Positions 1 to 64,000 of a stretch of DNA of 64,000 nucleotides are shown here, in pieces. Position 1 is the stretch's first letter, and each line of letters starts with the position of its first letter. The translations under genes were made by a program, and so were the position numbers. Origin of the DNA: Fulvia fulva (taxonomy: Eukaryota > Ascomycota > Dothideomycetes > Mycosphaerellales > Mycosphaerellaceae); assembly GCF_020509005.1 (NCBI RefSeq), contig NC_063020.1, positions 3,410,001-3,474,000 on the forward strand, read 5' to 3'. Under the pieces are notes generated by a model that worked only from the letters and a program-made list of their open reading frames with translations, was not told where the DNA came from and did not search any database.

Positions 1-442
1 TTTCATCATCGGTGGCCCACAGGGTGACGCCGGTCTGACCGGCCGTAAGATCATCGTCGACACTTACGGTGGCTGGGGAGCTCACGGTGGTGGTGCTTTC
101 TCCGGAAAGGACTACAGCAAGGTCGACCGATCGGCTGCATACCTCGCTCGATGGGTCGCCAAGTCTCTCGTCCACTCCGGTCTCGCACGCCGCGCCCTCG
201 TCCAGCTCTCGTACGCCATTGGTGTTGCCGAGCCACTTTCCCTCTTCGTCGAGTCGTACGGTACCTCCAGCAAGTCCTCTGATGAGCTCGTAGAGATCAT
301 CCGCAAGAACTTCGACCTCCGACCAGGTGTCATCGTCAAGGAGCTCGACCTCGCCACCCCAATCTACCGCCAGACCGCCATGAACGGCCACTTCACCAAC
401 CAGAACTTCGCTTGGGAGAAGCCACGCAAGCTCAACTTTTAG
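1..442 (+). CDS. S-adenosylmethionine synthetase, C-terminal part (5' truncated by window edge)
   Basis: The enzyme makes S-adenosylmethionine from methionine and ATP in the cytosol. The reading frame starts at base 2 and runs without a stop to TAG at 440-442. It encodes the last 146 residues of a MAT/SAM synthetase. The hallmark motif [20 protein letters not shown] is followed by GGGAFSGKD (the glycine-rich phosphate loop), [13 protein letters not shown] and a C-terminal [12 protein letters not shown] block. All of these are highly conserved in eukaryotic MATs. No intron is seen in this part. The N-terminal two thirds lie to the left of the window. The fungal gene is often called SAM2/sasA, but the local name cannot be known. 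Confidence 0.97.
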
Positions 443-1105
443 ATCAGAAGTGTGGGCTGCTTCAACCCTAACTGCTCCGCCTGGTCATCGGCGGAGTAAG
501 CATAGCCGAGTCGAGGTTCCACCCTCGGCTCGCAGCACGGCGTTATATACGGAATGGGAGGGTGTACTAGAATCGACAAAAGTTTTACGGAGAGCGCAAA
601 TGATACCCAGATAAAGCCCTGCTCGCGGCATGATTATTGAAGCGTTATTCAACATAGACCTCGAGCAGGTCGAGTGCCTATTACAACCATGGCATTGGCA
701 AACAATTGGTGGAATCTGACAGTTAGCGTGGCGTTCAGGAGATGTGCTCAACCATCCATCTCAGGAGCGCAGCGGCGAACAATCGCGCTCGATAGAAATG
801 AATGGATCTGATATTTGAAAGACAATACCGCTAAGCATCAGTGCAGCTTTCTTTTGTCATAATACATACTCGTTCGCTCGTGACGGACTATATCTACAGG
901 CCGAAAATGCAAATGCAAATGCATCACAATGCAACGCTCGCCGCTAATCCATTAACAGGAAACAAGTATCGTTACAACCGCACAAGCCCGAACCAAAACC
1001 AGCCCAAGTCTTAGCCCACTTCATGACCCAATTCACTCCCCCGACTCCCTAACCCATCCCAAGAAACTCCGATCCAACCCTCACCTCATCTCACCTCACA
1101 CTCCC
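443..1105. other. Intergenic, SAM synthetase / hydrolase 3' ends
   Basis: This 660-bp stretch lies between two convergent genes, so it should hold both 3' UTRs and terminators. No conserved ORF is visible. A short run of three ATGCAA-type hexamers sits near 906-924, and 1010-1105 is C-rich on the plus strand. Confidence 0.6.
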
Positions 1106-2057
1106 TCACCTCAACCTCTCCACAATCCCACCCCTCAATTCCCCCACAATCTCCCCCGTAACCTCCGCCATGCGCTCCGGCATACTCGCAAACGGCGCAT
1201 GATCACTCGGCAGTTCCTGCACCATCGCGGACGAATTCCCTTCCTGAAGCCGCCGGATGAAGTAGTCCTGTTCCTCGGGGAACATCGCTTGGTCGTGTAG
1301 GCAGCGGATGTAGTAGCACGGGTGGTCTTTCCAGGTTTCGTGTTTGGTCGGGGTTATGAAGGAGGCTGAGGCCTGCGGGACGAGGCGGTCTACGAATTGC
1401 TGGCGTAGGGTGGCGTTGGGGACGCAGTTGAAGAGGGTTGGGCCGGGGTTGGTGACGTGGGAGAGGGGGCCCTGGAGAATTTTGTCAGTATCTAGACCTG
1501 CACTGCAACTATCATGCAGTGGGTGGATTGGGATAACGTACCTCGACCCGTACCCAGCTGGCTCTACCAGCCATCTTCGACGTCACGAGGCTTTGCCCTG
1601 CTTCCGCCACGAAAGCAGAAACGAACACAATTCCCAGAACCTTCCCAATCCTCTGTCCGTCTCCATCCACGCCCTTCTCCGGCAAATCCAGATCCGCCAA
1701 CGCCTCGCAACCCGGGATACCGCCGTAACTATGACACACCAACAGCACGTCCCTCCCAGCTATCAACTCCGTCCGGACCGTCTCGTTGAGAAGTTCAATA
1801 TCTGATTCGAAAGAATTCGGAGGCGGCGATGGGCCTGATGAGGATTGTTGCGGGCAAAGGGTGCGGAAGGAGTCCTTTTGGAGGGCGTGCGTGTAGAGGT
1901 TGTAGTGCCAGGGTGTGTTGAAGGCGCCGTGGGAGAGGATTATGGTTGTTGAGGGGGTGCATGGTGGGGGTGGTGATTTCGTGTTTTTGCTGTGGAGGCG
2001 GAGGCGTGGGAAGCAGGATGTTGGGAGGAGGGATTTGAGGAGTTTGAGGGAGGGCAT
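1106..2057 (-). CDS. Alpha/beta hydrolase (AB hydrolase_6-like), two exons
   Basis: Serine hydrolase of unknown substrate. Exon 1 is 2057-1542 and exon 2 is 1471-1106, joined in phase 0 over a 70-nt intron (donor GTACGT, branch TACTGAC, acceptor CTCCAG). The protein is about 293 residues. The oxyanion-loop motif ILSHGAFNTPWHY comes early. The nucleophile elbow is VCHSYGG (GxSxG-like with Ser in CHSYG), and the likely catalytic His is in LPSDHAPF near the C-terminus. Such proteins resemble salicylate-esterase or EstC-type hydrolases in plants and bacteria. The N-terminal 25 residues are basic and Ser/Pro-rich and could be a targeting peptide. Substrate cannot be inferred from sequence. Confidence 0.88.
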
Positions 2058-3759
2058 TTTTGGGTGTGGTGGATGTGGTTTGGGTGGTGTCTTCGATGTT
2101 GGTTTTGGAGTTGTCTTTGGTTTTGATGAGTGGCGGTGGTTCGTTGGTTTGAAGGCTTTTTGATGGTTTGGCAGGCTTCGGTGAAGTGAGGCAGGATGAT
2201 GCTTGATGATTTGGTCGTAAGTCTTGCCTTGTTGTTTCGCGCGTTGGTATTGGATAGCGATCCTGCTGTGGCTCTCGTATGTTCCTTCGTTCCAGCGAGG
2301 TTCCGCTCAGCTGTGGCTTGCAAGTCGTGAAGTATCTCGCTCCTCGCACCAAGTCTCGTGAAAGAAGAGTGAAGCAGGGCTCGAAACTCAATTCTGCTTG
2401 CTGCACATGCTTCCGTGTGCGATGTTGACTTGAGCTCGTGCTGTTTCTTTCAACGCTTCCTTCGCAATCTTCATATGATCCCCAGCAGGATGGCGCCAGA
2501 TCACAAGGTGCTGTGCCTGGAGCGTTAGCCAATTCCTATAATAGGTGCTGCTTTAGACTTTGGTGGCGTACCTATTTCGCGTGGCTTCACGCTATAGCAG
2601 CACGCAGTAGGGGTAGTCAATGCAGAGTTGCACCCACGTTCTTTGGTGTTGGTCGGCTGTGGCAATGTGCTGATGCTTTGATGTTATGCAGTGCTGAAGA
2701 GTGTGAGAGGCGGCACTTGCACAATCACAAAGACTTAGGCCGGGCAGGAGTCAACTAAACCAAAGACAGTAGTGATGAGAGAGCAAGAGTGAGGCGAGGA
2801 AGTGATGCTCGCCGTAATAGCATGATGATCAGCCTGCCCGACCTACATGTATATATCATAGTTTTCGCCCGCCGCCATTGAACCCTAACCCTTTACGAGC
2901 GTTGCACAGATCTGATCACGTACATATATGAAACTCTCCCAGATTGGAGAGCCGCGGAGTTGGGATGGAAACAAACGCATCACATGAGAGTGGCCTTGGT
3001 GCGGCCTGCGTCAACGTGTCGTTCCTGTACGACGCGATGGCGTCGTCCACTTTGAGAGCCTCCAGGCGGTAACGGCCAGTACATGTATCCTGAGTCCAGC
3101 AGCACTGGAGACCATTCCAAGGACTTGTGGACGGCGCGACGTTCCAGCGAGCGGAAAACAGGAAGGCAAGAGTCTGGGCTTTCCATCGGTATGGTACGCA
3201 TCATTGCACCCGGTTTCAGCTGGCGCTGCTGCAGCACGGCATAGCTCGAAGCATCATGCCGATGACGACTGCATGGCTCCGATAGCAAACACATCAAGAC
3301 TCGGATCTCGCGTGTGAACGAGGCGCGGAAGAGGTGGAGTGGTGCAGACCGAGAGATCTACCGCGATGCTCTGTACAACCGGACAACCTGGCGGGGGATG
3401 CTCGAGCAGGCGTGGACAATGGCTGCTGCACTTCTAGAGCGCGTGCACGAGGCGGCTGGTCGTCCTGAGGTCGGCGTCCAGGTCGGCGGATAAGCATGAT
3501 GACAAGTCTCTGCTATGTGCTGGAGGTGGAAGAGCCGTTCTGCAGAGGAGAGATCTTGTCGCAGAAGAAACGCTCCCAACCGGGTCCATCAAATCTTGCC
3601 GAACATCAACTAATCGCAGCCCGGGATTTGCCGCGGACGGCTCTCTCCCATGAGGAAGGTCACTCGGCGCAGAGACTTGCTCTTCCTACAGCCATCATTC
3701 ACATGCTTTTATCATCATGAGCCACAAGATGCAGCGCACTTCAGTCCATACCTGCGCAC
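2058..3759. other. Intergenic region, hydrolase and Zn2Cys6 gene promoters
   Basis: This 1.7-kb divergent intergenic region separates the hydrolase (minus) from the Zn2Cys6 regulator (plus). ORFs here are short, overlapping on both strands and without recognisable motifs, so I do not call genes. A telomere-like stretch (AACCCTAACCCT) sits at 2880-2892. Confidence 0.55.
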
Positions 3760-5942
3760 ATGCCGCGCACACGAGCGCAGAAGGCCTCTGTGTCACGACG
3801 GCCCACCATGCCGACAACTTCCGCATCTGGATCGGGACCCAGCCGCATGAGATCGCTGGGCGGTTGTTCGACGTGTCGCAAACGCCACGTGAAGTGCGAT
3901 GAGGGACGGCCTACATGTGCTATATGCAAGCACTTGGGCCTTGCATGTGGTGGCTACAAGGCAAAGATCCTGTTCGATCTGGACGATGAAGTGGACCCAG
4001 AGGCCATGTCTCGGCGACCTTTATACACTGACGCGGAACAGCTCTCACTGAGCAGGCAATTGGCGCAGAGCGCACCGCAGAGAACTCTCAACCGCCTTCT
4101 GTTGGATCTGGATGACAAGTCTTCCGAAGATGTCGTTGTTGATATCCTCCCTCTCGACTTGCAGTATGGACCCTTCGGCGTGTTCGGATCAAGCACTGTA
4201 GCCGGACAGGAGATCTCAGTCCACACAATATCGACCGACGCAGACTCTAGCCCTCTTGAGCCAGTGGAAGATTTCTGTACTGCAGCAATACGTGACGAGC
4301 ATTCGCCTCTTATGTCGAATGAGGCGCTCGATGCTCTCTTCCCGCATTTATTCTCCGGCCTTCAGACGGGACACGATGCAGGCATGCTCAACATTGACAG
4401 CCCAGTCTTCGATGCGAGTTTCTTTGAGATGTCCACAGATGTCACGACCGGTTGTGACAGCCAGCTTGTGCAGTTCGAGGCGCCTCCGGATTGGCTCTCG
4501 CCCAGGTTGACAGCTGCGCCTGCACCGCCACTGTCCCTTCCACAGGACGCTCTGTTCCTACTATCCAACTACAAAGACACTGTCATAACCAACTATTTGT
4601 CACCACTGATACGGGCGAAAACGTTATGGCATGTGCTCCACGTTCCAACGTCTCTAGCGACCCTTGGCTCCATCACGATGGGAGATGACCCAAGGCATGC
4701 AAGTTTGGCAATATTCTATGCAATGCTCTCCATCTCAGCCTTCTGTCTGCGTGGAGAGTCATTGGGAAACGCGGGAAGCTTCTGGAGCAGCAAGGGTATG
4801 GACTTCAAGGCTAAGGCCCAGCGCCATCTCGCACAGATGCTGCGCGATCTGTGTGAGGGACCGAAGCGGTCCAAATATAAGCAAGTGCTAATGGCATTCC
4901 TGACCATGGCCACTGCTACTGTAAGTGAACATCTGCTGTTCTGATACCACACGTGCTGATCGCACAAGCTCTTTGCCGGAGATGCAGAGCACGCTCCACT
5001 GTACCTGTACGACACCGATCGTTTCATTCGATTGAAGGGACCTTCCAAGCCCAAGTCTCGCAAGGTCCGACTACTCCATCATCAGTATGGCTTCCTTCGA
5101 CTTTTGTACGAGAGCACTCAGCTCGCAGATTCGTCTTCGCGCACGAGCACAGGCACGTGGCGTTGCACGATGGCCTTTGCAGATGAGATGTCAGCCCGAA
5201 GAGATCGGTCGTTCCGTCTTGCTCGCTGGAACAAGGAGCTTGGCCAGAAGATGCTCGAGATCAAGGATCGCGAACGCGGCGAGAACGATCTATTACTGCA
5301 GGACCCCGGTCGTTGGGATGCAACAATGTATCCGGAGATGTTCGGTGTACCAGAGTCTCTCTTGGCTCTACTCTCGCAGACCATACGCCTGGCCAATGAA
5401 AGAGACGTCGCGAAGAAAAATCCTGGAGACGACTCACTCAGTTGGCAAGAATTCTCTAGTCGCGCACAATCACTGGAGAAATGCATCTCGAGCTGGCAGG
5501 TTGAGCATACACTCCCGGTGGAATGTAAGGACGAGGCCTATCAAGCGGTGACTTACAGTACATGCTGACCAGCCTCCACAACGGTCTACGAGTGTACTTT
5601 TATCGTCGGCTATACGATGTTGATCCTATCATCCTCCAACAACAAGTGCAGAAGATCCGACAGTCATTGGAATATTGCAAGACCCATTACCCTGCGCGAT
5701 TTCGTTACACAGCTGGTTTCCTGTGGCCAGCATTCATCGGCGCATGTGAGGCGCTTCATCCCGAGGACCAAGCCTTCTTCAGGGAGTGGTTTGACCAATT
5801 CCGAGACTGCGGCTTCCATACCGCGCAAGCTGCACTTTCAATTGCAGAGCACACGTGGAAGCATAGGGCGGAGCAACACGATACAAGCTACAGTTGGTGT
5901 GACTATCTACAAAGTCACCATATGCATCTCATGTTCCTCTAA
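3760..5942 (+). CDS. Zn2Cys6 fungal-type transcription factor
   Basis: Probable nuclear DNA-binding regulator. A canonical binuclear zinc cluster lies at residues 36-63 (C36-x2-C39-x6-C46-x6-C53-x2-C56-x6-C63). Exon 1 is 3760-4920, ending at a GTAAGT donor; exon 2 starts at 4969 after an acceptor at GCACAAG. A third coding block at about 5571-5942 carries the motif SLHNGLRVYFYRRLYDVDP, typical of the middle/C-terminal domain of DUF3468-type Zn2Cys6 factors, and ends in a W-rich tail typical of that family. The exon 2/3 junction is unclear: exon 2 has a good GTAAGG donor at 5525, but joining it to the nearest AG at 5572 puts the third block out of frame. The gene is convergent with an FMN dehydrogenase, with the two stop codons 1 bp apart. 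A role regulating that neighbour is possible but unproven. Confidence 0.85.
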
Positions 5943-5943
5943 T

Positions 5944-7264
5944 CTACAGCTTCGCAAGAGTCTTCTCCGAGTCAAAGATCGACAAGTGGTCCTTGCTTAT
6001 ATCACTGATGCTTCTGCATCCGGTCAACATCATGGTCCTCTTGAACTCATCAAGCAAAATCTTGATCGCGAGATCAGCTCCAGCCTCTCCTTTGTAGGCG
6101 AGCCCCCAGACCGCTATCCTGCCGACGAAACAGAAGTCAGCACCGAGAGCCAGGGCCTTGAAGATGTCTGAACCACGCCTAATGCCGCCATCAAGCGCAA
6201 CCTTTATCCGGCCTTTGGCAACCGGTGCACATTCCCGGAGAGCATCTAACGTCGCTGGAACACCGTCAAGCTGCCGGCCACCTATGATAAGATACTATCG
6301 TCAGTCATGGCCAGAAGAAGGTACATCAGTGGTCGGGACTCACCATGATTGGATATCAGCACTCCGTCTATCCCGTGGTCAATCGCAAGCTGGATGTCTT
6401 TAGGAGAGTAGACTGGACAACGGTTAGTGAGATGAGAGAGTCGCCGCTACGCACTTCCTTTAAGCCAGATCTCAAGCTTTGTATGCTGCCGTAACCACGG
6501 TATGAGCTCATCCCACTCGGCGCTTGGATCTACAAGAGTTAGCTCGACCGGTACAGACAGTAATGATATCCTCGAGATCTTACCATAATCTAGGTCATCA
6601 GTGCTGACCGTCTCGTCGCTGACGAAAGCCAGGTTTGGGAACGACAGATGTTGCGGGAACGCAAACTCATTGCGGCACTCGTTCACTCGATTCCCAAGGA
6701 TCGGAAGATCAACACTCACGAAAAGTGCCTTGTATCCGGCGTCTGCAGATCTACGTCAGCCACGAGGAGTCTGCGCTCAGATATTGCGATGGCCTCACGT
6801 TCTGCTCGCCTGATCATCTGGAGCGTCACATCCTTGTCCTTGAGCAACGTCACTTGCATCGCATAAGCATTCCCCCTCCCAGCCGCAATAACATCCTCCA
6901 GCCTCGTATTGGACCAGGATGACAGTATCATCGGAATCCCATTCTTCGCCGCTGCCCGGGATGTGGCCAACTCCGCGTCCTTGTGTGATAGTCCGTGCGC
7001 TGCGGAAGGTGACCAGCCAAGAGGAAATGCAGCCTTGCAGCCCAGAATCGATGTCGAGGTGTCCACATCTGCTACGTTCCGGAGGACTCTGGGCCGGAGC
7101 TTGTACCGTCGAAAGGCCTCTTGGTTATCGTGCAGGGTCTCCATGTCGCCGGCTCCGGAGTTTATGTATTCCTCGATGGGCTTGGGGACGCGTTTTGCGG
7201 CTTCGGCTGCGAGGTCTGAGATTGTGAAGACGCGGTCGTCGAAGCGGGATCGTTTTGTGGCCAT
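5944..7264 (-). CDS. FMN-dependent alpha-hydroxy-acid dehydrogenase/oxidase, five exons
   Basis: Oxidises an L-2-hydroxy acid (lactate/glycolate type) using FMN. Exons on the minus strand: 7264-6799, 6742-6584, 6529-6455, 6412-6344, 6281-5944; all junctions are in frame and give about 368 residues. The active-site signature SNHGGRQ is created exactly by the last splice. Other family marks are GYKALFVSVDLPILG, LKGIYSPKDIQLA and GGIRRGSDIFKALALGAD (phosphate-binding region). No cytochrome b5 domain is seen, so it is not a flavocytochrome b2. An upstream in-frame ATG at 7369 would add 35 Arg/Ser-rich residues resembling a mitochondrial presequence; I use the inner ATG. Physiological substrate unknown. 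Confidence 0.92.
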
Positions 7265-7369
7265 GGTGTGCCGTGCGCTGAAGGATCTCGAGGCAAGAGC
7301 AACTCTAAAGTGCTGCGGTAATGTACGACGGAATGCCTCACAAATTGCTGATTGCGAGAGTATATCCAC

Positions 7370-7770
7370 GGCTTCTTGAAGCGGACTTCAGCTCTGCCTG
7401 GTCGTTCACGTGCATCGTGGTCTGGGAGGAGCACGACAATGCATGACTGCGACTTAGCCTCATCAGGCAATATGCTGAATTCGCTAAGGCATGTGTTCCC
7501 AGTCACGTGCCATCCCGTGTTGGCCTATCATGGCCATTGAGCTCTAGCTGCATAAGCTTTCTCTCTGTAACCTGCTATACCAAGAAGCGTCCGTCTACAT
7601 ATGTGCCATGCTCAGCTCTTCTCGTCAGGCATTGACAAATAGATCCAAGCTGACTTGAAGAGTAAACGAGCACAAGACACCGTCTACCCTCGTCCATGAC
7701 TGTCTGGCACTCTCACCGAGCCCACTGTTTCGACCCATCCACTACACAGCCCACAGTCTCCTAAAGTACC
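7370..7770. promoter_or_regulatory. Divergent promoter region, FMN dehydrogenase / amine oxidase pseudogene
   Basis: About 400 bp between two divergent start codons. No coding potential beyond shadows. No clear TATA box; no specific operator is recognisable. Confidence 0.4.
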
Positions 7771-9702
7771 ATGACCTCCAACATCATAACAATCGACACC
7801 GCCCTCTCGGCAACCTCCTACCACGCCGCTGCCGCCGCTGCCTCAAGCGCCTCAGAACTCGTCCACATCTCCGGCCAGCCCGGCACAAACATCAACGGCG
7901 AGGTTCCAGACGACTACATATCCCAAATCGAGCTAGCCTTGCTGAACTTGCGCAAGGTCATCCTGATTTCGGGCTGCAAGGTCGAAGTTATCTTGTCGTT
8001 GAGGTTCTATATCGTTGGCTTCTGGTCCCGCTAGGAGGTTGCATACGAGGCATGTTCAGAAGTTTTTAGGAGGACATCGCCCGGCTTGTACGTTGGTTCC
8101 TGTGGCGATTTTGGCGGGGGAGAAGTGGCTGTTTGAGATTGAGGCTGTTGTGGCGAAGAGGGCTGCGGTGTTGAAGCCGGTCAATGCTTTGTCAGTGGTC
8201 AGGCCGGAGGAGGCGTATGATGTGGTGATTGTGGGCGCGGGCTTAGCAGGGCTGACAGCCGCTACGAAAGTCATCAAAGCCGGGCTCTCCTGCATCGTCC
8301 TCGAGGCGAGGAACCGCGTCGGTGGTTGAACCTGGAGCACAGCAGTCTCAGGCGGCGATGCCATTACGGATCTCGGCGCGGCTTGGATCAATGATACTAA
8401 TCAAAGCCATATGATTTCCCTCGCTCGCAAATTCGGTCTCGAGCTAATCGAACAAAATACCAACGGCAAATGTGTTTCAATCGACGAGACTGGCCAGCGG
8501 AAGGAGTTTCCGTACGGAGAGCTGCCACCTTTTGCCTAAGCTGCCAGGGCGGATGTGGCTTTCATTCGCGATAATGCTGAAGCGGATTGTCAGCGTGTTG
8601 ATTGTGCTTATCCTGAGGATGCGGAGCTTGATTCCATGACGTTTAAGGCCTATCTGGAGCGGAATAAGGCTACGCCGGAGGCGATGGAGACGGCGTCGGT
8701 TTGGACGAGAGCTATGCTGCGGCATGAGCCGGAGGATGTATCGGCGCTGTTCTTTTTGAATTATTGCAAGTCTGGTGGTGGGTTGTGCAGATGCGGTCTG
8801 ATAGGAAGGGTGGTGAGTATGCCCCTCGTTGGGCGTATAATTCTCGATGCTGACTGCGTTCCATTCGTAGGTGGCCAACACGTACGCGTGCGCTCAGGCA
8901 CGCAGTCCTTCGCACACGGACTGGCCAATTCTTTGCCCGCTGGCACAATTCGACTATCCCACGCCATGATCTCCATCGAGCAGCGCAGCAAACAGGAAGT
9001 CCTCGTCAGCACCGCCACCAAGACCTTCAAAGCAAGAAAAGTCATCACAAGCGTCCCTCCACCCGTCCTCAGGAACATCACCTTCCAACCACCACTCCCA
9101 CTAGCAAAGCAGCTTCTCCTCGACTCCTACAACTACGGTTTCTACCAGAAAGTCATGGTCGTCTTCAAATCGCCCTTCTGGGTCGAGAAAGGATTCTGTG
9201 GTTTGACGCAATCGTTTAGAGGTCCTGCTGCGGTTGTGAGGGATACTAGTAGTCCGGTAGATAAGAAGTGGATTCTGACGTGCTTCATGGCTGGAAAGTA
9301 TGCGCTCGAGTGGTCGAAGAAGGAGAAGGAGGAGAGAGAGGCTGCTTTGCTGGATCGGATTGTTGCGTTTTACGATTCCCCACACGCTAGGACGGAGCTG
9401 GTTGAGTTTGTTACGCTGCCTTGGAGCGATGAGGAGTTCTCGGGGTTTGGATGTCCTAGTCCGTCGTTGCCGCCGGGCGTGTTGTCGACGGTTGGTCATG
9501 CGATTCGAGAGCCGTTCCAGGACGTCCATTTTGTTGGGACGGAGACTGCCGGTATGTGCTCTGCTCTTTGTTCGATGCTCGGGGACACTGCTGACTTCTT
9601 TGTAGAAGAGTGGAAAGGCTATATGGAAGGTGCTGTTCGTAGCGGTGAGCGTGGCGCGGGAGAAGTCATCACTGGCTTGAGCAAGATCGTCTCCAGGCTT
9701 TA
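7771..9702 (+). pseudogene. RidA-domain / flavin amine oxidase fusion, degraded
   Basis: Remnant of a flavin-containing monoamine oxidase with an N-terminal RidA/YjgF-like domain, a fusion I recall from filamentous fungi. The N-terminus (HISGQPGTN...LNLRKVILISGCKVE) is RidA-like. The FAD motif [17 protein letters not shown] and the motif [10 protein letters not shown] follow near 8218-8326. The C-terminus has HFVGTETAG and EEWKGYMEGAVRSGERGA. Breaks: a 1-nt frameshift near 8010-8025 (stop TAG at 8032), in-frame TGA at 8327-8329 exactly where the conserved Arg of GGRTWS should be, in-frame TAA at 8537, and another 1-nt frameshift near 8785 where the frame must change to read VQMRSDRKG. Two intron-like segments (about 8814-8869 and 9552-9605) still have GTGAGT/GTATGT donors and AG acceptors. 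The 3' half (8555-9702) remains open. Four independent lesions make a functional protein very unlikely. Confidence 0.88.
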
Positions 9703-9810
9703 GATGGTTGACGTTGGCCATTGCGTGTGTCAATGCAGATGCGGCTGCGGACCCTTGCCGACATCGTCCTAGAAGTGATATTTATTCTCAGATAGGCACT
9801 CGATGTTGCT

Positions 9811-10311
9811 TCAAATCAGGCCTCCATGGCCAGGAACTCTCATCGTCGACATATGCCAGCACCGCCACTTGACCTCACCACTATCCTGCCTCTGTCGCCG
9901 CCATCTGAAAAGATTATATCCGCGCAGGACCACTGATTGGTGAGAAGCATTGAGATCATGTATGTCGACTTGCATATGAACGTTCGCGGTGCCATTCTGG
10001 AAGTCAATATCGGATGAAGTGCTCAAAACTTCGATGCGATAGGCAGGGCTGGCTTCGGCCCATTGCCTATATGTCTTCATGCTCTCGTCGAGAGTAAGCT
10101 CACTTCTTTGATTGTGTGTTACGGACCAGGTAGGCGTGAGGTGGGCAAGCACTTCTTGTGACTGTTCTGTCGAATATGTCCAGTCCCGATTGTTTACAAC
10201 GGCTATGCCGGCTCGATTGATACGCTCCAGCTCGAGACCCAAGTCCTTAGAATGTTGACTTCGTTTCTCTTGCTCGGGTTGGGAGCCAAAGAGTCTATTG
10301 ACGTTGCTCAT
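9811..10311 (-). CDS. Small hypothetical protein, possibly NTF2/SnoaL-like
   Basis: A single-exon ORF of 166 residues. The order of elements (an NNRDW-type loop, a long helix with LTLDESMKTYRQWAE, then alternating strands such as GTANVHMQVDIHD, SVVLRGYNLFRWRRQ and VKWRCWHMSTMRVPG) suggests an NTF2/SnoaL-like alpha+beta cone fold. This is inference from pattern only. No signal peptide or membrane segment. It lies between the amine oxidase pseudogene and the SLATT gene on the same strand as the latter. Function unknown; could be a small-molecule enzyme or a binding protein. Confidence 0.6.
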   Translation of the reverse strand: MSNVNRLFGSQPEQEKRSQHSKDLGLELERINRAGIAVVNNRDWTYSTEQSQEVLAHLTPTWSVTHNQRSELTLDESMKTYRQWAEASPAYRIEVLSTSSDIDFQNGTANVHMQVDIHDLNASHQSVVLRGYNLFRWRRQRQDSGEVKWRCWHMSTMRVPGHGGLI

Positions 10312-10688
10312 GACAGCGTTGATGCATTGAAGGCATCGGGATGGTCGACGCCAATGGAACTTATATCGAGTCGCTGTACCGACATGTGTCGTCGGCCGAT
10401 AAGTCAGAGATGACTACCAATTGTTACACGGGTAGTGAGGACCCACACTCGTGCGGGAGGTGCGCACCAGCTGAGGTTGACGGCACCCGGACTGACGCTG
10501 TTGACGCGAACTCCGGTACGGACCTTACAGCTACAGGCTGAATATCAGCTTGGCCTCAGCTAGCGGCAAAGTCAGCCTCACTACGTCGGAACGACGTCTC
10601 GCACAACATGTTCCTGTGAGGTTCCTGCAACGTACGCAACGTCAGCTCACATGCCACTGGAAAAGCAGACAAGAGAAGCGTGAAGTTA
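10312..10688. other. Intergenic
   Basis: A 377-bp gap between the NTF2-like ORF start and the SLATT gene stop. No ORF with recognisable motifs; presumably promoter of the former and 3' UTR of the latter. Confidence 0.5.
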
Positions 10689-12271
10689 TCATTGATGTGG
10701 TACGTCCGGTCTTGACTGCACTAGCCGCTCCGATCCACCAAGGCTTGTGTTCAAGGTTTCGCGTTGTTGAGTGAGACCATGATCTAATGCATCCTGTTGT
10801 TGAGAGAGGCCGGTGTTGAGAGCGTCTCGTTGCTGTGCCAGACCAGCATTCAATGCGTCTCGCTGCTGTGCTAGAGCAGCTCTGGCGGTATCGGTGGACT
10901 GATCGATGGCTCGCTCAGCTTGATGCTGTTTCTCCGCGAGCACGTTTCCAACCGCATCTCTCTGCTGTGTAAAGCCATCTCTCGCCGCATCTGAAGAAAC
11001 CTGTATCGCATTGTCGGCTTCGAGTCTCTTCGCAACTATCGAGGCATTTATGGCATCCCGCTGTGCGTTTAAGGCTTCTTTTTGTTGCGCAAGACCAGCT
11101 CTCGCGGCTTGTTGTGATTGATCAACTGCGTGCCTAGCCTCGAGCTCTTTCTCGTGTGCCGCCTCTTTCGCTTTCTGCTCGATCTCTTGTCCCAGATGCT
11201 GAACCTCTTTCACGGCTGACTGTATCTGGCCCAGGATACTATGCTTCTTCTCGTGAACCATGTTGCGACCATTCGATTCAATCTCCTTCTCCATATGAGC
11301 GATGTCTTTGACTTTGTCCTCTAGTACCTCTTTCAGGTGGCCGAGATTGGCGAACATGCCTTGTGCTTGGCCTTGGACCTTGATTGCTGCCGTGTTCGCC
11401 AGTGTCTCCTTCTCATTGAGCCAACTCTTGCCGTTGCTGATGTAAGAATCGGGGTTGAAAGCTACTGGCGGTTGAGAGAGTGCTCCAGGTTGGCTGATTG
11501 TAAGCGGTCCATTTCTTCCTATGCCACGTACGCTCACGAAGCGATCTGGTGTATTCAGCTCCACGTCTGCTCGCACATCATCGTACATTTGTCGAATCGT
11601 CTGGATCTCTTCGTTGACAGAGACTCCAGGCTGGCCAAACGCGAAGTCTCGCTCCTTCTGCTCGATGTACTCTCGGATCTTGCCCCACTCGTGCTGGAAG
11701 TACTTGAGCCGGTTCGGAAGGCCAGTGCCTTTCAGATATGTGAGGAATCCCGCGATTACAGTGTTGATTGCTCCGAAGACTGTCACAGCACTTCGACTCC
11801 CGTTGGCAGCACCAAGCGCTGTCAAAGCGGCTGCGACAACGATCTGTAGTCCAAGACAGCCTGTGATGAGCCTGTTGAAGAACTTGTAATCCCGTTTCTG
11901 CTTGATCTCTGCATCGCATACTGTGGTGTAGATGCCCATGTTCGGGCTTGGCCGTTTCGTGATTGATGGCTGTGGTCGTCGGTTTGGCTTGAAGCCGTTT
12001 GGTGCTTCAAATGTCTTGTCCTGGTAGACTGTTCGATGTTCAGTTCGGACGTCTGGATGGGGGTCCTCTGACTCTACTTACTGCCAACCAGCAGGCGAAA
12101 CTCCCTGAGGTCCCGACTCTCCTCAACCCAATCTGTTCGATACTGTCCATCTCGGTTGGGGTCATGGTCGTTGGCGTGTCCAGCTTCGTGATGTATGTTC
12201 AATGCAGAAGGTTGTCTGGACTCTTGCCACGCGTGTCTCGTGCGCGTCACGAAGTCGAGAGTCGAATCCAT
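10689..12271 (-). CDS. Fungal SLATT-domain membrane protein with hendecad-repeat tail
   Basis: Predicted two-TM SMODS/SLOG-associating effector-type protein (SLATT_fungal family). Exon 1 is 12271-12082 and exon 2 is 12028-10689, split by a 53-nt intron (donor GTAAGT, acceptor GAACAG) that joins EFRLLVG to IYQDKTFEAPNGFKP in frame; about 509 residues. The SLATT core has TM1 (LITGCLGLQIVVAAALTALG), the motif AVTVFGAINTVIAGFLTYLKG (TM2) and GLPNRLKYFQHEWGKIREYI followed by EQKERDF, all family-diagnostic. The C-terminal half is a long charged helix with 11-residue repeats (RDALNAGLAQQ, RDALNTGLSQQ, QDALDHGLTQQ). In bacteria SLATT proteins are predicted pore-forming effectors of nucleotide-sensing defence systems; the fungal role is unknown. 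The start codon is the first ATG of the open exon 1 and is less certain than the rest. Confidence 0.88.
10780..10890 (-). repeat. 33-nt tandem repeats encoding 11-residue units
   Basis: Inside the SLATT gene the 3' coding part contains at least three near-tandem 33-nt units, each containing CAGCAACGAGACGC-like sequence and encoding the pattern [RQ]DAL[ND]xGLxQQ. Longer, more diverged 33- and 44-nt multiples lie upstream in the same helix (to about 11120). The period of 11 residues fits a hendecad coiled coil or amphipathic membrane-lying helix. Confidence 0.75.
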
Positions 12272-13886
12272 GCTGTTGAGCGTCCTTGCTTGACAATGCC
12301 CAGGTCCTGTGCTTCAAAGGACTGCCGACACGACGGGATGCCTTCAAGACGGATTGATATCCTTTGCTGGCGTGGGTGTACCTTTTGCTTCTGACGCAAA
12401 TGTTCCGTCGTGTTGAGGGGAGCTCGAGCTTCATGCACACGCGCACTGTGGAGCACACTTAGCAACGCCATTTCGCCGTCTATGGCTGCAGACCGTCAAC
12501 GGCACTGGACCAGCTCGAAGGTAGCAGATCATTTCAGCGATCGGGTAGCTCGCGACGCACGCCTCAGCTGTGAAGGAGTCCATTATACCGCGGCGCCAGT
12601 GGAATGTGGCTGGCGTCTGAGCAAAGCGAACTCAGGTATGGTGCCCGCAAGAGGAAAGTCGGAGCTGCATAGCTGTGATTGATTGGGTGATGAGAACATG
12701 ACAGCTGCCCCATATCGATCTACATCTTGTGAGCAATGCATGGGTGCAGATCCGTGCTGCAGTAGTAACGCCACACTCGAAGCGGCAAACACAACTTCCC
12801 CTGTATTCTCGCGTTTGGGTAAGACTGCTGCAACCTCATCACCGCAATGGTCACCAGGTGCGTCCGGCTCTGTCACCGCTCGGAGTAAGTCACCTCTCCC
12901 GGCATGACCATCTGATGGTACGAAACACGAAGACTCCAACAAGGTCAGCTCGAAGACAATCATCATCCTCTAGACCACCGACGGCGATCATCTGAAGCGG
13001 CAGAATGGCGAGCCGGAGGCGATTCGAACGCAAAAGAGCCCCAGTCTTGGTTGTTGGTCAGACATGAAGAAGGTGAGGTGTCGTTCAAGTTTGCGCGACG
13101 CGTACGTTCAAAATCAGCATGCGTAACTCGCATAAAAATGCATAACTTTATGTTCTGCTCGTTGGTCACTACATCAAGACCATATTTCTGGATCCGGCAT
13201 CCAGTTAGTCCATCTAGAGCGAAGGACAGGCAAAATGTCAACGATATCCTCAGCCTGCCACTGAGCTCCAGCCAGCAAGTCCCTTCACATTCAGCAAAAA
13301 CGCGACGGCCTCAGTCGCATCCGATAAAATGTGCCAAGAGGCGGCGGTGTTCTGGGTACTTCTTATTATAACAAAGCTCTCTTCTCGTCTTGCAAGGGCT
13401 GTGGACAAAGTTCGTTGCCGCCGGGCGCGTCGTCGTCTTCACCAAAAACACTGATGCTTGAACCTGCCGGCGTGCTAAAGCGATACGACGATTGTAGCGA
13501 CCTGCGCGAAGTGCTCGCGCAGTGCTATATCATCATCGAATCCCTAGCTTGTTTAGCCTAGTACGCTCAGGATCCAAAAAGTCAGTCGTCACTTTTAATA
13601 CATGCGGCAATCAACAATTTGGCCAACCGCTTTCTCGGCCGACTTGTCTCTTGCTATCGGCCAATCCACCTCTGCCAAGTCATCAAAAAATGCTGAAGAG
13701 AGGCAGAGGCCTGCCTCAAAGACGAGCGAAGGCACTACCGAGCGCTATCCGTGTGTACACAGCATTCTGCGAGCAAAGGAGCGAGCTTAGGAGGTAGGAG
13801 GTACCTTAGAGTGAATCGCACGGGTCGGAGAAACAAATTCGCTAGACCTGACTAATTCAAGTTGCTGGAAACACGTGACCTGCCCT
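12272..13886. other. Gene-poor stretch
   Basis: About 1.6 kb with only short unconvincing ORFs on both strands. A segment at about 13409-13490 is visibly related to 14493-14577 (shared CCGCCGGGCGC and TGCTTGAAC...GGCGTGC blocks), suggesting diverged copies of one sequence. No complete gene supported. Confidence 0.5.
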
Positions 13887-14072
13887 CCGCGCTGTGCCTG
13901 TTGGCGAACTCGCAAGAAACATATGCTCGCGTTGTTGACGCATCTATTATCGCAATACCTTGATTACGGGTAGCGTAGCGCTACCTTCTACGAAGCCGGA
14001 AAGAGGTGGTATAGAGCTCTACTCCGCTACGCTTACCCTCTGGAGGTTCACAACCGCCAACAGCACATTTTT
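13870..14072 (-). repeat. Dispersed repeat, partial copy A
   Basis: Reverse complement of the repeat also seen at 23572-23755 and 61369-61722. It has the shared blocks GTGCTGTTGGCGGTTGTGAA, GGTAAGCGTAGCGGAGT, GAGCTCTATACC and, at the other end, GCGAGTTCGCCAACAGGCAC plus a CACGTGAC box. The two ends carry an imperfect inverted TGTGC(C)TGTTGGCG, as in a MITE. The middle differs from the other copies. Confidence 0.8.
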
Positions 14073-14299
14073 AATCAAATTTTGAGGACTTAACTTTGCA
14101 CCTGCCCGCCCGGCGAGGGCTAATAGCCCTCTGTTTCTCGTAGCCGAAGCAAACCTAGGAGGGACCCAAGGTAGGAGGGGCCCCCCGAAGGGAGGGAGGA
14201 TCTCTTAGGAGGCCCTAGGTACAGCGGAGGGCTGGGGGGTGGGGATGTGGTTTGATGAACTTTGATTGATTACATCAGCTTGGGTCTGCCCGTAGTCGA
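14073..14299. other. GC-run and palindrome-rich intergenic segment
   Basis: Contains an inverted AGGGCTAATAGCCCT palindrome (about 14116-14130), repeated GGAGGG/GGCCCC runs, and CCTAGG elements between 14150 and 14240. No ORF. Looks like decayed transposon or insertion-scar sequence. Confidence 0.45.
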
Positions 14300-15567
14300 A
14301 AATGGGGTCTGCCCATAGACCGTGTGGTGTTTTCGCTCGACAAGTCATCATCTGCTCCATCGGACTCTTCATCTGGATCTAGGTCCTCAAAGTCGTCCTC
14401 TGGCTCGTCATGCTCGTCGTCGTTATCTCTATGGTCGTCTCCCTCCTCCGAGCTGCCGTCATCAGCTGCTTTCTTGACGCCGAGGGCAGGTGACAAAGTT
14501 GATACCGCCGGGCGCTTCGACCTATTATTGAAGCAAAGGCCTTTGCTTGAACACACTGGCGTGCAGCTAAGTAGCAAGGCCGTACCGATGCAGTCGAACT
14601 TACAGCGCGTCGCCGTATGTGTCGTTCATTCGTACCACACGACCAGCCTACCAGGTGTATCTATTTCACAGCTTCTAACACAATCGCAACCCGATCGTTC
14701 GATGACGAGACCGTAGAGACTTTGGCTAATATCCTGAGCACCGACGGTGTTGCAGAGATCAAGGAGATGCGCGGCAATTCGCCCCTGGGAAAACTCGTCA
14801 TGGAGATCAAGAAGAGAAACCTGATTGGCAAGCAACACGAAGAGGAGCGCCAAGATCTATCGACAAATGGTGTTTGACGCATTGCCGCAAGAAGAGAGAG
14901 ACAAGTTTGACATTATCCCGTTCGACGAGCCTGCCTTAGCCGGAAACGAGAGGGAGAAAATGTGGCAACCGGCTCCTTGCACGAGCGAAATTGTTGAGTC
15001 CCGGCATGACGGCGACGAGCACGGGGACGACGTGGACGACGAGGAAGCAGCTCGAATCGAAAAGGCGAACAACAAAGCACTCGGTGTCGCAGAAGGAGAC
15101 GAAGATGACGAGCTCGAAGAAGAGACCAGAGCCGCCGAGCTCGGCAACTTCTATTATGACAAGCAAAACTGGGTTACGAACCGTCGTGGTCTTGGAGACG
15201 TGGGAACGAACGCCGCTACACTTTGCGCCACACGACCAGCCATCGAGGTCTATCTTCCTGACAGCTTCGAGCACAATCAGAGCGGCCTGACGCAGGCGTG
15301 GAGCGCCCATTGGAGGGAATGCATGGGGGGGGGGCAGGAGACAGATGGGGTCTCGATCAAGACCTGATCTACACGCTCTACCTCTGTGATCACGACGATC
15401 CAGAGAAGAACGACTACCCCGCCGAGCGGCTCAAAGACCCGGAGAATATTCTGGACCTGGAGCGTGCCTTGCGCTTGCTGCAAAAGGTGTATTCTGTGGG
15501 AGAAGAAGCCACTTATGTGCAAGCTCATTCCGGTTCAGCAGTGAACACGACGTGGATAGAGATGTAG
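14300..15567 (+). pseudogene. Frameshifted acidic-protein ORFs (decayed gene of unknown family)
   Basis: Three overlapping plus-strand reading frames continue one another. Frame 14617-14877 (DDETVETLANILSTDGVAEI...) passes near 14850 into frame 14825-15367 (AKIYRQMVFDALPQEERDKF, then an Asp/Glu-rich stretch), and this passes near the G run at 15327-15335 into frame 15298-15567 (GLDQDLIYTLYLCDHDDPEK...LRLLQKVYSVGEE). Each transition needs a single-base change; the last is at a homopolymer. The motif PHDQP(T/S)R with following residues occurs twice (14634 and 15216), so an internal duplication existed. I do not recognise the family. Sequencing error at the G run cannot be excluded, but two shifts suggest decay. 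Confidence 0.5.
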
Positions 15568-16144
15568 CAACATGAGAAGCTTCTTGAGCCTGCTCCTCAT
15601 CTATGCTGGCTGTTGCTGGGTGTTACTAGGGACCATGGTATTGTTGCACGGCCGAGCGGCGCCAGCCATAATGTTCCCCATCTCTCGATCGCAAGGTCAA
15701 GTCATTAGTTCCACCAGCTGTAGTCTGCCGTAGGGTAAGCTTGCAGATATATACATGCAACAAACTGCATCCAGCATATACGACCGTACGCCAATGACCA
15801 TGGGGTATTCACTTCAAGCAAGGTGGACCATTGTGCACGTGCCCTTCACATGCTGGCCTGTGTAAGGCAGTCTCATTTCCGTAGATTCTTCAACTAACGC
15901 ACCACATCTCAAGTCGTTTCGTGAATATCTATCGTATGACATGAAAAATGCATAAGTTAGTACTAATCGAGCGTACATGTCACCAGCGTCCAAAGCTGAG
16001 CAGGGGCAGGCTCGTTGTGATTGGCTTTATAAGCAAGCAACAGGGGTTCTGATTGGTCTGAGTTTGTTTACTCACTACACTGCGTTTCTCTTCTCGTTGT
16101 TCGCCTCCTCCAACCAAAACTCCACATCCAAGCAATACCCTACC
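15568..16144. promoter_or_regulatory. Intergenic and APH-gene promoter
   Basis: No ORF of note. Just upstream of the phosphotransferase gene, two ATTGG (inverted CCAAT) boxes flank a TTATAA element near 16018-16057, consistent with a functional promoter about 90-120 bp before the start codon. Confidence 0.45.
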
Positions 16145-18034
16145 ATGGATTGTCCTCGCAACATCGTGGGCTCAGCATCTCAGCTGTTCTGCAGAAACAA
16201 GGACTCGCTCGAATACAAAGCCCTAGTGGCGCTGTCATGCTTATCACACCCGCAGCGTGTCATTCTCGCCGGTTTTATCCTGAACGCCGCGGATCGCGAA
16301 GTCGCCGCCCAATACCTACTGCAGGAGACGTCGGGCCGTGGACCTGCGACCATGTATGAGTTTCTGGCTGATTGGATCTTTCTCGTTACCAAGGGTAGGG
16401 CTGGACTGTCCTACCGGCCCTAGGGCATTCCTCTATTGGCGCTGACTGCTGACAGTTCGCCCAACTATCGATGCAAAACTGGATCGACAACAAAAGCAGG
16501 CCCTTCTAGAGAGCCACGGTGGAGCTTGCTGTTTCTCTCGAGCCGAAACTTCTACCGTGGCACTCGACGATTACGTATCGGCTTTCATCGTTCCGCCGGA
16601 TGTATTTGACCATCTGAGAGCCAACGAGGGTGTAAGTCGTCCGATTATCACCCTGCGCAAATCTATTGACTCCGATAGACTAGGCCTTTTCGAATGCTTG
16701 CAGCTTTTATTGGAAACGCTAAAGCCGGAGAACTCGAATCAGTGCTCAAGACTAGTACGACGTCTTCGCCGGGACACCTCAAGCAGTTCCTACTTCTGTC
16801 CAAAGATGCGTTTGAACTCTTTGCGAGCGGGGCCCTGTCAATGGAAGCGATGCCCTTTGGCAAAAAGGTCGGTCGACAATACGAAGCTCTCTCTTCCTAT
16901 GCTAAACTGCCCAGAATTCCTACACGATATGTGTCAACTGTCTGGCAGGGTCAACGCCAGATTGGGTGTCCAACAACATTGTGACATTTTCTGAGCGATC
17001 AGGGGATCTTGCTACTGCCCCAAATCCGCTGCTTTTCGAAGTCAACCGCCGCTTCTCTGAGGCCTTATCTTGGATACAAGTTGCTGAGCATATGAAATCC
17101 CGCCCAGCACAACAATGCCGAAGTAAGTGCATTCTCACCAAGCCAATTCCAAGCTGACCATCCACAAGGCGCGACTCATTATCTCGACTTTGCTCTTTCT
17201 CGGCCCATCGTCTTCGCGATGCGGCACGTTGGCCGGCTGATGCCAGTATTGCTACGTTCTCAAATTTACCAGGCACTTATGCAAGTTGGCCACCGGCTGT
17301 ACGGCCCTACCCTGTCTGAAAGAATGCACCGTCTCCCCTTCGGCCTCTATTTGAGGATCGCCGAAGCAGGCTGGTACCCACGGCATCGAGCCGAATTCGA
17401 GACGCTACGCCTCGTCGAGAAGTACACCACCATCCCTGCGCCGAGACCGATTGACACATTGCAGTACCAAGGCAAATCGTATCTGCTCATGACTCGTGTT
17501 CCCGGGCGACCGATTGGGACTTTACTCACCGGTATGACCGATGAGCAATTGCAAAAGGCCACACAAGATCTTGGGGGGTATCTCGAGCAGCTCAGAAGTA
17601 TACCTAACAATTCCTCCACCGGCGCTCAAATCTGTAACTCTGTAGGCGGTGGGATCCTAGACTGGCGGATCGGGGAATCTCAACTCCACGAGTTAACTTT
17701 CGCCACCGTGACGGACTTCCACCAATTCTTGACCGCTGATTACAGCAGGCACTTACAGGAGAAGGCGCGTCCATCCCATGACAAGAAGCACAACATTGTA
17801 TTTACACACGGCGACCTCAATCCACGGAACATCCTCGCAGACGAGACTGGGGCAATCACTGGCATTGTGGACTGGGAATGTTCGGGCTGGTACCCTGAGT
17901 ATTGGGAATACACAAAGGCCCATTTCGTGGTGAGGTCCACCATCCGATGGCTTGCCGATGTTATCGACCAAATATTCACCGGATACCGAGAGGAACTCAA
18001 GGTTGAAAATATGCTCAGTGATCTGGGCTTCTGA
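16145..18034 (+). CDS. Aminoglycoside phosphotransferase (APH)-like kinase with N-terminal extra region, five exons
   Basis: Protein-kinase-like small-molecule kinase of unknown substrate. Exons: 16145-16394, 16456-16631, 16679-16867, 16915-17122, 17169-18034; all introns are 46-61 nt and in frame (third donor GTCGGT is weak), giving about 562 residues. The C-terminal APH domain has the catalytic loop FTHGDLNPRNIL and the metal-binding IVDWECSGWYPEYWEY. The front of the domain has GPTLSERMHRLPFGLYLRI and FETLRLVEKYTTIPAPRPID. The N-terminal half contains ESHGGACCFSRAET, which resembles a degenerate HNH-type CCxTG region found in related fungal proteins; this is memory-based inference and the HNH residues are not intact. 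The ATG at 16145 has an ACCATGG context; an upstream in-frame ATG at 15977 is less likely. It is the only apparently intact larger gene in a decayed island. Confidence 0.82.
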
Positions 18035-18226
18035 CCAATACCTACTGACGATGATGCGGAACTGTGATGATCGATCTCGCGCTAGTTTATGCTCGTTGGC
18101 TACAACACATCAGGCGATGTGCACGTAAATGCTGACCCAATGAGCACGTACGACCACAGGCAAGTGAAATTAGCTAACTCACTCCTACCTCACGCCCTCG
18201 CCCTCCGTTTCCGCCAGGAAATTCTC

Positions 18227-18697
18227 TCATAGCCTTTCGTAGTCCCTCAAAAGCTTCTGCCTCGCTTCCTTGTTCCCCTTAGCCTTCTCCTACGCCTCGG
18301 TCCTGGCAATGTTTGGTGTAACATAGGGATGAGTCTCGTGGTACCAGATCGCGCCGCTTGACTTCACATTGTGTTTGTGAAGCTCATCGTGGGCCAAGCT
18401 GCCATCGTGGATCACAGGTGGACATCTCGAGTATCGTTCAATGTTCTCTGGAATATTGAGGTCAAGAATCCAATAACCATCTCCTTCGCGAACCCAGGCT
18501 TCGGCGTACCTGCGGTTGGTACAACTGGTGCTGTTACATGGAGGCGTAGTCATGTCTTTCGCTTGGGCTGCGTGAGCCTCGTCCATATCGGCCATGTCAC
18601 CGATCAAGTTCACCTCTGGGCAAGGGCTCTCTGAACGCTTGTCGCGACCGGCATGACCAAATTTCCCCACTTGCTGGTGCAACCTCTGTAGCCGCAC
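18227..18697 (-). pseudogene. Hypothetical ORF with in-frame TAG
   Basis: A 135-residue ORF (YAEAWVREGDGYWILDLN, then PENIERYSRCPPVIHDGS) ends at TAG 18290-18292. The same frame continues for 21 charged residues (EKAKGNKEARQKLLRDYERL) to TGA at 18227-18229. The good continuity across the TAG suggests a nonsense mutation (for example CAG to TAG). No family recognised. It could be a real shorter gene or a chance ORF. Confidence 0.35.
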
Positions 18698-19855
18698 AAG
18701 GATCTCACACCAGCCAGGCAGTTACGACCCCTTGGTTTCGAGATGGAGTCCGTAATGTTGCCGCTGCACGTGAGGTGCTCGATAAAATTCAGATAGGAGG
18801 TCGCGATTTCGCAAGTGTGCAGGTGTTAAAGTCCGTATCTTGGTTAGTTGCAGCAAACTTTCTAAAGTAAAGTTCAGCAAGATATTCTTGAGTCATACCT
18901 GTGTCCTCAGATGTAGTGCTGCTTACCTGCGGCCAATTTCAGCAAGGCCAACAATGAGTCAACAATGAATGAGTGACGTCGTTACCATTTGGACGGAATC
19001 TAGCGAGCAGATCAACTGCAGATGTGGTTCCGAACCAGCAAGTAGAGAACTTCATGCTTGCTGTAGCGAATGATCCAAGATCAAGATAGAGTGCACGACA
19101 ATCGCAACCCTGATGGCGCAAACGGCAGCGCCAAATGTAGAGGAAACGAAAGCCTCTGAGATGGAAAATACTTCACTTATCTTGTAACTTAGCACATCTC
19201 CCGCCCAGCAAAGCAAGTCCAGCCATAGGCTCAAAAAGCTACATAAAGTCCAAAAGCCGATTGCCCGCCACATACGGCCACAGATCAATGAAAATAAGCC
19301 ATCCCGTCCGCTCTGGCATCTTCAAGCATTGAATCGCGAGATTAGTACTACGGTGGGTGACCACGTGGGAATTCCTCGTGCTGTATGTTTTGCGTTTTTT
19401 TGCACAAATTTTGCTTGTGTGTAGCTCGTGCGTTTAGAGTGCATGAACCGGCGTTCGGCCGGCTTGTTGGCGAGGGTTAGCCTGAACCTCGTCTGTCAAT
19501 TTTGGCGACAGATGGACAGCGCTACAGACTGCGTGGGTAATACTTAACTTTTTTGCTTTGCAGCGAGACAGATTGTCAACACCCTTGTCGGTTCATGGGG
19601 TGATAATCAACCGCCTCTTCACGTTATTTTGGCCGCAACAGTGGGGATGCGCGAAACGCCAACCCCAGTCAGATTGTACTTGGTGAACATTGCACCTGAT
19701 GGACGCCCACGGAAACCTACATGCGCTTACTGTTATCCCATCAACTTCTGTCAAAGTCTTCCATTGAGGTGTGAGGCCAGGGACATTAATAGGAGTCCCT
19801 AGTTGATAGAGTTGCAAGACCTGCCAGGAGCGTTGCTTTGGAATGCTTTGACCTG
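18698..19855. other. Gene-poor stretch
   Basis: About 1.16 kb without a supported gene; only short shadow ORFs. An AT-rich poly-T containing segment lies at 19385-19415. Nothing else recognised. Confidence 0.5.
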
Positions 19856-20793
19856 CTAAGAAAGGAGATGCTGTCTCCAGTATACCGGGTCCATGGTCTC
19901 AGACGCTTCGAGCTTTCGGCCTAGTAGAGCAGAGAAGTAGGATACCCTCGCTGAGGTGCCACGAATCCGCCCTGTCAACATCTCTTCGTAGAGCTTGCCC
20001 GCGGTATGCATGAGAGCAGAGTAATATGCTCTCGTGACCTTTAGTCCCCGTAAGAGACATCCTGAGTAGAGATCCTCGATTACATCGACAGCTGCATCAA
20101 CCTCAGCCTTGCTGCCGGAGAGTGTCACATTGACAGGACTGTTATCACAAGCCAAAGTCGCACCATGGAGCGTTATGTTCTCCAGGCTAGTTCGGCTGAG
20201 TCTGACGCTGACCATAGCACCTGGCCCTGACGACTTGGATTTAGCGGCTTGCCCACGGTGCAGTGCAGCTATGATTGCTTCGGCTTCTGTCAAAGCGCCC
20301 GCTACATATGCTGCAGCGATTTCGCCGCTGGAGTGACCAACAAAAGCTGCCGGAACAACATCTGTAGCTGCCAAAGGCCCAAAGCGTTGCAGAGGGCTAT
20401 CTGGATGGCTGTGCTGACCGGTTGCGAGATCTCAGAATCGTGTGTACGACTGTCCTCAGTTCCACGGAGCAGCTCTTCTTTCAGGGAGAAGGCACACTCC
20501 GGAAGTCGACTCAAGACTTCCTCGAGACGCTGCGTCGTCCGACTGAACACCTGGTTTTGGTTGAGGAGTTCAGTTCCAGCACGCGGCCACACAGCACCCT
20601 GCCCAGTGAACATAAGAACAGTCTGCGACGGCTTCGATACTCGCGATATCGACGAGAAGCGAACTTCGCGATCACCTTTGCTTGTCACGCAAGTTGCGCG
20701 ATGTTGGTGATGTTTGCGTCGATTGCCTAGTGTGTACGCAAGGTTGTAGACCTCCGGAGATTGCTCGGGGATGCACCCTCCGGTTCTCTGCAT
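19856..20793 (-). pseudogene. Polyketide synthase acyltransferase-domain relic
   Basis: Isolated fragment of a type I (highly reducing-like) PKS. The upstream ORF (20793-20302) has the KS-AT linker YNLAYTLGNRRKHHQHRA and the AT start VLMFTGQGAVWPRAG. The downstream ORF (20374-19856) has the AT nucleophile motif FVGHSSGEIAAAYVAGALT, then LACDNSPVNVTLSGSKAEVD and ending at MDPVYWRQHLLS. The two are joined by a single-base frameshift near 20340-20380. There is no ketosynthase before it, and no dehydratase or ACP after it: the frame stops right after the AT. So it is a truncated, frameshifted relic that probably arrived as a fragment or was left by deletion of a biosynthetic cluster. Confidence 0.9.
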
Positions 20794-20840
20794 TCCCTCC
20801 TACACCACAAGACATCTTCACGAGCTCGTCATCCGTCAAT

Positions 20841-21157
20841 ATGACGACCGGCAACAACACGGTCAATAATGGCAGCACAGCCAGCCCAATGGGTAATGGC
20901 TACCCCGGCTTCGGCGCACCTCCATCAATGTATGGTTCAGCATCATACAACTTCTCCGCCCCAGGCTACCCATCTGGTGGCTATCAGAACGGCTATCCAC
21001 AGCCACAAGGCTGGTCAAATAACGGCAACCAGGTTGGCAGAACAACAACTTTCAGCAAGGCTATCAGGGCGGCGGACTCGGCCAGCCAGGCTACCAGCAG
21101 CCAGGCTTCCACGGTAATTTACGCCAGGATGATACAGCCTCAGGAGGTGGGTGTTAG
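20841..21157 (+). pseudogene. Gly/Tyr/Gln/Asn-rich prion-like ORF, frameshifted
   Basis: Starting at ATG 20841 the frame encodes low-complexity sequence such as GYPGFGAPPSMYGSASYNF and PSGGYQNGYPQPQGW. Near 21035 this character moves to another frame (NNNFQQGYQGGGLGQPGYQQ, ending at TAG 21155), while the original frame becomes unlike it. A one-base shift is the simplest reading; no good intron fits. The full frame ends about 105 residues in, so it may be only the N-terminal piece of a larger RNA-binding or cell-wall protein. Family not identifiable. Confidence 0.5.
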
Positions 21158-21215
21158 AGGTCCGATCGACGTAAATTTACGCCAGGATGGAGAACCCAAA
21201 TGGATCTGGCTGTGA

Positions 21216-21710
21216 GGATCGACACGAGGAGCCGAATAGGTGATGAGGGTGGACCTGTTGGAAGGAGTCGTAGGAGCGCCTCTGGAGGCCGGATGCACGT
21301 AAATTTACTCGGGAATCGTGCGGTGGTAGGTGGTGGCGGTGTCGGAGGTGGTGGTGGTGGTGTCGAAGTTGTTGTAGAGGTGTAGGTTCGATGGAAAGGC
21401 TGGAAAGATATATCTCACTAGAATAAGGTTCGGCACTAGCGCATGTGATGGCCAATGCGAAAGTGAGACGCACAAGTGAGGAGGGTTCTGCAGCAATCCG
21501 CAGACCCTTTACATGTAATCAAAAGCAAGCCGTTCAATCTCCATTCCAATCGAAGACCAGACTCCACCGTATGTCCTCCCTATCAACAACAGCATTCGTA
21601 ATGCAATAACCATTTGGGCCCTGAGTCTCGAAAGCATCCGGCGCTTGTGTATGGAGAGGAAGTAAGTTCTGCGTTCTTGCCCCTGGCGTACTGTTCTCAT
21701 AGCGCGACAG
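21216..21710. other. Gene-poor stretch with GGT/GGC-rich run
   Basis: Contains repeats of an AATTTACxCCAGG-type block (21117, 21174, with a partial copy near 21300) and a GGTGG-rich microsatellite at 21325-21365. No gene supported. Confidence 0.45.
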
Positions 21711-22620
21711 GTGGTCCAGGTATTCGATAGCAGCGACCACAGCAAGGTCCACGAGTGGCTTGCCAAAGACTTTACCACAACGAAGCCCAACGGCGTGTTT
21801 GGTGATGCAACGGGTGATGCAGCCTTCAAGGCCGTCAAAAGCCTTCACGATAAGATGCTCACGGAATACCGTCACATCCCAACATCTACCACAGTTGTGG
21901 ATCTCGAAAATGGGTACAGAAAAATGTGCTGCGAGGCGGCGGAGCCAAGCCTCGTATGTGTACGCCTAAGGCGCTCTCACTATCGCTGCTCTTCCTGTCG
22001 CTGCCCTTCGCATGTCGCTGCCCTTCGACAAGCTAAAGTTAATGCTGTTTCTTTGTTTCCGGGGGAGACCCCCTAGACCCCCCTGCCTGCGGCGCTGTCG
22101 CGAGGTGTTTGTGACACTCCGCTGGGCTCAGCGACCTCCGCTCGAGTGTTCGCAGGCTCACACGTCGCTATGGTGCTGCGCGGTGGATGTCTTCAGCCAT
22201 ATCGTTAGAGGCTGCGGTGGCCTCGCAAGCTCGGCCAATGCCGCAGTCTCCACACGACACGGCTTTAGCCAATGGGCGCGCCGCACCAGCCAGCTAGCGT
22301 TAATGAACTTCGTCCAATCAACGCTGCGCTGGCCGGTGCAGCTGCGCCCAAGTAAAGACGCCTTCGGCGTAATTATATCGTACGCAAACACGTACACCAA
22401 TATTTTGGCCGTCTCAGCCCTGGACCCGCTCAATGTGTCGGACCCGGATGGGAAGAAGTGGGACACCGTGGTGCCGACCTTCAGCGAGTGGGATCTTGCC
22501 AAAGATGCTAACGCCAAGCATGATGAGTTGCTCATACAGAGCACCAAGTTCATGGTTGACCAGAACGAGGTCTTGGGGCGCGTGAAAGCCAAGGGCGTGG
22601 ATGTGTCGGATTGGCTCTAA
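21711..22620 (+). pseudogene. ORF fragments of unknown family interrupted by GC-run sequence
   Basis: The frame at 21711-21960 (GVFGDATGDAAFKAVKSLHD, IPTSTTVVDLENGYRK) and the frame at 22300-22620 (DAFGVIISYANTYTNILAV, VPTFSEWDLAKDANAKHDEL, GRVKAKGVDVSDWL then stop) look protein-like. They are in different frames and are separated by 21985-22200, which looks non-coding: repeated TCGCTGCCCTTCG units and a GGGGGAGACCCCCTAGACC palindromic run. One gene broken by an insertion is possible. No family recognised. Confidence 0.35.
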
Positions 22621-22777
22621 GTGCGAAGGGATGACGAGCTGGATCGATGGAGATCGCCGTCTGGCGTGGCGGATGCATTGTTTGTTGCTGCTTGATGAAG
22701 ATGATGATGGTGTGTCTATTCAGAGAGAGTGTTAAGAGACCGCGGGCAACGCCACCAAGTATTGACGCTAATCTTGA

Positions 22778-22934
22778 TTAAGCGTAGCGACCAAGCGCTA
22801 GCCATCCACCGTAGTGCGAGCTTGCGAGCACGTAAGTGGTGGCGTCAGCGAGGGAGTGGAGCTCTATCACCAGCCCCGGACGATCACCAAGCCCCTCTGT
22901 GATTGGTCAGCTTTAAAGTTTTGGTGGCGCGCAA
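22778..22934 (+). repeat. Dispersed repeat, right-half copy cut by a Tc1-like element
   Basis: Matches the reverse complement of 61580-61722 over about 150 bp: TTAAGCGTAGCGACC, AGCGCTAGCCA, GGCGTCAGCGAGGGAGTG, AGCTCTAT, and CTCTGxGATTGGTCA blocks in the same order. The match ends where the Tc1-like element begins at the TA at 22937. Confidence 0.78.
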
Positions 22935-22936
22935 CC

Positions 22937-23227
22937 TACAGTCCTGGGCATAGTTTTTACAGCCCCTGTTCTTTCACCTTTCCTCATTAGGAAGGATGTA
23001 TCCACTGCTTGGCGTAGCTCACCACCTGGTGTGTCCTCCATTGTTGGCTATTACTGCCTCGCAGCGTTCTCGCATACTCTTGCATATACGTTGTATGTCC
23101 TCAGGTGTGAGCTTGACCCATTCTTGATAGTGAGATTGAAGGTAGCAACACCTTCTGAGATGGACATGGATAGCCGGAAGGGGTTAGCGTAAATACAGGG
23201 GTTGTAAAAACTATGCCCAGGACTGTA
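22937..23227 (-). mobile_element. Internally deleted Tc1/mariner element (non-autonomous)
   Basis: About 287 bp bounded by TA on both sides (22937-22938 and 23226-23227). Terminal inverted repeats of about 30 bp start CAGTCCTGGGCATAGTTTTT and match with one difference. On the minus strand the interior encodes the C-terminal end of a Tc1-type DDE transposase: EWVKLTPEDIQRICKSMRER followed by CEAVIANNGGHT. The catalytic core and N-terminus are gone, so it can only move with a transposase supplied elsewhere. The near-perfect repeats suggest fairly recent insertion. Confidence 0.9.
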
Positions 23228-23571
23228 GGAAAGACACTTCTGTAAGGATCCAAAGATCGAGGCCTTTTACAGTTAGCGTGACGGGCGTTTGCGACTGCAG
23301 ATCCCCTAAAAGGGTGGTTGTCGTCGCAACGAATCAGATCAAAGTGTCGATTCTGCCCGAGGCGGAGTAAGGAGCGAGTGTGGCCAATCCTGCGGCCTGT
23401 CTAGAGCGGATTGGATACGGTAGGAAAGCCTGTCGAAGAACGGAGAGATCCTAGTCAGCCAGGTTGCAAACCATGTGATTTCGCATGATCGTGGTAAGAG
23501 GGTGTAAATGAGGTTCAGGCAAGTTTGATGTCGGCCGGACGCCGGTTCATTCAGCCTGAGGCACTCACTCA
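23228..23571. other. Intergenic repeat-flanking stretch
   Basis: About 340 bp between the Tc1-like element and repeat copy B. No gene supported; ORFs on both strands lack family motifs. Confidence 0.5.
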
Positions 23572-23755
23572 AAAATGTGCTGTTGGCGGTTGTGAACCTC
23601 CAAGGGTAAGCGTAGCGGAGTGGAGCTCTATACCGACCCTTCTGGACTTCAAAGTAGCGTGCGATCCACGCTACCCCTACCCGACGTGCAGTGCTTGTTG
23701 TACGACGACCGTATGTTTGCGAGTTCGCCAACAGGCACAGCGCGGTATGTATCAA
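23572..23755 (+). repeat. Dispersed repeat, partial copy B
   Basis: Shares with 61369-61567 nearly every base over the first 130 bp (AAAATGTGCTGTTGGCGGTT, GAACCTCCAA, GTAAGCGTAGCGGAGTGGAG, AAGTAGCGTGCGATCCACGC) and ends GTTTGCGAGTTCGCCAACAG. It lacks the approximately 25-bp insertion present in copy C. Confidence 0.88.
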
Positions 23756-24096
23756 CAACAATCTGTCAATCGATGGACCGTGCTGCAGATCGCATGAGCA
23801 AGTAGTGATTTCTGCTATGTAACGCTATGCTTGCTTACGGACGCAAAAGCCTTGCTGAAATGCTGGAGTGAAGCTCGCAATCCCAGGTTCAGTCCCTCGG
23901 TCACAATGTACATGGCACATGGTTAACATTGCTTCCAATGGATACCCAAGGTATCTAGCCGCGGATATTAATTCAGGACTCACTTGCGAGCTACGTAAAA
24001 ACTCTTGACCACTTTAAAAGTACAGTACACATTCCCGGAAATCTGGTCTTGCATCGCGATTCATTGTCCACTACTCCCGCTGTGGTCATCGCGACA
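23756..24096. other. Intergenic
   Basis: 340 bp with no recognisable gene or repeat; 3' flank of the secreted-protein candidate. Confidence 0.5.
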
Positions 24097-24363
24097 TCAG
24101 CGACACAAGTCCTGGCATTTCTTCTCGATACAAGCAGAGCACTGCAGAAGTTCAGTCAGTAGAGCATACCACTGTGATATCAGAGGGGCAAGACGTGCGT
24201 AGTTGCCGCTAGGCGTATAATTCCAGCAATACCCTGGGCCCATTGTCCTGCAACAGTCACAATGCGCTCGGGTCTCGAGGCGGTTGGGTTCAAGCACGTT
24301 CGAGATCGATGCGGCAGCGCACGATAGCCAGAGGGAGTGGATAACGAGTTTCAGGAAGCGCAT
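24097..24363 (-). CDS. Candidate small secreted cysteine-rich protein
   Basis: An 88-residue ORF starting at ATG 24363. The N-terminus MRFLKLVIHSLWLSCAAASI is a good signal peptide (basic n-region, hydrophobic core, small residues before likely cleavage). A short spacer ending LETRAH is followed by a mature part with eight cysteines, including a CDCC cluster, GYCWNY, QCSAC and KKCQDLCR at the end. Even Cys number and small size fit a disulphide-rich secreted effector-like or antimicrobial-like peptide. There is no similarity I recognise. A TATATAAG element lies about 145 nt upstream on the same strand. Its position between repeats is typical of effector candidates. A longer in-frame start at 24480 would bury the signal peptide and is unlikely. 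Confidence 0.6.
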   Translation of the reverse strand: MRFLKLVIHSLWLSCAAASISNVLEPNRLETRAHCDCCRTMGPGYCWNYTPSGNYARLAPLISQWYALLTELLQCSACIEKKCQDLCR

Positions 24364-24504
24364 GCTGAATATTGAGGACCGATGGCCGATCGGCGGCGTG
24401 TTTGGTTTGGTATTGCGTAGGTGATGCGCGAGAGCTGGAAGATCACACGAGGATTGTCCTTTGTGTTGACGATTCACCAAGCAGGACGAGCTGCAACACT
24501 ACTC

Positions 24505-24513
24505 TTATATATG
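24505..24513 (-). promoter_or_regulatory. TATA box of the secreted-protein candidate
   Basis: TATATAAG read on the minus strand, about 145 nt before the ATG at 24363. Position is consistent with a core promoter and an approximately 100-nt 5' UTR. Confidence 0.4.
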
Positions 24514-25864
24514 GTCAGTACAACGTCTAGCTAGGATGAGTGTGTTCGTTGACACGAGCTGTCACAACAGCTTGTACTTGTGTACTTGTCGATTCTTGCC
24601 GCCGAATCCTATTAAACTCGCTGCCGCATGGACTGGCCTGGCAAGATGTCCCTCCAAAAAGCTTGCCGACCTTGAATAACGTATTGACTGACTCGAACAG
24701 CGAACAGAGAGTGTTGGTGCAACACACAACATGGGTCAGAAGCAATTGAGTCGACACGTGCCTGAGCAAGCATGGGATGGTTATCTTCTATCCCTGGATT
24801 TCAACAGCAATCCGCTCATCCTGTGTGATGAGGTATGAATGACACTGGTGACCCCCAGTTACCCGATCAGCCCCCACCAGTGACCGACACATTAATTGAG
24901 CTTTTTACTACGAGCACCTCAAACTGCACCTTGAAGACCCTATAGCATCTTTGTTTCCCGTGCACTCGAGCTGGCAACGAGTGGGAAGGGGGGGCCTCAC
25001 GAGCCAGGTGTAGGGGCCCCGCCGATGTGCCCTCCCCGAGGCGCAACAGCGACGTGCAAGATAGTCGTTATTTGACGGAACTTGATTAGAACTTGATTCA
25101 GCAGCTGGGGGTCGGGCGGCGAACTGGGGACCGGGGAAGTGTCGAGGGGTGTCGTCTGTTCAAAGTCCAAGTCATTGTCCCGGTGACTTCAGCGTGTCTT
25201 GATCATTGGCCTGTGTTCATACATACTTTGGTTCTCGCCCTGACCCAACATGTGTAGCTTAGGTACCTCCCGGTACCATCGACCATTCAAACCACCCTTT
25301 GCGTGCGTACCCTCCGGCCTATCCAATCGTACTCCATCAAGGTATGCGCTTAGGATGAGTGGAGAGGAAATGAACTGTAGATTGTTCTTTCTCGATTGAT
25401 GCCGTCAGCAGTGCCGGGGCCCGATGTTGTGTACAAACTGGGCATCATGACTGCAACTCGTGCGTCCTCGAAGAAGCATCCAGGTCTCTGTTGATGCATT
25501 CTGCAGTCCAAAGCGCATCAGGCCAGTGTAGTTCCTTCCGCCTTCTGAGGATTTGCTGACTGTATGTCTTGTGTCTCTCTGGCTATCAGTCGGTCACATT
25601 GTGCCGATATGGTACAGGAGCTCGTCGTCGTTGTTGCTCGATGGCAGACATGAACTGCACCGATCGCTGCACCGACGCCGATGCCTGCCTTCTCACCTGT
25701 GGACAGCCCACTAAATCGTGATTGCGAAGGTGTACTGGGTATGCTTGAAAACGGCATCGATCTTACTGTATTGGCAACATCCTTTGTCGCCGGGACCCAG
25801 AGTATGCGGCTCGATACTCCTGGTCTACTTTAGTCCAACTAGAGCTTTCACGTGCCATACTCAC
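24514..25864. other. Gene-poor stretch with possible TM-domain fragment
   Basis: No full gene. G/C homopolymer runs at 24985-25045 resemble those at 14150-14240. On the minus strand, 25757-25650 encodes SGLSTGEKAGIGVGAAIGA, the start of a single-TM segment common in fungal surface proteins, but it is not continued and no upstream domain is found. Probably a relic exon. Confidence 0.4.
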
Positions 25865-27882
25865 TCACAACCTCATACTTTCGAGAAGAGCATCTGACGT
25901 CCACCAATCCTCACGCTCAATCTGTGCCTTTTGAGACACCTCAACTTGGGTGCTAGTCCTGTCGTCTTGGTCGGGGTTGCTGGAGTACGCAAACTGCGGG
26001 ACTAACCTCACGGGCGAGTTGACATAATCATTGAGGGCACCATAACTGGGCCACTCTGGTGAATTGGGCAGTTTCTGGGTGTTAGGATTGCCAGTGCGGA
26101 TGAAAGAACCCAGATAAGCACGCCACTCCGATGCCATTCCCTTCTCAAAGGCAGTCATCACAGACGTGCGGTTCTGTAAGTAGCTGTTGTCAGCCGAGTG
26201 GGCCACCCAACTCAGTGGGTACTGATGGCCAGTGTAGTTTGTGCCGACGCCTGCCATACTGCGGTGTTAGCGTAACACGTAAATATCAAGAGTTTGATGT
26301 ATTCGGGATAAAGACTGACCAGGTGCGTTGAATCGGAATGTCCAAACCCGATCGGCGCCATGAGCATCACTCATATATTTGCCAATGAGGCGTTCCGAAC
26401 CTGTCATTCCTGCCTCACCGAATGAATTGACACTCTGGATGTATGCTTTGAATCCGCCAAGGAAGAAGTTGTCGGGGCTAGCGTACCCGAAGCCTGCGTT
26501 GACTGGGTAAAAACTTGCGGCCTGATAGACTTGCTGATCCGTCAAGTTCCAGATTGTGTTGGTCGATGGGCTAATGGTCGTGATGTTGCGAGCAGCGGTG
26601 TTCGCACCTTCGTCATTTACCGCGCCCGCAAGGACAGGCACGTTCGCTGTCTTGCCTTTCTTGAAAAGCTGCGTAATAGTATCTGTCAACGTAACGCCGT
26701 CGATCATGGGCAGAAATGCCGCAGATGATCCAAATGTGCGGTTCTGAAATATCCTAATGAGCGTGTTAGTCGTTCAAGTTGCATCAGAGCTGAGGTAGGA
26801 CGTATTCGGTCCGAGCAACTCACCCACTGGTTGCCCTGTACCTGGACAGACTGTTGTATGCATTGACAAGGGATGACACCGGCACGCTCTTAAAGCACTC
26901 GAGCTGACCCTGCCCAGTCGTGCAATTGAGCAAGCGGAAGTATTCAGCATTGCGATCTGTAAGCTCATCGACCGGAAACATTGGCGAGCGTTGGACCGAA
27001 CGAGGAATCGCCTTCTGAAATAAGCCTTGGTTGTCTCCGTCGTACAGGGCCAGCTGCGACACTACGGCGTAACCTGCGCCGGATTGGCCCATGATAGTGA
27101 TGTCGTCGGGATTGCCACCAAAAGCCGCGATGTTCTGCTTGACCCATTGAATGCCCATCCTTTGGTCGAGCAGGCCAGCGTTTGCCGATGGCAGCGATGA
27201 GTGGGCCATGAAGCCAAGCGCCCCGAGTCGGTAAGCTACGTTGACGGCGATGAAGTTCTGGCTTTGACCCACCCAGTCGCTAAAGTCGTTGTTGGGTGCC
27301 GCGCTGTATTGCAAGCCGCCGCCCTGTGGAGAGGTCAGTTGTCAATGCTATCCATATAGGTTATGTAGAGTGGACACACATGAACATAGAACATGACAGG
27401 GAGCTTAGCTTCCGCAGATGCGTTGGCTGGCTTCCAGATCCATAGCTTGAGACAATCTTCCTGTCCCGGCCCAGACCTTTGTCCGACCATGTTTGAGTTG
27501 ATGACACCGTAGGGGGCACCAGCGAATTGCACGCATCGGAGCGCATCGGTCGTCACGTCGACGATGGAAGAATGTTGTGGCGCCAGAGGCTCTGGAGGCA
27601 TAAAACGCAACGAATCTACAGGAGGCGTTGCGTACGGGATGCCTTTCCAACTAGCCACGCTGTTTGGTGGTACCAGGATTAGCCGATATCTCAGTAACAA
27701 GGCTGACTTGGGGCCTAGAGGTCCACTCACGTTCCATTGTTCTGTATGATACCCCTATAACTACCCGCAGGACCCAAGTGAACGACTGGTTCCAAATCAT
27801 TGGCGGGATGGGTCGGATACGACGAAGACTTGGATCTCTGGCGTCCATCAGCTGTCTCATCTTCCCGCACGACATGCGCCAT
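25865..27882 (-). CDS. Type B carboxylesterase (cholinesterase-like), five exons
   Basis: Serine ester hydrolase of broad class. Exons on the minus strand: 27882-27731, 27659-27380, 27323-26824, 26753-26320, 26250-25865; all joins are in frame, about 583 residues. Family marks: SWKGIPYATPPVDSLRFMPP near the N-terminus, EDCLKLWIWKP, the nucleophile elbow ITIMGQSGAGYAV (GxSxG), and late GVGTNYTGHQYPLSWVAH, where the catalytic His is expected. The region after the elbow reads SVQRSP where most relatives have a Gly/Ser-rich turn. Several N-x-S/T sites suggest secretion, but the first exon gives no signal peptide, so the true start may lie in an unrecognised upstream exon. Confidence 0.87.
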
Positions 27883-28086
27883 GCAGATAAGACCTTTGTC
27901 CCGAATACATGGGCATCGAACCAGTGAGCCGGATCTGCGGCTCATAGGACGCAGGGTTGGTGTACGGAAATCTTCGTCGACTGGCAAGCCTCAGGCCAGA
28001 GTACAAGCATAGCTCACCTGGCGGCTTTCGAGTCCTCACTCCAAGACCGCCAGGATGCAGGTGCTTCGGCCGGTCATTGCTTGGTG

Positions 28087-29002
28087 CTAGTTCTTCCCTA
28101 CATAGTCGCGCTTCCATATTTCATCGAACTTCTCCTTATCAACAGCAAACTCTCGAGCGAATTCCCACTCCATTTCGTGCATCTTGGTTCCCACAAGCAC
28201 AAGACTGTGTAAGGGCTTGCCAAGGTCGAATTGCGTTAATTCTTCCAGTGTGCCGGCCACGATCTGCTCACCTTCGCTGCCCAATCGAGCAACACCAATG
28301 GCGAGCTTCTCCTTTGCGGTGATGCCTTGCTGCCTGGTCTCTTCGACTTCGATCATCTGGCTAGCGCATTGAGCCACAGTCATGAAACGAGGTGGCTCGT
28401 ACACAATCTTGCCTCTTGCCAGTGCTTGCAAGTTCGGCTCTTTGACTTTGATGTCGAGCAGCACGAGAGTATGCAGACCCAGACTCGCATTCTCGGCGAC
28501 ACGATCGTAGAAACTGTCCGGCTTCCACGTTTCTGTGAAGAACACCATAGAAACTGTCTGGCCGTAATTGTAAAGACTGAGTCCGGTGGCACCTACCGCG
28601 GTCAGGATCGAGGCGTTAGGCAAAGTCCTTGTAGCGATGTGAGGCTCATGTTGACGACAGCGTAGTGCGAGATCAGTGTGTGTAGTCGCGCTGAACGGGT
28701 CCCCCACGACAAGGAAGGCCACGTCCTTTTCATGAGCACCAGCCAGAATGTCATCGGATTGCGACTCGACCATTTCACGATCAGCGATGATCACGGATCT
28801 GCCATAGTATGCTTCCTACTGGATGTGAACATCAGTCGGGTGCTGTCGATACTAGTGAGTGTCATACCAATTGCTCCTTCTCTACGAGCAAGACAGCTGT
28901 GTAAGCTTCGAGGTAGACACGCTCTGCTCGTTTGACGATTTCAAGACCCTTTGTTGAGATGTCGCGCTCATCAGCGAGGCCCAGGCCGATGATGTACAGC
29001 AT
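28087..29002 (-). CDS. DPH5: Diphthine methyl ester synthase
   Basis: SAM-dependent methyltransferase that tetramethylates the modified His of elongation factor 2 during diphthamide synthesis, in the cytosol. Exon 1 is 29002-28868 and exon 2 is 28815-28087 (52-nt intron; EKEQL joined to [17 protein letters not shown]); about 287 residues, near the usual 285-300. Diagnostic blocks: [16 protein letters not shown] at the N-terminus, [38 protein letters not shown] and [20 protein letters not shown] start at the MLYIIGLGL Met; a Met 20 codons upstream is not family-like. Divergent from SPT3. Confidence 0.96.
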
Positions 29003-29285
29003 CTTGAGGTGAACGTCGCTGATGAACGCCAGCACACGAATGGCATAGAAAATTGCTCGCATGTTCGACCCCTGTCACTTCACTTTAGCGATCTGACGCG
29101 CCGGCCCGCCATCTCCGCAACTCTATACGCGCCTAGCACCACTTCCACTCGCGACAACGCGGCGACAGGTACCCGCACCTCGACAACATCATCTCGAATC
29201 TCTACCGAACCAGATCACCCAGCTTTCGGCTAGACGACACGAGCCTCCATATCAGTCATAGCGCGAGCATCATCCGCCGCCTGCG
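29003..29285. promoter_or_regulatory. Bidirectional DPH5/SPT3 promoter
   Basis: Only 283 bp separate the two divergent start codons. No TATA box is seen; the sequence is CG-rich with CACTTC/GCGACA-like words, as in housekeeping promoters. Confidence 0.5.
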
Positions 29286-31987
29286 ATGGCCGACAACAAG
29301 AATGCAAAGTACCGGACGGAGATCCAACAGGTTCGTACGCATCTCCTTCTGTCGCATGTTCCGTTTCGCGATATGTGTGGCGGGTCACCCGTGATGACCA
29401 GCTTGCCATTCTTATTCAGCTGGTGCGGGCAAGCTACTACTAAGAAGAATCTCCCGGCGTTGATATGGTAGCTACCACCGGAGCACTGGATCCGCACTTG
29501 CGATATTGTCCTCAAAAGTCTTCCTGCCTTCATGCGGACCTCTGGAACTTCATAACTACGATCTTGGATCTCACTTCTGTATCTCTGCCCATCAAGAACA
29601 AGAAGGGCATCCCTACGACAAAATCCAGTGTCATTCTGAAGGCCGCTTCACAACTCAAGACTATCACCATCAATATGGCTTCTAATTTCTCATCCGATGC
29701 TTGGAAGGACCCTGCTGCCTCGAAGCATGAGGCTCCTCCAGATATCTCCAAGGGGGAGACCTCTAAGCTTGATGGCCAGCACCTGTATCAGACATGGGCT
29801 GGGCCACCTGCCATGTCGAAGCCTAGAATATTCGAAGCGCAGCCTGAGCAGAGCAATCCTGTCCCCTATACTCCGGACGTCGATCGACCAGCCGAATTGC
29901 ATAGACAAATCGATACAGGCATGAGTGGAACCACTGTCAACACTGAGAGCAGCTTCAAGGACGCACAAGAGGCCTTGATTTCTCGGACACGGGATGGTGC
30001 TAGAGGTATCACTGGGTCTCAGAGAAACCAAGACAGAGTCGAGAAGGGTGGTAAGCCTAGAGGTCGTCCACCAAAGACGCAAGATCAAAAAGATGCCAAG
30101 CACGCAAAGGCGCCCCAAGATCGGCCACGCCAGAGGAAGAACAAGGCTGGGCCTGCGGACCCGCCTGAGCCAAATCCAAAGAGGAATTGTGAACCTAAAT
30201 CGCAGAAGCCTGCCAAAGCGAGCAAGGATCTTGATGATGGCTCTGGAAATGGTAGGAATGACTCGTGGTTCAAGAACTTCAATGCCCGCGTGAAAAAAGG
30301 ACCGAATGCATTCCAGCCAGGGCAGGGCGGTTCGCTCACGGCAAGATTAGCAGCAGCAGGCGCACTCGACTGGTCACCGTCCGAGCTACACAGATCGACT
30401 GCATGCCATTGCAAGACTTCAAAAGCCGGAGATCGAATCCTCGATCACACCTGCTATCTGCATGCGCCTAATGGAGTTCCCCTCAATGGAAAGTGGGCCC
30501 CGGGCTATTCCTTACAGGCTGGCGTGGAACCACGCCCGGGTGCGCTTCGAGAACTTCTCGGCGATGGCAGACCTGTCGCGGATCGCATCGACAGCGCATT
30601 GTACGCTGATGTCTCGAATGACAAGGGTTCAAATGAAAGTACAGCCGACACTAGCGACTCAAAAGATGAATCTGCCGAGCAAACCGCGGCCGATTCTGGC
30701 TACGAGGCCGAGTCATCGCCTGAGCATTCTTCGTCGACGGCTGAGCCATCGTCAGATGCGACCGCACCAGACTTCGACTGCGTGGAGAGTGAGAAGTAGG
30801 AATCTCCACCAGAGCGCCGTCGAACACGCTCGACAACTGACTTGTGAGAAGTTTCCGCTAGGCGGCGATGCCACCCCCCCCCCCCCGCCATGCAAATGAT
30901 TGGATTGCTAAGAGGATCTTGATGAGCAGTACATCGGTGTTGCAGGATTTCGAGAGATAACCTGCAGTACTGAGATCATGACATCCCTCCAGCGATTTGC
31001 GACGCCTTCTACTACATTCTCACTAGATGCCCATGCTGACGTCGGTTGACATAGATGATGTTCGTGTCCGGAGAGACCGGCGATGTATCACCTGAAACGA
31101 CAAGCATGATTGAGAGCATAGTACAACAGCAAGTCATGGAGATGCTCAAGCGCGCCACAGAACTCGCAGCTCGTCGAGGCGTACGAACAATCAGCACAGA
31201 CGATCTCATCTTCCTCATCCGACACGACAAAGCGAAAGTATCACGATTACGAACATTCTTATCATGGAAAGACGTCCGCAAGAGTGCCAAGGACAGCGAC
31301 GACAAAGGCGCAGGTGGTGGCGATGCAGGAGGCGTGGACGACTTCGATCTTGCAGCAAACGATCCGACTCTAGGCACAGGTCCAAGCGTCGGCACACGAA
31401 ATAGCAAGAACAAGAAAGCCAAAGTCGGCCTCCCTTGGGACGTGTCCAGCTTCTACAGCGAGCAGGTCCCTGAGCGTGAAGACGAAGAAGATGAAGAGGA
31501 AGAAGAAATGAACGCCGCTACCCTGCAACGCCTCAAGCAAGCCGACGAGCGCACCAAAGGCATGAACGCAGAAGAATATCTACATTTCTCCGAATGTCGG
31601 CAAGCATCGTTTACATTCCGAAAGGGTAAACGCTTTCGAGAATGGGCTGGCTTTGGTGTAGTCACAGATTCAAAGCCCAACGATGACATTGTCGATATCT
31701 TGGGCTTCCTAACATATGAGATTGTCACATTACTCACTGAGGAGGCGCTGAAGGTCAAGGCTGCGGAGGATGCGTTAAAGAGGGAGAGCGGTGGAGACGA
31801 GGAGAAGCGAGGACGGAAGAGGAGACGAGAGCCTGGACTGTTTGACCCACCTGAAGAGGCGAGGAGTCCGGTGGGCCCGAAGCATATACAAGAGGCGTTT
31901 CGACGGTTGCAGAAGCCGGATTTGAAGGCGAAGTATATGCATCATATTCCGAAGGGTGGTTGGCAGAGGCCGTTGAAGCTGATATGA
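29286..31987 (+). CDS. SPT3: SPT3, SAGA-complex histone-fold subunit, with 1.7-kb first intron
   Basis: SAGA subunit that helps deliver TBP to promoters; nuclear. Exon 1 is 29286-29330 ([15 protein letters not shown]) and exon 2 is 31055-31987 ([20 protein letters not shown] onward), joined in phase 0; about 325 residues. The joined N-terminus matches the conserved SPT3 start. The histone fold includes [20 protein letters not shown], then [16 protein letters not shown] and FLSWKDVRK. The C-terminal half has [12 protein letters not shown] and [14 protein letters not shown], ending [14 protein letters not shown]. The intron has a GTTCGT donor and CATAG acceptor, is about 1,724 nt, and contains a separate same-strand ORF (29675-30799). 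Without exon 1 the protein could start at MMFVSG, so transcript data should confirm the join. Confidence 0.92.
29675..30799 (+). CDS. Hypothetical AT-hook-containing protein nested in SPT3 intron
   Basis: An uninterrupted 374-residue ORF from ATG 29675. It lies wholly inside the first SPT3 intron on the same strand. Sequence: N-terminal third polar, then an AT-hook-like basic motif [12 protein letters not shown] at about residue 130, a Lys/Pro/Arg-rich linker, a compact central part ([32 protein letters not shown]) with a possible metal motif [20 protein letters not shown], and a Ser/Glu/Asp-rich C-terminus. The frame is also open 70 codons upstream, so the start could be earlier. No family recognised. 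Likely nuclear by composition. If real, it needs its own promoter inside the intron. Confidence 0.65.
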   Translation: MASNFSSDAWKDPAASKHEAPPDISKGETSKLDGQHLYQTWAGPPAMSKPRIFEAQPEQSNPVPYTPDVDRPAELHRQIDTGMSGTTVNTESSFKDAQEALISRTRDGARGITGSQRNQDRVEKGGKPRGRPPKTQDQKDAKHAKAPQDRPRQRKNKAGPADPPEPNPKRNCEPKSQKPAKASKDLDDGSGNGRNDSWFKNFNARVKKGPNAFQPGQGGSLTARLAAAGALDWSPSELHRSTACHCKTSKAGDRILDHTCYLHAPNGVPLNGKWAPGYSLQAGVEPRPGALRELLGDGRPVADRIDSALYADVSNDKGSNESTADTSDSKDESAEQTAADSGYEAESSPEHSSSTAEPSSDATAPDFDCVESEK

Positions 31988-32236
31988 GGGTGGATGAGTC
32001 TTATTGGTTTCCGAGCATGGTGTTGGGATTTCGATATTTAATGGGCAATCAGTGCCAGGCATGAATGTCTGCAAGTGAGCTATCGACGTAGCATGACCTG
32101 GTATGTCCTTCTGAGTTGCTCCAAAATGCAGCTCACGTGATCAACTTTCTGCATGACGCTTAACTTTTTGAGGACATAGCAGTACATCTAACTTCTCTTC
32201 GCCATTCTTCACCTTCACCACCACCACCCGCGCAAG

Positions 32237-35155
32237 ATGTCTGGTCGCAAGGACTTCCTGTCGCAACAGGCGCCGGAGAACTATGTTGCTGGTCTCGGTC
32301 GTGGTGCTACCGGCTTCACCACACGATCCGATCTAGGACCAGCACGAGAAGGACCAAGTGAAGAGCAAATCAAGGAAGCCCTCGCAAAGCGTGCCGCCGC
32401 CCTCGGAAATGCACCTCCCACAGCATATGGTGTAACCAAAAAGAAGGACGAGGACGAAGAAGTCGACGAGCAATTCCGCGACGCCGAGAACGAAGAAGGA
32501 CTTTTCGCAACCGGAAATTACGATCGCGAGGACGATGAGGCAGATCGCATCTACCAAGCAGTCGACGACCGCATGGGCAGACGGCGCAAGATCTCAAGGT
32601 TAGTCTTCTCCATCATCCGTGCCCCTCCCCTCTTCTCCCAACATGCACATCAATATTCATCTCTATCACAGCGCGAGCTTGCTGGAGCACATGCCAACCT
32701 GAGGAACAACAGGGAAGAGCGAGAACAACGCGAACGAGAAGACTTCGAACGGAAGAATCCTAAGATTCAGCAGCAGTTTGCCGATCTCAAGCGAGCCCTC
32801 AATACCGTCAGCGATGAGGATTGGCAGAATATCCCCGAGGTGGGTGACTTGACTGGCAAGAACAGGAGGAGCAAGCAGAATAAGAACAGTCGTTTCTATG
32901 CCGTCCCGGATAGTGTGTTGGCAGGTGCAAGAGACAGTGGACAGTTGGGCGCGGAAGTGCAGGATGAGGGCGCAGCGACGGAGGCGACAAATGGTGATCA
33001 GGCAGACGGGACTGTGACGAACTTTGCGGATATTGGTGCAGCGCGAGATAAAGTGTTGCAAGCGCGTCTGGACAAAGCTGCGCAGTCTTCGGGCACGGCG
33101 ACTGCAGGCACAAGCACGAGCATCGACCCGAAGGGATACTTGACGAGCCTAGGCAACACTGAGCTGAGCAACATTCCCGGGGCACAAAACGTTGGTGACA
33201 TCAAGCGTGCGCGGGTGCTGCTGGAGTCAGTGATCAAGACGAACCCTCGTCATGGACCTGGATGGATCGCAGCTGCACGTCTGGAGGAGTACGCGGGCAA
33301 GATTGTGGCAGCTCGAAATGTCATGCGTAGAGGCTGCGAGATGTGCCCGAAGAGCGAAGACGTCTGGTTAGAAAGCATGCGCCTGAACGAGAACGCGAAC
33401 GCCAAGATCATTGCGGCAGATGCGATCAAGCACAATGATCGATCAGTGAGGCTGTGGATTGAGGCCTCGAAACTGGAGGCTGTACCGGCCGCAAAGAAGC
33501 GAGTACTGCGGAAAGCACTTGATCACATCCCGCAGTCTGTTGCAATCTGGAAGGAAGCTGTCAATCTTGAAGAGGACCCTGCTGATGCTAAGCTGCTTCT
33601 TGCGAAGGCTACTGAGATCATCCCACTGTCGACTGAGCTGTGGCTGGCACTGGCACGTCTAGAGTCACCTGAGCAGGCACAAGTCGTCTTGAACAAAGCA
33701 CGCAAAGCAGTGCCTACGAGTCACGAAATCTGGATCGCAGCTGCACGACTACAAGAGCAATCTGGCAAGGAAGATATGGTGTACAAGGTCATGGATCGTG
33801 CGATCAGAGCGCTCATCAAGGAGTCCGCCATGCTTAAGCGTGAGGAATGGATCGAGCAAGCCGAGCTTTGCGAGGAGGAGGGTGCTCTCGTCACATGTCG
33901 ATCCATCGTCAAGGAGACCATCGGCTGGGGCCTTGATGAAGACGATGATCGCAAACAAGTGTGGCTTGACGATGCGAAGTCTTCGATCGCGCGAGGCCGT
34001 TTTGAGACTGCGCGAGCCATCTTTGCCAAAGCGAAGCAGGAGTTCTATCACCGAAGAAGTGTCTGGCTGGCATCGGCAGATCTTGAGAGAAGTCATGGCA
34101 CAAAAGAGGCATTACTCAGCGTGCTCGAAGAAGCCACCAAATCCATACCTACCTCCAGCGAGATGTGGATGCAGCTTGCCAGGGAGAAGTGGCTCACGGG
34201 TGATGTTGCTGGCGCAAGACAAGTCCTCGGAGAAGCCTTCTCCAAGAACCCCGAAAGCGAAGACATCTACCTCGCCGCCGTCAAGCTCGAAGCCGACAAC
34301 GGCGAAGAAGAGCAAGCCCGCAGACTCCTCGCCCAAGCACGCTCCGACGCACGAACAGACCGTGTCTTTATCCGCAGCGTCGCTTTCGAGCGCCAGACAG
34401 GCCACAACGACCGCGCGCTTGAACTCGTCAACGAAGGCATCGATACGTTCCCCAGAACCGACAAACTCTGGATGATGAAAGGTCAAATCTACGAAGCAAA
34501 GAACATGCTCCCTCAAGCCCGCGAAGCCTACAGCAACGGCCGCCGCAATTGTCCGAAATCAGTACCACTCTGGCTCCTCGCATCCCGCCTCGAAGAACGC
34601 ATGGGCACCGTCCTCAAGGCCCGCGCAATCCTCGACCAAGCCCGAAAAGCCGTCCCCAAAGACCCTCAACTCTGGACCGAAACCATCCGCCTCGAACTCC
34701 GCGCAAAGAACACCCCCGCCGCCAATCAAAAACTCGCCCAAGCGCTCCAAGAATGCCCCAAATCCGGCCTCATCTGGGCCGAACGCATCTGGCACCTCGA
34801 AGCCCGCACCCAACGCAAACCTCGTATCCTCGAAGCGATCCAAAAAGTCGAAAACGACCCGATCCTCTTCATCACCGCAGCAAGAATCTTCTGGAGTGAG
34901 CGTAAATTGGACAAGGCGGATACGTGGTTCCAGAAGGCTGTGATTTTGGATCCGGATTATGGCGATACGTGGGCTTGGTGGTATAAGTTTTTGCTGCAGC
35001 ATGGGACGGAGGAGAAGAGGGCGGATGTGGTGGGGAAGTGTGTGGCGAATGACCCGAAGCATGGGGAGGTGTGGCAGAGAGTTAGGAAGGATCCGGCGAA
35101 TGCGGGTAACACGACGGAGGAGGTTTTGAGGATGGTTAGTAAGGTGTTGGAGTAG
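32237..35155 (+). CDS. PRP6: Pre-mRNA splicing factor Prp6/Prp1
   Basis: U4/U6.U5 tri-snRNP scaffold protein needed for spliceosome assembly; nuclear. The N-terminus (GLGRGATGFTTRSDLGPAR, then DEQFRDAENEEGLFATGNYD) and NPKIQQQFADLKRAL are diagnostic. From about residue 280 a long array of HAT/TPR-type repeats follows (patterns such as PRHGPGWIAAARLEEYAGK, DVWLESMRLN, IAARLQEQSGK), ending DVVGKCVANDPKHGEVWQR. An intron probably lies at 32599-32712 (donor GTTAGT, acceptor ACAACAG). It is a multiple of three without stop, and removing it restores RRRKISREEREQREREDFER; other acceptors nearby are possible. Spliced length about 934 residues. Confidence 0.95.
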   Translation: MSGRKDFLSQQAPENYVAGLGRGATGFTTRSDLGPAREGPSEEQIKEALAKRAAALGNAPPTAYGVTKKKDEDEEVDEQFRDAENEEGLFATGNYDREDDEADRIYQAVDDRMGRRRKISRLVFSIIRAPPLFSQHAHQYSSLSQRELAGAHANLRNNREEREQREREDFERKNPKIQQQFADLKRALNTVSDEDWQNIPEVGDLTGKNRRSKQNKNSRFYAVPDSVLAGARDSGQLGAEVQDEGAATEATNGDQADGTVTNFADIGAARDKVLQARLDKAAQSSGTATAGTSTSIDPKGYLTSLGNTELSNIPGAQNVGDIKRARVLLESVIKTNPRHGPGWIAAARLEEYAGKIVAARNVMRRGCEMCPKSEDVWLESMRLNENANAKIIAADAIKHNDRSVRLWIEASKLEAVPAAKKRVLRKALDHIPQSVAIWKEAVNLEEDPADAKLLLAKATEIIPLSTELWLALARLESPEQAQVVLNKARKAVPTSHEIWIAAARLQEQSGKEDMVYKVMDRAIRALIKESAMLKREEWIEQAELCEEEGALVTCRSIVKETIGWGLDEDDDRKQVWLDDAKSSIARGRFETARAIFAKAKQEFYHRRSVWLASADLERSHGTKEALLSVLEEATKSIPTSSEMWMQLAREKWLTGDVAGARQVLGEAFSKNPESEDIYLAAVKLEADNGEEEQARRLLAQARSDARTDRVFIRSVAFERQTGHNDRALELVNEGIDTFPRTDKLWMMKGQIYEAKNMLPQAREAYSNGRRNCPKSVPLWLLASRLEERMGTVLKARAILDQARKAVPKDPQLWTETIRLELRAKNTPAANQKLAQALQECPKSGLIWAERIWHLEARTQRKPRILEAIQKVENDPILFITAARIFWSERKLDKADTWFQKAVILDPDYGDTWAWWYKFLLQHGTEEKRADVVGKCVANDPKHGEVWQRVRKDPANAGNTTEEVLRMVSKVLE

Positions 35156-36244
35156 GAGAGCAAGAGGAATGAAAGTCAGGTGATGGAGCGCGGTGGCTGC
35201 CATATGCGGCGGACATGAAGTGCCATAGCACTTGGAAATCTTGCAGCCAACCGTGTCGTGTAGCAGCGACTTGCACCATCCAATGCGAACTTCCCTCACC
35301 ATCATCTTCTTCGTCTCTGCCTGCTGACTTGACGTTTGTCTCGCCTCATCTACCGACAAAGTTCACGTTAATGCATGACATATCTTAGGGTAATGCACGA
35401 CATGGGGCAAGGATCAGTGCACACATATCTCACCGGTCATGGGTTCCTCAGTAGTCATGCAACACCGCCCGTCAGAGCCTCATAATGCATATCACAGCCT
35501 GTGACGGTGCTTCTGGTTGTCTTTTGCAGGGCTCGGCGGTGGATCATGCTGTTGTCTCGTATCGCTCGTGTCGTCCTGACCATGAAGTCGCGACTCGCAT
35601 CGCCTCGCCTGTTGGCCTGTATCGTGTCAAGAGTGGTGTCAAGAGCGGCAAGTAATCGCGCTCTGCGCTTGATGATACTGCTGTGTAGGCAGAGAGGCTG
35701 GAAGTGAGGCGGTGTAACCAGCTATATAGTATAGTGAGTGTTGGTTACAGCTTTATTGCTTCAACTATTGGTATAGCAGTCGAGCTATAGCGGTCATGCT
35801 TGGTCAGTCGCTGGCTGCTGAGCAAATTATTGAAGACATGCAGCAAGTCCAGTAAACTCCCTTCGCCACTTCGTGTACATGGAAGTCAGTGTTCCATGCC
35901 ATGGCATGGTTCGCATGCCGCCGTTAGATTTGACGTTTCTAATCTGAGACGCAATCGGTCGTACATCTGTTCTCTCAGCAGTAAAACATTAGAAGGTTGT
36001 TCTTCTGCTCATTAACTTCTTCTACTGAATTCTCCTGAAACAGGCCTGTCAGAAAGCTTCCTGGGTCCTGAAGCATATGCTGGACAACATGCGCCTCCTC
36101 TGTTCTATCATGGTCGAAACAACACTAGCAAAAACGCCAATGTGTAGTAAACATGTTTCTCAGAATGGCCGGCAAATTGAAGATCATCCAGGCAACGCAC
36201 TTGGTGCAGGTTGTTGTGAAGTAGCATCGTAGTGATGCGTGCGC
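35156..36244. other. Intergenic
   Basis: 1.1 kb between two convergent genes. No gene supported. A perfect 16-bp palindrome CCATGCCATGGCATGG is at 35894-35909. Nothing else recognised. Confidence 0.5.
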
Positions 36245-37465
36245 TCAATCGAACTTCTTCTTCTTCCTGGAACAAGCGGTGAGTAAGACCTGTTTTACTG
36301 CATCCTCTTGCTTGCTCTGGCGTGGATACTTCGACTGTGGGGGCCAATCAACAAATTCGACAGTATCAGCCTTGATACGTTTCATGTAGTCCAGGAAGCG
36401 ATCGTCTGTACGGTCAACCCTCCGACGGCCGTGGAAGTGGAGCTCCAGCTTCTGTAGCTGTGAGTGCTGTCCAAGATGTCGAAGAAGAGACATCAAGTCG
36501 TCGTCGTGCACGAAGCGGCGTTCCTCGTTCGTCCGCATGCCTGGATTGAGGCACGGCACGGCATCCTCGAGCATGAGCGTGATGTTTCGGATGAGTGCGG
36601 TGTTCGTAGCACCAATCGACTTGATGAACTTGCGAACATTGAGGTAGCCTAGCTCGCGCCATTCGTTTTCCCAGAATGAACCATAACGCTGTGTGCGCCG
36701 CTCGATCACGAAGCGGTTCTCGCTGTACAATATGCTCCGGCCTGGGACGGTTGATTAGCTGCTGATTTTAGGAACGCGATGCAGCCACCACCTACCTTCT
36801 TCGTGAACCTGATTGCAGCTGCGGAGAAGTTGTGCGGATCTGCTGAAGTTGTCGGGACATCCAAAGTTGACTGATCTTTCGGATGTAAAGATCGTTCGGT
36901 AGATTTCGTTCCTCAGTTCTGCTGGCAAGTCTAGAAACCCAGCATATCTGCTGCTCTTCGACTTCGACCTTGCGTTCAAGCGCGCCAAGGTGCTCTGCGT
37001 CAGTCGATCCGGCGGCCTACTGTATTGTGTCGGCTGGCTGGTGATGGTCTTCGGGTCAAGGTGTAGCGTGATTGGACCTTGATGTCCCACCGGGATGTTC
37101 ACGGTAAGGTGGACGGTGGTGTGGCCTGACAGTGCTGCAACTAGGGAGTCTGATGCTTCGTGTTCTGACGAATCTGAATCTGTCTCTGAGAGTGCTTCAA
37201 AATGGTCGGGTGGCCATGTGTCTTCTGGTGTTGGGGATCTCTTGCGCTTCCTTGACTGTGCGACTGGGATGACTTCGCCGTCATTTTCATCGACATCATC
37301 CTCGGACTCGTCACTGATGGCGATTGCTGAGTCTTCGAATGGCGAGTCTCGTTGCCGCGTTCGGCACTTCCTGATTGCTCTGCCGTTTGCATTGAAATTG
37401 ACAGCCCAGTCGCCGTCTCCCAGCTCCGGGCTTACGTTGCGCTTGAGCTGTTTCGTCCTCGCCAT
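36245..37465 (-). CDS. F-box/2EXR-like protein with histone H3-like N-terminus, two exons
   Basis: Exon 1 is 37465-36796 and exon 2 is 36741-36245 (54-nt intron, donor GTAGGT, acceptor CCCAG; joins VHEEG to RSILYSENRFVIER); about 388 residues. The motif FLDLPAELRNEIYRTIF at about residue 195 is the 2EXR/F-box-like signature, followed by LLRSCNQVHEEG and LYSENRF, as in many fungal members of unknown role. The N-terminus begins MARTKQLKRN, whose ARTKQ equals the start of histone H3, and is followed by an acidic, Ser-rich stretch with a likely NLS (QSRKRKRSP). Probably nuclear. Substrate-receptor function in ubiquitination is only a family-level inference. Confidence 0.8.
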
Positions 37466-38562
37466 CCTCGGTGGTGTTGATGGATGAGGCGAATGTTGTT
37501 GTTTCTGCTCAGGATGAAAAGAAGGTACCAAGGAATTGCTGCGTTATTTAATTGTTGGCACTATTTCGCAGAAGGTGCGGGCGATTCCTTGAGTTAGTCG
37601 GCAAGCACGGTCATTACTTCACGTGGCCGAAGTAATAGTGGACGGCAAGAACGCCTGGCGGGGAGTGTAACGACAGTGGTAATTCTCAACAATCGGCAGG
37701 AACTGCAATGATGTTCGGACGTCGAGAAGACTTTGTAGGGCGGCGGAGACGGCGATGATGAGCCGTCTGGGCAAGATGAGGGACTCTCGGTCTTAGTCAG
37801 GTGCTTCACTTTGGTTCCTGGGTGGAGGAGTTTCTGAGGTTGCATCTGACTGCCTCCCGCCGGCGCAAGTAAGATGTCACGCTGCTGGCGGGCTGCTGGC
37901 TGCTGGCTGCTGGCTGCTGGCTGCTGGCTGCTGGGCTGTTTGGAGGACTACTCACGGGGCGGGAGGTGCTTGTTGGCCTGCAACATCGACAGCAGAAGTC
38001 TGTTCGGTCTGCGCTCCGGCATCGTCAAGGTGACGACGACTCTGAACTCCATCATTGAGTCGCGCGCCAACGTTGCATGCAACCGGGGTCCGTTGCCGCC
38101 TTCAGCCCTTCGTGGCAGCCGCCTCATACGCACTGCAGCAGGCATTTGCCGTGAAGGAGCCATGCGTGCAGAGCTCCAGTCTGGGAGCCGCTGAAGTATC
38201 GTCACTTCTCCGACTCTCCTCGGCAGCTGTCTTTCTCAGACGCATTGCGCATGCCGCGTCTACAGTTCGACATCGTTGTCATCCCTCGGTATGTCTCGGA
38301 CTAGCCTGCGATGACGATGGAGGCACTGGCGCATCTCGGCCTCCACGACTGGAGCGCCCGGCCGGCACGATGAAGGCGAATTGGTCTGGGCGTGATGTTG
38401 TGAGAAAGGGAGCCAGCCACGGCGAGAACAAGCCTCGCGTAGCGGCTAAATCGCGGGTCAAGACCCCTGCAGCTTTCTGGTTGCCGCCATCTCGAGCAAG
38501 CACATGGACTTTTCGACATTCAACTCCCTCATGGACGCCATACACACCACCCAACAGCAACG
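37466..38562. promoter_or_regulatory. Divergent intergenic region, 2EXR gene / GPN3
   Basis: About 1.1 kb containing both promoters and a 7-bp microsatellite (37891-37938). ORFs on both strands here are shadows of GC-rich sequence and lack motifs. Confidence 0.5.
37891..37938 (+). repeat. CTGGCTG heptamer microsatellite
   Basis: About six tandem copies of a 7-bp unit (GCTGCTG/CTGGCTG register) in the 5' region of the GPN3 gene; the period is not a multiple of three. Confidence 0.9.
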
Positions 38563-39453
38563 ATGGCATCCAAGTATGGCACCATCGTCATGGGTCCTGC
38601 CGGCGCGGGCAAAACGACTTTCTGCACAGCAATGATCCAACACCTCAAGAACAACCGCCGATCATGCTTCTACATAAACCTCGACCCGGCCGCCGAAGAC
38701 TTCGCATACGAGCCCGACGTCGACATCAAGGATCTCATCTCCCTCGAGGACGTCATGGAAGAGCTGCATCTGGGCCCGAACGGTGGTCTGATCTACTGCT
38801 TCGAGTTCCTCATGGAGAATCTCGACTTCCTGACTGATCCGCTGGAAGATGTCACCGAAGAGTACCTGATCATCATCGACATGCCTGGCCAGATCGAGCT
38901 ATACACCCATGTTCCGATCGTACCTCAGCTCATTCAGCATCTCACAAGAGGAAGTCTCAACATCAGCATGTGCGCTGCATATCTTCTGGAGAGCTCTTTC
39001 ATCGTGGACCGCGCAAAGTTCTTCTCTGGCACTCTCAGCGCCATGAGCGCCATGATCATGATGGAGCTGCCTCATGTGAATATTCTGAGCAAGATGGATC
39101 AAGTGAAGGGACAAGTTGCGAGGAAAGAGCTGAAGCGCTTCATCGATCCGGATACCAGCTTGCTTCAAGACGCGCCGGAGAGCGGGCTCGTCTATGAGTT
39201 TAAGGAGGACCTGGACAACCACGATGCAGACAAAGTGAAGGACATAATGACTGGGACGTCTTTCGCGAGGCTCAATCAAGCAGTCGGGCAGCTGATCGAT
39301 GACTTCAGCTTAGTATCGTTCCTGAAGCTTGATGCGCAAGACGAAGACAGCGTCGGGGCAGTACTCAGCTACATCGACGATGCGATACAGTTTCATGAGG
39401 CTCAAGAGCCAAAGGAGCCAAATGACGATCTTGGCGATACAGAGATGGGATGA
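38563..39453 (+). CDS. GPN3: GPN-loop GTPase 3
   Basis: Small GTPase needed for RNA polymerase II assembly and nuclear import. Single exon, 296 residues, usual length. P-loop GPAGAGKTT at residues 11-19, the GPN loop (GPNGGL) at 71-76, switch II DMPGQIELYTHVP at 106-118, the base-specificity-type motif SKMDQVKG, and the internal VDRAKFFSGTLSAMSAMI block. The context TLDPAAE is read here as NLDPAAEDFAYEPDVDI, as in GPN3 rather than GPN1/2. The ATG follows CAACG directly. The C-terminus is acidic (EPNDDLGDTEMG). Confidence 0.95.
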   Translation: MASKYGTIVMGPAGAGKTTFCTAMIQHLKNNRRSCFYINLDPAAEDFAYEPDVDIKDLISLEDVMEELHLGPNGGLIYCFEFLMENLDFLTDPLEDVTEEYLIIIDMPGQIELYTHVPIVPQLIQHLTRGSLNISMCAAYLLESSFIVDRAKFFSGTLSAMSAMIMMELPHVNILSKMDQVKGQVARKELKRFIDPDTSLLQDAPESGLVYEFKEDLDNHDADKVKDIMTGTSFARLNQAVGQLIDDFSLVSFLKLDAQDEDSVGAVLSYIDDAIQFHEAQEPKEPNDDLGDTEMG

Positions 39454-39495
39454 GGTAGGCAAGGTGGACATTATCCAACATCCTCATCAACAACG

Positions 39496-39789
39496 ATGCA
39501 AACTTCCGGGACACAGTCCATCGCAGATATCGCATTCGAAGGATTGGAATCAGTACAGAGGCATGTGCTGCTCCAAAGAGCCACGACCGCCCAGCGCATC
39601 GAAGCACTTCAGCAAATAGCCTCTCGGGCGCTCGTGCGTTCAATGTTCGCGCAAAGCAAGAGACAGACCGTCCATCATCGGGACGTGGGCGAGGGCTTTT
39701 GTGCACTGCGAGACCACATTCCAGTCGATGTGCCTCGAGTGTCGGCTGTCAGTCTGGTAAGCTTGACGATAACCTGCCGAGACGTGTGA
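39496..39789 (+). CDS. Small hypothetical ORF, weakly histone-fold-like
   Basis: A 97-residue ORF 43 bp after the GPN3 stop. The segment RIEALQQIASRALVRSMFAQ followed by SKRQTVHHRDVGEGFCALRD resembles the end of a small histone fold (KRxTVxxxDVxxAL), as in CENP-W/CENP-S-type proteins. This is only a pattern resemblance. It could also be the GPN3 3' UTR. Confidence 0.35.
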   Translation: MQTSGTQSIADIAFEGLESVQRHVLLQRATTAQRIEALQQIASRALVRSMFAQSKRQTVHHRDVGEGFCALRDHIPVDVPRVSAVSLVSLTITCRDV

Positions 39790-40279
39790 GGCTATCTAAC
39801 GAGACACACCTCGTCGGCTGCACTCACGCCCTGCAGACTGACTTATCATCTCGGTCAAGTAGACACAGAAGAGGTCAGCTGAAGCAGCAGATATGCATTC
39901 AGCCGTCAGCCGTCAGCCTGAGCTTCGGCTTCGGCATTCCATTCCATAACCCCACATAGATGTGCCGTCTTCCATACTTACTTTAGACTTCACATCCTTT
40001 ACACAAATGTCTGCTTAAGCGGTTGGCCAGCACATCGTCGCGCTTGTGCCTCTTTCGTCATCAATCTTGATAGTATGGCCAAGCTTTGTAGTAAGATTCA
40101 GCTTCTAACGCCTCTTTCCTTCGCTCCGGCGGATCTGCTGCTGAGGACTTGAGTGTGGAGCTTTGGGTGCCTTTGACTTCACGTGTAGCATTGAGACGCG
40201 ACTGGGATTGAGAGTGTATCAAACAGCATGAAGCAACGATATCGACAATAACGACTCAGCGCGTCCGCTTCGGTTCACG
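39790..40279. promoter_or_regulatory. Upstream region of the TDT transporter gene
   Basis: About 490 bp with no gene. Contains a short direct repeat (CAGCCGTCAG twice at 39900-39920) and CTTCGGCTTCGGC. No clear TATA box. Confidence 0.4.
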
Positions 40280-41524
40280 ATGTCACAAGATTCCTCGAAT
40301 TCCGCCATCAAGAATGGCCAACCCAACGACTCCAAGCTCGAGAATGCCAACAGCAATGGCACGCCCAAACCCCAACATCCAGACGAACCCACCAAATACC
40401 GCCTCCCCTTCACCCTCTGGCTCGCCGACCACTTCACCTGGTCCTGGTTCACCTGCACGCAATCCACCGGCGGCGTCGCCACCCTCCTCTCCGAATGCCC
40501 CAAACAATTCCACGGTCTATACACCATCGGCGTCATAATTTTCATCTTCAACATCATCCTTTGGATTGCCTTTACCTCCTTGATGGCACTGCGATGGTAC
40601 GCCAACCCGTCCACGATAAAACGTTGCTTCACGCAACCGCCGGAATGCTTCTTCTTCGGATCCTTCTGGCTATCCGTCGCGACGATGGTAATCAACATGC
40701 AACGCTACGGCGTGCCGCATTCTGGGGCCTGGCTGGTGGGGGCTGTGAGGGTGTTATTTTGGATTTATGCCGCTTGCAGTATCTCGGTGACGATGGTGCA
40801 CATCGTTGTGATTTCGAAGTATACACCGTTCTCAGCCATCGCGTTCGCGCCGCCGATGTTCATCCTCATCTTGAACGCGATGTTGACGGGGACGGTCGCG
40901 GCGGCGATTGTAGAGAGTCAGCCAGAACACCATCGGCTGAGCATTATGGTGGCGGGGGTGGGGTATCAGGGTCTGGGGTGGATTGTGTGTACAATGTTCT
41001 TGACGTTGACGATGGCGAATTTGCTGGAGAAGGGGTGGCCGGCGCCGAATGTGAGGAGTGGGCTATTTATTATGGTGGGGACGAGTGGGTTTACGATTGT
41101 GGCGTTGATTGGAATTGCGAGAGGTGCGCCCGAGGGGTATGCGTATTTCGCTGCGCATCCGATGGCGAAGGAGATTTTGGTGGTTGTGGCGACGTGGGTT
41201 GGGGTGTTTATGTGGGTGTTTTCGTTTTGGGTATTTGGGCTGGCGTTACTGGTGAATTTGGTGGAGCTGATGAAGAGAGATGAGGAAGGGAAGTGGAGGG
41301 TGAATGTGCAGTTTACGAATACTTCGTGGGCGTCGATCTTCCCGAATGTTGGATGGACGTTATCGACGATCTATCTGGGGCAGGAGTTTGAGAGTGAGGG
41401 GATTATTTGGGTGTCGGTGGCGATGACTATACTGCTGGTGGCGTTCTGGTTGCTGGAGTTGTTTTTGATGATGAGGGCCGTGGCCAGGTCGATATTTGTG
41501 GATGCCAGGATCAAGATGGCCTGA
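40280..41524 (+). CDS. TDT-family (voltage-dependent anion / C4-dicarboxylate) transporter
   Basis: Single exon, 414 residues. A hydrophilic N-terminal tail of about 45 residues is followed by about ten membrane helices (for example IGVIIFIFNIILWIAFTSLM, GLFIMVGTSGFTIVALIGIA, IIWVSVAMTILLVAFWLLEL). FTWSWFTCTQSTGGVATLL is the SLAC1/TehA/Mae1-type first helix, and NVGWTLSTIYLGQEF near the end is consistent with the family. Members export sulphite (Ssu1) or move malate; which applies here is not decidable. Codons shift from C-rich to G-rich about one third in (near 40,700). Confidence 0.88.
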   Translation: MSQDSSNSAIKNGQPNDSKLENANSNGTPKPQHPDEPTKYRLPFTLWLADHFTWSWFTCTQSTGGVATLLSECPKQFHGLYTIGVIIFIFNIILWIAFTSLMALRWYANPSTIKRCFTQPPECFFFGSFWLSVATMVINMQRYGVPHSGAWLVGAVRVLFWIYAACSISVTMVHIVVISKYTPFSAIAFAPPMFILILNAMLTGTVAAAIVESQPEHHRLSIMVAGVGYQGLGWIVCTMFLTLTMANLLEKGWPAPNVRSGLFIMVGTSGFTIVALIGIARGAPEGYAYFAAHPMAKEILVVVATWVGVFMWVFSFWVFGLALLVNLVELMKRDEEGKWRVNVQFTNTSWASIFPNVGWTLSTIYLGQEFESEGIIWVSVAMTILLVAFWLLELFLMMRAVARSIFVDARIKMA

Positions 41525-41696
41525 GAATGCAACTCGATCTCGAATTCTGCTTATGCCAGGCCTCTTTGACAGCTCTTTTTGCTCATCATCTGCGCTGTTG
41601 GTACTGGTCCGAGTCTTGCCTGCTCCAGGTATGGGAGCTGTGGTGTTAATCTGCTGTCATTGCCGCAGGAGTTGGTGCGCCGCTCACTTGGCCGGC

Positions 41697-42371
41697 TTAA
41701 ACTGCGCTTGACGAGGACGTATCGCGCATCCGGCCCAGCAGTTCTGCAGCAGTATCATTGTCAGACGCTTTTGGGGCCACGCAACCCATGCTGCTGATCA
41801 AAGCCACACGGCGACTCTGGAATGCAGTAATATGTTCGTGCCAGTCGCTTAGCCTGAGAGCGTCTCCTGCCCCAGGCGTCATTAAATGAAAGTGCCCGGC
41901 GCCCGCGCAATACATGACAGCATCTTCCAGTGGTGGTTGTGTGATGAGCATGTTTCGCCATGACGCCTCAGGCCTGGCATAAGCAGAGCTTATAGTCGTG
42001 TAGCTGCTGTCACTGAGCGAATCTGACAGATGTAGTAATCTCAGGAAAGGGTTGGCTACCGCTAAGGTAGGCTGATTTGGCTCTTGGCACTGCGCTGGCG
42101 TAAAGCGATTCACAGCCGGCGCCTGTCGGCCTTTCGGACAGTCATGGGCAGAGGAGCACGTCGCCGGTGTGATGCCCGTTTCCAGGAAGACTCGTCGATC
42201 TGAGTATGGACGTAAGAAAAGCGCTTGCTGTAGGGCTGGTGATGTTCTGATGGTAGCTCGCCAGGTGCGGTCGACTCGCTGCGCCAGAAGAAGATCTCGA
42301 ACTGGTACTTGCAGCAGGATCATCTCCGCCAGCTTTGGCACACCCATCACGGAGTAGATTGGCGGTGGCAT
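41697..42371 (-). CDS. F-box-like protein A
   Basis: About 224 residues, single coding exon. The N-terminal motif GVPKLAEMILLQVPVRDLLL followed by AQRVDRTWRATIRTSPALQQ is an F-box-like domain typical of Dothideomycete F-box expansions, then ASWRNMLITQPP, a conserved block in the same group. An in-frame ATG lies 9 bp upstream (42380). It falls just inside a likely 5' UTR intron (donor GTACGT, branch GCTGACTGAC, acceptor GCGACAG), so I start at 42371. Closest relative in the window is the gene at 42734-43441. Confidence 0.75.
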   Translation of the reverse strand: MPPPIYSVMGVPKLAEMILLQVPVRDLLLAQRVDRTWRATIRTSPALQQALFLRPYSDRRVFLETGITPATCSSAHDCPKGRQAPAVNRFTPAQCQEPNQPTLAVANPFLRLLHLSDSLSDSSYTTISSAYARPEASWRNMLITQPPLEDAVMYCAGAGHFHLMTPGAGDALRLSDWHEHITAFQSRRVALISSMGCVAPKASDNDTAAELLGRMRDTSSSSAV

Positions 42372-42733
42372 CTGTCGCATGTCAGTCAGCGATATCTCTA
42401 AGCAGGGGCGGTATCAATACGTACTGTGTAGGTGCTGTTTTGATGTGGATGCGGTAGTTTTGAAGTGAAGTTGTTGTGTGTCCAAGTTTGTAGCGTGGAA
42501 ATTGGGAGATGGAAGTCAAGGTGACATTGTTTGGGCGCATGTGATCATAAACATCGAGCGTCGACTTGGGTCAGTGCCGCGTTTGTCCAGCCGATGGATC
42601 GATGCTCTCGTCCTTTTGCTGAGGTCACTGTGCCGAGTTTCGATTGCCCTTTCACTGCTCTTTTCCTGCTTGAAGCACAGCTTCATGAGTTGTCGAGTCG
42701 ACAGCTGAGCGCCGCAACCGGTCGAGCCAGTCC

Positions 42734-43441
42734 TCAGCGGTCCCGCCACAGACCTCCTTCTCGAATTGGTGCTGGTTGTATATGTAGACTCCTCCGCCCA
42801 CCGAATGCCGTAATGCTGTCATACAGATCGCCCATCGTGATGCCCACAAGCGGACAGGAAGGCCGGAGCACGTGCCAGTGGTTCACCTGGCCATGATCGA
42901 GGATGAGTTCGCGGAGAGGCGGTTGTGAGAGCAGCATTCTTCTCCACGATGCCTCTGGTCTTCGACTAGCTAAGCTGTCTTCGATGATCTCTTGGACATA
43001 CTCGAAGCGGCGACCGAACATCTCTCCTCTGTTGTAAGGTAATGAATTGGTGTGGATATTGGCGACGTTCACGCCGTCGAAAGTCCACATCGGGTGATCG
43101 TCCGAAGAAGATGGCTCGCCGGGCCTGTGTTATTTGGTCGGATCGCAGTCCTCCTTCTGAGTACACGGTTCTGGGTGGGTATGATGGCCTGTAAGTGATG
43201 CTTGTCGACTGGAGCATGGCCGCAGGAAGAGAGCCTGCTGCAGCTTGGAGGAACCGCCGATGACGTCTCGGAAGGTGCGGTCGACTCGTTGGGCCAGCAT
43301 GACATCTTGCAATGGTAATTGCAGCAAGATCATCTCCACCAACTCGGGTATGGCCGCTACTGTCTCGCCTGCCTTTGGCGCCTGGGACTGATGTGTCAGC
43401 TTGATCTTCAATGTCCAGCAAGTTTCGAGGTCCTTACCATG
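42734..43441 (-). CDS. F-box-like protein B, with in-frame TAA
   Basis: Paralogue of the neighbour at 41697: PELVEMILLQLPLQDVMLAQ, RVDRTFRDVI and ASWRRMLLSQPPLRELI are shared. Exon 1 appears to be only the ATG (43441-43439); a perfect intron follows (GTAAGG donor, GCTGAC branch, CCCAG acceptor) before APKAGETVAA. The frame has a TAA after CDPTK at 43130-43132 and then continues for 118 open residues to 42734. Either the TAA is a real nonsense mutation, or a very short (about 42-nt) intron removes it (GTGTAC...ACACAG). Alignment with paralogue A around CxxxxDC favours ancestral coding through this site, hence a possible pseudogene. Confidence 0.65.
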
Positions 43442-43659
43442 ATGACAACGCGAGTTCTAGGATTAGTGCTGGGGTGAGTTTGGCTGCCTAGATGTTGTTG
43501 TTGAGACTGGGACTGCGGCTGCAGAATGGAGAAGAGAAGCGATTACGTCCGTGCTTTTGAGGCTTGCGTGCATTCACCGCACGTGCTGCACATACTACAG
43601 CTCCATTAACATATGAGCCATTCACATTGCCAGGCAGTTTGGTATCATACATCACATGC

Positions 43660-45029
43660 TCAGTCACTTCCATCGTCTCCACTATCCCCAAAATCAATCA
43701 ACCCCTTCGGCAATCTCTTCTTCGGCGGCTCATCACCTTTGCTCTCTGCAGCTTTCTCATCGTCTTCGTCCTCATCCTTGCCATTATCATCTCCTTCACT
43801 TTGTCCCCACTTCTCGTCGTACTCTTTGACAGCCTCGAGCTCTGCGGCCAGCTCTCGCTGGTCCTTGATCTTCTGCGCCTTCTCGTTACTGTATCTACCT
43901 GTCATGCCAGCGTGGTCTAGCATGCCTTTCAAGTGCTTGATCTTCGCCTTATCTGTCGAACAGTTCGCAAGCTCGCGATGCCACATCTTCCTCAGTCCAC
44001 ATTTCACAAGCCATCCTTGTAGACGCTTGATCTCTTCCTCATCTACCGAAAGCTCTTTCTTCGCCGGCTTGGCTTTCGTTGTCTTCGGCTTCGTTTCCTT
44101 AGCTGTGGACTTCGCTTTCGACCCCGTCTCGGTCTTCTTTTGGCGTTTCTTCTTTGGTGGTGCGTCGATCAAGACAGACATGTCACTGTCATCGTCTTCA
44201 GGCGCAGCAGCTTTACCATTAGTCTTGGAAGGCTCTTCTGACATCTTGTCTGGTACATCGGACAGTTCGCTCGTGTCGTCCTTGGTCGGTTTGTCATCCT
44301 CCGCAGGCTTGTCCTCTTCGTTGTCACTTTCGACCTGTGGTACAAGCATGTTAGCCAGCGTCCTCCTGGCGAAGAGCAAGCTCAACGTATAACTCTCGCA
44401 AGCCAATGCTACAGCACTGCAGGACACTTCCAAGACTCGCAACCTACCTTTGGTGCAGACTTGCTATTCGCAGGCTCAACTTCTTCGTCTTCGCTCTCAA
44501 CCACCTCTGCTGCTTTCTTCCCCTTCCTCGGCGCAGGCTTCTTGGCGGGTTTCCTCGCAGCCTTCTTTTTAGGCTTCACCTCCTCTTCCTCCTCAAAGGC
44601 AGATTCATCATCCTCTACCTCTGATTCAGGCTCTGATGCCTCATCTTCCGACTCGACTCTGGCAGCCTTTCTGCTGCGCTGAGGCTTCATTGCCGCTTCT
44701 TCATCGTCATCAGACTTGCGCTTCCTGCCCTTTTTGGCAGAAGGCTTAGCTTTGGTCTTTGGAGCAGGCTTCGTTGGTTTCTTCGGCGATTCTGGCTCAT
44801 CTTCCTGCTCAACAGCTGAAGTGATGATTTCCTTGCTCTTGCCTTTCCACTCTGCCCCCTTCAGGAAGCCCTCGTCAAGATCCAGAGCTTCTTCTGCCAG
44901 CTTACGGGCATTGTTGATGGTGACGTCTTCACCACTCTTCTGAATGTCGCGTACAGCGCGTTTGAGGGAGGCTTCAATTGCTGCAGCTGAGGGCGCACTG
45001 GTGGGCTCTGACAGCTCTGAATCGGACAT
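43660..45029 (-). CDS. DEK_C-domain chromatin protein (putative transcriptional regulator)
   Basis: Exon 1 is 45029-44448 and exon 2 is 44334-43660; the 113-nt intron (GTAGGT to CCACAG) joins SAPK to VESDNEED in phase 0; 418 residues. The N-terminal DEK_C-like winged fold is IEASLKRAVRDIQKSGEDVT, INNARKLAEEALDLDEGFLK. A Lys/Glu-rich disordered middle (several NLS-like KKxRK runs) is followed by a second conserved block, IKRLQGWLVKCGLRKMWHRE then LKGMLDHAGMTGRYSNEKAQ. Such proteins are annotated as transcriptional regulators in Aspergillus relatives. Nuclear by composition. Confidence 0.85.
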
Positions 45030-45916
45030 GGCGGGTACGAGTGTTCTGTACAGTACGTGATCGTCAGGCGAAAGTGATAAACAGAGGTCCGTCGCGTGTG
45101 GTCAACAATGGCATCGCGTCAAAGAGCTAGAACTCGGGCACGAGCTAGCAGACAAGGTTCATGCGGGGCGATGCTTGGCGCCTCTTAGAGTTCGACACGC
45201 AAAGCAGTAACCGGCGGCCACGAGATCGCCAGCATATGCACGTGAAGGCCGGATATGGGTGTGCTCTGTGACTCGAGTTGCGATATTCTGATACGTGCCT
45301 GACTCCGAATGTGACAGCGACACGACACGATCCTGCACCGGCCAATCCTCGTCGTTGTTCCAGCTCTTTCGTCATCGTGGTCTGTGGCCTGACATCCCTG
45401 CGCGACGCGAACAACAAACTTGGAACCCATTCGAATCTTTTCTGCGCTGTCCGCCAACGAGCGGCCACCACGATAGAAGCGCACAGAATGGACAGCTATT
45501 TGTGAAGAGATCACACCCCCGCTAAGCCTTCAGCTTGCATACTACTTCTCCGACCGACATCCGCCTTGCCATCTGCACCATCTTGGACTCTGCAACGCAG
45601 GAGCGAACTTCAGACAACAGCGAGCTGTGTCATTCGGAAAGCGCACCCCTTGAGACGATCCCGCTTGCACGTGCGGCAGCTACCAACGGCCATAATCGCT
45701 GTTACACCGCGAATCACCAAGCTGCCTCTCACTTCCGCCGCCATCTGCGACAGCTTCAGTCTTCGACCGCATCCTAATCACCAACGACATCTCAGGTCGG
45801 CACCGCGGCAGAGATAACATAACATCTTCAGGCCATCCGCGGCAGTTTGACTGTAAGTTGCGCTCTCTCATATTCTACGTCAATCATGTTTTCATTGCAC
45901 ATGCAATCACACCCTC
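45030..45916. promoter_or_regulatory. Divergent promoter region, DEK_C gene / TPS1
   Basis: 887 bp between divergent starts. One CCCCT element (stress-response-element core) is at 45646-45650, plausible for TPS1 but short enough to be chance. No other gene. Confidence 0.45.
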
Positions 45917-47848
45917 ATGCAGCCATTCATCACGACACCCGGTCACGGGCCTTATACGGGCTTTTCAGATGGCGACACATCCACCTACATACAGGACTAT
46001 GTTCAGGCAAGTGACAGTGAGCTGACATCTTCTCCTACAGGCACCACCACAAACGGCAAAATGCCTTCGTTCGAAGAAGCACCTTCGCCTAAGGGGCGAC
46101 TGCTGCTCATCTCCAACCGGCTGCCAATCACCATCAAGCGCTCTGATGAGGGCAACTATGCCTTCTCCATGTCTTCTGGCGGCCTTGTAGCTGGTCTATC
46201 TGGTCTTGCTAAGACGACCAAATTCCAGTGGTACGGCTGGCCAGGTGTTCAACTTCCCGAGAACGAGATTCCACATGTCAAGAAGCGACTCGACGAGGAG
46301 TTCAACGCTTCGCCGATCTTCATGGAGGAGGAACTGTCCGAGCGCCACTACAACGGCTTCTCAAACTCGATATTGTGGCCGCTCTTCCACTACCATCCTG
46401 GTGAGATCACATTCGACGAGTCCGCCTGGGACGGCTACGTGGAGGCCAACCGACTGTTCGCAAAGGAAATTGCCAAGGACGTACAGGACAATGACTTGGT
46501 ATGGGTTCACGACTACCACCTCATGCTTCTTCCAGCCATGCTTCGGGAAGAGATTAACAAGGCTGGCGAGAACAAGCCAAAGAACGTCAAGTTCGGATTC
46601 TTCTTGCACACCCCGTTCCCGTCCTCAGAGATCTATCGGATCCTGCCTGTACGGAACGAGATCTTACAAGGTATCCTGCACTGCGACCTCGTCGGCTTCC
46701 ACACCTACGATTACGCGCGACACTTCCTGTCTTCGTGTGCGAGGATACTAGGACTGCCAACAACACCCAACGGAGTCGAATTCCAGGGCAAGCTCGTGAC
46801 GGTCGGTGCCTTCCCAATCGGTATTGATCCAGAGAAGTTCGTCCAAGGTCTCCAAAAGGACAACGTCAAGGACCGAATTGAGTCTCTCAAGAAGAAGTTC
46901 GATGGCGTGAAGATCATCGTTGGTGTTGACCGACTCGACTACATCAAGGGCGTGCCACAGAAGCTGCATGCACTTGAAGTCTTCCTTACCGAGCATCCCG
47001 AATGGATCGGCAGAGTCGTCCTTGTACAGGTCGCCGTTCCATCGAGACAGGACGTCGAGGAGTACCAGAACCTCCGCGCTGTGGTCAACGAACTTGTTGG
47101 CCGCATCAACGGCAAATTCGGCACTATCGAGTTCATGCCAATCCATTTCATGCACAAGAGCGTCAATTTCGACGAGCTCACGGCACTTTACTCTATCAGC
47201 GACGTTTGCCTTGTTAGCTCGACACGAGATGGCATGAACCTGGTGTCCTACGAGTACATCGCTTGCCAGGAAGAGCGACATGGTTCTCTCATCCTCTCCG
47301 AGTTCGCTGGTGCTGCTCAGTCACTGAATGGTGCCCTCATTGTCAACCCATGGAACACCGAAGAGCTTGCGGATGCGATTCACGACTCGGTCACCATGAA
47401 CGACGAGCAGCGCTCAATCAACTACCAGAAGCTGGCCAAGTACGTCAACAAGTACACTTCTGCTTGGTGGGGAGAGAGCTTCGTATCGGAGCTCACACGC
47501 ATCTCGGAGCAAGCAGAGAAGAAGTTGAAAGTCCGACGCCAGAGCACAGTAGACGGACCGGACGTTAGCCTGACAGACGGACAAGAGAAGTCATCCGAAC
47601 ACCCTGCATCCGCCGCCAATGGAGTCAACAACCAGGCGGTTACAAGTGCGAGTGGTGAAGCGGATAAGTAAGATTTCTCGGGTGCTGGAGCGATTACGTG
47701 ATCTTGTGAAGACGTATGACTAACATTTCCTTTCTTGAATAGGCTGATAGATGAAGAAGAGGATGAAGGAATTGTGTTGAAGGTGCGCTCGAGGGCTGAC
47801 TCCCAAGCGCAATCCGGAGATCAGCGCATGCCAGGGCATGAAGCATAG
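45917..47848 (+). CDS. TPS1: Trehalose-6-phosphate synthase, catalytic subunit
   Basis: Makes trehalose-6-phosphate from UDP-glucose and glucose-6-phosphate (GT20). Conserved blocks: RLLLISNRLPITIKRS, GWPGVQLPENEI, WPLFHYHPGEI, VWVHDYHLMLLPAMLR, FFLHTPFPSSEIYRILP, VDRLDYIKGVPQKLHA, STRDGMNLVSYEYIACQ. The uninterrupted frame ends at TAA 47669-47671 (584 residues), but that stop lies inside a textbook intron, 47668-47742 (GTAAGA donor, GACTAACA branch, GAATAG acceptor). Splicing extends the protein to TAG 47846-47848 with LIDEEEDEGIVLKVRSRADS and ending MPGHEA, 618 residues. Both isoforms are possible. The first 48 residues precede the conserved start; an inner Met (MPSFEEAP) at 46061 is an alternative start. 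Confidence 0.95.
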
Positions 47849-48332
47849 TGAGGAAGTCACGATAGAAGGCACGAGATTTGCATCATCAGTTCAGCGTCAG
47901 CATTAACGGTGGAGGTATGGCGTTAATGGCGAATGCATAGATAGTTCGTGAATCATGGGCTGCAATGGCCACCATAGCCCTTAGCATGAGTGATGAACTG
48001 GTTATAAAATACTCGAAATCAAGACCTCGGGGTGAATTATCGTGCCTTCTGGGTGCCTGCCTGCAACGTGAGCCCCACCTGCCTCGAAGTGAAACTACGT
48101 GCCAAGACCGCAACTACCCCTTTTGAGTGAATAGAGCATGTGTTGTCTCGGAAGTGTGGTTTTTGGCGCCGATCTGACAGTCACAATAAGAAGCTCCGTC
48201 TTCCATTGTCATTCGAAACATCACTTACGCTTTCCGCGCATATAACCTTCTTCAACACCACCTCCAGAAAGCATCAGTCTCTTCAACACCACTTCAAGAC
48301 AACACAACCCCACATCTACCACTGTCGCGAGA
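47849..48332. other. Intergenic
   Basis: About 480 bp holding the TPS1 3' end and the promoter of the next gene. No other feature seen. Confidence 0.45.
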
Positions 48333-50219
48333 ATGGAGACCACCGCACAAGTCATGGCACAGTCCGAGGCGCCAGTGGCAGCAGCCTTCATCACACTACC
48401 AACAGAGCTACACGATATGGTGTGTAGCTTCATCCGAGATACCAAGACCATCAAGAATGTGCGCGACACCTGCAAAGCTTTGCGCGAGAAGACGGACGAG
48501 ACATATCACAAGCGCAAGTTCAATACCTTGGAGATCAACCTCACGGTCGCAGATCTTCGATACGTGGTCAAGGTGAGCAAGCATCGGCGCTACTCGCGCC
48601 TGGTGCAGAAGATTGTGATCAGACCTGCTTTCCTCAACCGTTTAGATTGTCAGAAAGGAGAAACAGGCGTGCTTCTGGCGACAGCGCTCCCGAACCTCAA
48701 GAGCCTTCTGAGCATCGAGGTCTTGCCCTACGAAACTGGCGGGAATGCACAACTCCGAGCGAGAGCGAATGGCCGGGTGCCAGCAGTTGGAGACCTGGGG
48801 TTCGACCCGCTCAGAATGGTCAGACATGATCCAGCTCTGGTTCACGATCCGATATCACATGCTTTCTTCATCGTGCGTGCAGCACTACGATACTCGAAGA
48901 GTGTCGTACACTTCAAGGCTGGTACAGCGCCGCTGTCGACAGGCGAACGCAACTCGGTCGACCATGCGGTGATCCGAGTTCTTAACGCTGCCATCAACAA
49001 CTCCTTGGCACGACTCGAGTCCTTCCATCTGGTAGCTGGAGCACAAGGAAACAGCCTTAACATCGAGCTGAGCCTCGCGGATCTACTTCGTCCCATGCAA
49101 CAACTCAAGTGTCTTCGACTTGAATTCTGGGGCTTCCACCTCGAGTGGCTTTCCAAGACGTTCGAGGACGTCACCCTCCCTCGTCTCAAGGCGGTGCATA
49201 TCCAGGCGGCGCGAAAAGTCAAGGCAACTGCTCTCAAGGGCTTCGTCCAACGTCACGAGAGTCTTGAGAGCCTGGAGCTGAGCGTCATCACTTTCGATGA
49301 TGATGAGCTCGATAGTGTCTTTCCTGGTATCTTCGAAGGTCTTCGCTTGCACAAGCTCAAGCTGTCACAGCTTACCAGTGCTCACCATGGTTTGCTGCTG
49401 CTCGGTACGACCTGCGATATCATCTGCGGCACTTGCAACAAAGACCTTCACGCGGCTTGGGAGTTCAAGACTGGGCCACACTGCGTTCACAACTCGATCG
49501 ATGTTACGGGCAGCGAGTTGGCAGTCTCTCGTGAGCTGGCCCGGCGACTCGAAGTCACCGATCTGCTTCCATGGCCACAGAGACCACCGCCGCCTGTTCT
49601 GCCTGCTACTCCACCAACCACGGCCGAGGTACAACAAAGCGGGTCGGATGATGTAGTTATGGAGGACAAAGCTGCGCCTTCGAACGATGCACCAACTACT
49701 CCCGTGATCACCGATTCCTCCGTCGTTATCACGGACCTTGCCCGCTTGATCCCCTCGGGCTATATAAGCGATACGGAGCAAGACACCCCTACTCGGACGA
49801 CGCACGGCCGGATGGCGCCAAGTAGGAGGCCTCGCATCCGATCGCAGCTAGGGTCCTCTCGACGTCCAGCGAGCACTGGTATTATCAACCTCACAGGCGA
49901 CAGCGACGAAGACGACGGTCCATACGATGGCTACGAGGACTACGACGATCGAGCCGGGATTGTGGTCGTGCCCGAGCAGTCCGTTCAAAGTAGTGGCAGG
50001 AAATACATTCCTAAATTCCCGCGAACACGCGATCGCGCCAAGGTCACCAGTTTCGAAGACTTCAAGAAGATCATGGACAACGAGAATGAGGACGAGGACA
50101 TGGTCGATGTGTCGGAGACTCTGGGCCGCTTGGAGAGGAAGAGGGCCGAGAGTACGGATCTAATGCGTCTACAGTCGAAGATGAGGAAGCTTGATGGTGG
50201 TAAGGGCCAGCGCCAGTAG
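48333..50219 (+). CDS. F-box-like hypothetical protein (628 aa)
   Basis: Single exon. The N-terminal ITLPTELHDMVCSFIRDTK, TIKNVRDTCKALREKTDETY is an F-box-like start. A middle part with leucine-rich, repeat-like segments follows (LKCLRLEFWGFHLEWL, LESLELSVITFDDDEL). After a Cys pair (CDIICGTCNKDL) the last 180 residues are disordered, Pro/Ser-rich and acidic, with RPRIRSQLGSSRRPA basic clusters. No known substrate. It lies 325 bp upstream of a shorter F-box gene on the same strand, with which it shares general layout and a late Cys motif, so distant paralogy is possible. Confidence 0.75.
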   Translation: METTAQVMAQSEAPVAAAFITLPTELHDMVCSFIRDTKTIKNVRDTCKALREKTDETYHKRKFNTLEINLTVADLRYVVKVSKHRRYSRLVQKIVIRPAFLNRLDCQKGETGVLLATALPNLKSLLSIEVLPYETGGNAQLRARANGRVPAVGDLGFDPLRMVRHDPALVHDPISHAFFIVRAALRYSKSVVHFKAGTAPLSTGERNSVDHAVIRVLNAAINNSLARLESFHLVAGAQGNSLNIELSLADLLRPMQQLKCLRLEFWGFHLEWLSKTFEDVTLPRLKAVHIQAARKVKATALKGFVQRHESLESLELSVITFDDDELDSVFPGIFEGLRLHKLKLSQLTSAHHGLLLLGTTCDIICGTCNKDLHAAWEFKTGPHCVHNSIDVTGSELAVSRELARRLEVTDLLPWPQRPPPPVLPATPPTTAEVQQSGSDDVVMEDKAAPSNDAPTTPVITDSSVVITDLARLIPSGYISDTEQDTPTRTTHGRMAPSRRPRIRSQLGSSRRPASTGIINLTGDSDEDDGPYDGYEDYDDRAGIVVVPEQSVQSSGRKYIPKFPRTRDRAKVTSFEDFKKIMDNENEDEDMVDVSETLGRLERKRAESTDLMRLQSKMRKLDGGKGQRQ

Positions 50220-50543
50220 GACTTGAGGCCAAGTAGGTGCTATCGAGCTCGTAGATGATAGGATAGGTGAAGCTGCCCATGCGGTTGATGAGGTACGTTA
50301 GGATAGTCTTTTGCAGTGATGTAGAAGCGTTTTGTTTATCGAGCTGTTATAGCAGGACCAGAGTGCCTTCCTGTAGAGAATGCTCGGCTGGTGCCGTGAC
50401 ATCCTTGTCTGCCATATGCAGCCCTAGCGTAGTCGCCGTTGGGCGTGAGTCGGAATTGTTTGTCATTGCTTCCTCTTCACTTCACTTCACTTCATTCCCA
50501 CCATCAACACTGCCATTCATCGACCTGCAGGCTCGCTTCCAGA
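50220..50543. promoter_or_regulatory. Short intergenic region between two F-box genes
   Basis: 324 bp. Contains four tandem ACTTC units (about 50475-50495), shortly upstream of the next ATG. Confidence 0.4.
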
Positions 50544-51887
50544 ATGGGTCGCCTCGAAAAGCTACCAGTGGAGATAGTAGACGAGATCTGCACCTCGATC
50601 GACGCACCCAGTTTCCGCCATCTACGACTCGTCTGTCGTGAGCTCGCTGCAAAGAGCCACGACGCCTTCATCCGCCAGCACGTCCGCGTGGTCCATGTCA
50701 ATGTTGATGAGGTATGTCGCGCCACCAGATTTTTCTTGGTCACACACTGACACCTGCAGTGTGGTCTCCAGCACCTCGTCGACCTCTCGAGCTGGCAAAA
50801 CTTGGCGCCACTCGTGCAGACCTTGCATCTCTATCCGAGTACTTTGGACGAAAGATGTGATCGAAAACTCTTCACAGCACGCTTCATGAGCACACCGCAA
50901 GGGTCACGATTTCGCACGACAGATCATGCACGGGCATACTTGTATCGTTATGGATCAAAGAATATGGCCACTTCGGCAAAAGCGATGCATGAGGCGATGG
51001 TGGCGCGACAGGAACGCTTCCTCGATCGCCCAGACGCGGCCTTGATCATGCTCGCTCGGGCGATACGGCAGCTGCCCAATATCACCACTTTGACCGTTGG
51101 CTCACAAGAGCGGACAGAGCGGCTGCATGGCTCTTCGGGGCAAGTGATCATGGGAGGTCGTCATTCTTTCAGCAAAACCAACACCAAACAAGCACTTGCG
51201 ATAGTACTCGAGGTCTTGAGCCATCTCGCGATTCGTGATCTAAGGATCGGACGACCGATGGATAGTATTGATACTACCGTCTTGCAGGGTAACAAGAAGA
51301 CAAAATGGGCCTTGATGGCAATCCAGAACTCTGTCCAAACCTTGACAGTATGCCTTGGCCCACCCAAGCACGACTTCGACAGCGAGGCTCTGTCCGGATT
51401 CCTCTCGAAGGCCGCGAAGCTCGAGAATCTGACGCTCATTGGTCACTACGACATGTATCCCGTATCTCCAGCGATGTCATCTTCGACGACGATGTCGATG
51501 CTGAAGAGACTGGACCTGGAAAAATGCTTCGTGGATCCTGGAGTCTTTCGACGATTCGTGGCTCGCCATCAGGAGACTGTGAGGAGCATTGAGCTACGTT
51601 CTGTCATTATGTGGACCAAGGAATGGCATGATGTCCTCGACTTCCTCACCAGCGACGATATGGAGCTCGATAGTTTAGTGCTCGAGCATATCCGGGCATG
51701 TCGATCGTCAGGAGAGTTCGGCTGCTTGGTCTTCGAGCACGCGGGACGCAGGGGCTGTTCTTTCTGCGGACAGCGCCACGACGATACCGCCGAGCCATGC
51801 AGGCATGTTCGAGTATCAGCTTACAACAGGGATGACTTCATCCAGATGCGCCAAAAGCTGTTGCAGTCGGAATGCCGAATCTTTTGA
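50544..51887 (+). CDS. F-box-like hypothetical protein (431 aa), two exons
   Basis: Exon 1 is 50544-50711 (MGRLEKLPVEIVDEICTSID, SFRHLRLVCRELAAKSHDAF: F-box) and exon 2 is 50760-51887; the 48-nt intron (GTATGT to CTGCAG) is phase 0. The rest has LRR-like stretches (LENLTLIGHYDMYPV, MLKRLDLEKCFVD, VRSIELRSVIMWT). A Cys/His cluster near the end (GCSFCGQRHDDTAEPCRH) could bind metal. Function as an SCF substrate receptor is a family-level guess. Confidence 0.8.
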
Positions 51888-52930
51888 CCAATGTGCTTCG
51901 AAGCATTGGCGCAGTGTTGCGAGAGTCTACGTCCTTGTGGAGCTTGGAAACCGAGCTTGTAGCACTTTCAATCCGAACGAAATCAATGTACTGCACTTCC
52001 AGCCGAGCTGTTGAGTGGAATCTGCAGACCGTTCGATACTGGCGAAATTCATGCGCCCCTGACCCGGAGAGAGGTGAATGCTAAGACTCTGCATGCCTCC
52101 ACGCACCTCAACTTTAAGGAGCTCGGCGTGAAGACCAACGAGGAAGTGCTGAACAGGACAGGCTCCTGGCAAATTCCGCGACCTGCCGAGGCCGCACTAC
52201 GCCTTTCCATTCTGCAAAAGGGGCGTTGCATTCCGCACAGCTGACAGACGACGTTGTTGAGGCTGACGGCGTTGAGCCTCTGGAGAAAGGCCAGGCGAAT
52301 ACACTGCGAAGTTCATGGTCGGTGGAGTGCTTCCTTCGAAAGATGCGAAGATAGCGTGATCGTCGCAAAGGTTTCCGGCCCTCCAGAACATCGATTGTGT
52401 TGAACGGAATCGACCTGAGAACCCAAAAGGCCGCCAAATTGTTGCCCGCGGGTGATATCACGAGATTGACGCACGCAAATCCGATGAAACTCTGTGTCTT
52501 GAGGACTCTGGGTCGCCTCATACTCCCGCGAGTAATGTGTTCACTATGGTCCTCTCGGCGATTCAGTCGTCCATTGTTGCTGAATGTACTGAATGTACTG
52601 ATGGCTGGGGACTAGAACCGCGAAGGCTGAGGCCTCGAACTGTGGCCCTTGAAGTGGCCACCTCCGGGTGCCAGTAATCCTCTCGTGGCCCTGACGAGTC
52701 TTGATATTCAGGCCGACACCCGGGATGCCTCTTGAAACCGGAACGAGACCATCGATGCTAGCTGAGAGATTCAAGGTCGCGTGGTCTTAGCCATCTAGCA
52801 TGCGAGCACCACACAGTACTGGTAACAGGGCTCCATTGGTCGCCACAGTGCGAGACTGGCTACAGACCACCCATTCCCAGACTTGATGAGACTAGTAGGA
52901 CAGACACTGTCCGTTGTGCAGGATGCATGA
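51888..52930. other. Gene-poor intergenic
   Basis: About 1 kb between convergent genes with only shadow ORFs. A short duplicated TGAATGTACTGAATGTACTG run lies at 52580-52602. No gene supported. Confidence 0.5.
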
Positions 52931-53915
52931 TTACATGCAGATTGGCTCGCCCCAGCCTAGTCGCCTGAACAAGGTAGGCGGCACTTGTCCTGGAGGTGGA
53001 GACGGTGGACCTGGCAAGATCTCGCGCAGCATCGAGTTGACATCGTTTCCGACATTCTTGGCGTCTTGCCACTGTCGCGGATATCCCAAGCTGACTTCCT
53101 CGAATCGCACACCATCAATCCAGTCTGTGCGCCTGACGTGAAGATGGCCAGTCACTATCACTTTGGCATTGAACCGAGTATGCCAGTCGTTGGTCTCTTT
53201 TGTGCCGCACCACAAGCTGAAGCGAGGCACTCTCGGGATGAAAACAGTGTCTTCTCGCAGTGGCCAGTGGTTGATGATCACGAGCGGAAGTCCGCTCGCA
53301 GCGGCTTTCTCCAACTTGACTTCAGCCTCTGACACGAGTCGGGTACACCACGCATCACGAGTGGCGTAAGGATCCGGATGCAGCAACTTCTCGTCGGTCG
53401 CTTGGATACCCTCCTCCAACGCCCACTCCAGCGCTTTCTCGCGTGTTACATGCTCCGGACGGAACGAGTAATCGTACAGCGTGAAGATCGGGCAGATGAG
53501 TGCGCGCTCCTGGCTGCCATCTGCACCTTCATAAGGCCAGGTCATGTAGTCGTCCTCGGGAGTCAGTACACCATAATGACGAGCGACCTTGATGCACGCC
53601 TTATACTTGGCCTCGCCTTTCAGCTTCTTCTCCTTGTCGCTGATGCTTGGTGATGATGAGGTGTACAGTTCATGGTTTCCAGGTACCCAGAACACGTGTT
53701 TGAATCTTCTCGTGGCTTTCCGAAAAGCTTCCTTCAGATGGTCCAACGATTCGCCCACTTGTTTTGGTCAGTCATCATCGGATACCGACATCACACAGCC
53801 ACATACCATCACCAGCTAAGATGAGCCCATCGTCCTTCTTATGCTGCAGCTTCGCCCACTCTTCGCGATTGCTTTTGAAGCTCAGGTGGATGTCGGCGAT
53901 GGCCCAAAGTTGCAT
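52931..53915 (-). CDS. Calcineurin-like metallophosphoesterase, two exons
   Basis: Di-metal phosphoesterase of unknown substrate. Exon 1 is 53915-53807 and exon 2 is 53757-52931 (49-nt intron, GTATGT to AACAAG); 311 residues. Metal motifs in order: WAIADIHLS (DxH), ILAGDG (GD, at the splice), WVPGNHELY (GNHE), IINHWPLRED and TGHLHVRRTDW (GHLH). The start is the first ATG with MQLWAIADIHL; an upstream GTG is not used. Fungal relatives are often annotated as hypothetical phosphoesterases. No signal peptide, so cytosolic is likely. Confidence 0.92.
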
Positions 53916-55160
53916 CTTGAACGCAGAGTTTCGCTGGTTGGCTGCCTGTTTCTCGGCGAACCGTGGTATATTGATCACGAAAGTAGCAGCTTCGACCTCA
54001 TATACGCATTTCTGTTGATGATGATATCCAGGACTCGCCTTCCTTTTGGTGGTGAACCAACATGACGCGGGGAGTGGATTTCACGACCAGTCAAGCGCGG
54101 AGGACGGCGATACCAACGCCGCAGCACAGTCCTTGAGGGTATCAGGAAGCTAATTGGAGCTCTCCCGGACTATTCCTCACCTCATCAGAGCATCGACGTG
54201 TTGTACATACATTACTGTGCAGCAGCTCCATCACTCCTTCACCGACTGCGGATCTAGGGCGACGTCAAGAATCTCAAGATGGAAAGGCCCTTGCATTCAT
54301 GCCTGTGCGTTTCGGCTACAGCTTCTCGTCCGTCGGTATTGACATCCTATTCGCAAGACGATTCGGTCTCAGCCGCTGGTGTGCACCGAGAGCCGGATGG
54401 CTGAGCAACGCCCAAACTGCGTGTGGCGTCCGCTACAACGGCAGCTGCGCAACCATAAGCGCGTGCCGTGTGAAACGAGAAGTTTCTGGACTTGATGTAG
54501 CCCAGGAGAGAACGGCAAGGCCGACTGCAGAGCAGCGACACTGGACGTTTAAATGCTTCTCAGCTTAAGACAACTCTTTCTTCGGACCCTCTGATCCCCA
54601 CGGACCAGTGTTCTAGACAAGTTGAGAGAGTCGTCCGACCGGGATTCTTTTCTTAGAGGAGCGTGCTAGTGGACGCGCAGCACTATTCAACCAATAACAA
54701 TCACTGGAACGGACGCCCGAGCGTAGCAGCATACGACCCTTTGCTGGCGTCGCAAGCCTCTCGACACTCTCTCTTCGTATCCATCTGCATCAGCGTTACA
54801 TTTCCCTTTGAAACTGCCTATTCGTATCCTGCTACGCCTCTCGTTGGTTTCCTTTGGCACTTCATTGTCTGAAAACACCTTCGTTCTACGCTTTCACGAC
54901 GAAATATTCTTATCTTTCTCTCTTTGTGGAGCTCTAACAGGGTAATCCTTCGCCAAGTTCACTACGAAACACCGAACGCTCGAGATACACGTTCAGGAAC
55001 ACCAGTGACAGATCCCGGTGTAAGGCAACGATCAAACGAACACCTTGTACAGCAACAGATCTTGTTCTTCGACCTGTATTATCAAATCAACGAACGTCCT
55101 TAGGAAGAGAAAGAGCACGAAACAACGCCTTGGGCAGGCGAAAGCCTAACTCACGCGACC
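53916..55160. promoter_or_regulatory. Divergent intergenic, phosphoesterase / FLC-type gene
   Basis: 1.2 kb; several short ORFs on both strands lack motifs. The last 300 bp are CT- and A-rich, as in a long fungal 5' UTR. Confidence 0.45.
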
Positions 55161-57426
55161 ATGCGGTCCTTTGGACCATACATTCCTTTTATACTTGCTG
55201 GTGCGCTGCCGGTCAGCGTACTGGCTGGCGATATCCTGAGCACGACTGGCGTCTCGACATGTATCTCGGATCCGGACATTACTGTGAAAACACTCAATGT
55301 TGAGTACAATCGGGCGAACAGGAAAATCATATTCGATGTGGCCGGGTCAAGTGCAGAGAGTCAGAAGGTTCTCTTGAACCTGGTTGTTACTGCATATGGA
55401 CGAGAGATTTATACCAAAGACTTCAATCCATGTGATAATAGCACAGGCATAAGCGAGGATGCGATGAAGCAGATGTGTCCAAGTAGGTCAAGGCATACAG
55501 TACGTGGTGGAAGACTGGAATACTAATAGAGATGCAGTACCCGCTGGTACATTCGCATCACAAGGCGAGCAGACAGTACCCGAAGAATACGCCAGCAAAA
55601 TCCCATCGATAGCCTTCCAAGTTCCCGACCTCGACGGCCTCGTCAAATTAAAAGTAACGAACGCCGAGTCCGGAAACGAGCTGGGTTGCATCCAGTCGAG
55701 CGTAGGGAATGGACACACAGCCAACCTACCCGCAGCACAATACGCCGCTGCCGGTATGGCCGCTGCAGCTTTGGCAATGTCTGCGATTGGCGCTGTAGCA
55801 TCTGTTGGAGGAGCTGGCGCAACATCACCATCTCCAACCTTTGGCGAGGTCATTGGTTGGTTCCAATCCATGGCCACCAACGGCATGTTGAGTGTGCAGT
55901 ACCCGAAAGTGTACCAATCATTCACGACCAACTTCGGCTTCTCTTGCGGTCTGGTGCAGTGGGGTGCAATGCAGAACGCGATCGATAACTTCCGGGCCAA
56001 GACTGGCGGTAACACTACCGATAACAGCTACGAATACCTCAAGAACAACGTGACGCTGGTGTACAACGACGGGACGAACTCGAGCGTCAGCAAGCGAGCG
56101 CTCAGTGCGGCGACGAACATTCTTCTCGCGCGAGATGGAGTAACGGTGGATGTGAATGGTACTTCTCAGGACGTCGGTGATAGCACGATCAGCAACAGCA
56201 CTTCCTCTGCCGACAGCAAGGACCAACGATTCGTTTCCGGACTACAGGCCTACGCCGAACAGCTATCGATTCCCAGCTCGAACACCTTCATGACCATTCT
56301 CCTGGTATGGGCGATCGCAGTCGCAGCCATCATTGTCCTCATTTTGGTCTTTAAGGCGATCCTCGAAGTATGGGCACAATTCGGCAAACTCTCTCCAGCT
56401 ATGGAATCCTGGCGCAAGCGATACTGGTGGCGCATGGCGAAAGCTATCACGAACTTGATGCTGCTGCTTTATGGTGTCTGGACTTTGTGGTGTGTCTACC
56501 AGTGGTCAAGCGGAGACTCTTGGGCTGCGCAGGTCCTCGCTGGTGTGACTTTCGCTATCTTCACAGCAGTTCTGGCTGGCTTCACATGGAAGATCTGGAG
56601 CAAAGCACGCGCTGCCAAGAAGATGGAAGGTACGACCGATAAGCTTTACGACGACAAGGATACGTGGATCAAGTATTCCCTTTTCTACGACAACTACAAG
56701 AAGAGCTATTGGTGGATCTTCATCCCGACCATCATCTACATGTTCGCGCGAGGAGCTATCATTGCTGGCGCAAACGGACATGGCCTCATTCAGGTGTCTG
56801 GACAGCTCATCGTCGAGGCTCTCATGCTCTGCCTCTTACTCTGGGCACGACCCTGGCAGCGACGATCTGGAAAATGGATCAATATCATCATCCAGGTTGT
56901 CCGTGTTGCATCAGTGGTCATGGTCTTGATCTTCGTAGAAGAACTCGGCATTTCGCAAACCACAAAGACAGTGACTGGAGTCGTCCTCATCGCGGTGCAA
57001 GCCTCCCTGACCGGAATCCTCGCCATTCTGATCGCAGTAAATGCAATCATCACCTGCGTGAAAGAGAACCCTCACAGAAAGAAGCGCAAGGAACAAGAGA
57101 AACTCGAACGCGACCTCGACAACCTCACTCCACTGCACGCACGGAACAGCCTCCTCATGGACCCCATGGTCCAGAAGTTCCCAGACACATCCTACAAAGC
57201 ACCCCTTGTCGCCGCCTCTCCTTTCGCAGACGCACGAGGCCGCTACGATCCCGTCCAGAACCGGGACGCCTCACCTGCGGGACGATACCGAGACGACGAA
57301 GCTCTCATGCCCGCCGCAGCGCCCTTTTCGCATCATGATCAGGAGAGGAGTATGCATAGCAGGAGTCCATCAGTGGAATCAAGGCAACCGCGATTGCCGG
57401 ACCTGCAGTTTGGACGAGCATTATAG
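55161..57426 (+). CDS. FLC/TRP-like membrane protein (ML-like plus TRP domains)
   Basis: Exon 1 is 55161-55482 and exon 2 is 55538-57426 (55-nt intron, GTAGGT donor, TACTAATA branch, GATGCAG acceptor); about 736 residues. Signal peptide (IPFILAGALPVSVLAG), then a lumenal ML-like domain with conserved cysteines (STCISDPDITVKTLNVEYN; DFNPCDN; MKQMCP; ELGCIQS), a Gly/Ala-rich helix, and about eight or nine TM helices forming the TRP-like domain (TFMTILLVWAIAVAAIIVLI; YWWIFIPTIIYMFARGAII; LLLWARPWQRRSGKWINIII). The tail is basic then Pro/Asp-rich. In yeast, Flc1-3 are implicated in haem/FAD uptake into the ER and in calcium homeostasis. Exact orthology not assigned. Confidence 0.92.
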
Positions 57427-57787
57427 GATTATTGATGAGCGACTTTTAGCGCATAGCGATCTTGATCTCTTGTTGTGCTTGCATAGATAATATCGGCAGC
57501 ATTGTTGTGTACAGCAAGGAGTTTTGGGGAAAGAGAAGCATTACTACCACCTCACTACTACTACCCTACGGGGTGTGGACGGATGGATGTCAACGGCTGT
57601 GTGTTTGAGCGGCATTTGTGTGTAGATGTTTCTACCTCTTTGTGTAATTCAACCTCTTTGTACTGTCAGCCTTTTCCAGGGGCGTGTTGTTGTGATCGAC
57701 GTTTGCTCCTGGTGAGTAAGAGATAAGAAGACCACGCGTAAGGTCCACGCTATGCTCCGACCACTGCAGATCACCATCTGTCTCATC
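57427..57787. other. Intergenic
   Basis: About 360 bp; 3' UTR of the FLC gene and short upstream region of the next gene. No element recognised. Confidence 0.4.
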
Positions 57788-58937
57788 ATGGAAAAGTCGG
57801 AGCAGCAGCCACAGCCATCAAGCGCACCATGCACCGTAAGGGAGATGCGCAATCTGCGCCACACCATCGTCAGTAACATAGGCGGCTACCAGGAGAGATC
57901 TTTCGCCCAGGACCCAGTGCCGCCATGTAGGTTTCTAGGCTTGCCAGCAGAACTACGAAATCGAATATATGGACTCTTGCTCGACACCGGAGATCTTGAT
58001 ACTGCATTTCCTGTCATACTTCAGAGCTGCAAACAAATTTACAGTGAAGCATCGGGGATACTGTATGGTTGCAACACTTTCAAAATCACGATCACAAGGC
58101 GAGGTGTCTATGCACAAGGAGTGATCTGCGGTGGCTACAGGCCTGACCAAACGTTGAGAAGATACATCACGAAGCTGGAATGGCTGCCATTCTTAGCATC
58201 TTGCGCTAGTCACAGAGGATCTACGGGCCTTATTCTATCCCGTTGTCGAGCATAGATACGCCAAGCAGCACAGATGTCGCTGGAGACACGCAGGACGACT
58301 TTCAGTCGTTAACAATGTACTGTTCACACTTTGTCCCTTCTTGATGAGCGCAACACCGGTCCCGCGCTCGCTCATGCTTGATCTCTCGGAAGCCGACGCA
58401 CCAGATGTGATAGTACACAAAAAAGCCAAGTCGTGCGATTGTTTTGCACAAGCTCTACGCCCTTTGGGCATGCCCATCGGGCGCGGCGTCCGCGAGGTGA
58501 TGTACACCATCGACGATGATCAAGAAAAGAAGGTCGCAAGCATACAGCAAATCGGCGACTTTGAATGGTCTGAAGATGCCGTCCCAGATCTATTTAAGTG
58601 GCAGAAGCTTACTCGAGAGGCAGAAGTCTGTGCAGAACTGGGCGTCGCCCTAGGAGACGCGATGTCGATTCTACCGAATTGCACTCGTGAACAACTCCAA
58701 GCAGCATCTCGGGCTTTGGACGATTCCCGGTCGATGCTAGATACTCGTCAACCATGCTTCATGGGCGAGGAGGAAGGCAAGATGATTGTGGCCGAGATTG
58801 AGAAGCTTGAGGCGGCGATGCAGGGTCTGACTGCTGCAGACCTGAAGCGTCAAGCTCATACAGCTTTGCAGGAAACCCAAGCGAGGATACAAAAGTTTTG
58901 CGAAATCGCAGAGCGGCTTTCAGAAGATTTCGTATGA
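57788..58937 (+). CDS. F-box/2EXR-like hypothetical protein, junction unresolved
   Basis: The 5' frame from ATG 57788 has CRFLGLPAELRNRIYGLLLD, a 2EXR/F-box-like motif, then ILQSCKQIYSEASGILYGCN. The 3' frame (open from 58198, with LRALFYPVVEHRYAKQHR and onward to TGA 58935-58937) ends in a coiled-coil-like acidic region. The two frames must meet between 58198 and 58253. A single-base shift fits best because coding-like sequence (RRYITKLEWLPFL) runs up to it. An alternative is a 75-nt intron with an unusual GTGATC donor and TTCTTAG acceptor, in phase. So either an intact two-exon gene or a recent pseudogene. Confidence 0.6.
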
Positions 58938-59621
58938 AGTTCTGTACTAGAATGACCGCATACACCGTCCTTGAACAAGACGCTGGCATGCTCCATGTAA
59001 TTCATCACTGCTTCGACCCCTTTCCACCTCGCAAGCCCAGAAACACACGGCTAGTGATGCCGACAGGTCAGGCAAATGCGAAGGCAGCCCAGCCAAGGAT
59101 GAGACCGATGAATCCGGGGATGGATGATCAAATTGCGCACAATAGTAGACACGATAGTCACCAAGTTGGTGCGAGATGTCATGGACAGCGGGGTCTGGTG
59201 AAGCGAGCATGAGAGGACAACGAAGATTATTCTCTCCAAGTAGTAGGTTGTTTGAGTAGGAGGCAGTGATGATCTCCGATGCCAGGAAGCATGCCATCCA
59301 AGCTGATACTGCTGCAGATAGATCCGGAGGGTAGAAGCGTAACACAGGTATGCCCAATATTCCCATCATCAAGCCCATCTAGGCGTACTCTGTCACAAGC
59401 CCATCTAGGCGTACTCTGTCACTGCATCCCTTCCCGCCTTGACCTCCTTACCTGCACTGTCACTTCTGTCCTTCGATCGCATGTCCCTGCACGCCTTTGA
59501 CATTGCGACGCCTAAGAACGAGGGGCGTCAGCTATGAGCGTACTCGGAGACCACACGAACAAGAGAGCAAGCGCGCAGTGCAGTGCATCTCTCAAACACT
59601 CAACCAGTGCCTGTGCCACCG
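58938..59621. other. Intergenic with 26-bp tandem duplication
   Basis: No gene supported. Includes two perfect 26-bp copies at 59371-59396 and 59397-59422. Confidence 0.5.
59371..59422 (+). repeat. 26-bp perfect tandem duplication
   Basis: Unit begins AAGCCCATCTAGGCGTACTC and is present exactly twice, head to tail. Confidence 0.95.
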
Positions 59622-60059
59622 TCAATACGTACCCATGCACGCAATCGTCAGCACAGCTCCCCAAAGCATCGGAACCGCAACAAAGCTTGCCCCAAAGATC
59701 ATCCAGCGGTTGTAATTCAGCGTGATGGCAAGATACATCAAGAGCCCAATCTGAAATATCAATGTCCCAACCGTTGCAATCATGAACTTCTCGCGTGGTC
59801 CTTCGTGTTTTGTTGTGCTGTCCTTCCGCCACTCATCTTGGAAACCTAGAAGCCATCGGACTAGAAGAAACGCTCCTCCACCTAACGCGCTGGTGAGTGA
59901 CAGACCGATTACCCAGGCTGCCCCTATGACGACCCAGTTGTAGGTGAAGATGAGCCACATGACGACTTGGTAGACAATGACCGCAAAAGTGGGGAATGGC
60001 CGTGAGGTAGCGTCGTGGATTGTGGCCATAGTCTCGTTGACTGGAATGGAGAGAGACAT
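59622..60059 (-). CDS. Hypothetical small multi-pass membrane protein
   Basis: 145 residues from ATG 60059 (MSLSIPVNETM). Four hydrophobic segments: FAVIVYQVVMWLIFTYNWVV, IGAAWVIGLSLTSALGGGAF, FMIATVGTLIFQIGLLMYLA and MIFGASFVAVPMLWGAVLTI, with a short charged loop (FQDEWRKDSTTKHEGPREK) between the second and third. No family recognised. Its upstream region carries a diverged tandem duplication. Confidence 0.6.
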   Translation of the reverse strand: MSLSIPVNETMATIHDATSRPFPTFAVIVYQVVMWLIFTYNWVVIGAAWVIGLSLTSALGGGAFLLVRWLLGFQDEWRKDSTTKHEGPREKFMIATVGTLIFQIGLLMYLAITLNYNRWMIFGASFVAVPMLWGAVLTIACMGTY

Positions 60060-60089
60060 ATCGTGGATGATGCTTCGCTGGGGATAATA

Positions 60090-60195
60090 GTATCGATGTC
60101 GCAGTCTTTTCTGCTTTTCTGATGATTGATAGCTGTTGTATGGTATCGATGTCGGGATTCTTTCTGCTTTGGTGATGATCGACAGTCGTTGTGTG
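60090..60195 (-). repeat. Imperfect approximately 54-bp tandem duplication upstream of 59622-60059 gene
   Basis: The blocks GTATCGATGTCG, TTTCTGCTTT, TGATGAT and GTTGT recur in the same order in two adjacent units (from about 60091 and 60143). It lies in the 5' region of the minus-strand membrane-protein gene. Confidence 0.7.
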
Positions 60196-60799
60196 AGGTG
60201 AAGAAGATTGACGAGCGCGAAGACTTGAAGGATCAAAGTGAGGACTGGCAAGTGAGACCCATGGTGCGGGTGCAGGTGCCACGCGCTCTATTTCTCAGAG
60301 GCAAGCACGACTTCTGGTCTTTAGAGCAAGTGCGTGTTTCGAGGCGACCGCTGCACTGGCAAGAAGCAGCATCATGCCCAGCAGGCATGTGATACTCCCG
60401 ACACCTTCGATCTGGTCAGTATTCTCGAGACGAGGGGCGCGCTTTCCTTTTGCACTCGATCCTCATGCAGTCTTGGTGCTATCGTGGCGAGTAAGAACAG
60501 CTGTAGACGGCTACGTGTTTTGTCGAGATGTCTTAAGCACATTGCATCCTGAGAGCGAGCATAGGTCCCAACGGCTTCGTACTATAGACTCCTTGACTCG
60601 GCCTATGGTGTCGGGAAGTCGGACCGTGCAGTATCTCAGTCACGAGCTACAGCGCCGTGGCATCAGTCGAAGTGAGTCTTGCTTGGAAAGAGCGTGAGAT
60701 GTTGTGTTGGCGATTGTCAAGTCCGATGCGAGATAGGGAGCGCAATCTGCTTGTTCTGATTTCTTTGCCTCGTGACCTCACTCGCGCGTTCATCCTCAC
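60196..60799. other. Intergenic
   Basis: About 600 bp of divergent spacer between two small membrane-protein ORFs; no other gene supported. Confidence 0.4.
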
Positions 60800-61174
60800 A
60801 TGCCGCCGCATGATCAGAAGATGGTTGAGACTGCTCTAGCTCTCGTAGCACTTTGTTCAGAAGTCCCATACCTGCTTGGCTACTACTTCGAGCATCTGCG
60901 GGCAGGAGAGGCGTCCTCGGCGACTCTATTGCTTGTCATGAGTACTACGGGATTCTTGAGCACAATAGTGTTCGGGCTGATGGCGTCCTTCGCTCTGATG
61001 AAGTTCCAGGAGCAGGGAGTGTCTCAGGGAGAGTATTGCGACGGAAAGGCAAAGAGTGCAACGGTTTGTGAGGACCTTGAGAAAGGAGAACGTAGTGCAG
61101 AGGGGTCGATTAATGGCACGGTCGGTGATGGTATGATGGAGATGCGCGTGGACGTGGAGAGTCGCAAAGCATGA
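60800..61174 (+). CDS. Hypothetical small membrane protein
   Basis: 124-residue ORF with two hydrophobic segments (VETALALVALCSEVPYLLGY and SSATLLLVMSTTGFLSTIVF followed by GLMASFALMKF) and a hydrophilic acidic tail. It may be a tail fragment of a larger gene, because the upstream sequence is open in other frames. No family recognised. Confidence 0.35.
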   Translation: MPPHDQKMVETALALVALCSEVPYLLGYYFEHLRAGEASSATLLLVMSTTGFLSTIVFGLMASFALMKFQEQGVSQGEYCDGKAKSATVCEDLEKGERSAEGSINGTVGDGMMEMRVDVESRKA

Positions 61175-61368
61175 GGGAGATTTGGTAGCAGGTGAGCAAG
61201 ATCGCAGACTTGACGGCAAAGCACAAAGCTGATGGTGGTCAGGAGCAGACAGGAACGGGTGATGACGCTTTCGAACATGGTGCATATAGGTGTGGTGCAC
61301 AGAGGTTCATCGGTGGCATAGTCAGTACGCTTATGTTGGGGAAGCGCGTGGCGAGGAGATTGTGCTAT

Positions 61369-61722
61369 TAAAATGTGCTGTTGGCGGTTGTGAACCTCCA
61401 AAGGTAAGCGTAGCGGAGTGGAGCTCTCTACCAACCCTTCTAGACTACAAAGTAGCGTGCGATCCACGCTACCGCTACCCGACGTACAGTGCTTATTATA
61501 CGACGACATAGGCGTTAGCGAGCGACGAGTATATGTTTGCGAGTTCGCCAACAGGCACAGTGCGGTGGGTCACGTGACCCTTAAACTTGAAAGTTGACCA
61601 ATCAGAGCGGGCGCCAAGGCTAGTTGAGGGCTGGTATAGAGCTTCACTCCCTCGCTGACGCCTCACCTACGTACTCGCAAACTCGTACTCCGGTGTGGCT
61701 AGCGCTCGGTCGCTACGCTTAA
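61369..61722 (+). repeat. Dispersed repeat, fullest copy (C)
   Basis: About 354 bp. The left half (61369-61567) matches copies A and B; the right half (61580-61722) matches, in reverse complement, the copy at 22778-22934. The left half has imperfect inverted ends (TGTGCTGTTGGCGG and CGCCAACAGGCACAG). Between the halves is a GGTCACGTGACC palindrome, also partly kept next to copy A. The element lies 3' of the DUF3445 gene. No coding capacity. Confidence 0.85.
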
Positions 61723-61808
61723 CTAACATCCTTGCCAAAGCGCGGGCCAACACCCACCAACAGCGTCTCAGAAAGGGTACACCCTCCCCTCCTCCGCCTC
61801 CTCCACGA

Positions 61809-63156
61809 TCAATCCACCCTCGCCCTGCTCCTCATGCTTTCGATCCAAATACTCCAGCAACACTTCCCATACCTCTCCCTACCCTCATACCTCGACACAT
61901 CATTCCCCCAGCTCCTAATGGCACTCGCCAGTCTTCCCGGCACACCTTTCTCCTCCGCGATCTCAGTGATAGGATGAAAGTACGTCCGAATCGTAAACAC
62001 CACACCACCACTCCTCGGAAGTCGTCTCAGACTCTGTCGCTCCGAGCGGAAGTAATGGTTTTCAATGGCTTTATTCTTCTCCGCGGTGGACCAGGAAACC
62101 GTTTCGGCGTCTTCGCTGCCGATGCTGTGTGACCAGGCGAGGTTGTCGTCGACTTGGATGAAGTAGTTGTTGCGAAGGACTGGTTTCTCTGGCTGTACTC
62201 TTCGGAAGAAGTTCATCATTCCTTTCTCCAACTTCTCTTTGTAGCCCGGTACGTCGCCAGAAGTGTGAATCTCACTCAATGGCATGCCGAGCTTGTCTTC
62301 CAGTCTCCAGAACCCGGCTAGGAGAATACTGCCAGCAAGGAGGTAGTACTGGCCATCTTCTTTCTCGAACATGATGGCGAGGTCGTCCTGTACAAGGCGG
62401 GCGCAGAGTTGCATGGGGTCTTCCTTGCCGCCATTCATAGTGAGGTGATCGGGGCGAATGTCAAAGCTCTCGTGCGTGAGAGTGTTATCGATGCCGACGG
62501 AAGTCCTGGTGAAGATGCTCGGGTAGCGTTCTGCGAGGTAGGAGGCGAGCTCTTCGAGGAGTTCGACTGCGCCATCAAAGACGCGAGGCGATGGATTTGT
62601 GTAGCTGCATCTGGAGCCGCGCTCTGCTATTCGGCGGGCTTTATCGCTGTGGTAGCGAAGGTAGTGGCTGTCGAGCTCGATCCATTCGTCCCAGTGCATG
62701 TTTCGGAGGCCCATTGTGATGTGGTATGTGCCGTAGCGGAATGGGCGATACGGCTTGGGGGATGAGTCTGCGACTGACCAGTCTGGGTACGGTTGTGCCT
62801 GAGGACGGCGGAAGTCGCTGGGTTGCCATTCTATGTAGAAATTTAGCTACAAGCCTCGCACGATATATGGTACACTGACTTCCTGGAGGTCGATCGACGG
62901 GCTTCACTCGCCTCGCTACTTGCTTAGAAGCCTCGGTGTGCTTCACGGCATCTAGCGAGCGAGATCGTGTCTTCAACCATGACTTCAGAACCGCGAGTTG
63001 AGACAGACGGTGCGCAATAATGAGGAGTGTCGCGGCTGCGGACAGTGCAAGATAGACTTGCAACCAAGGAATATTGAGAACAGCATCGGCCACATGTGGT
63101 ATGACTTCTTTGACCTGCTCCAAGAAGGACTGGGCTTGCGCTTGGAGGTACGACAT
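61809..63156 (-). CDS. Haem-dependent oxidative N-demethylase-like protein (DUF3445), membrane-anchored
   Basis: Exon 1 is 63156-62880 and exon 2 is 62830-61809 (49-nt intron, GTCAGT to ACATAG; joins VDRPPG to KWQPSDFRRPQ); 432 residues. An N-terminal TM anchor (WLQVYLALSAAATLLIIAHR) precedes the DUF3445 domain: FRYGTYHITMGLRNMHWDEW, IELDSHYLRYHSDKARRI, then DDLAIMFEKEDGQYYLLAGS, GFWRLEDKLGMPLSEIHTSG and NYFIQVDDNLAWSHS. Bacterial members (HDOD) demethylate secondary amines with haem and flavodoxin; the fungal substrate is unknown. The stop lies about 90 bp from repeat copy C. Confidence 0.88.
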
Positions 63157-63477
63157 GTCGACTCACGAGAGCCACGAAGTGTTTACGGTCGATAAGAGCG
63201 TGGAGTGTCAACGATATAAGACGCCGGCAGATACGACGTATGCAAGCATTGTTGAGTCCACATAGTCTCCGCACCGTCCACATAGCTCGATCACGGTGGC
63301 CTGGGTCAGGTATGCATTGCGATAAGATGGACCCCTCAAGACGTTGTGACGTTCAGAGCGCATACTGTGGGTCCACTCTTTGCCCGCTCCGGGGTAGTAC
63401 CAGGTAGCAGCACGATGCTACATCGGGCAACAAAGAGCAGCCGACTATGCTGGTAGCTTCATGTGAGCGGGGCTCTA
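63157..63477. other. Intergenic
   Basis: 321 bp between the DUF3445 gene start and the ALG9 stop. Nothing recognised beyond presumed promoter and 3' UTR. Confidence 0.4.
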
Positions 63478-64000
63478 TCACAGGGGTGTCTCCTTGTTGG
63501 GTATCTCAGCTCGACCTGGTTGTCGCTGTGAGCTCTTACGCTTCAGCAAGCAGTAGTCGCCCCAGACCCGTCGGAACTTGGCTGGCACAAAGGGCAAATC
63601 CGGGACCCAGCCAAGACGCCCAATGATACCAGTCGAGGCGGCATCCAGGTATGGCAAGCATTTCACTTCCTCCCAGTGCTCGACATCGTGTATGTAGCTT
63701 GGCTCCAGGGCCGTGGCTTCAGTGGTCGGAAAGTGAGAATCGACGATGAACCTGCAGCCCTTCACATCGGTGTACTTGGTGAGATCCTCCTGGTTCTCGT
63801 CATTCATGCCGGCTGGGATGAGATGTGTGCCCGGGAAGAGACCAAAGCCCCGTCCAGCCTCAGAGAACTCGCCTGGCAGGAGACCGTGGAAGTCACTTCG
63901 GATGAACTTGGCCTTAACACCCTCCGGCAGAAGATAGTGAGATGGAAAGCGGTACCACTCCTTGCCAAGACAGACATTGTCGCCGACATTAGCTACGCCG
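63478..64000 (-). CDS. ALG9: Alpha-1,2-mannosyltransferase ALG9, C-terminal part (5' truncated by window edge)
   Basis: ER enzyme (GT22) that adds mannose to the lipid-linked oligosaccharide for N-glycosylation. The open frame from the right edge encodes the lumenal C-terminal domain: NVCLGKEWYRFPSHYLLPEG, KFIRSDFHGLLPGEF, HLIPAGMNDENQEDLTKYTD, CRFIVDSHFP, then EVKCLPYLDAASTGIIGR and FRRVWGDYCLLKRK before the stop at 63478. These match the conserved Alg9 tail (GKEWYRFPSS, GLLP, MND.N.E...Y.D...C...VD). The catalytic N-terminal membrane part is outside the window. Confidence 0.93.
   Translation of the reverse strand, partial: GVANVGDNVCLGKEWYRFPSHYLLPEGVKAKFIRSDFHGLLPGEFSEAGRGFGLFPGTHLIPAGMNDENQEDLTKYTDVKGCRFIVDSHFPTTEATALEPSYIHDVEHWEEVKCLPYLDAASTGIIGRLGWVPDLPFVPAKFRRVWGDYCLLKRKSSQRQPGRAEIPNKETPL

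Follow-up and report, generated by a model that had tools for sequence, protein, structure and literature searches.

How does an uninterrupted reading frame come to lie inside the first intron of SPT3 in the tomato-leaf fungus Fulvia fulva (C. fulvum), and is it a gene? The locus lies in a 64,000-nt stretch of contig NC_063020.1, hereafter the window, and SPT3 intron 1 is about 20 times longer there than the mean intron of the species. The Race 5 assembly of C. fulvum (67.17 Mb, 14 chromosomes, 14,690 genes) is described with a mean intron of 80 bp (PMC9453070), which fits the 45 to 115 nt noted earlier for neighboring introns. A gene nested on the same strand as its host would raise two mechanistic problems, namely how a spliceosome used to introns of ~80 nt would remove 1.7 kb, and how the inner transcript would end without cutting the outer one. 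The problems bear on more than one gene: because SPT3, a gene-activation protein, is a core SAGA subunit, control of its isoforms or dosage through the first intron could have broad effects on transcription. The explanation we find best, and hold to be somewhat probable, is that an orphan gene is nested in SPT3 intron 1, an intron that has been long since ancient times (Table 1).

Table 1. Features of the SPT3 locus, in positions of the window
Feature	Position	Strand	Basis
SPT3 exon 1	29286..29330	+	Conserved KYRxEIQQ N-terminus; pattern unique in the window and the genome; lifts the Pfam score
SPT3 intron 1 (predicted; 1,724 nt, phase 0)	29331..31054	+	GTTCGT donor, CTGAC, ACATAG acceptor
Branch-like CTGAC	31036..31040	+	Its A lies 15 nt from the SPT3 intron 1 acceptor
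SPT3 exon 2 (310 aa)	31055..31987	+	TFIID-18kDa, 88 bits; 1,946 relatives at E <= 0.001
Stop-free run of 451 codons	29444..30799	+	ORF list; an ATG at 29465 would yield 444 aa; database copy P0001 has 444 aa
Putative nested orphan ORF of 374 aa with an AT-hook-like stretch	29675..30799	+	Codon content and period-3 asymmetry above null; no relatives found in the protein search

The outer gene can be considered first. Its first exon comprises 15 codons, from an ATG to a final CAG, and its second opens with ATGATG and runs to a stop codon, the intron between them being of the GT-AG type. The initial annotation had set these exons 1,724 nt apart and joined them in phase, and a rereading of the coordinates confirmed both points, the phase being 0. 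The triplet in frame immediately ahead of exon 2 is TAG, so that exon 2 has no unspliced upstream extension. Joining the exons raised the Pfam TFIID-18kDa score by 13.9 bits, to 101.9 (cut-off, 27), with coverage of profile positions 2 to 92 of 93. The joined protein matched the yeast SPT3 chain 6t9i_C at 4.5e-87 (query residues 7 to 313) and another solved chain, 6tb4_D, at 2.1e-86 (query residues 7 to 317). With a histone-fold domain that includes its N-terminal part and with similarity over nearly the full length, the outer gene is predicted from its sequence to be SPT3, the SAGA subunit.

The N-terminus recreated by the junction is, as had been claimed, the conserved one. Among the 120 relatives listed, of the 1,946 found, 39 carry KYRxE[IL]xQ/MM (the slash marks the junction), and the nearest relatives listed are Dothideomycetes of the genera Oleoguttula, Hortaea, Friedmanniomyces, and Cercospora. 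A degenerate back-translation of KYRTEIQQ matched the window once at up to two mismatches, with no match in 100 shuffles, and matched the whole genome once at up to one mismatch; a Hortaea SPT3 protein used as a query likewise found one locus in the C. fulvum genome. The weak element of the gene model is its donor. The usual fungal donor consensus is GTRNGT, which GTTCGT matches poorly, and the site scored 4.57 with our own crude matrix. Next to SPT3, head-to-head and on the opposite strand, lies a TP_methylase gene that we take to be DPH5, separated from it by 223 nt, or by 283 nt if the other of two methylase ATGs is used; downstream lies a PRP1_N/TPR splicing-factor gene, presumably PRP6.

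The enclosed ORF was the second element of the initial annotation, which described an uninterrupted 374-codon frame with an AT-hook motif. The frame stands, sitting wholly inside the intron on the same strand as SPT3 and within the longer stop-free run, whereas the motif holds only as an AT-hook-like stretch (residues 126 to 137), its 14.7 bits falling short of the Pfam gathering score of 17.4. Given how often stops occur in the window, the chance of 451 open codons in succession is ~5e-7 per start. The period-3 asymmetry of the ORF, 0.0153, is about 2.5-fold the maximum reached in 1,000 simulations (0.0062). Its full codon content is +0.092 bits per codon against a base-composition null of −0.121 (standard deviation, 0.031; z 6.9), the top value of the six frames, and in leave-one-out scoring 23 of 53 long training ORFs fall below it, the training ORFs being long stop-free frames from the window and 20 other 10-kb regions and not verified genes. 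The choice among synonymous codons is at background (z 0.39); by this measure only 3 of the 53 training ORFs score lower, and the ORF frame is itself outscored by three of the remaining five. The ORF is thus coding-like yet without the codon preference that genes typically show, which is expected of an orphan, of a weakly expressed gene, or of a non-gene. The start context at 29675 is good (A at −3, G at +4), and a single-sequence AlphaFold model of the product is poor, with a mean pLDDT of 45 and a pTM of 0.19. A run of 13 C residues occupies positions 30874 to 30886, between the ORF stop and SPT3 exon 2.

Searches for relatives of the ORF returned only the ORF itself, both for the whole protein at E <= 10 among 5.8 billion proteins (the 7,998 candidates sharing the most words were scored) and for residues 195 to 320 (1,440 candidates), in a search that sees only relatives sharing exact 5-residue words. 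The database used is rich in fungal proteins, as the SPT3 search shows. Its own copy of the ORF, P0001, is intact, starts at the ATG at 29465, and is recorded on three contigs. A long intron holding a fortuitous or decaying frame, from which no protein is made, would account for the lack of relatives found, for the background level of synonymous codon choice, and for the poor structure model. The length of the stop-free run, the z of 6.9 for codon content, and a period-3 asymmetry far beyond its null speak against such a chance or relic frame, which we regard as unlikely, though to be taken seriously.

A different possibility is that the ORF forms the 5' portion of another SPT3 isoform, joined to exon 2 by splicing, and it is one that the gene models of other fungi bring to mind. 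When the 120 relatives listed were sorted by N-terminus, 48 had another N-terminus before MMFVSG and 10 started at MM, while the remaining 23 missed the pattern MM[FYH][VI][SC]G[ED], some of them being truncated or starting at MFVSG. Two gene models, P0067 (Phylliscum) and P0117 (Villophora), have exon 1 and then a further stretch, as would suit an alternative first exon, and in Hortaea werneckii P0005 exon 1 is followed by an apparent read-through of the donor and then by a long stretch ahead of MMFVSG. In three H. werneckii models (P0003, P0004, and P0005), a stretch of ~72 residues ending in LICK lies ahead of MMFVSG and varies among them in a protein-like manner (I/M, L/M, and L/F). The solved SPT3 chain of PDB 9ynu_C (433 residues) differs at its N-terminus, over roughly 136 to 140 residues; it skips ~20 histone-fold residues, and the gene model is possibly faulty. 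The annotated N-terminus also differs between close relatives, such as P0102 and P0114, from two Gallowayella species, or P0016 (Oleoguttula sp.) and P0017 (Rachicladosporium sp.), as is expected if each has both sequences.

These other N-termini are not without pattern. The 16 residues next to the junction, compared across 33 non-redundant cases that are 20 residues or longer, tend to E[TS]x3[WYF]x2[RE]L[TI]x2[IL]x[QK]; of the seven positions, all were matched by five cases, six by four, five by five, four by four, and three or fewer by 15. Among those that match six or seven positions are Cryomyces (Dothideomycetes), Paecilomyces (Eurotiomycetes), Candelina (Candelariomycetes), Phylliscum (Lichinomycetes), Geoglossum (Geoglossomycetes), and Sclerophora (Coniocybomycetes). 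Villophora (Lecanoromycetes) matches four positions, and the cases nearest C. fulvum are off-motif, Hortaea and Friedmanniomyces matching two and Oleoguttula sp. P0016 none. An aromatic residue stands at −11 in 17 of the 33 (shuffle mean, 2.7; maximum, 10), a signal that the shuffles overstate because this and the other scored positions were picked post hoc and the sequences are akin. With a leave-one-out motif profile, 16 of the 33 passed the 99.9th percentile set by 7,944 windows taken from these proteins, and 8 had negative scores. The hydrophobic residues of the motif at −3 and −7 share their register with the I and Y of canonical KYRTEIQQ.

Part of this pattern may have been produced by gene callers. 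The sequence LTExIxQ/MM could arise if the end of intron 1 were read through, CTRAC being translated as Leu-Thr and the acceptor as Gln (CAG) or Lys, an explanation that suits those positions well. In 35 non-redundant stretches, LT was found at the expected place in 13 (shuffle mean, 2.1; no shuffle of 5,000 had as many), the pair from the other frame, [SPTA][ND], in 9 (shuffle mean, 5.9; 545 of the 5,000 reached it), and any of LT, [SPTA][ND], or L[TI] in 28 (shuffle mean, 8.9; maximum, 18); 25 of the stretches end in Q and 9 in K. Taken as the sole cause, annotation artifact leaves unexplained the residues upstream of the branch site, among them the aromatic at −11. There are hints of an old alternative first exon in SPT3 intron 1, which would give another first histone-fold helix, and read-through or a conserved noncoding element could also lie behind these N-termini. 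Our literature search found no paper on an alternative first exon of SPT3 in fungi and, at the level of titles, nothing on SPT3 isoforms or on a gene in an SPT3 intron; the words "nested" and "SPT3" are absent from the main text of PMC11694984.

In the C. fulvum intron, no recognizable copy of such an exon was found. The best profile score for the alternative N-terminus motif at any GT of the intron is −7.1, but several relatives with another N-terminus are also without the motif. Among phase-0 donors that could link the ORF frame to exon 2, none but a weak GTGAAA at 30290 exceeds a score of 1; a better donor lies close to the ORF end, at 30789, in phase 1. The ORF was aligned locally with 46 of the other SPT3 N-termini, with 300 shuffles for each alignment. 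None of the shuffles reached the score of P0083, which was set aside as a homologue since the alignment places its N-terminal 19 residues on ORF residues 83 to 101, away from the junction. P0082 (reached by 2.3% of shuffles) and P0016, P0084, and P0089 (3.7% each) were rejected given the 46 tests. The ORF end has in common with P0016 five residues, DFDCV, which in P0016 stand just before the junction, a match that would favor a shared exon but that, at 3.7% of shuffles in one of 46 comparisons, is a lead only. A fused product of exon 1 and the ORF was likewise rejected; in-frame acceptors are present, with no support for their use. We therefore judge it very unlikely that the ORF is a first exon of SPT3.

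The wider pattern is a lead in its own right, as many SPT3 models of filamentous ascomycetes carry coding-like sequence at intron 1, part of it with a motif that crosses classes. One could picture an ancient, promoter-bearing intron 1 in Pezizomycotina with a conserved alternative SPT3 first exon, providing a different histone-fold helix and an acidic extension, that was lost to SPT3 in C. fulvum and replaced there by a free-standing orphan gene. We think this history decidedly unlikely in its entirety. If this history were true, the intron would have gone from isoform switch to gene nursery in C. fulvum.

A third possibility is insertion, in which an SPT3 intron that had been short received a gene or a mobile fragment. 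An intron ~20 times the species mean would fit, as would an ORF without relatives found, which is what a gene transferred from an unsampled source might look like. In the genome searched (67,169,167 bases in 14 contigs), however, the ORF and SPT3 intron 1 are single-copy. A repeat search of positions 29200 to 31100 found no terminal repeats at the intron ends; a 21-nt direct pair and a weak inverted pair were its only products, both lying elsewhere. These two results mean that an origin from a mobile element is not supported. Pfam identified no known mobile-element domain, and no match to the ORF was found in viral contigs, where SPT3 exon 2 gave 69 pattern-matching stretches and none that was confirmed; Rfam gave no match over positions 29000 to 31200.

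Insertion as the source of the intron's length is weakened further by Aspergillus nidulans, in which the first intron of sptC, the SPT3 orthologue, is given as 460 bp, was called unusual, and was confirmed against A. fumigatus (PMC3484666). By that account, C. fulvum is not alone in having a long first intron in SPT3. We consider insertion into a short intron highly improbable; insertion of the ORF into an intron that was already long is a separate matter and could still have occurred. The initial annotation had left open whether the gene was nested in the intron or inserted into SPT3, and of these, nesting is the better supported, insertion as the cause of the long intron finding no support in the 460-bp A. 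nidulans intron, the single copy, or the intron ends. Least credible of all is that SPT3 starts at MMFVSG on a separate transcript, with the exon at 29286 unused and the ORF and SPT3 mere neighbors, which the 10 of 120 relatives listed that are modeled from MM and the weak GTTCGT donor would suit but which leaves a conserved exon 1, in exact phase, unique in the genome, worth 13.9 Pfam bits, and matched by the N-termini of 39 of the 120 relatives listed, without a role.

We return, then, to the proposed orphan gene and its anciently long host intron. Its coding side is argued for by the 451-codon run, the codon content, the period-3 signal, the start context, and the intact copy P0001 on three contigs; its host side is argued for by the intact splice signals and frame of SPT3, the unique exon 1, the long sptC intron, and the coding-like sequence in Hortaea and other models. 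Against it count the synonymous codons at background, an AT-hook below cut-off, the pLDDT of 45, the weak SPT3 donor, and the failure to find a homologue. The arrangement would work as follows. SPT3 transcripts would start upstream of exon 1, in the gap shared with the divergent methylase gene, and SPT3 would be made by splicing out the 1.7-kb first intron in full, as its signals and phase suggest. This intron would descend from an old long first intron of filamentous ascomycetes. The same intron would host a single-exon gene on the same strand, encoding an orphan protein of 374 or 444 aa that carries an AT-hook-like stretch, is probably nuclear and largely disordered, and arose de novo or diverged very fast. 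The ORF would be transcribed from its own promoter inside the intron, and its transcript would have to end before SPT3 exon 2. Since the unspliced frame of exon 1 meets a stop ending at 29471, a transcript that retained the outer intron would make no SPT3, and the efficiency of splicing would thereby control SPT3. Public RNA-seq of C. fulvum includes SRR16292146 (PMC9453070) and an infection time course (PMC11694984). The published pipelines are described as allowing introns of up to 2,000 to 3,000 nt, so a junction spanning 1,724 nt would not have been discarded for its length.

Set beside known systems, the locus resembles several without coinciding with any. A. nidulans sptC is an orthologous gene whose first intron is also reported as unusually long, but that intron is ~3.7 times shorter than that of C. 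fulvum, and the account of it in PMC3484666, as far as it concerns the intron, mentions no nested ORF. The other SPT3 N-termini in ascomycete gene models likewise place coding-like sequence directly upstream of exon 2, but there it continues in frame into SPT3, and some of these N-termini share a helix-like motif, whereas the C. fulvum ORF has its own stop and no such motif at a donor. Protein-coding genes nested in introns are described in animals (PMC3488318), and nested genes on the opposite strand are known and considered rare (PMC4363200). The C. fulvum case shares with these a complete ORF inside the intron of another gene and differs from them in being a predicted gene, on the same strand as its host, in a fungus with a mean intron of 80 bp. 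The arrangement of SPT3 and its enclosed ORF is thus unusual but of a known kind.
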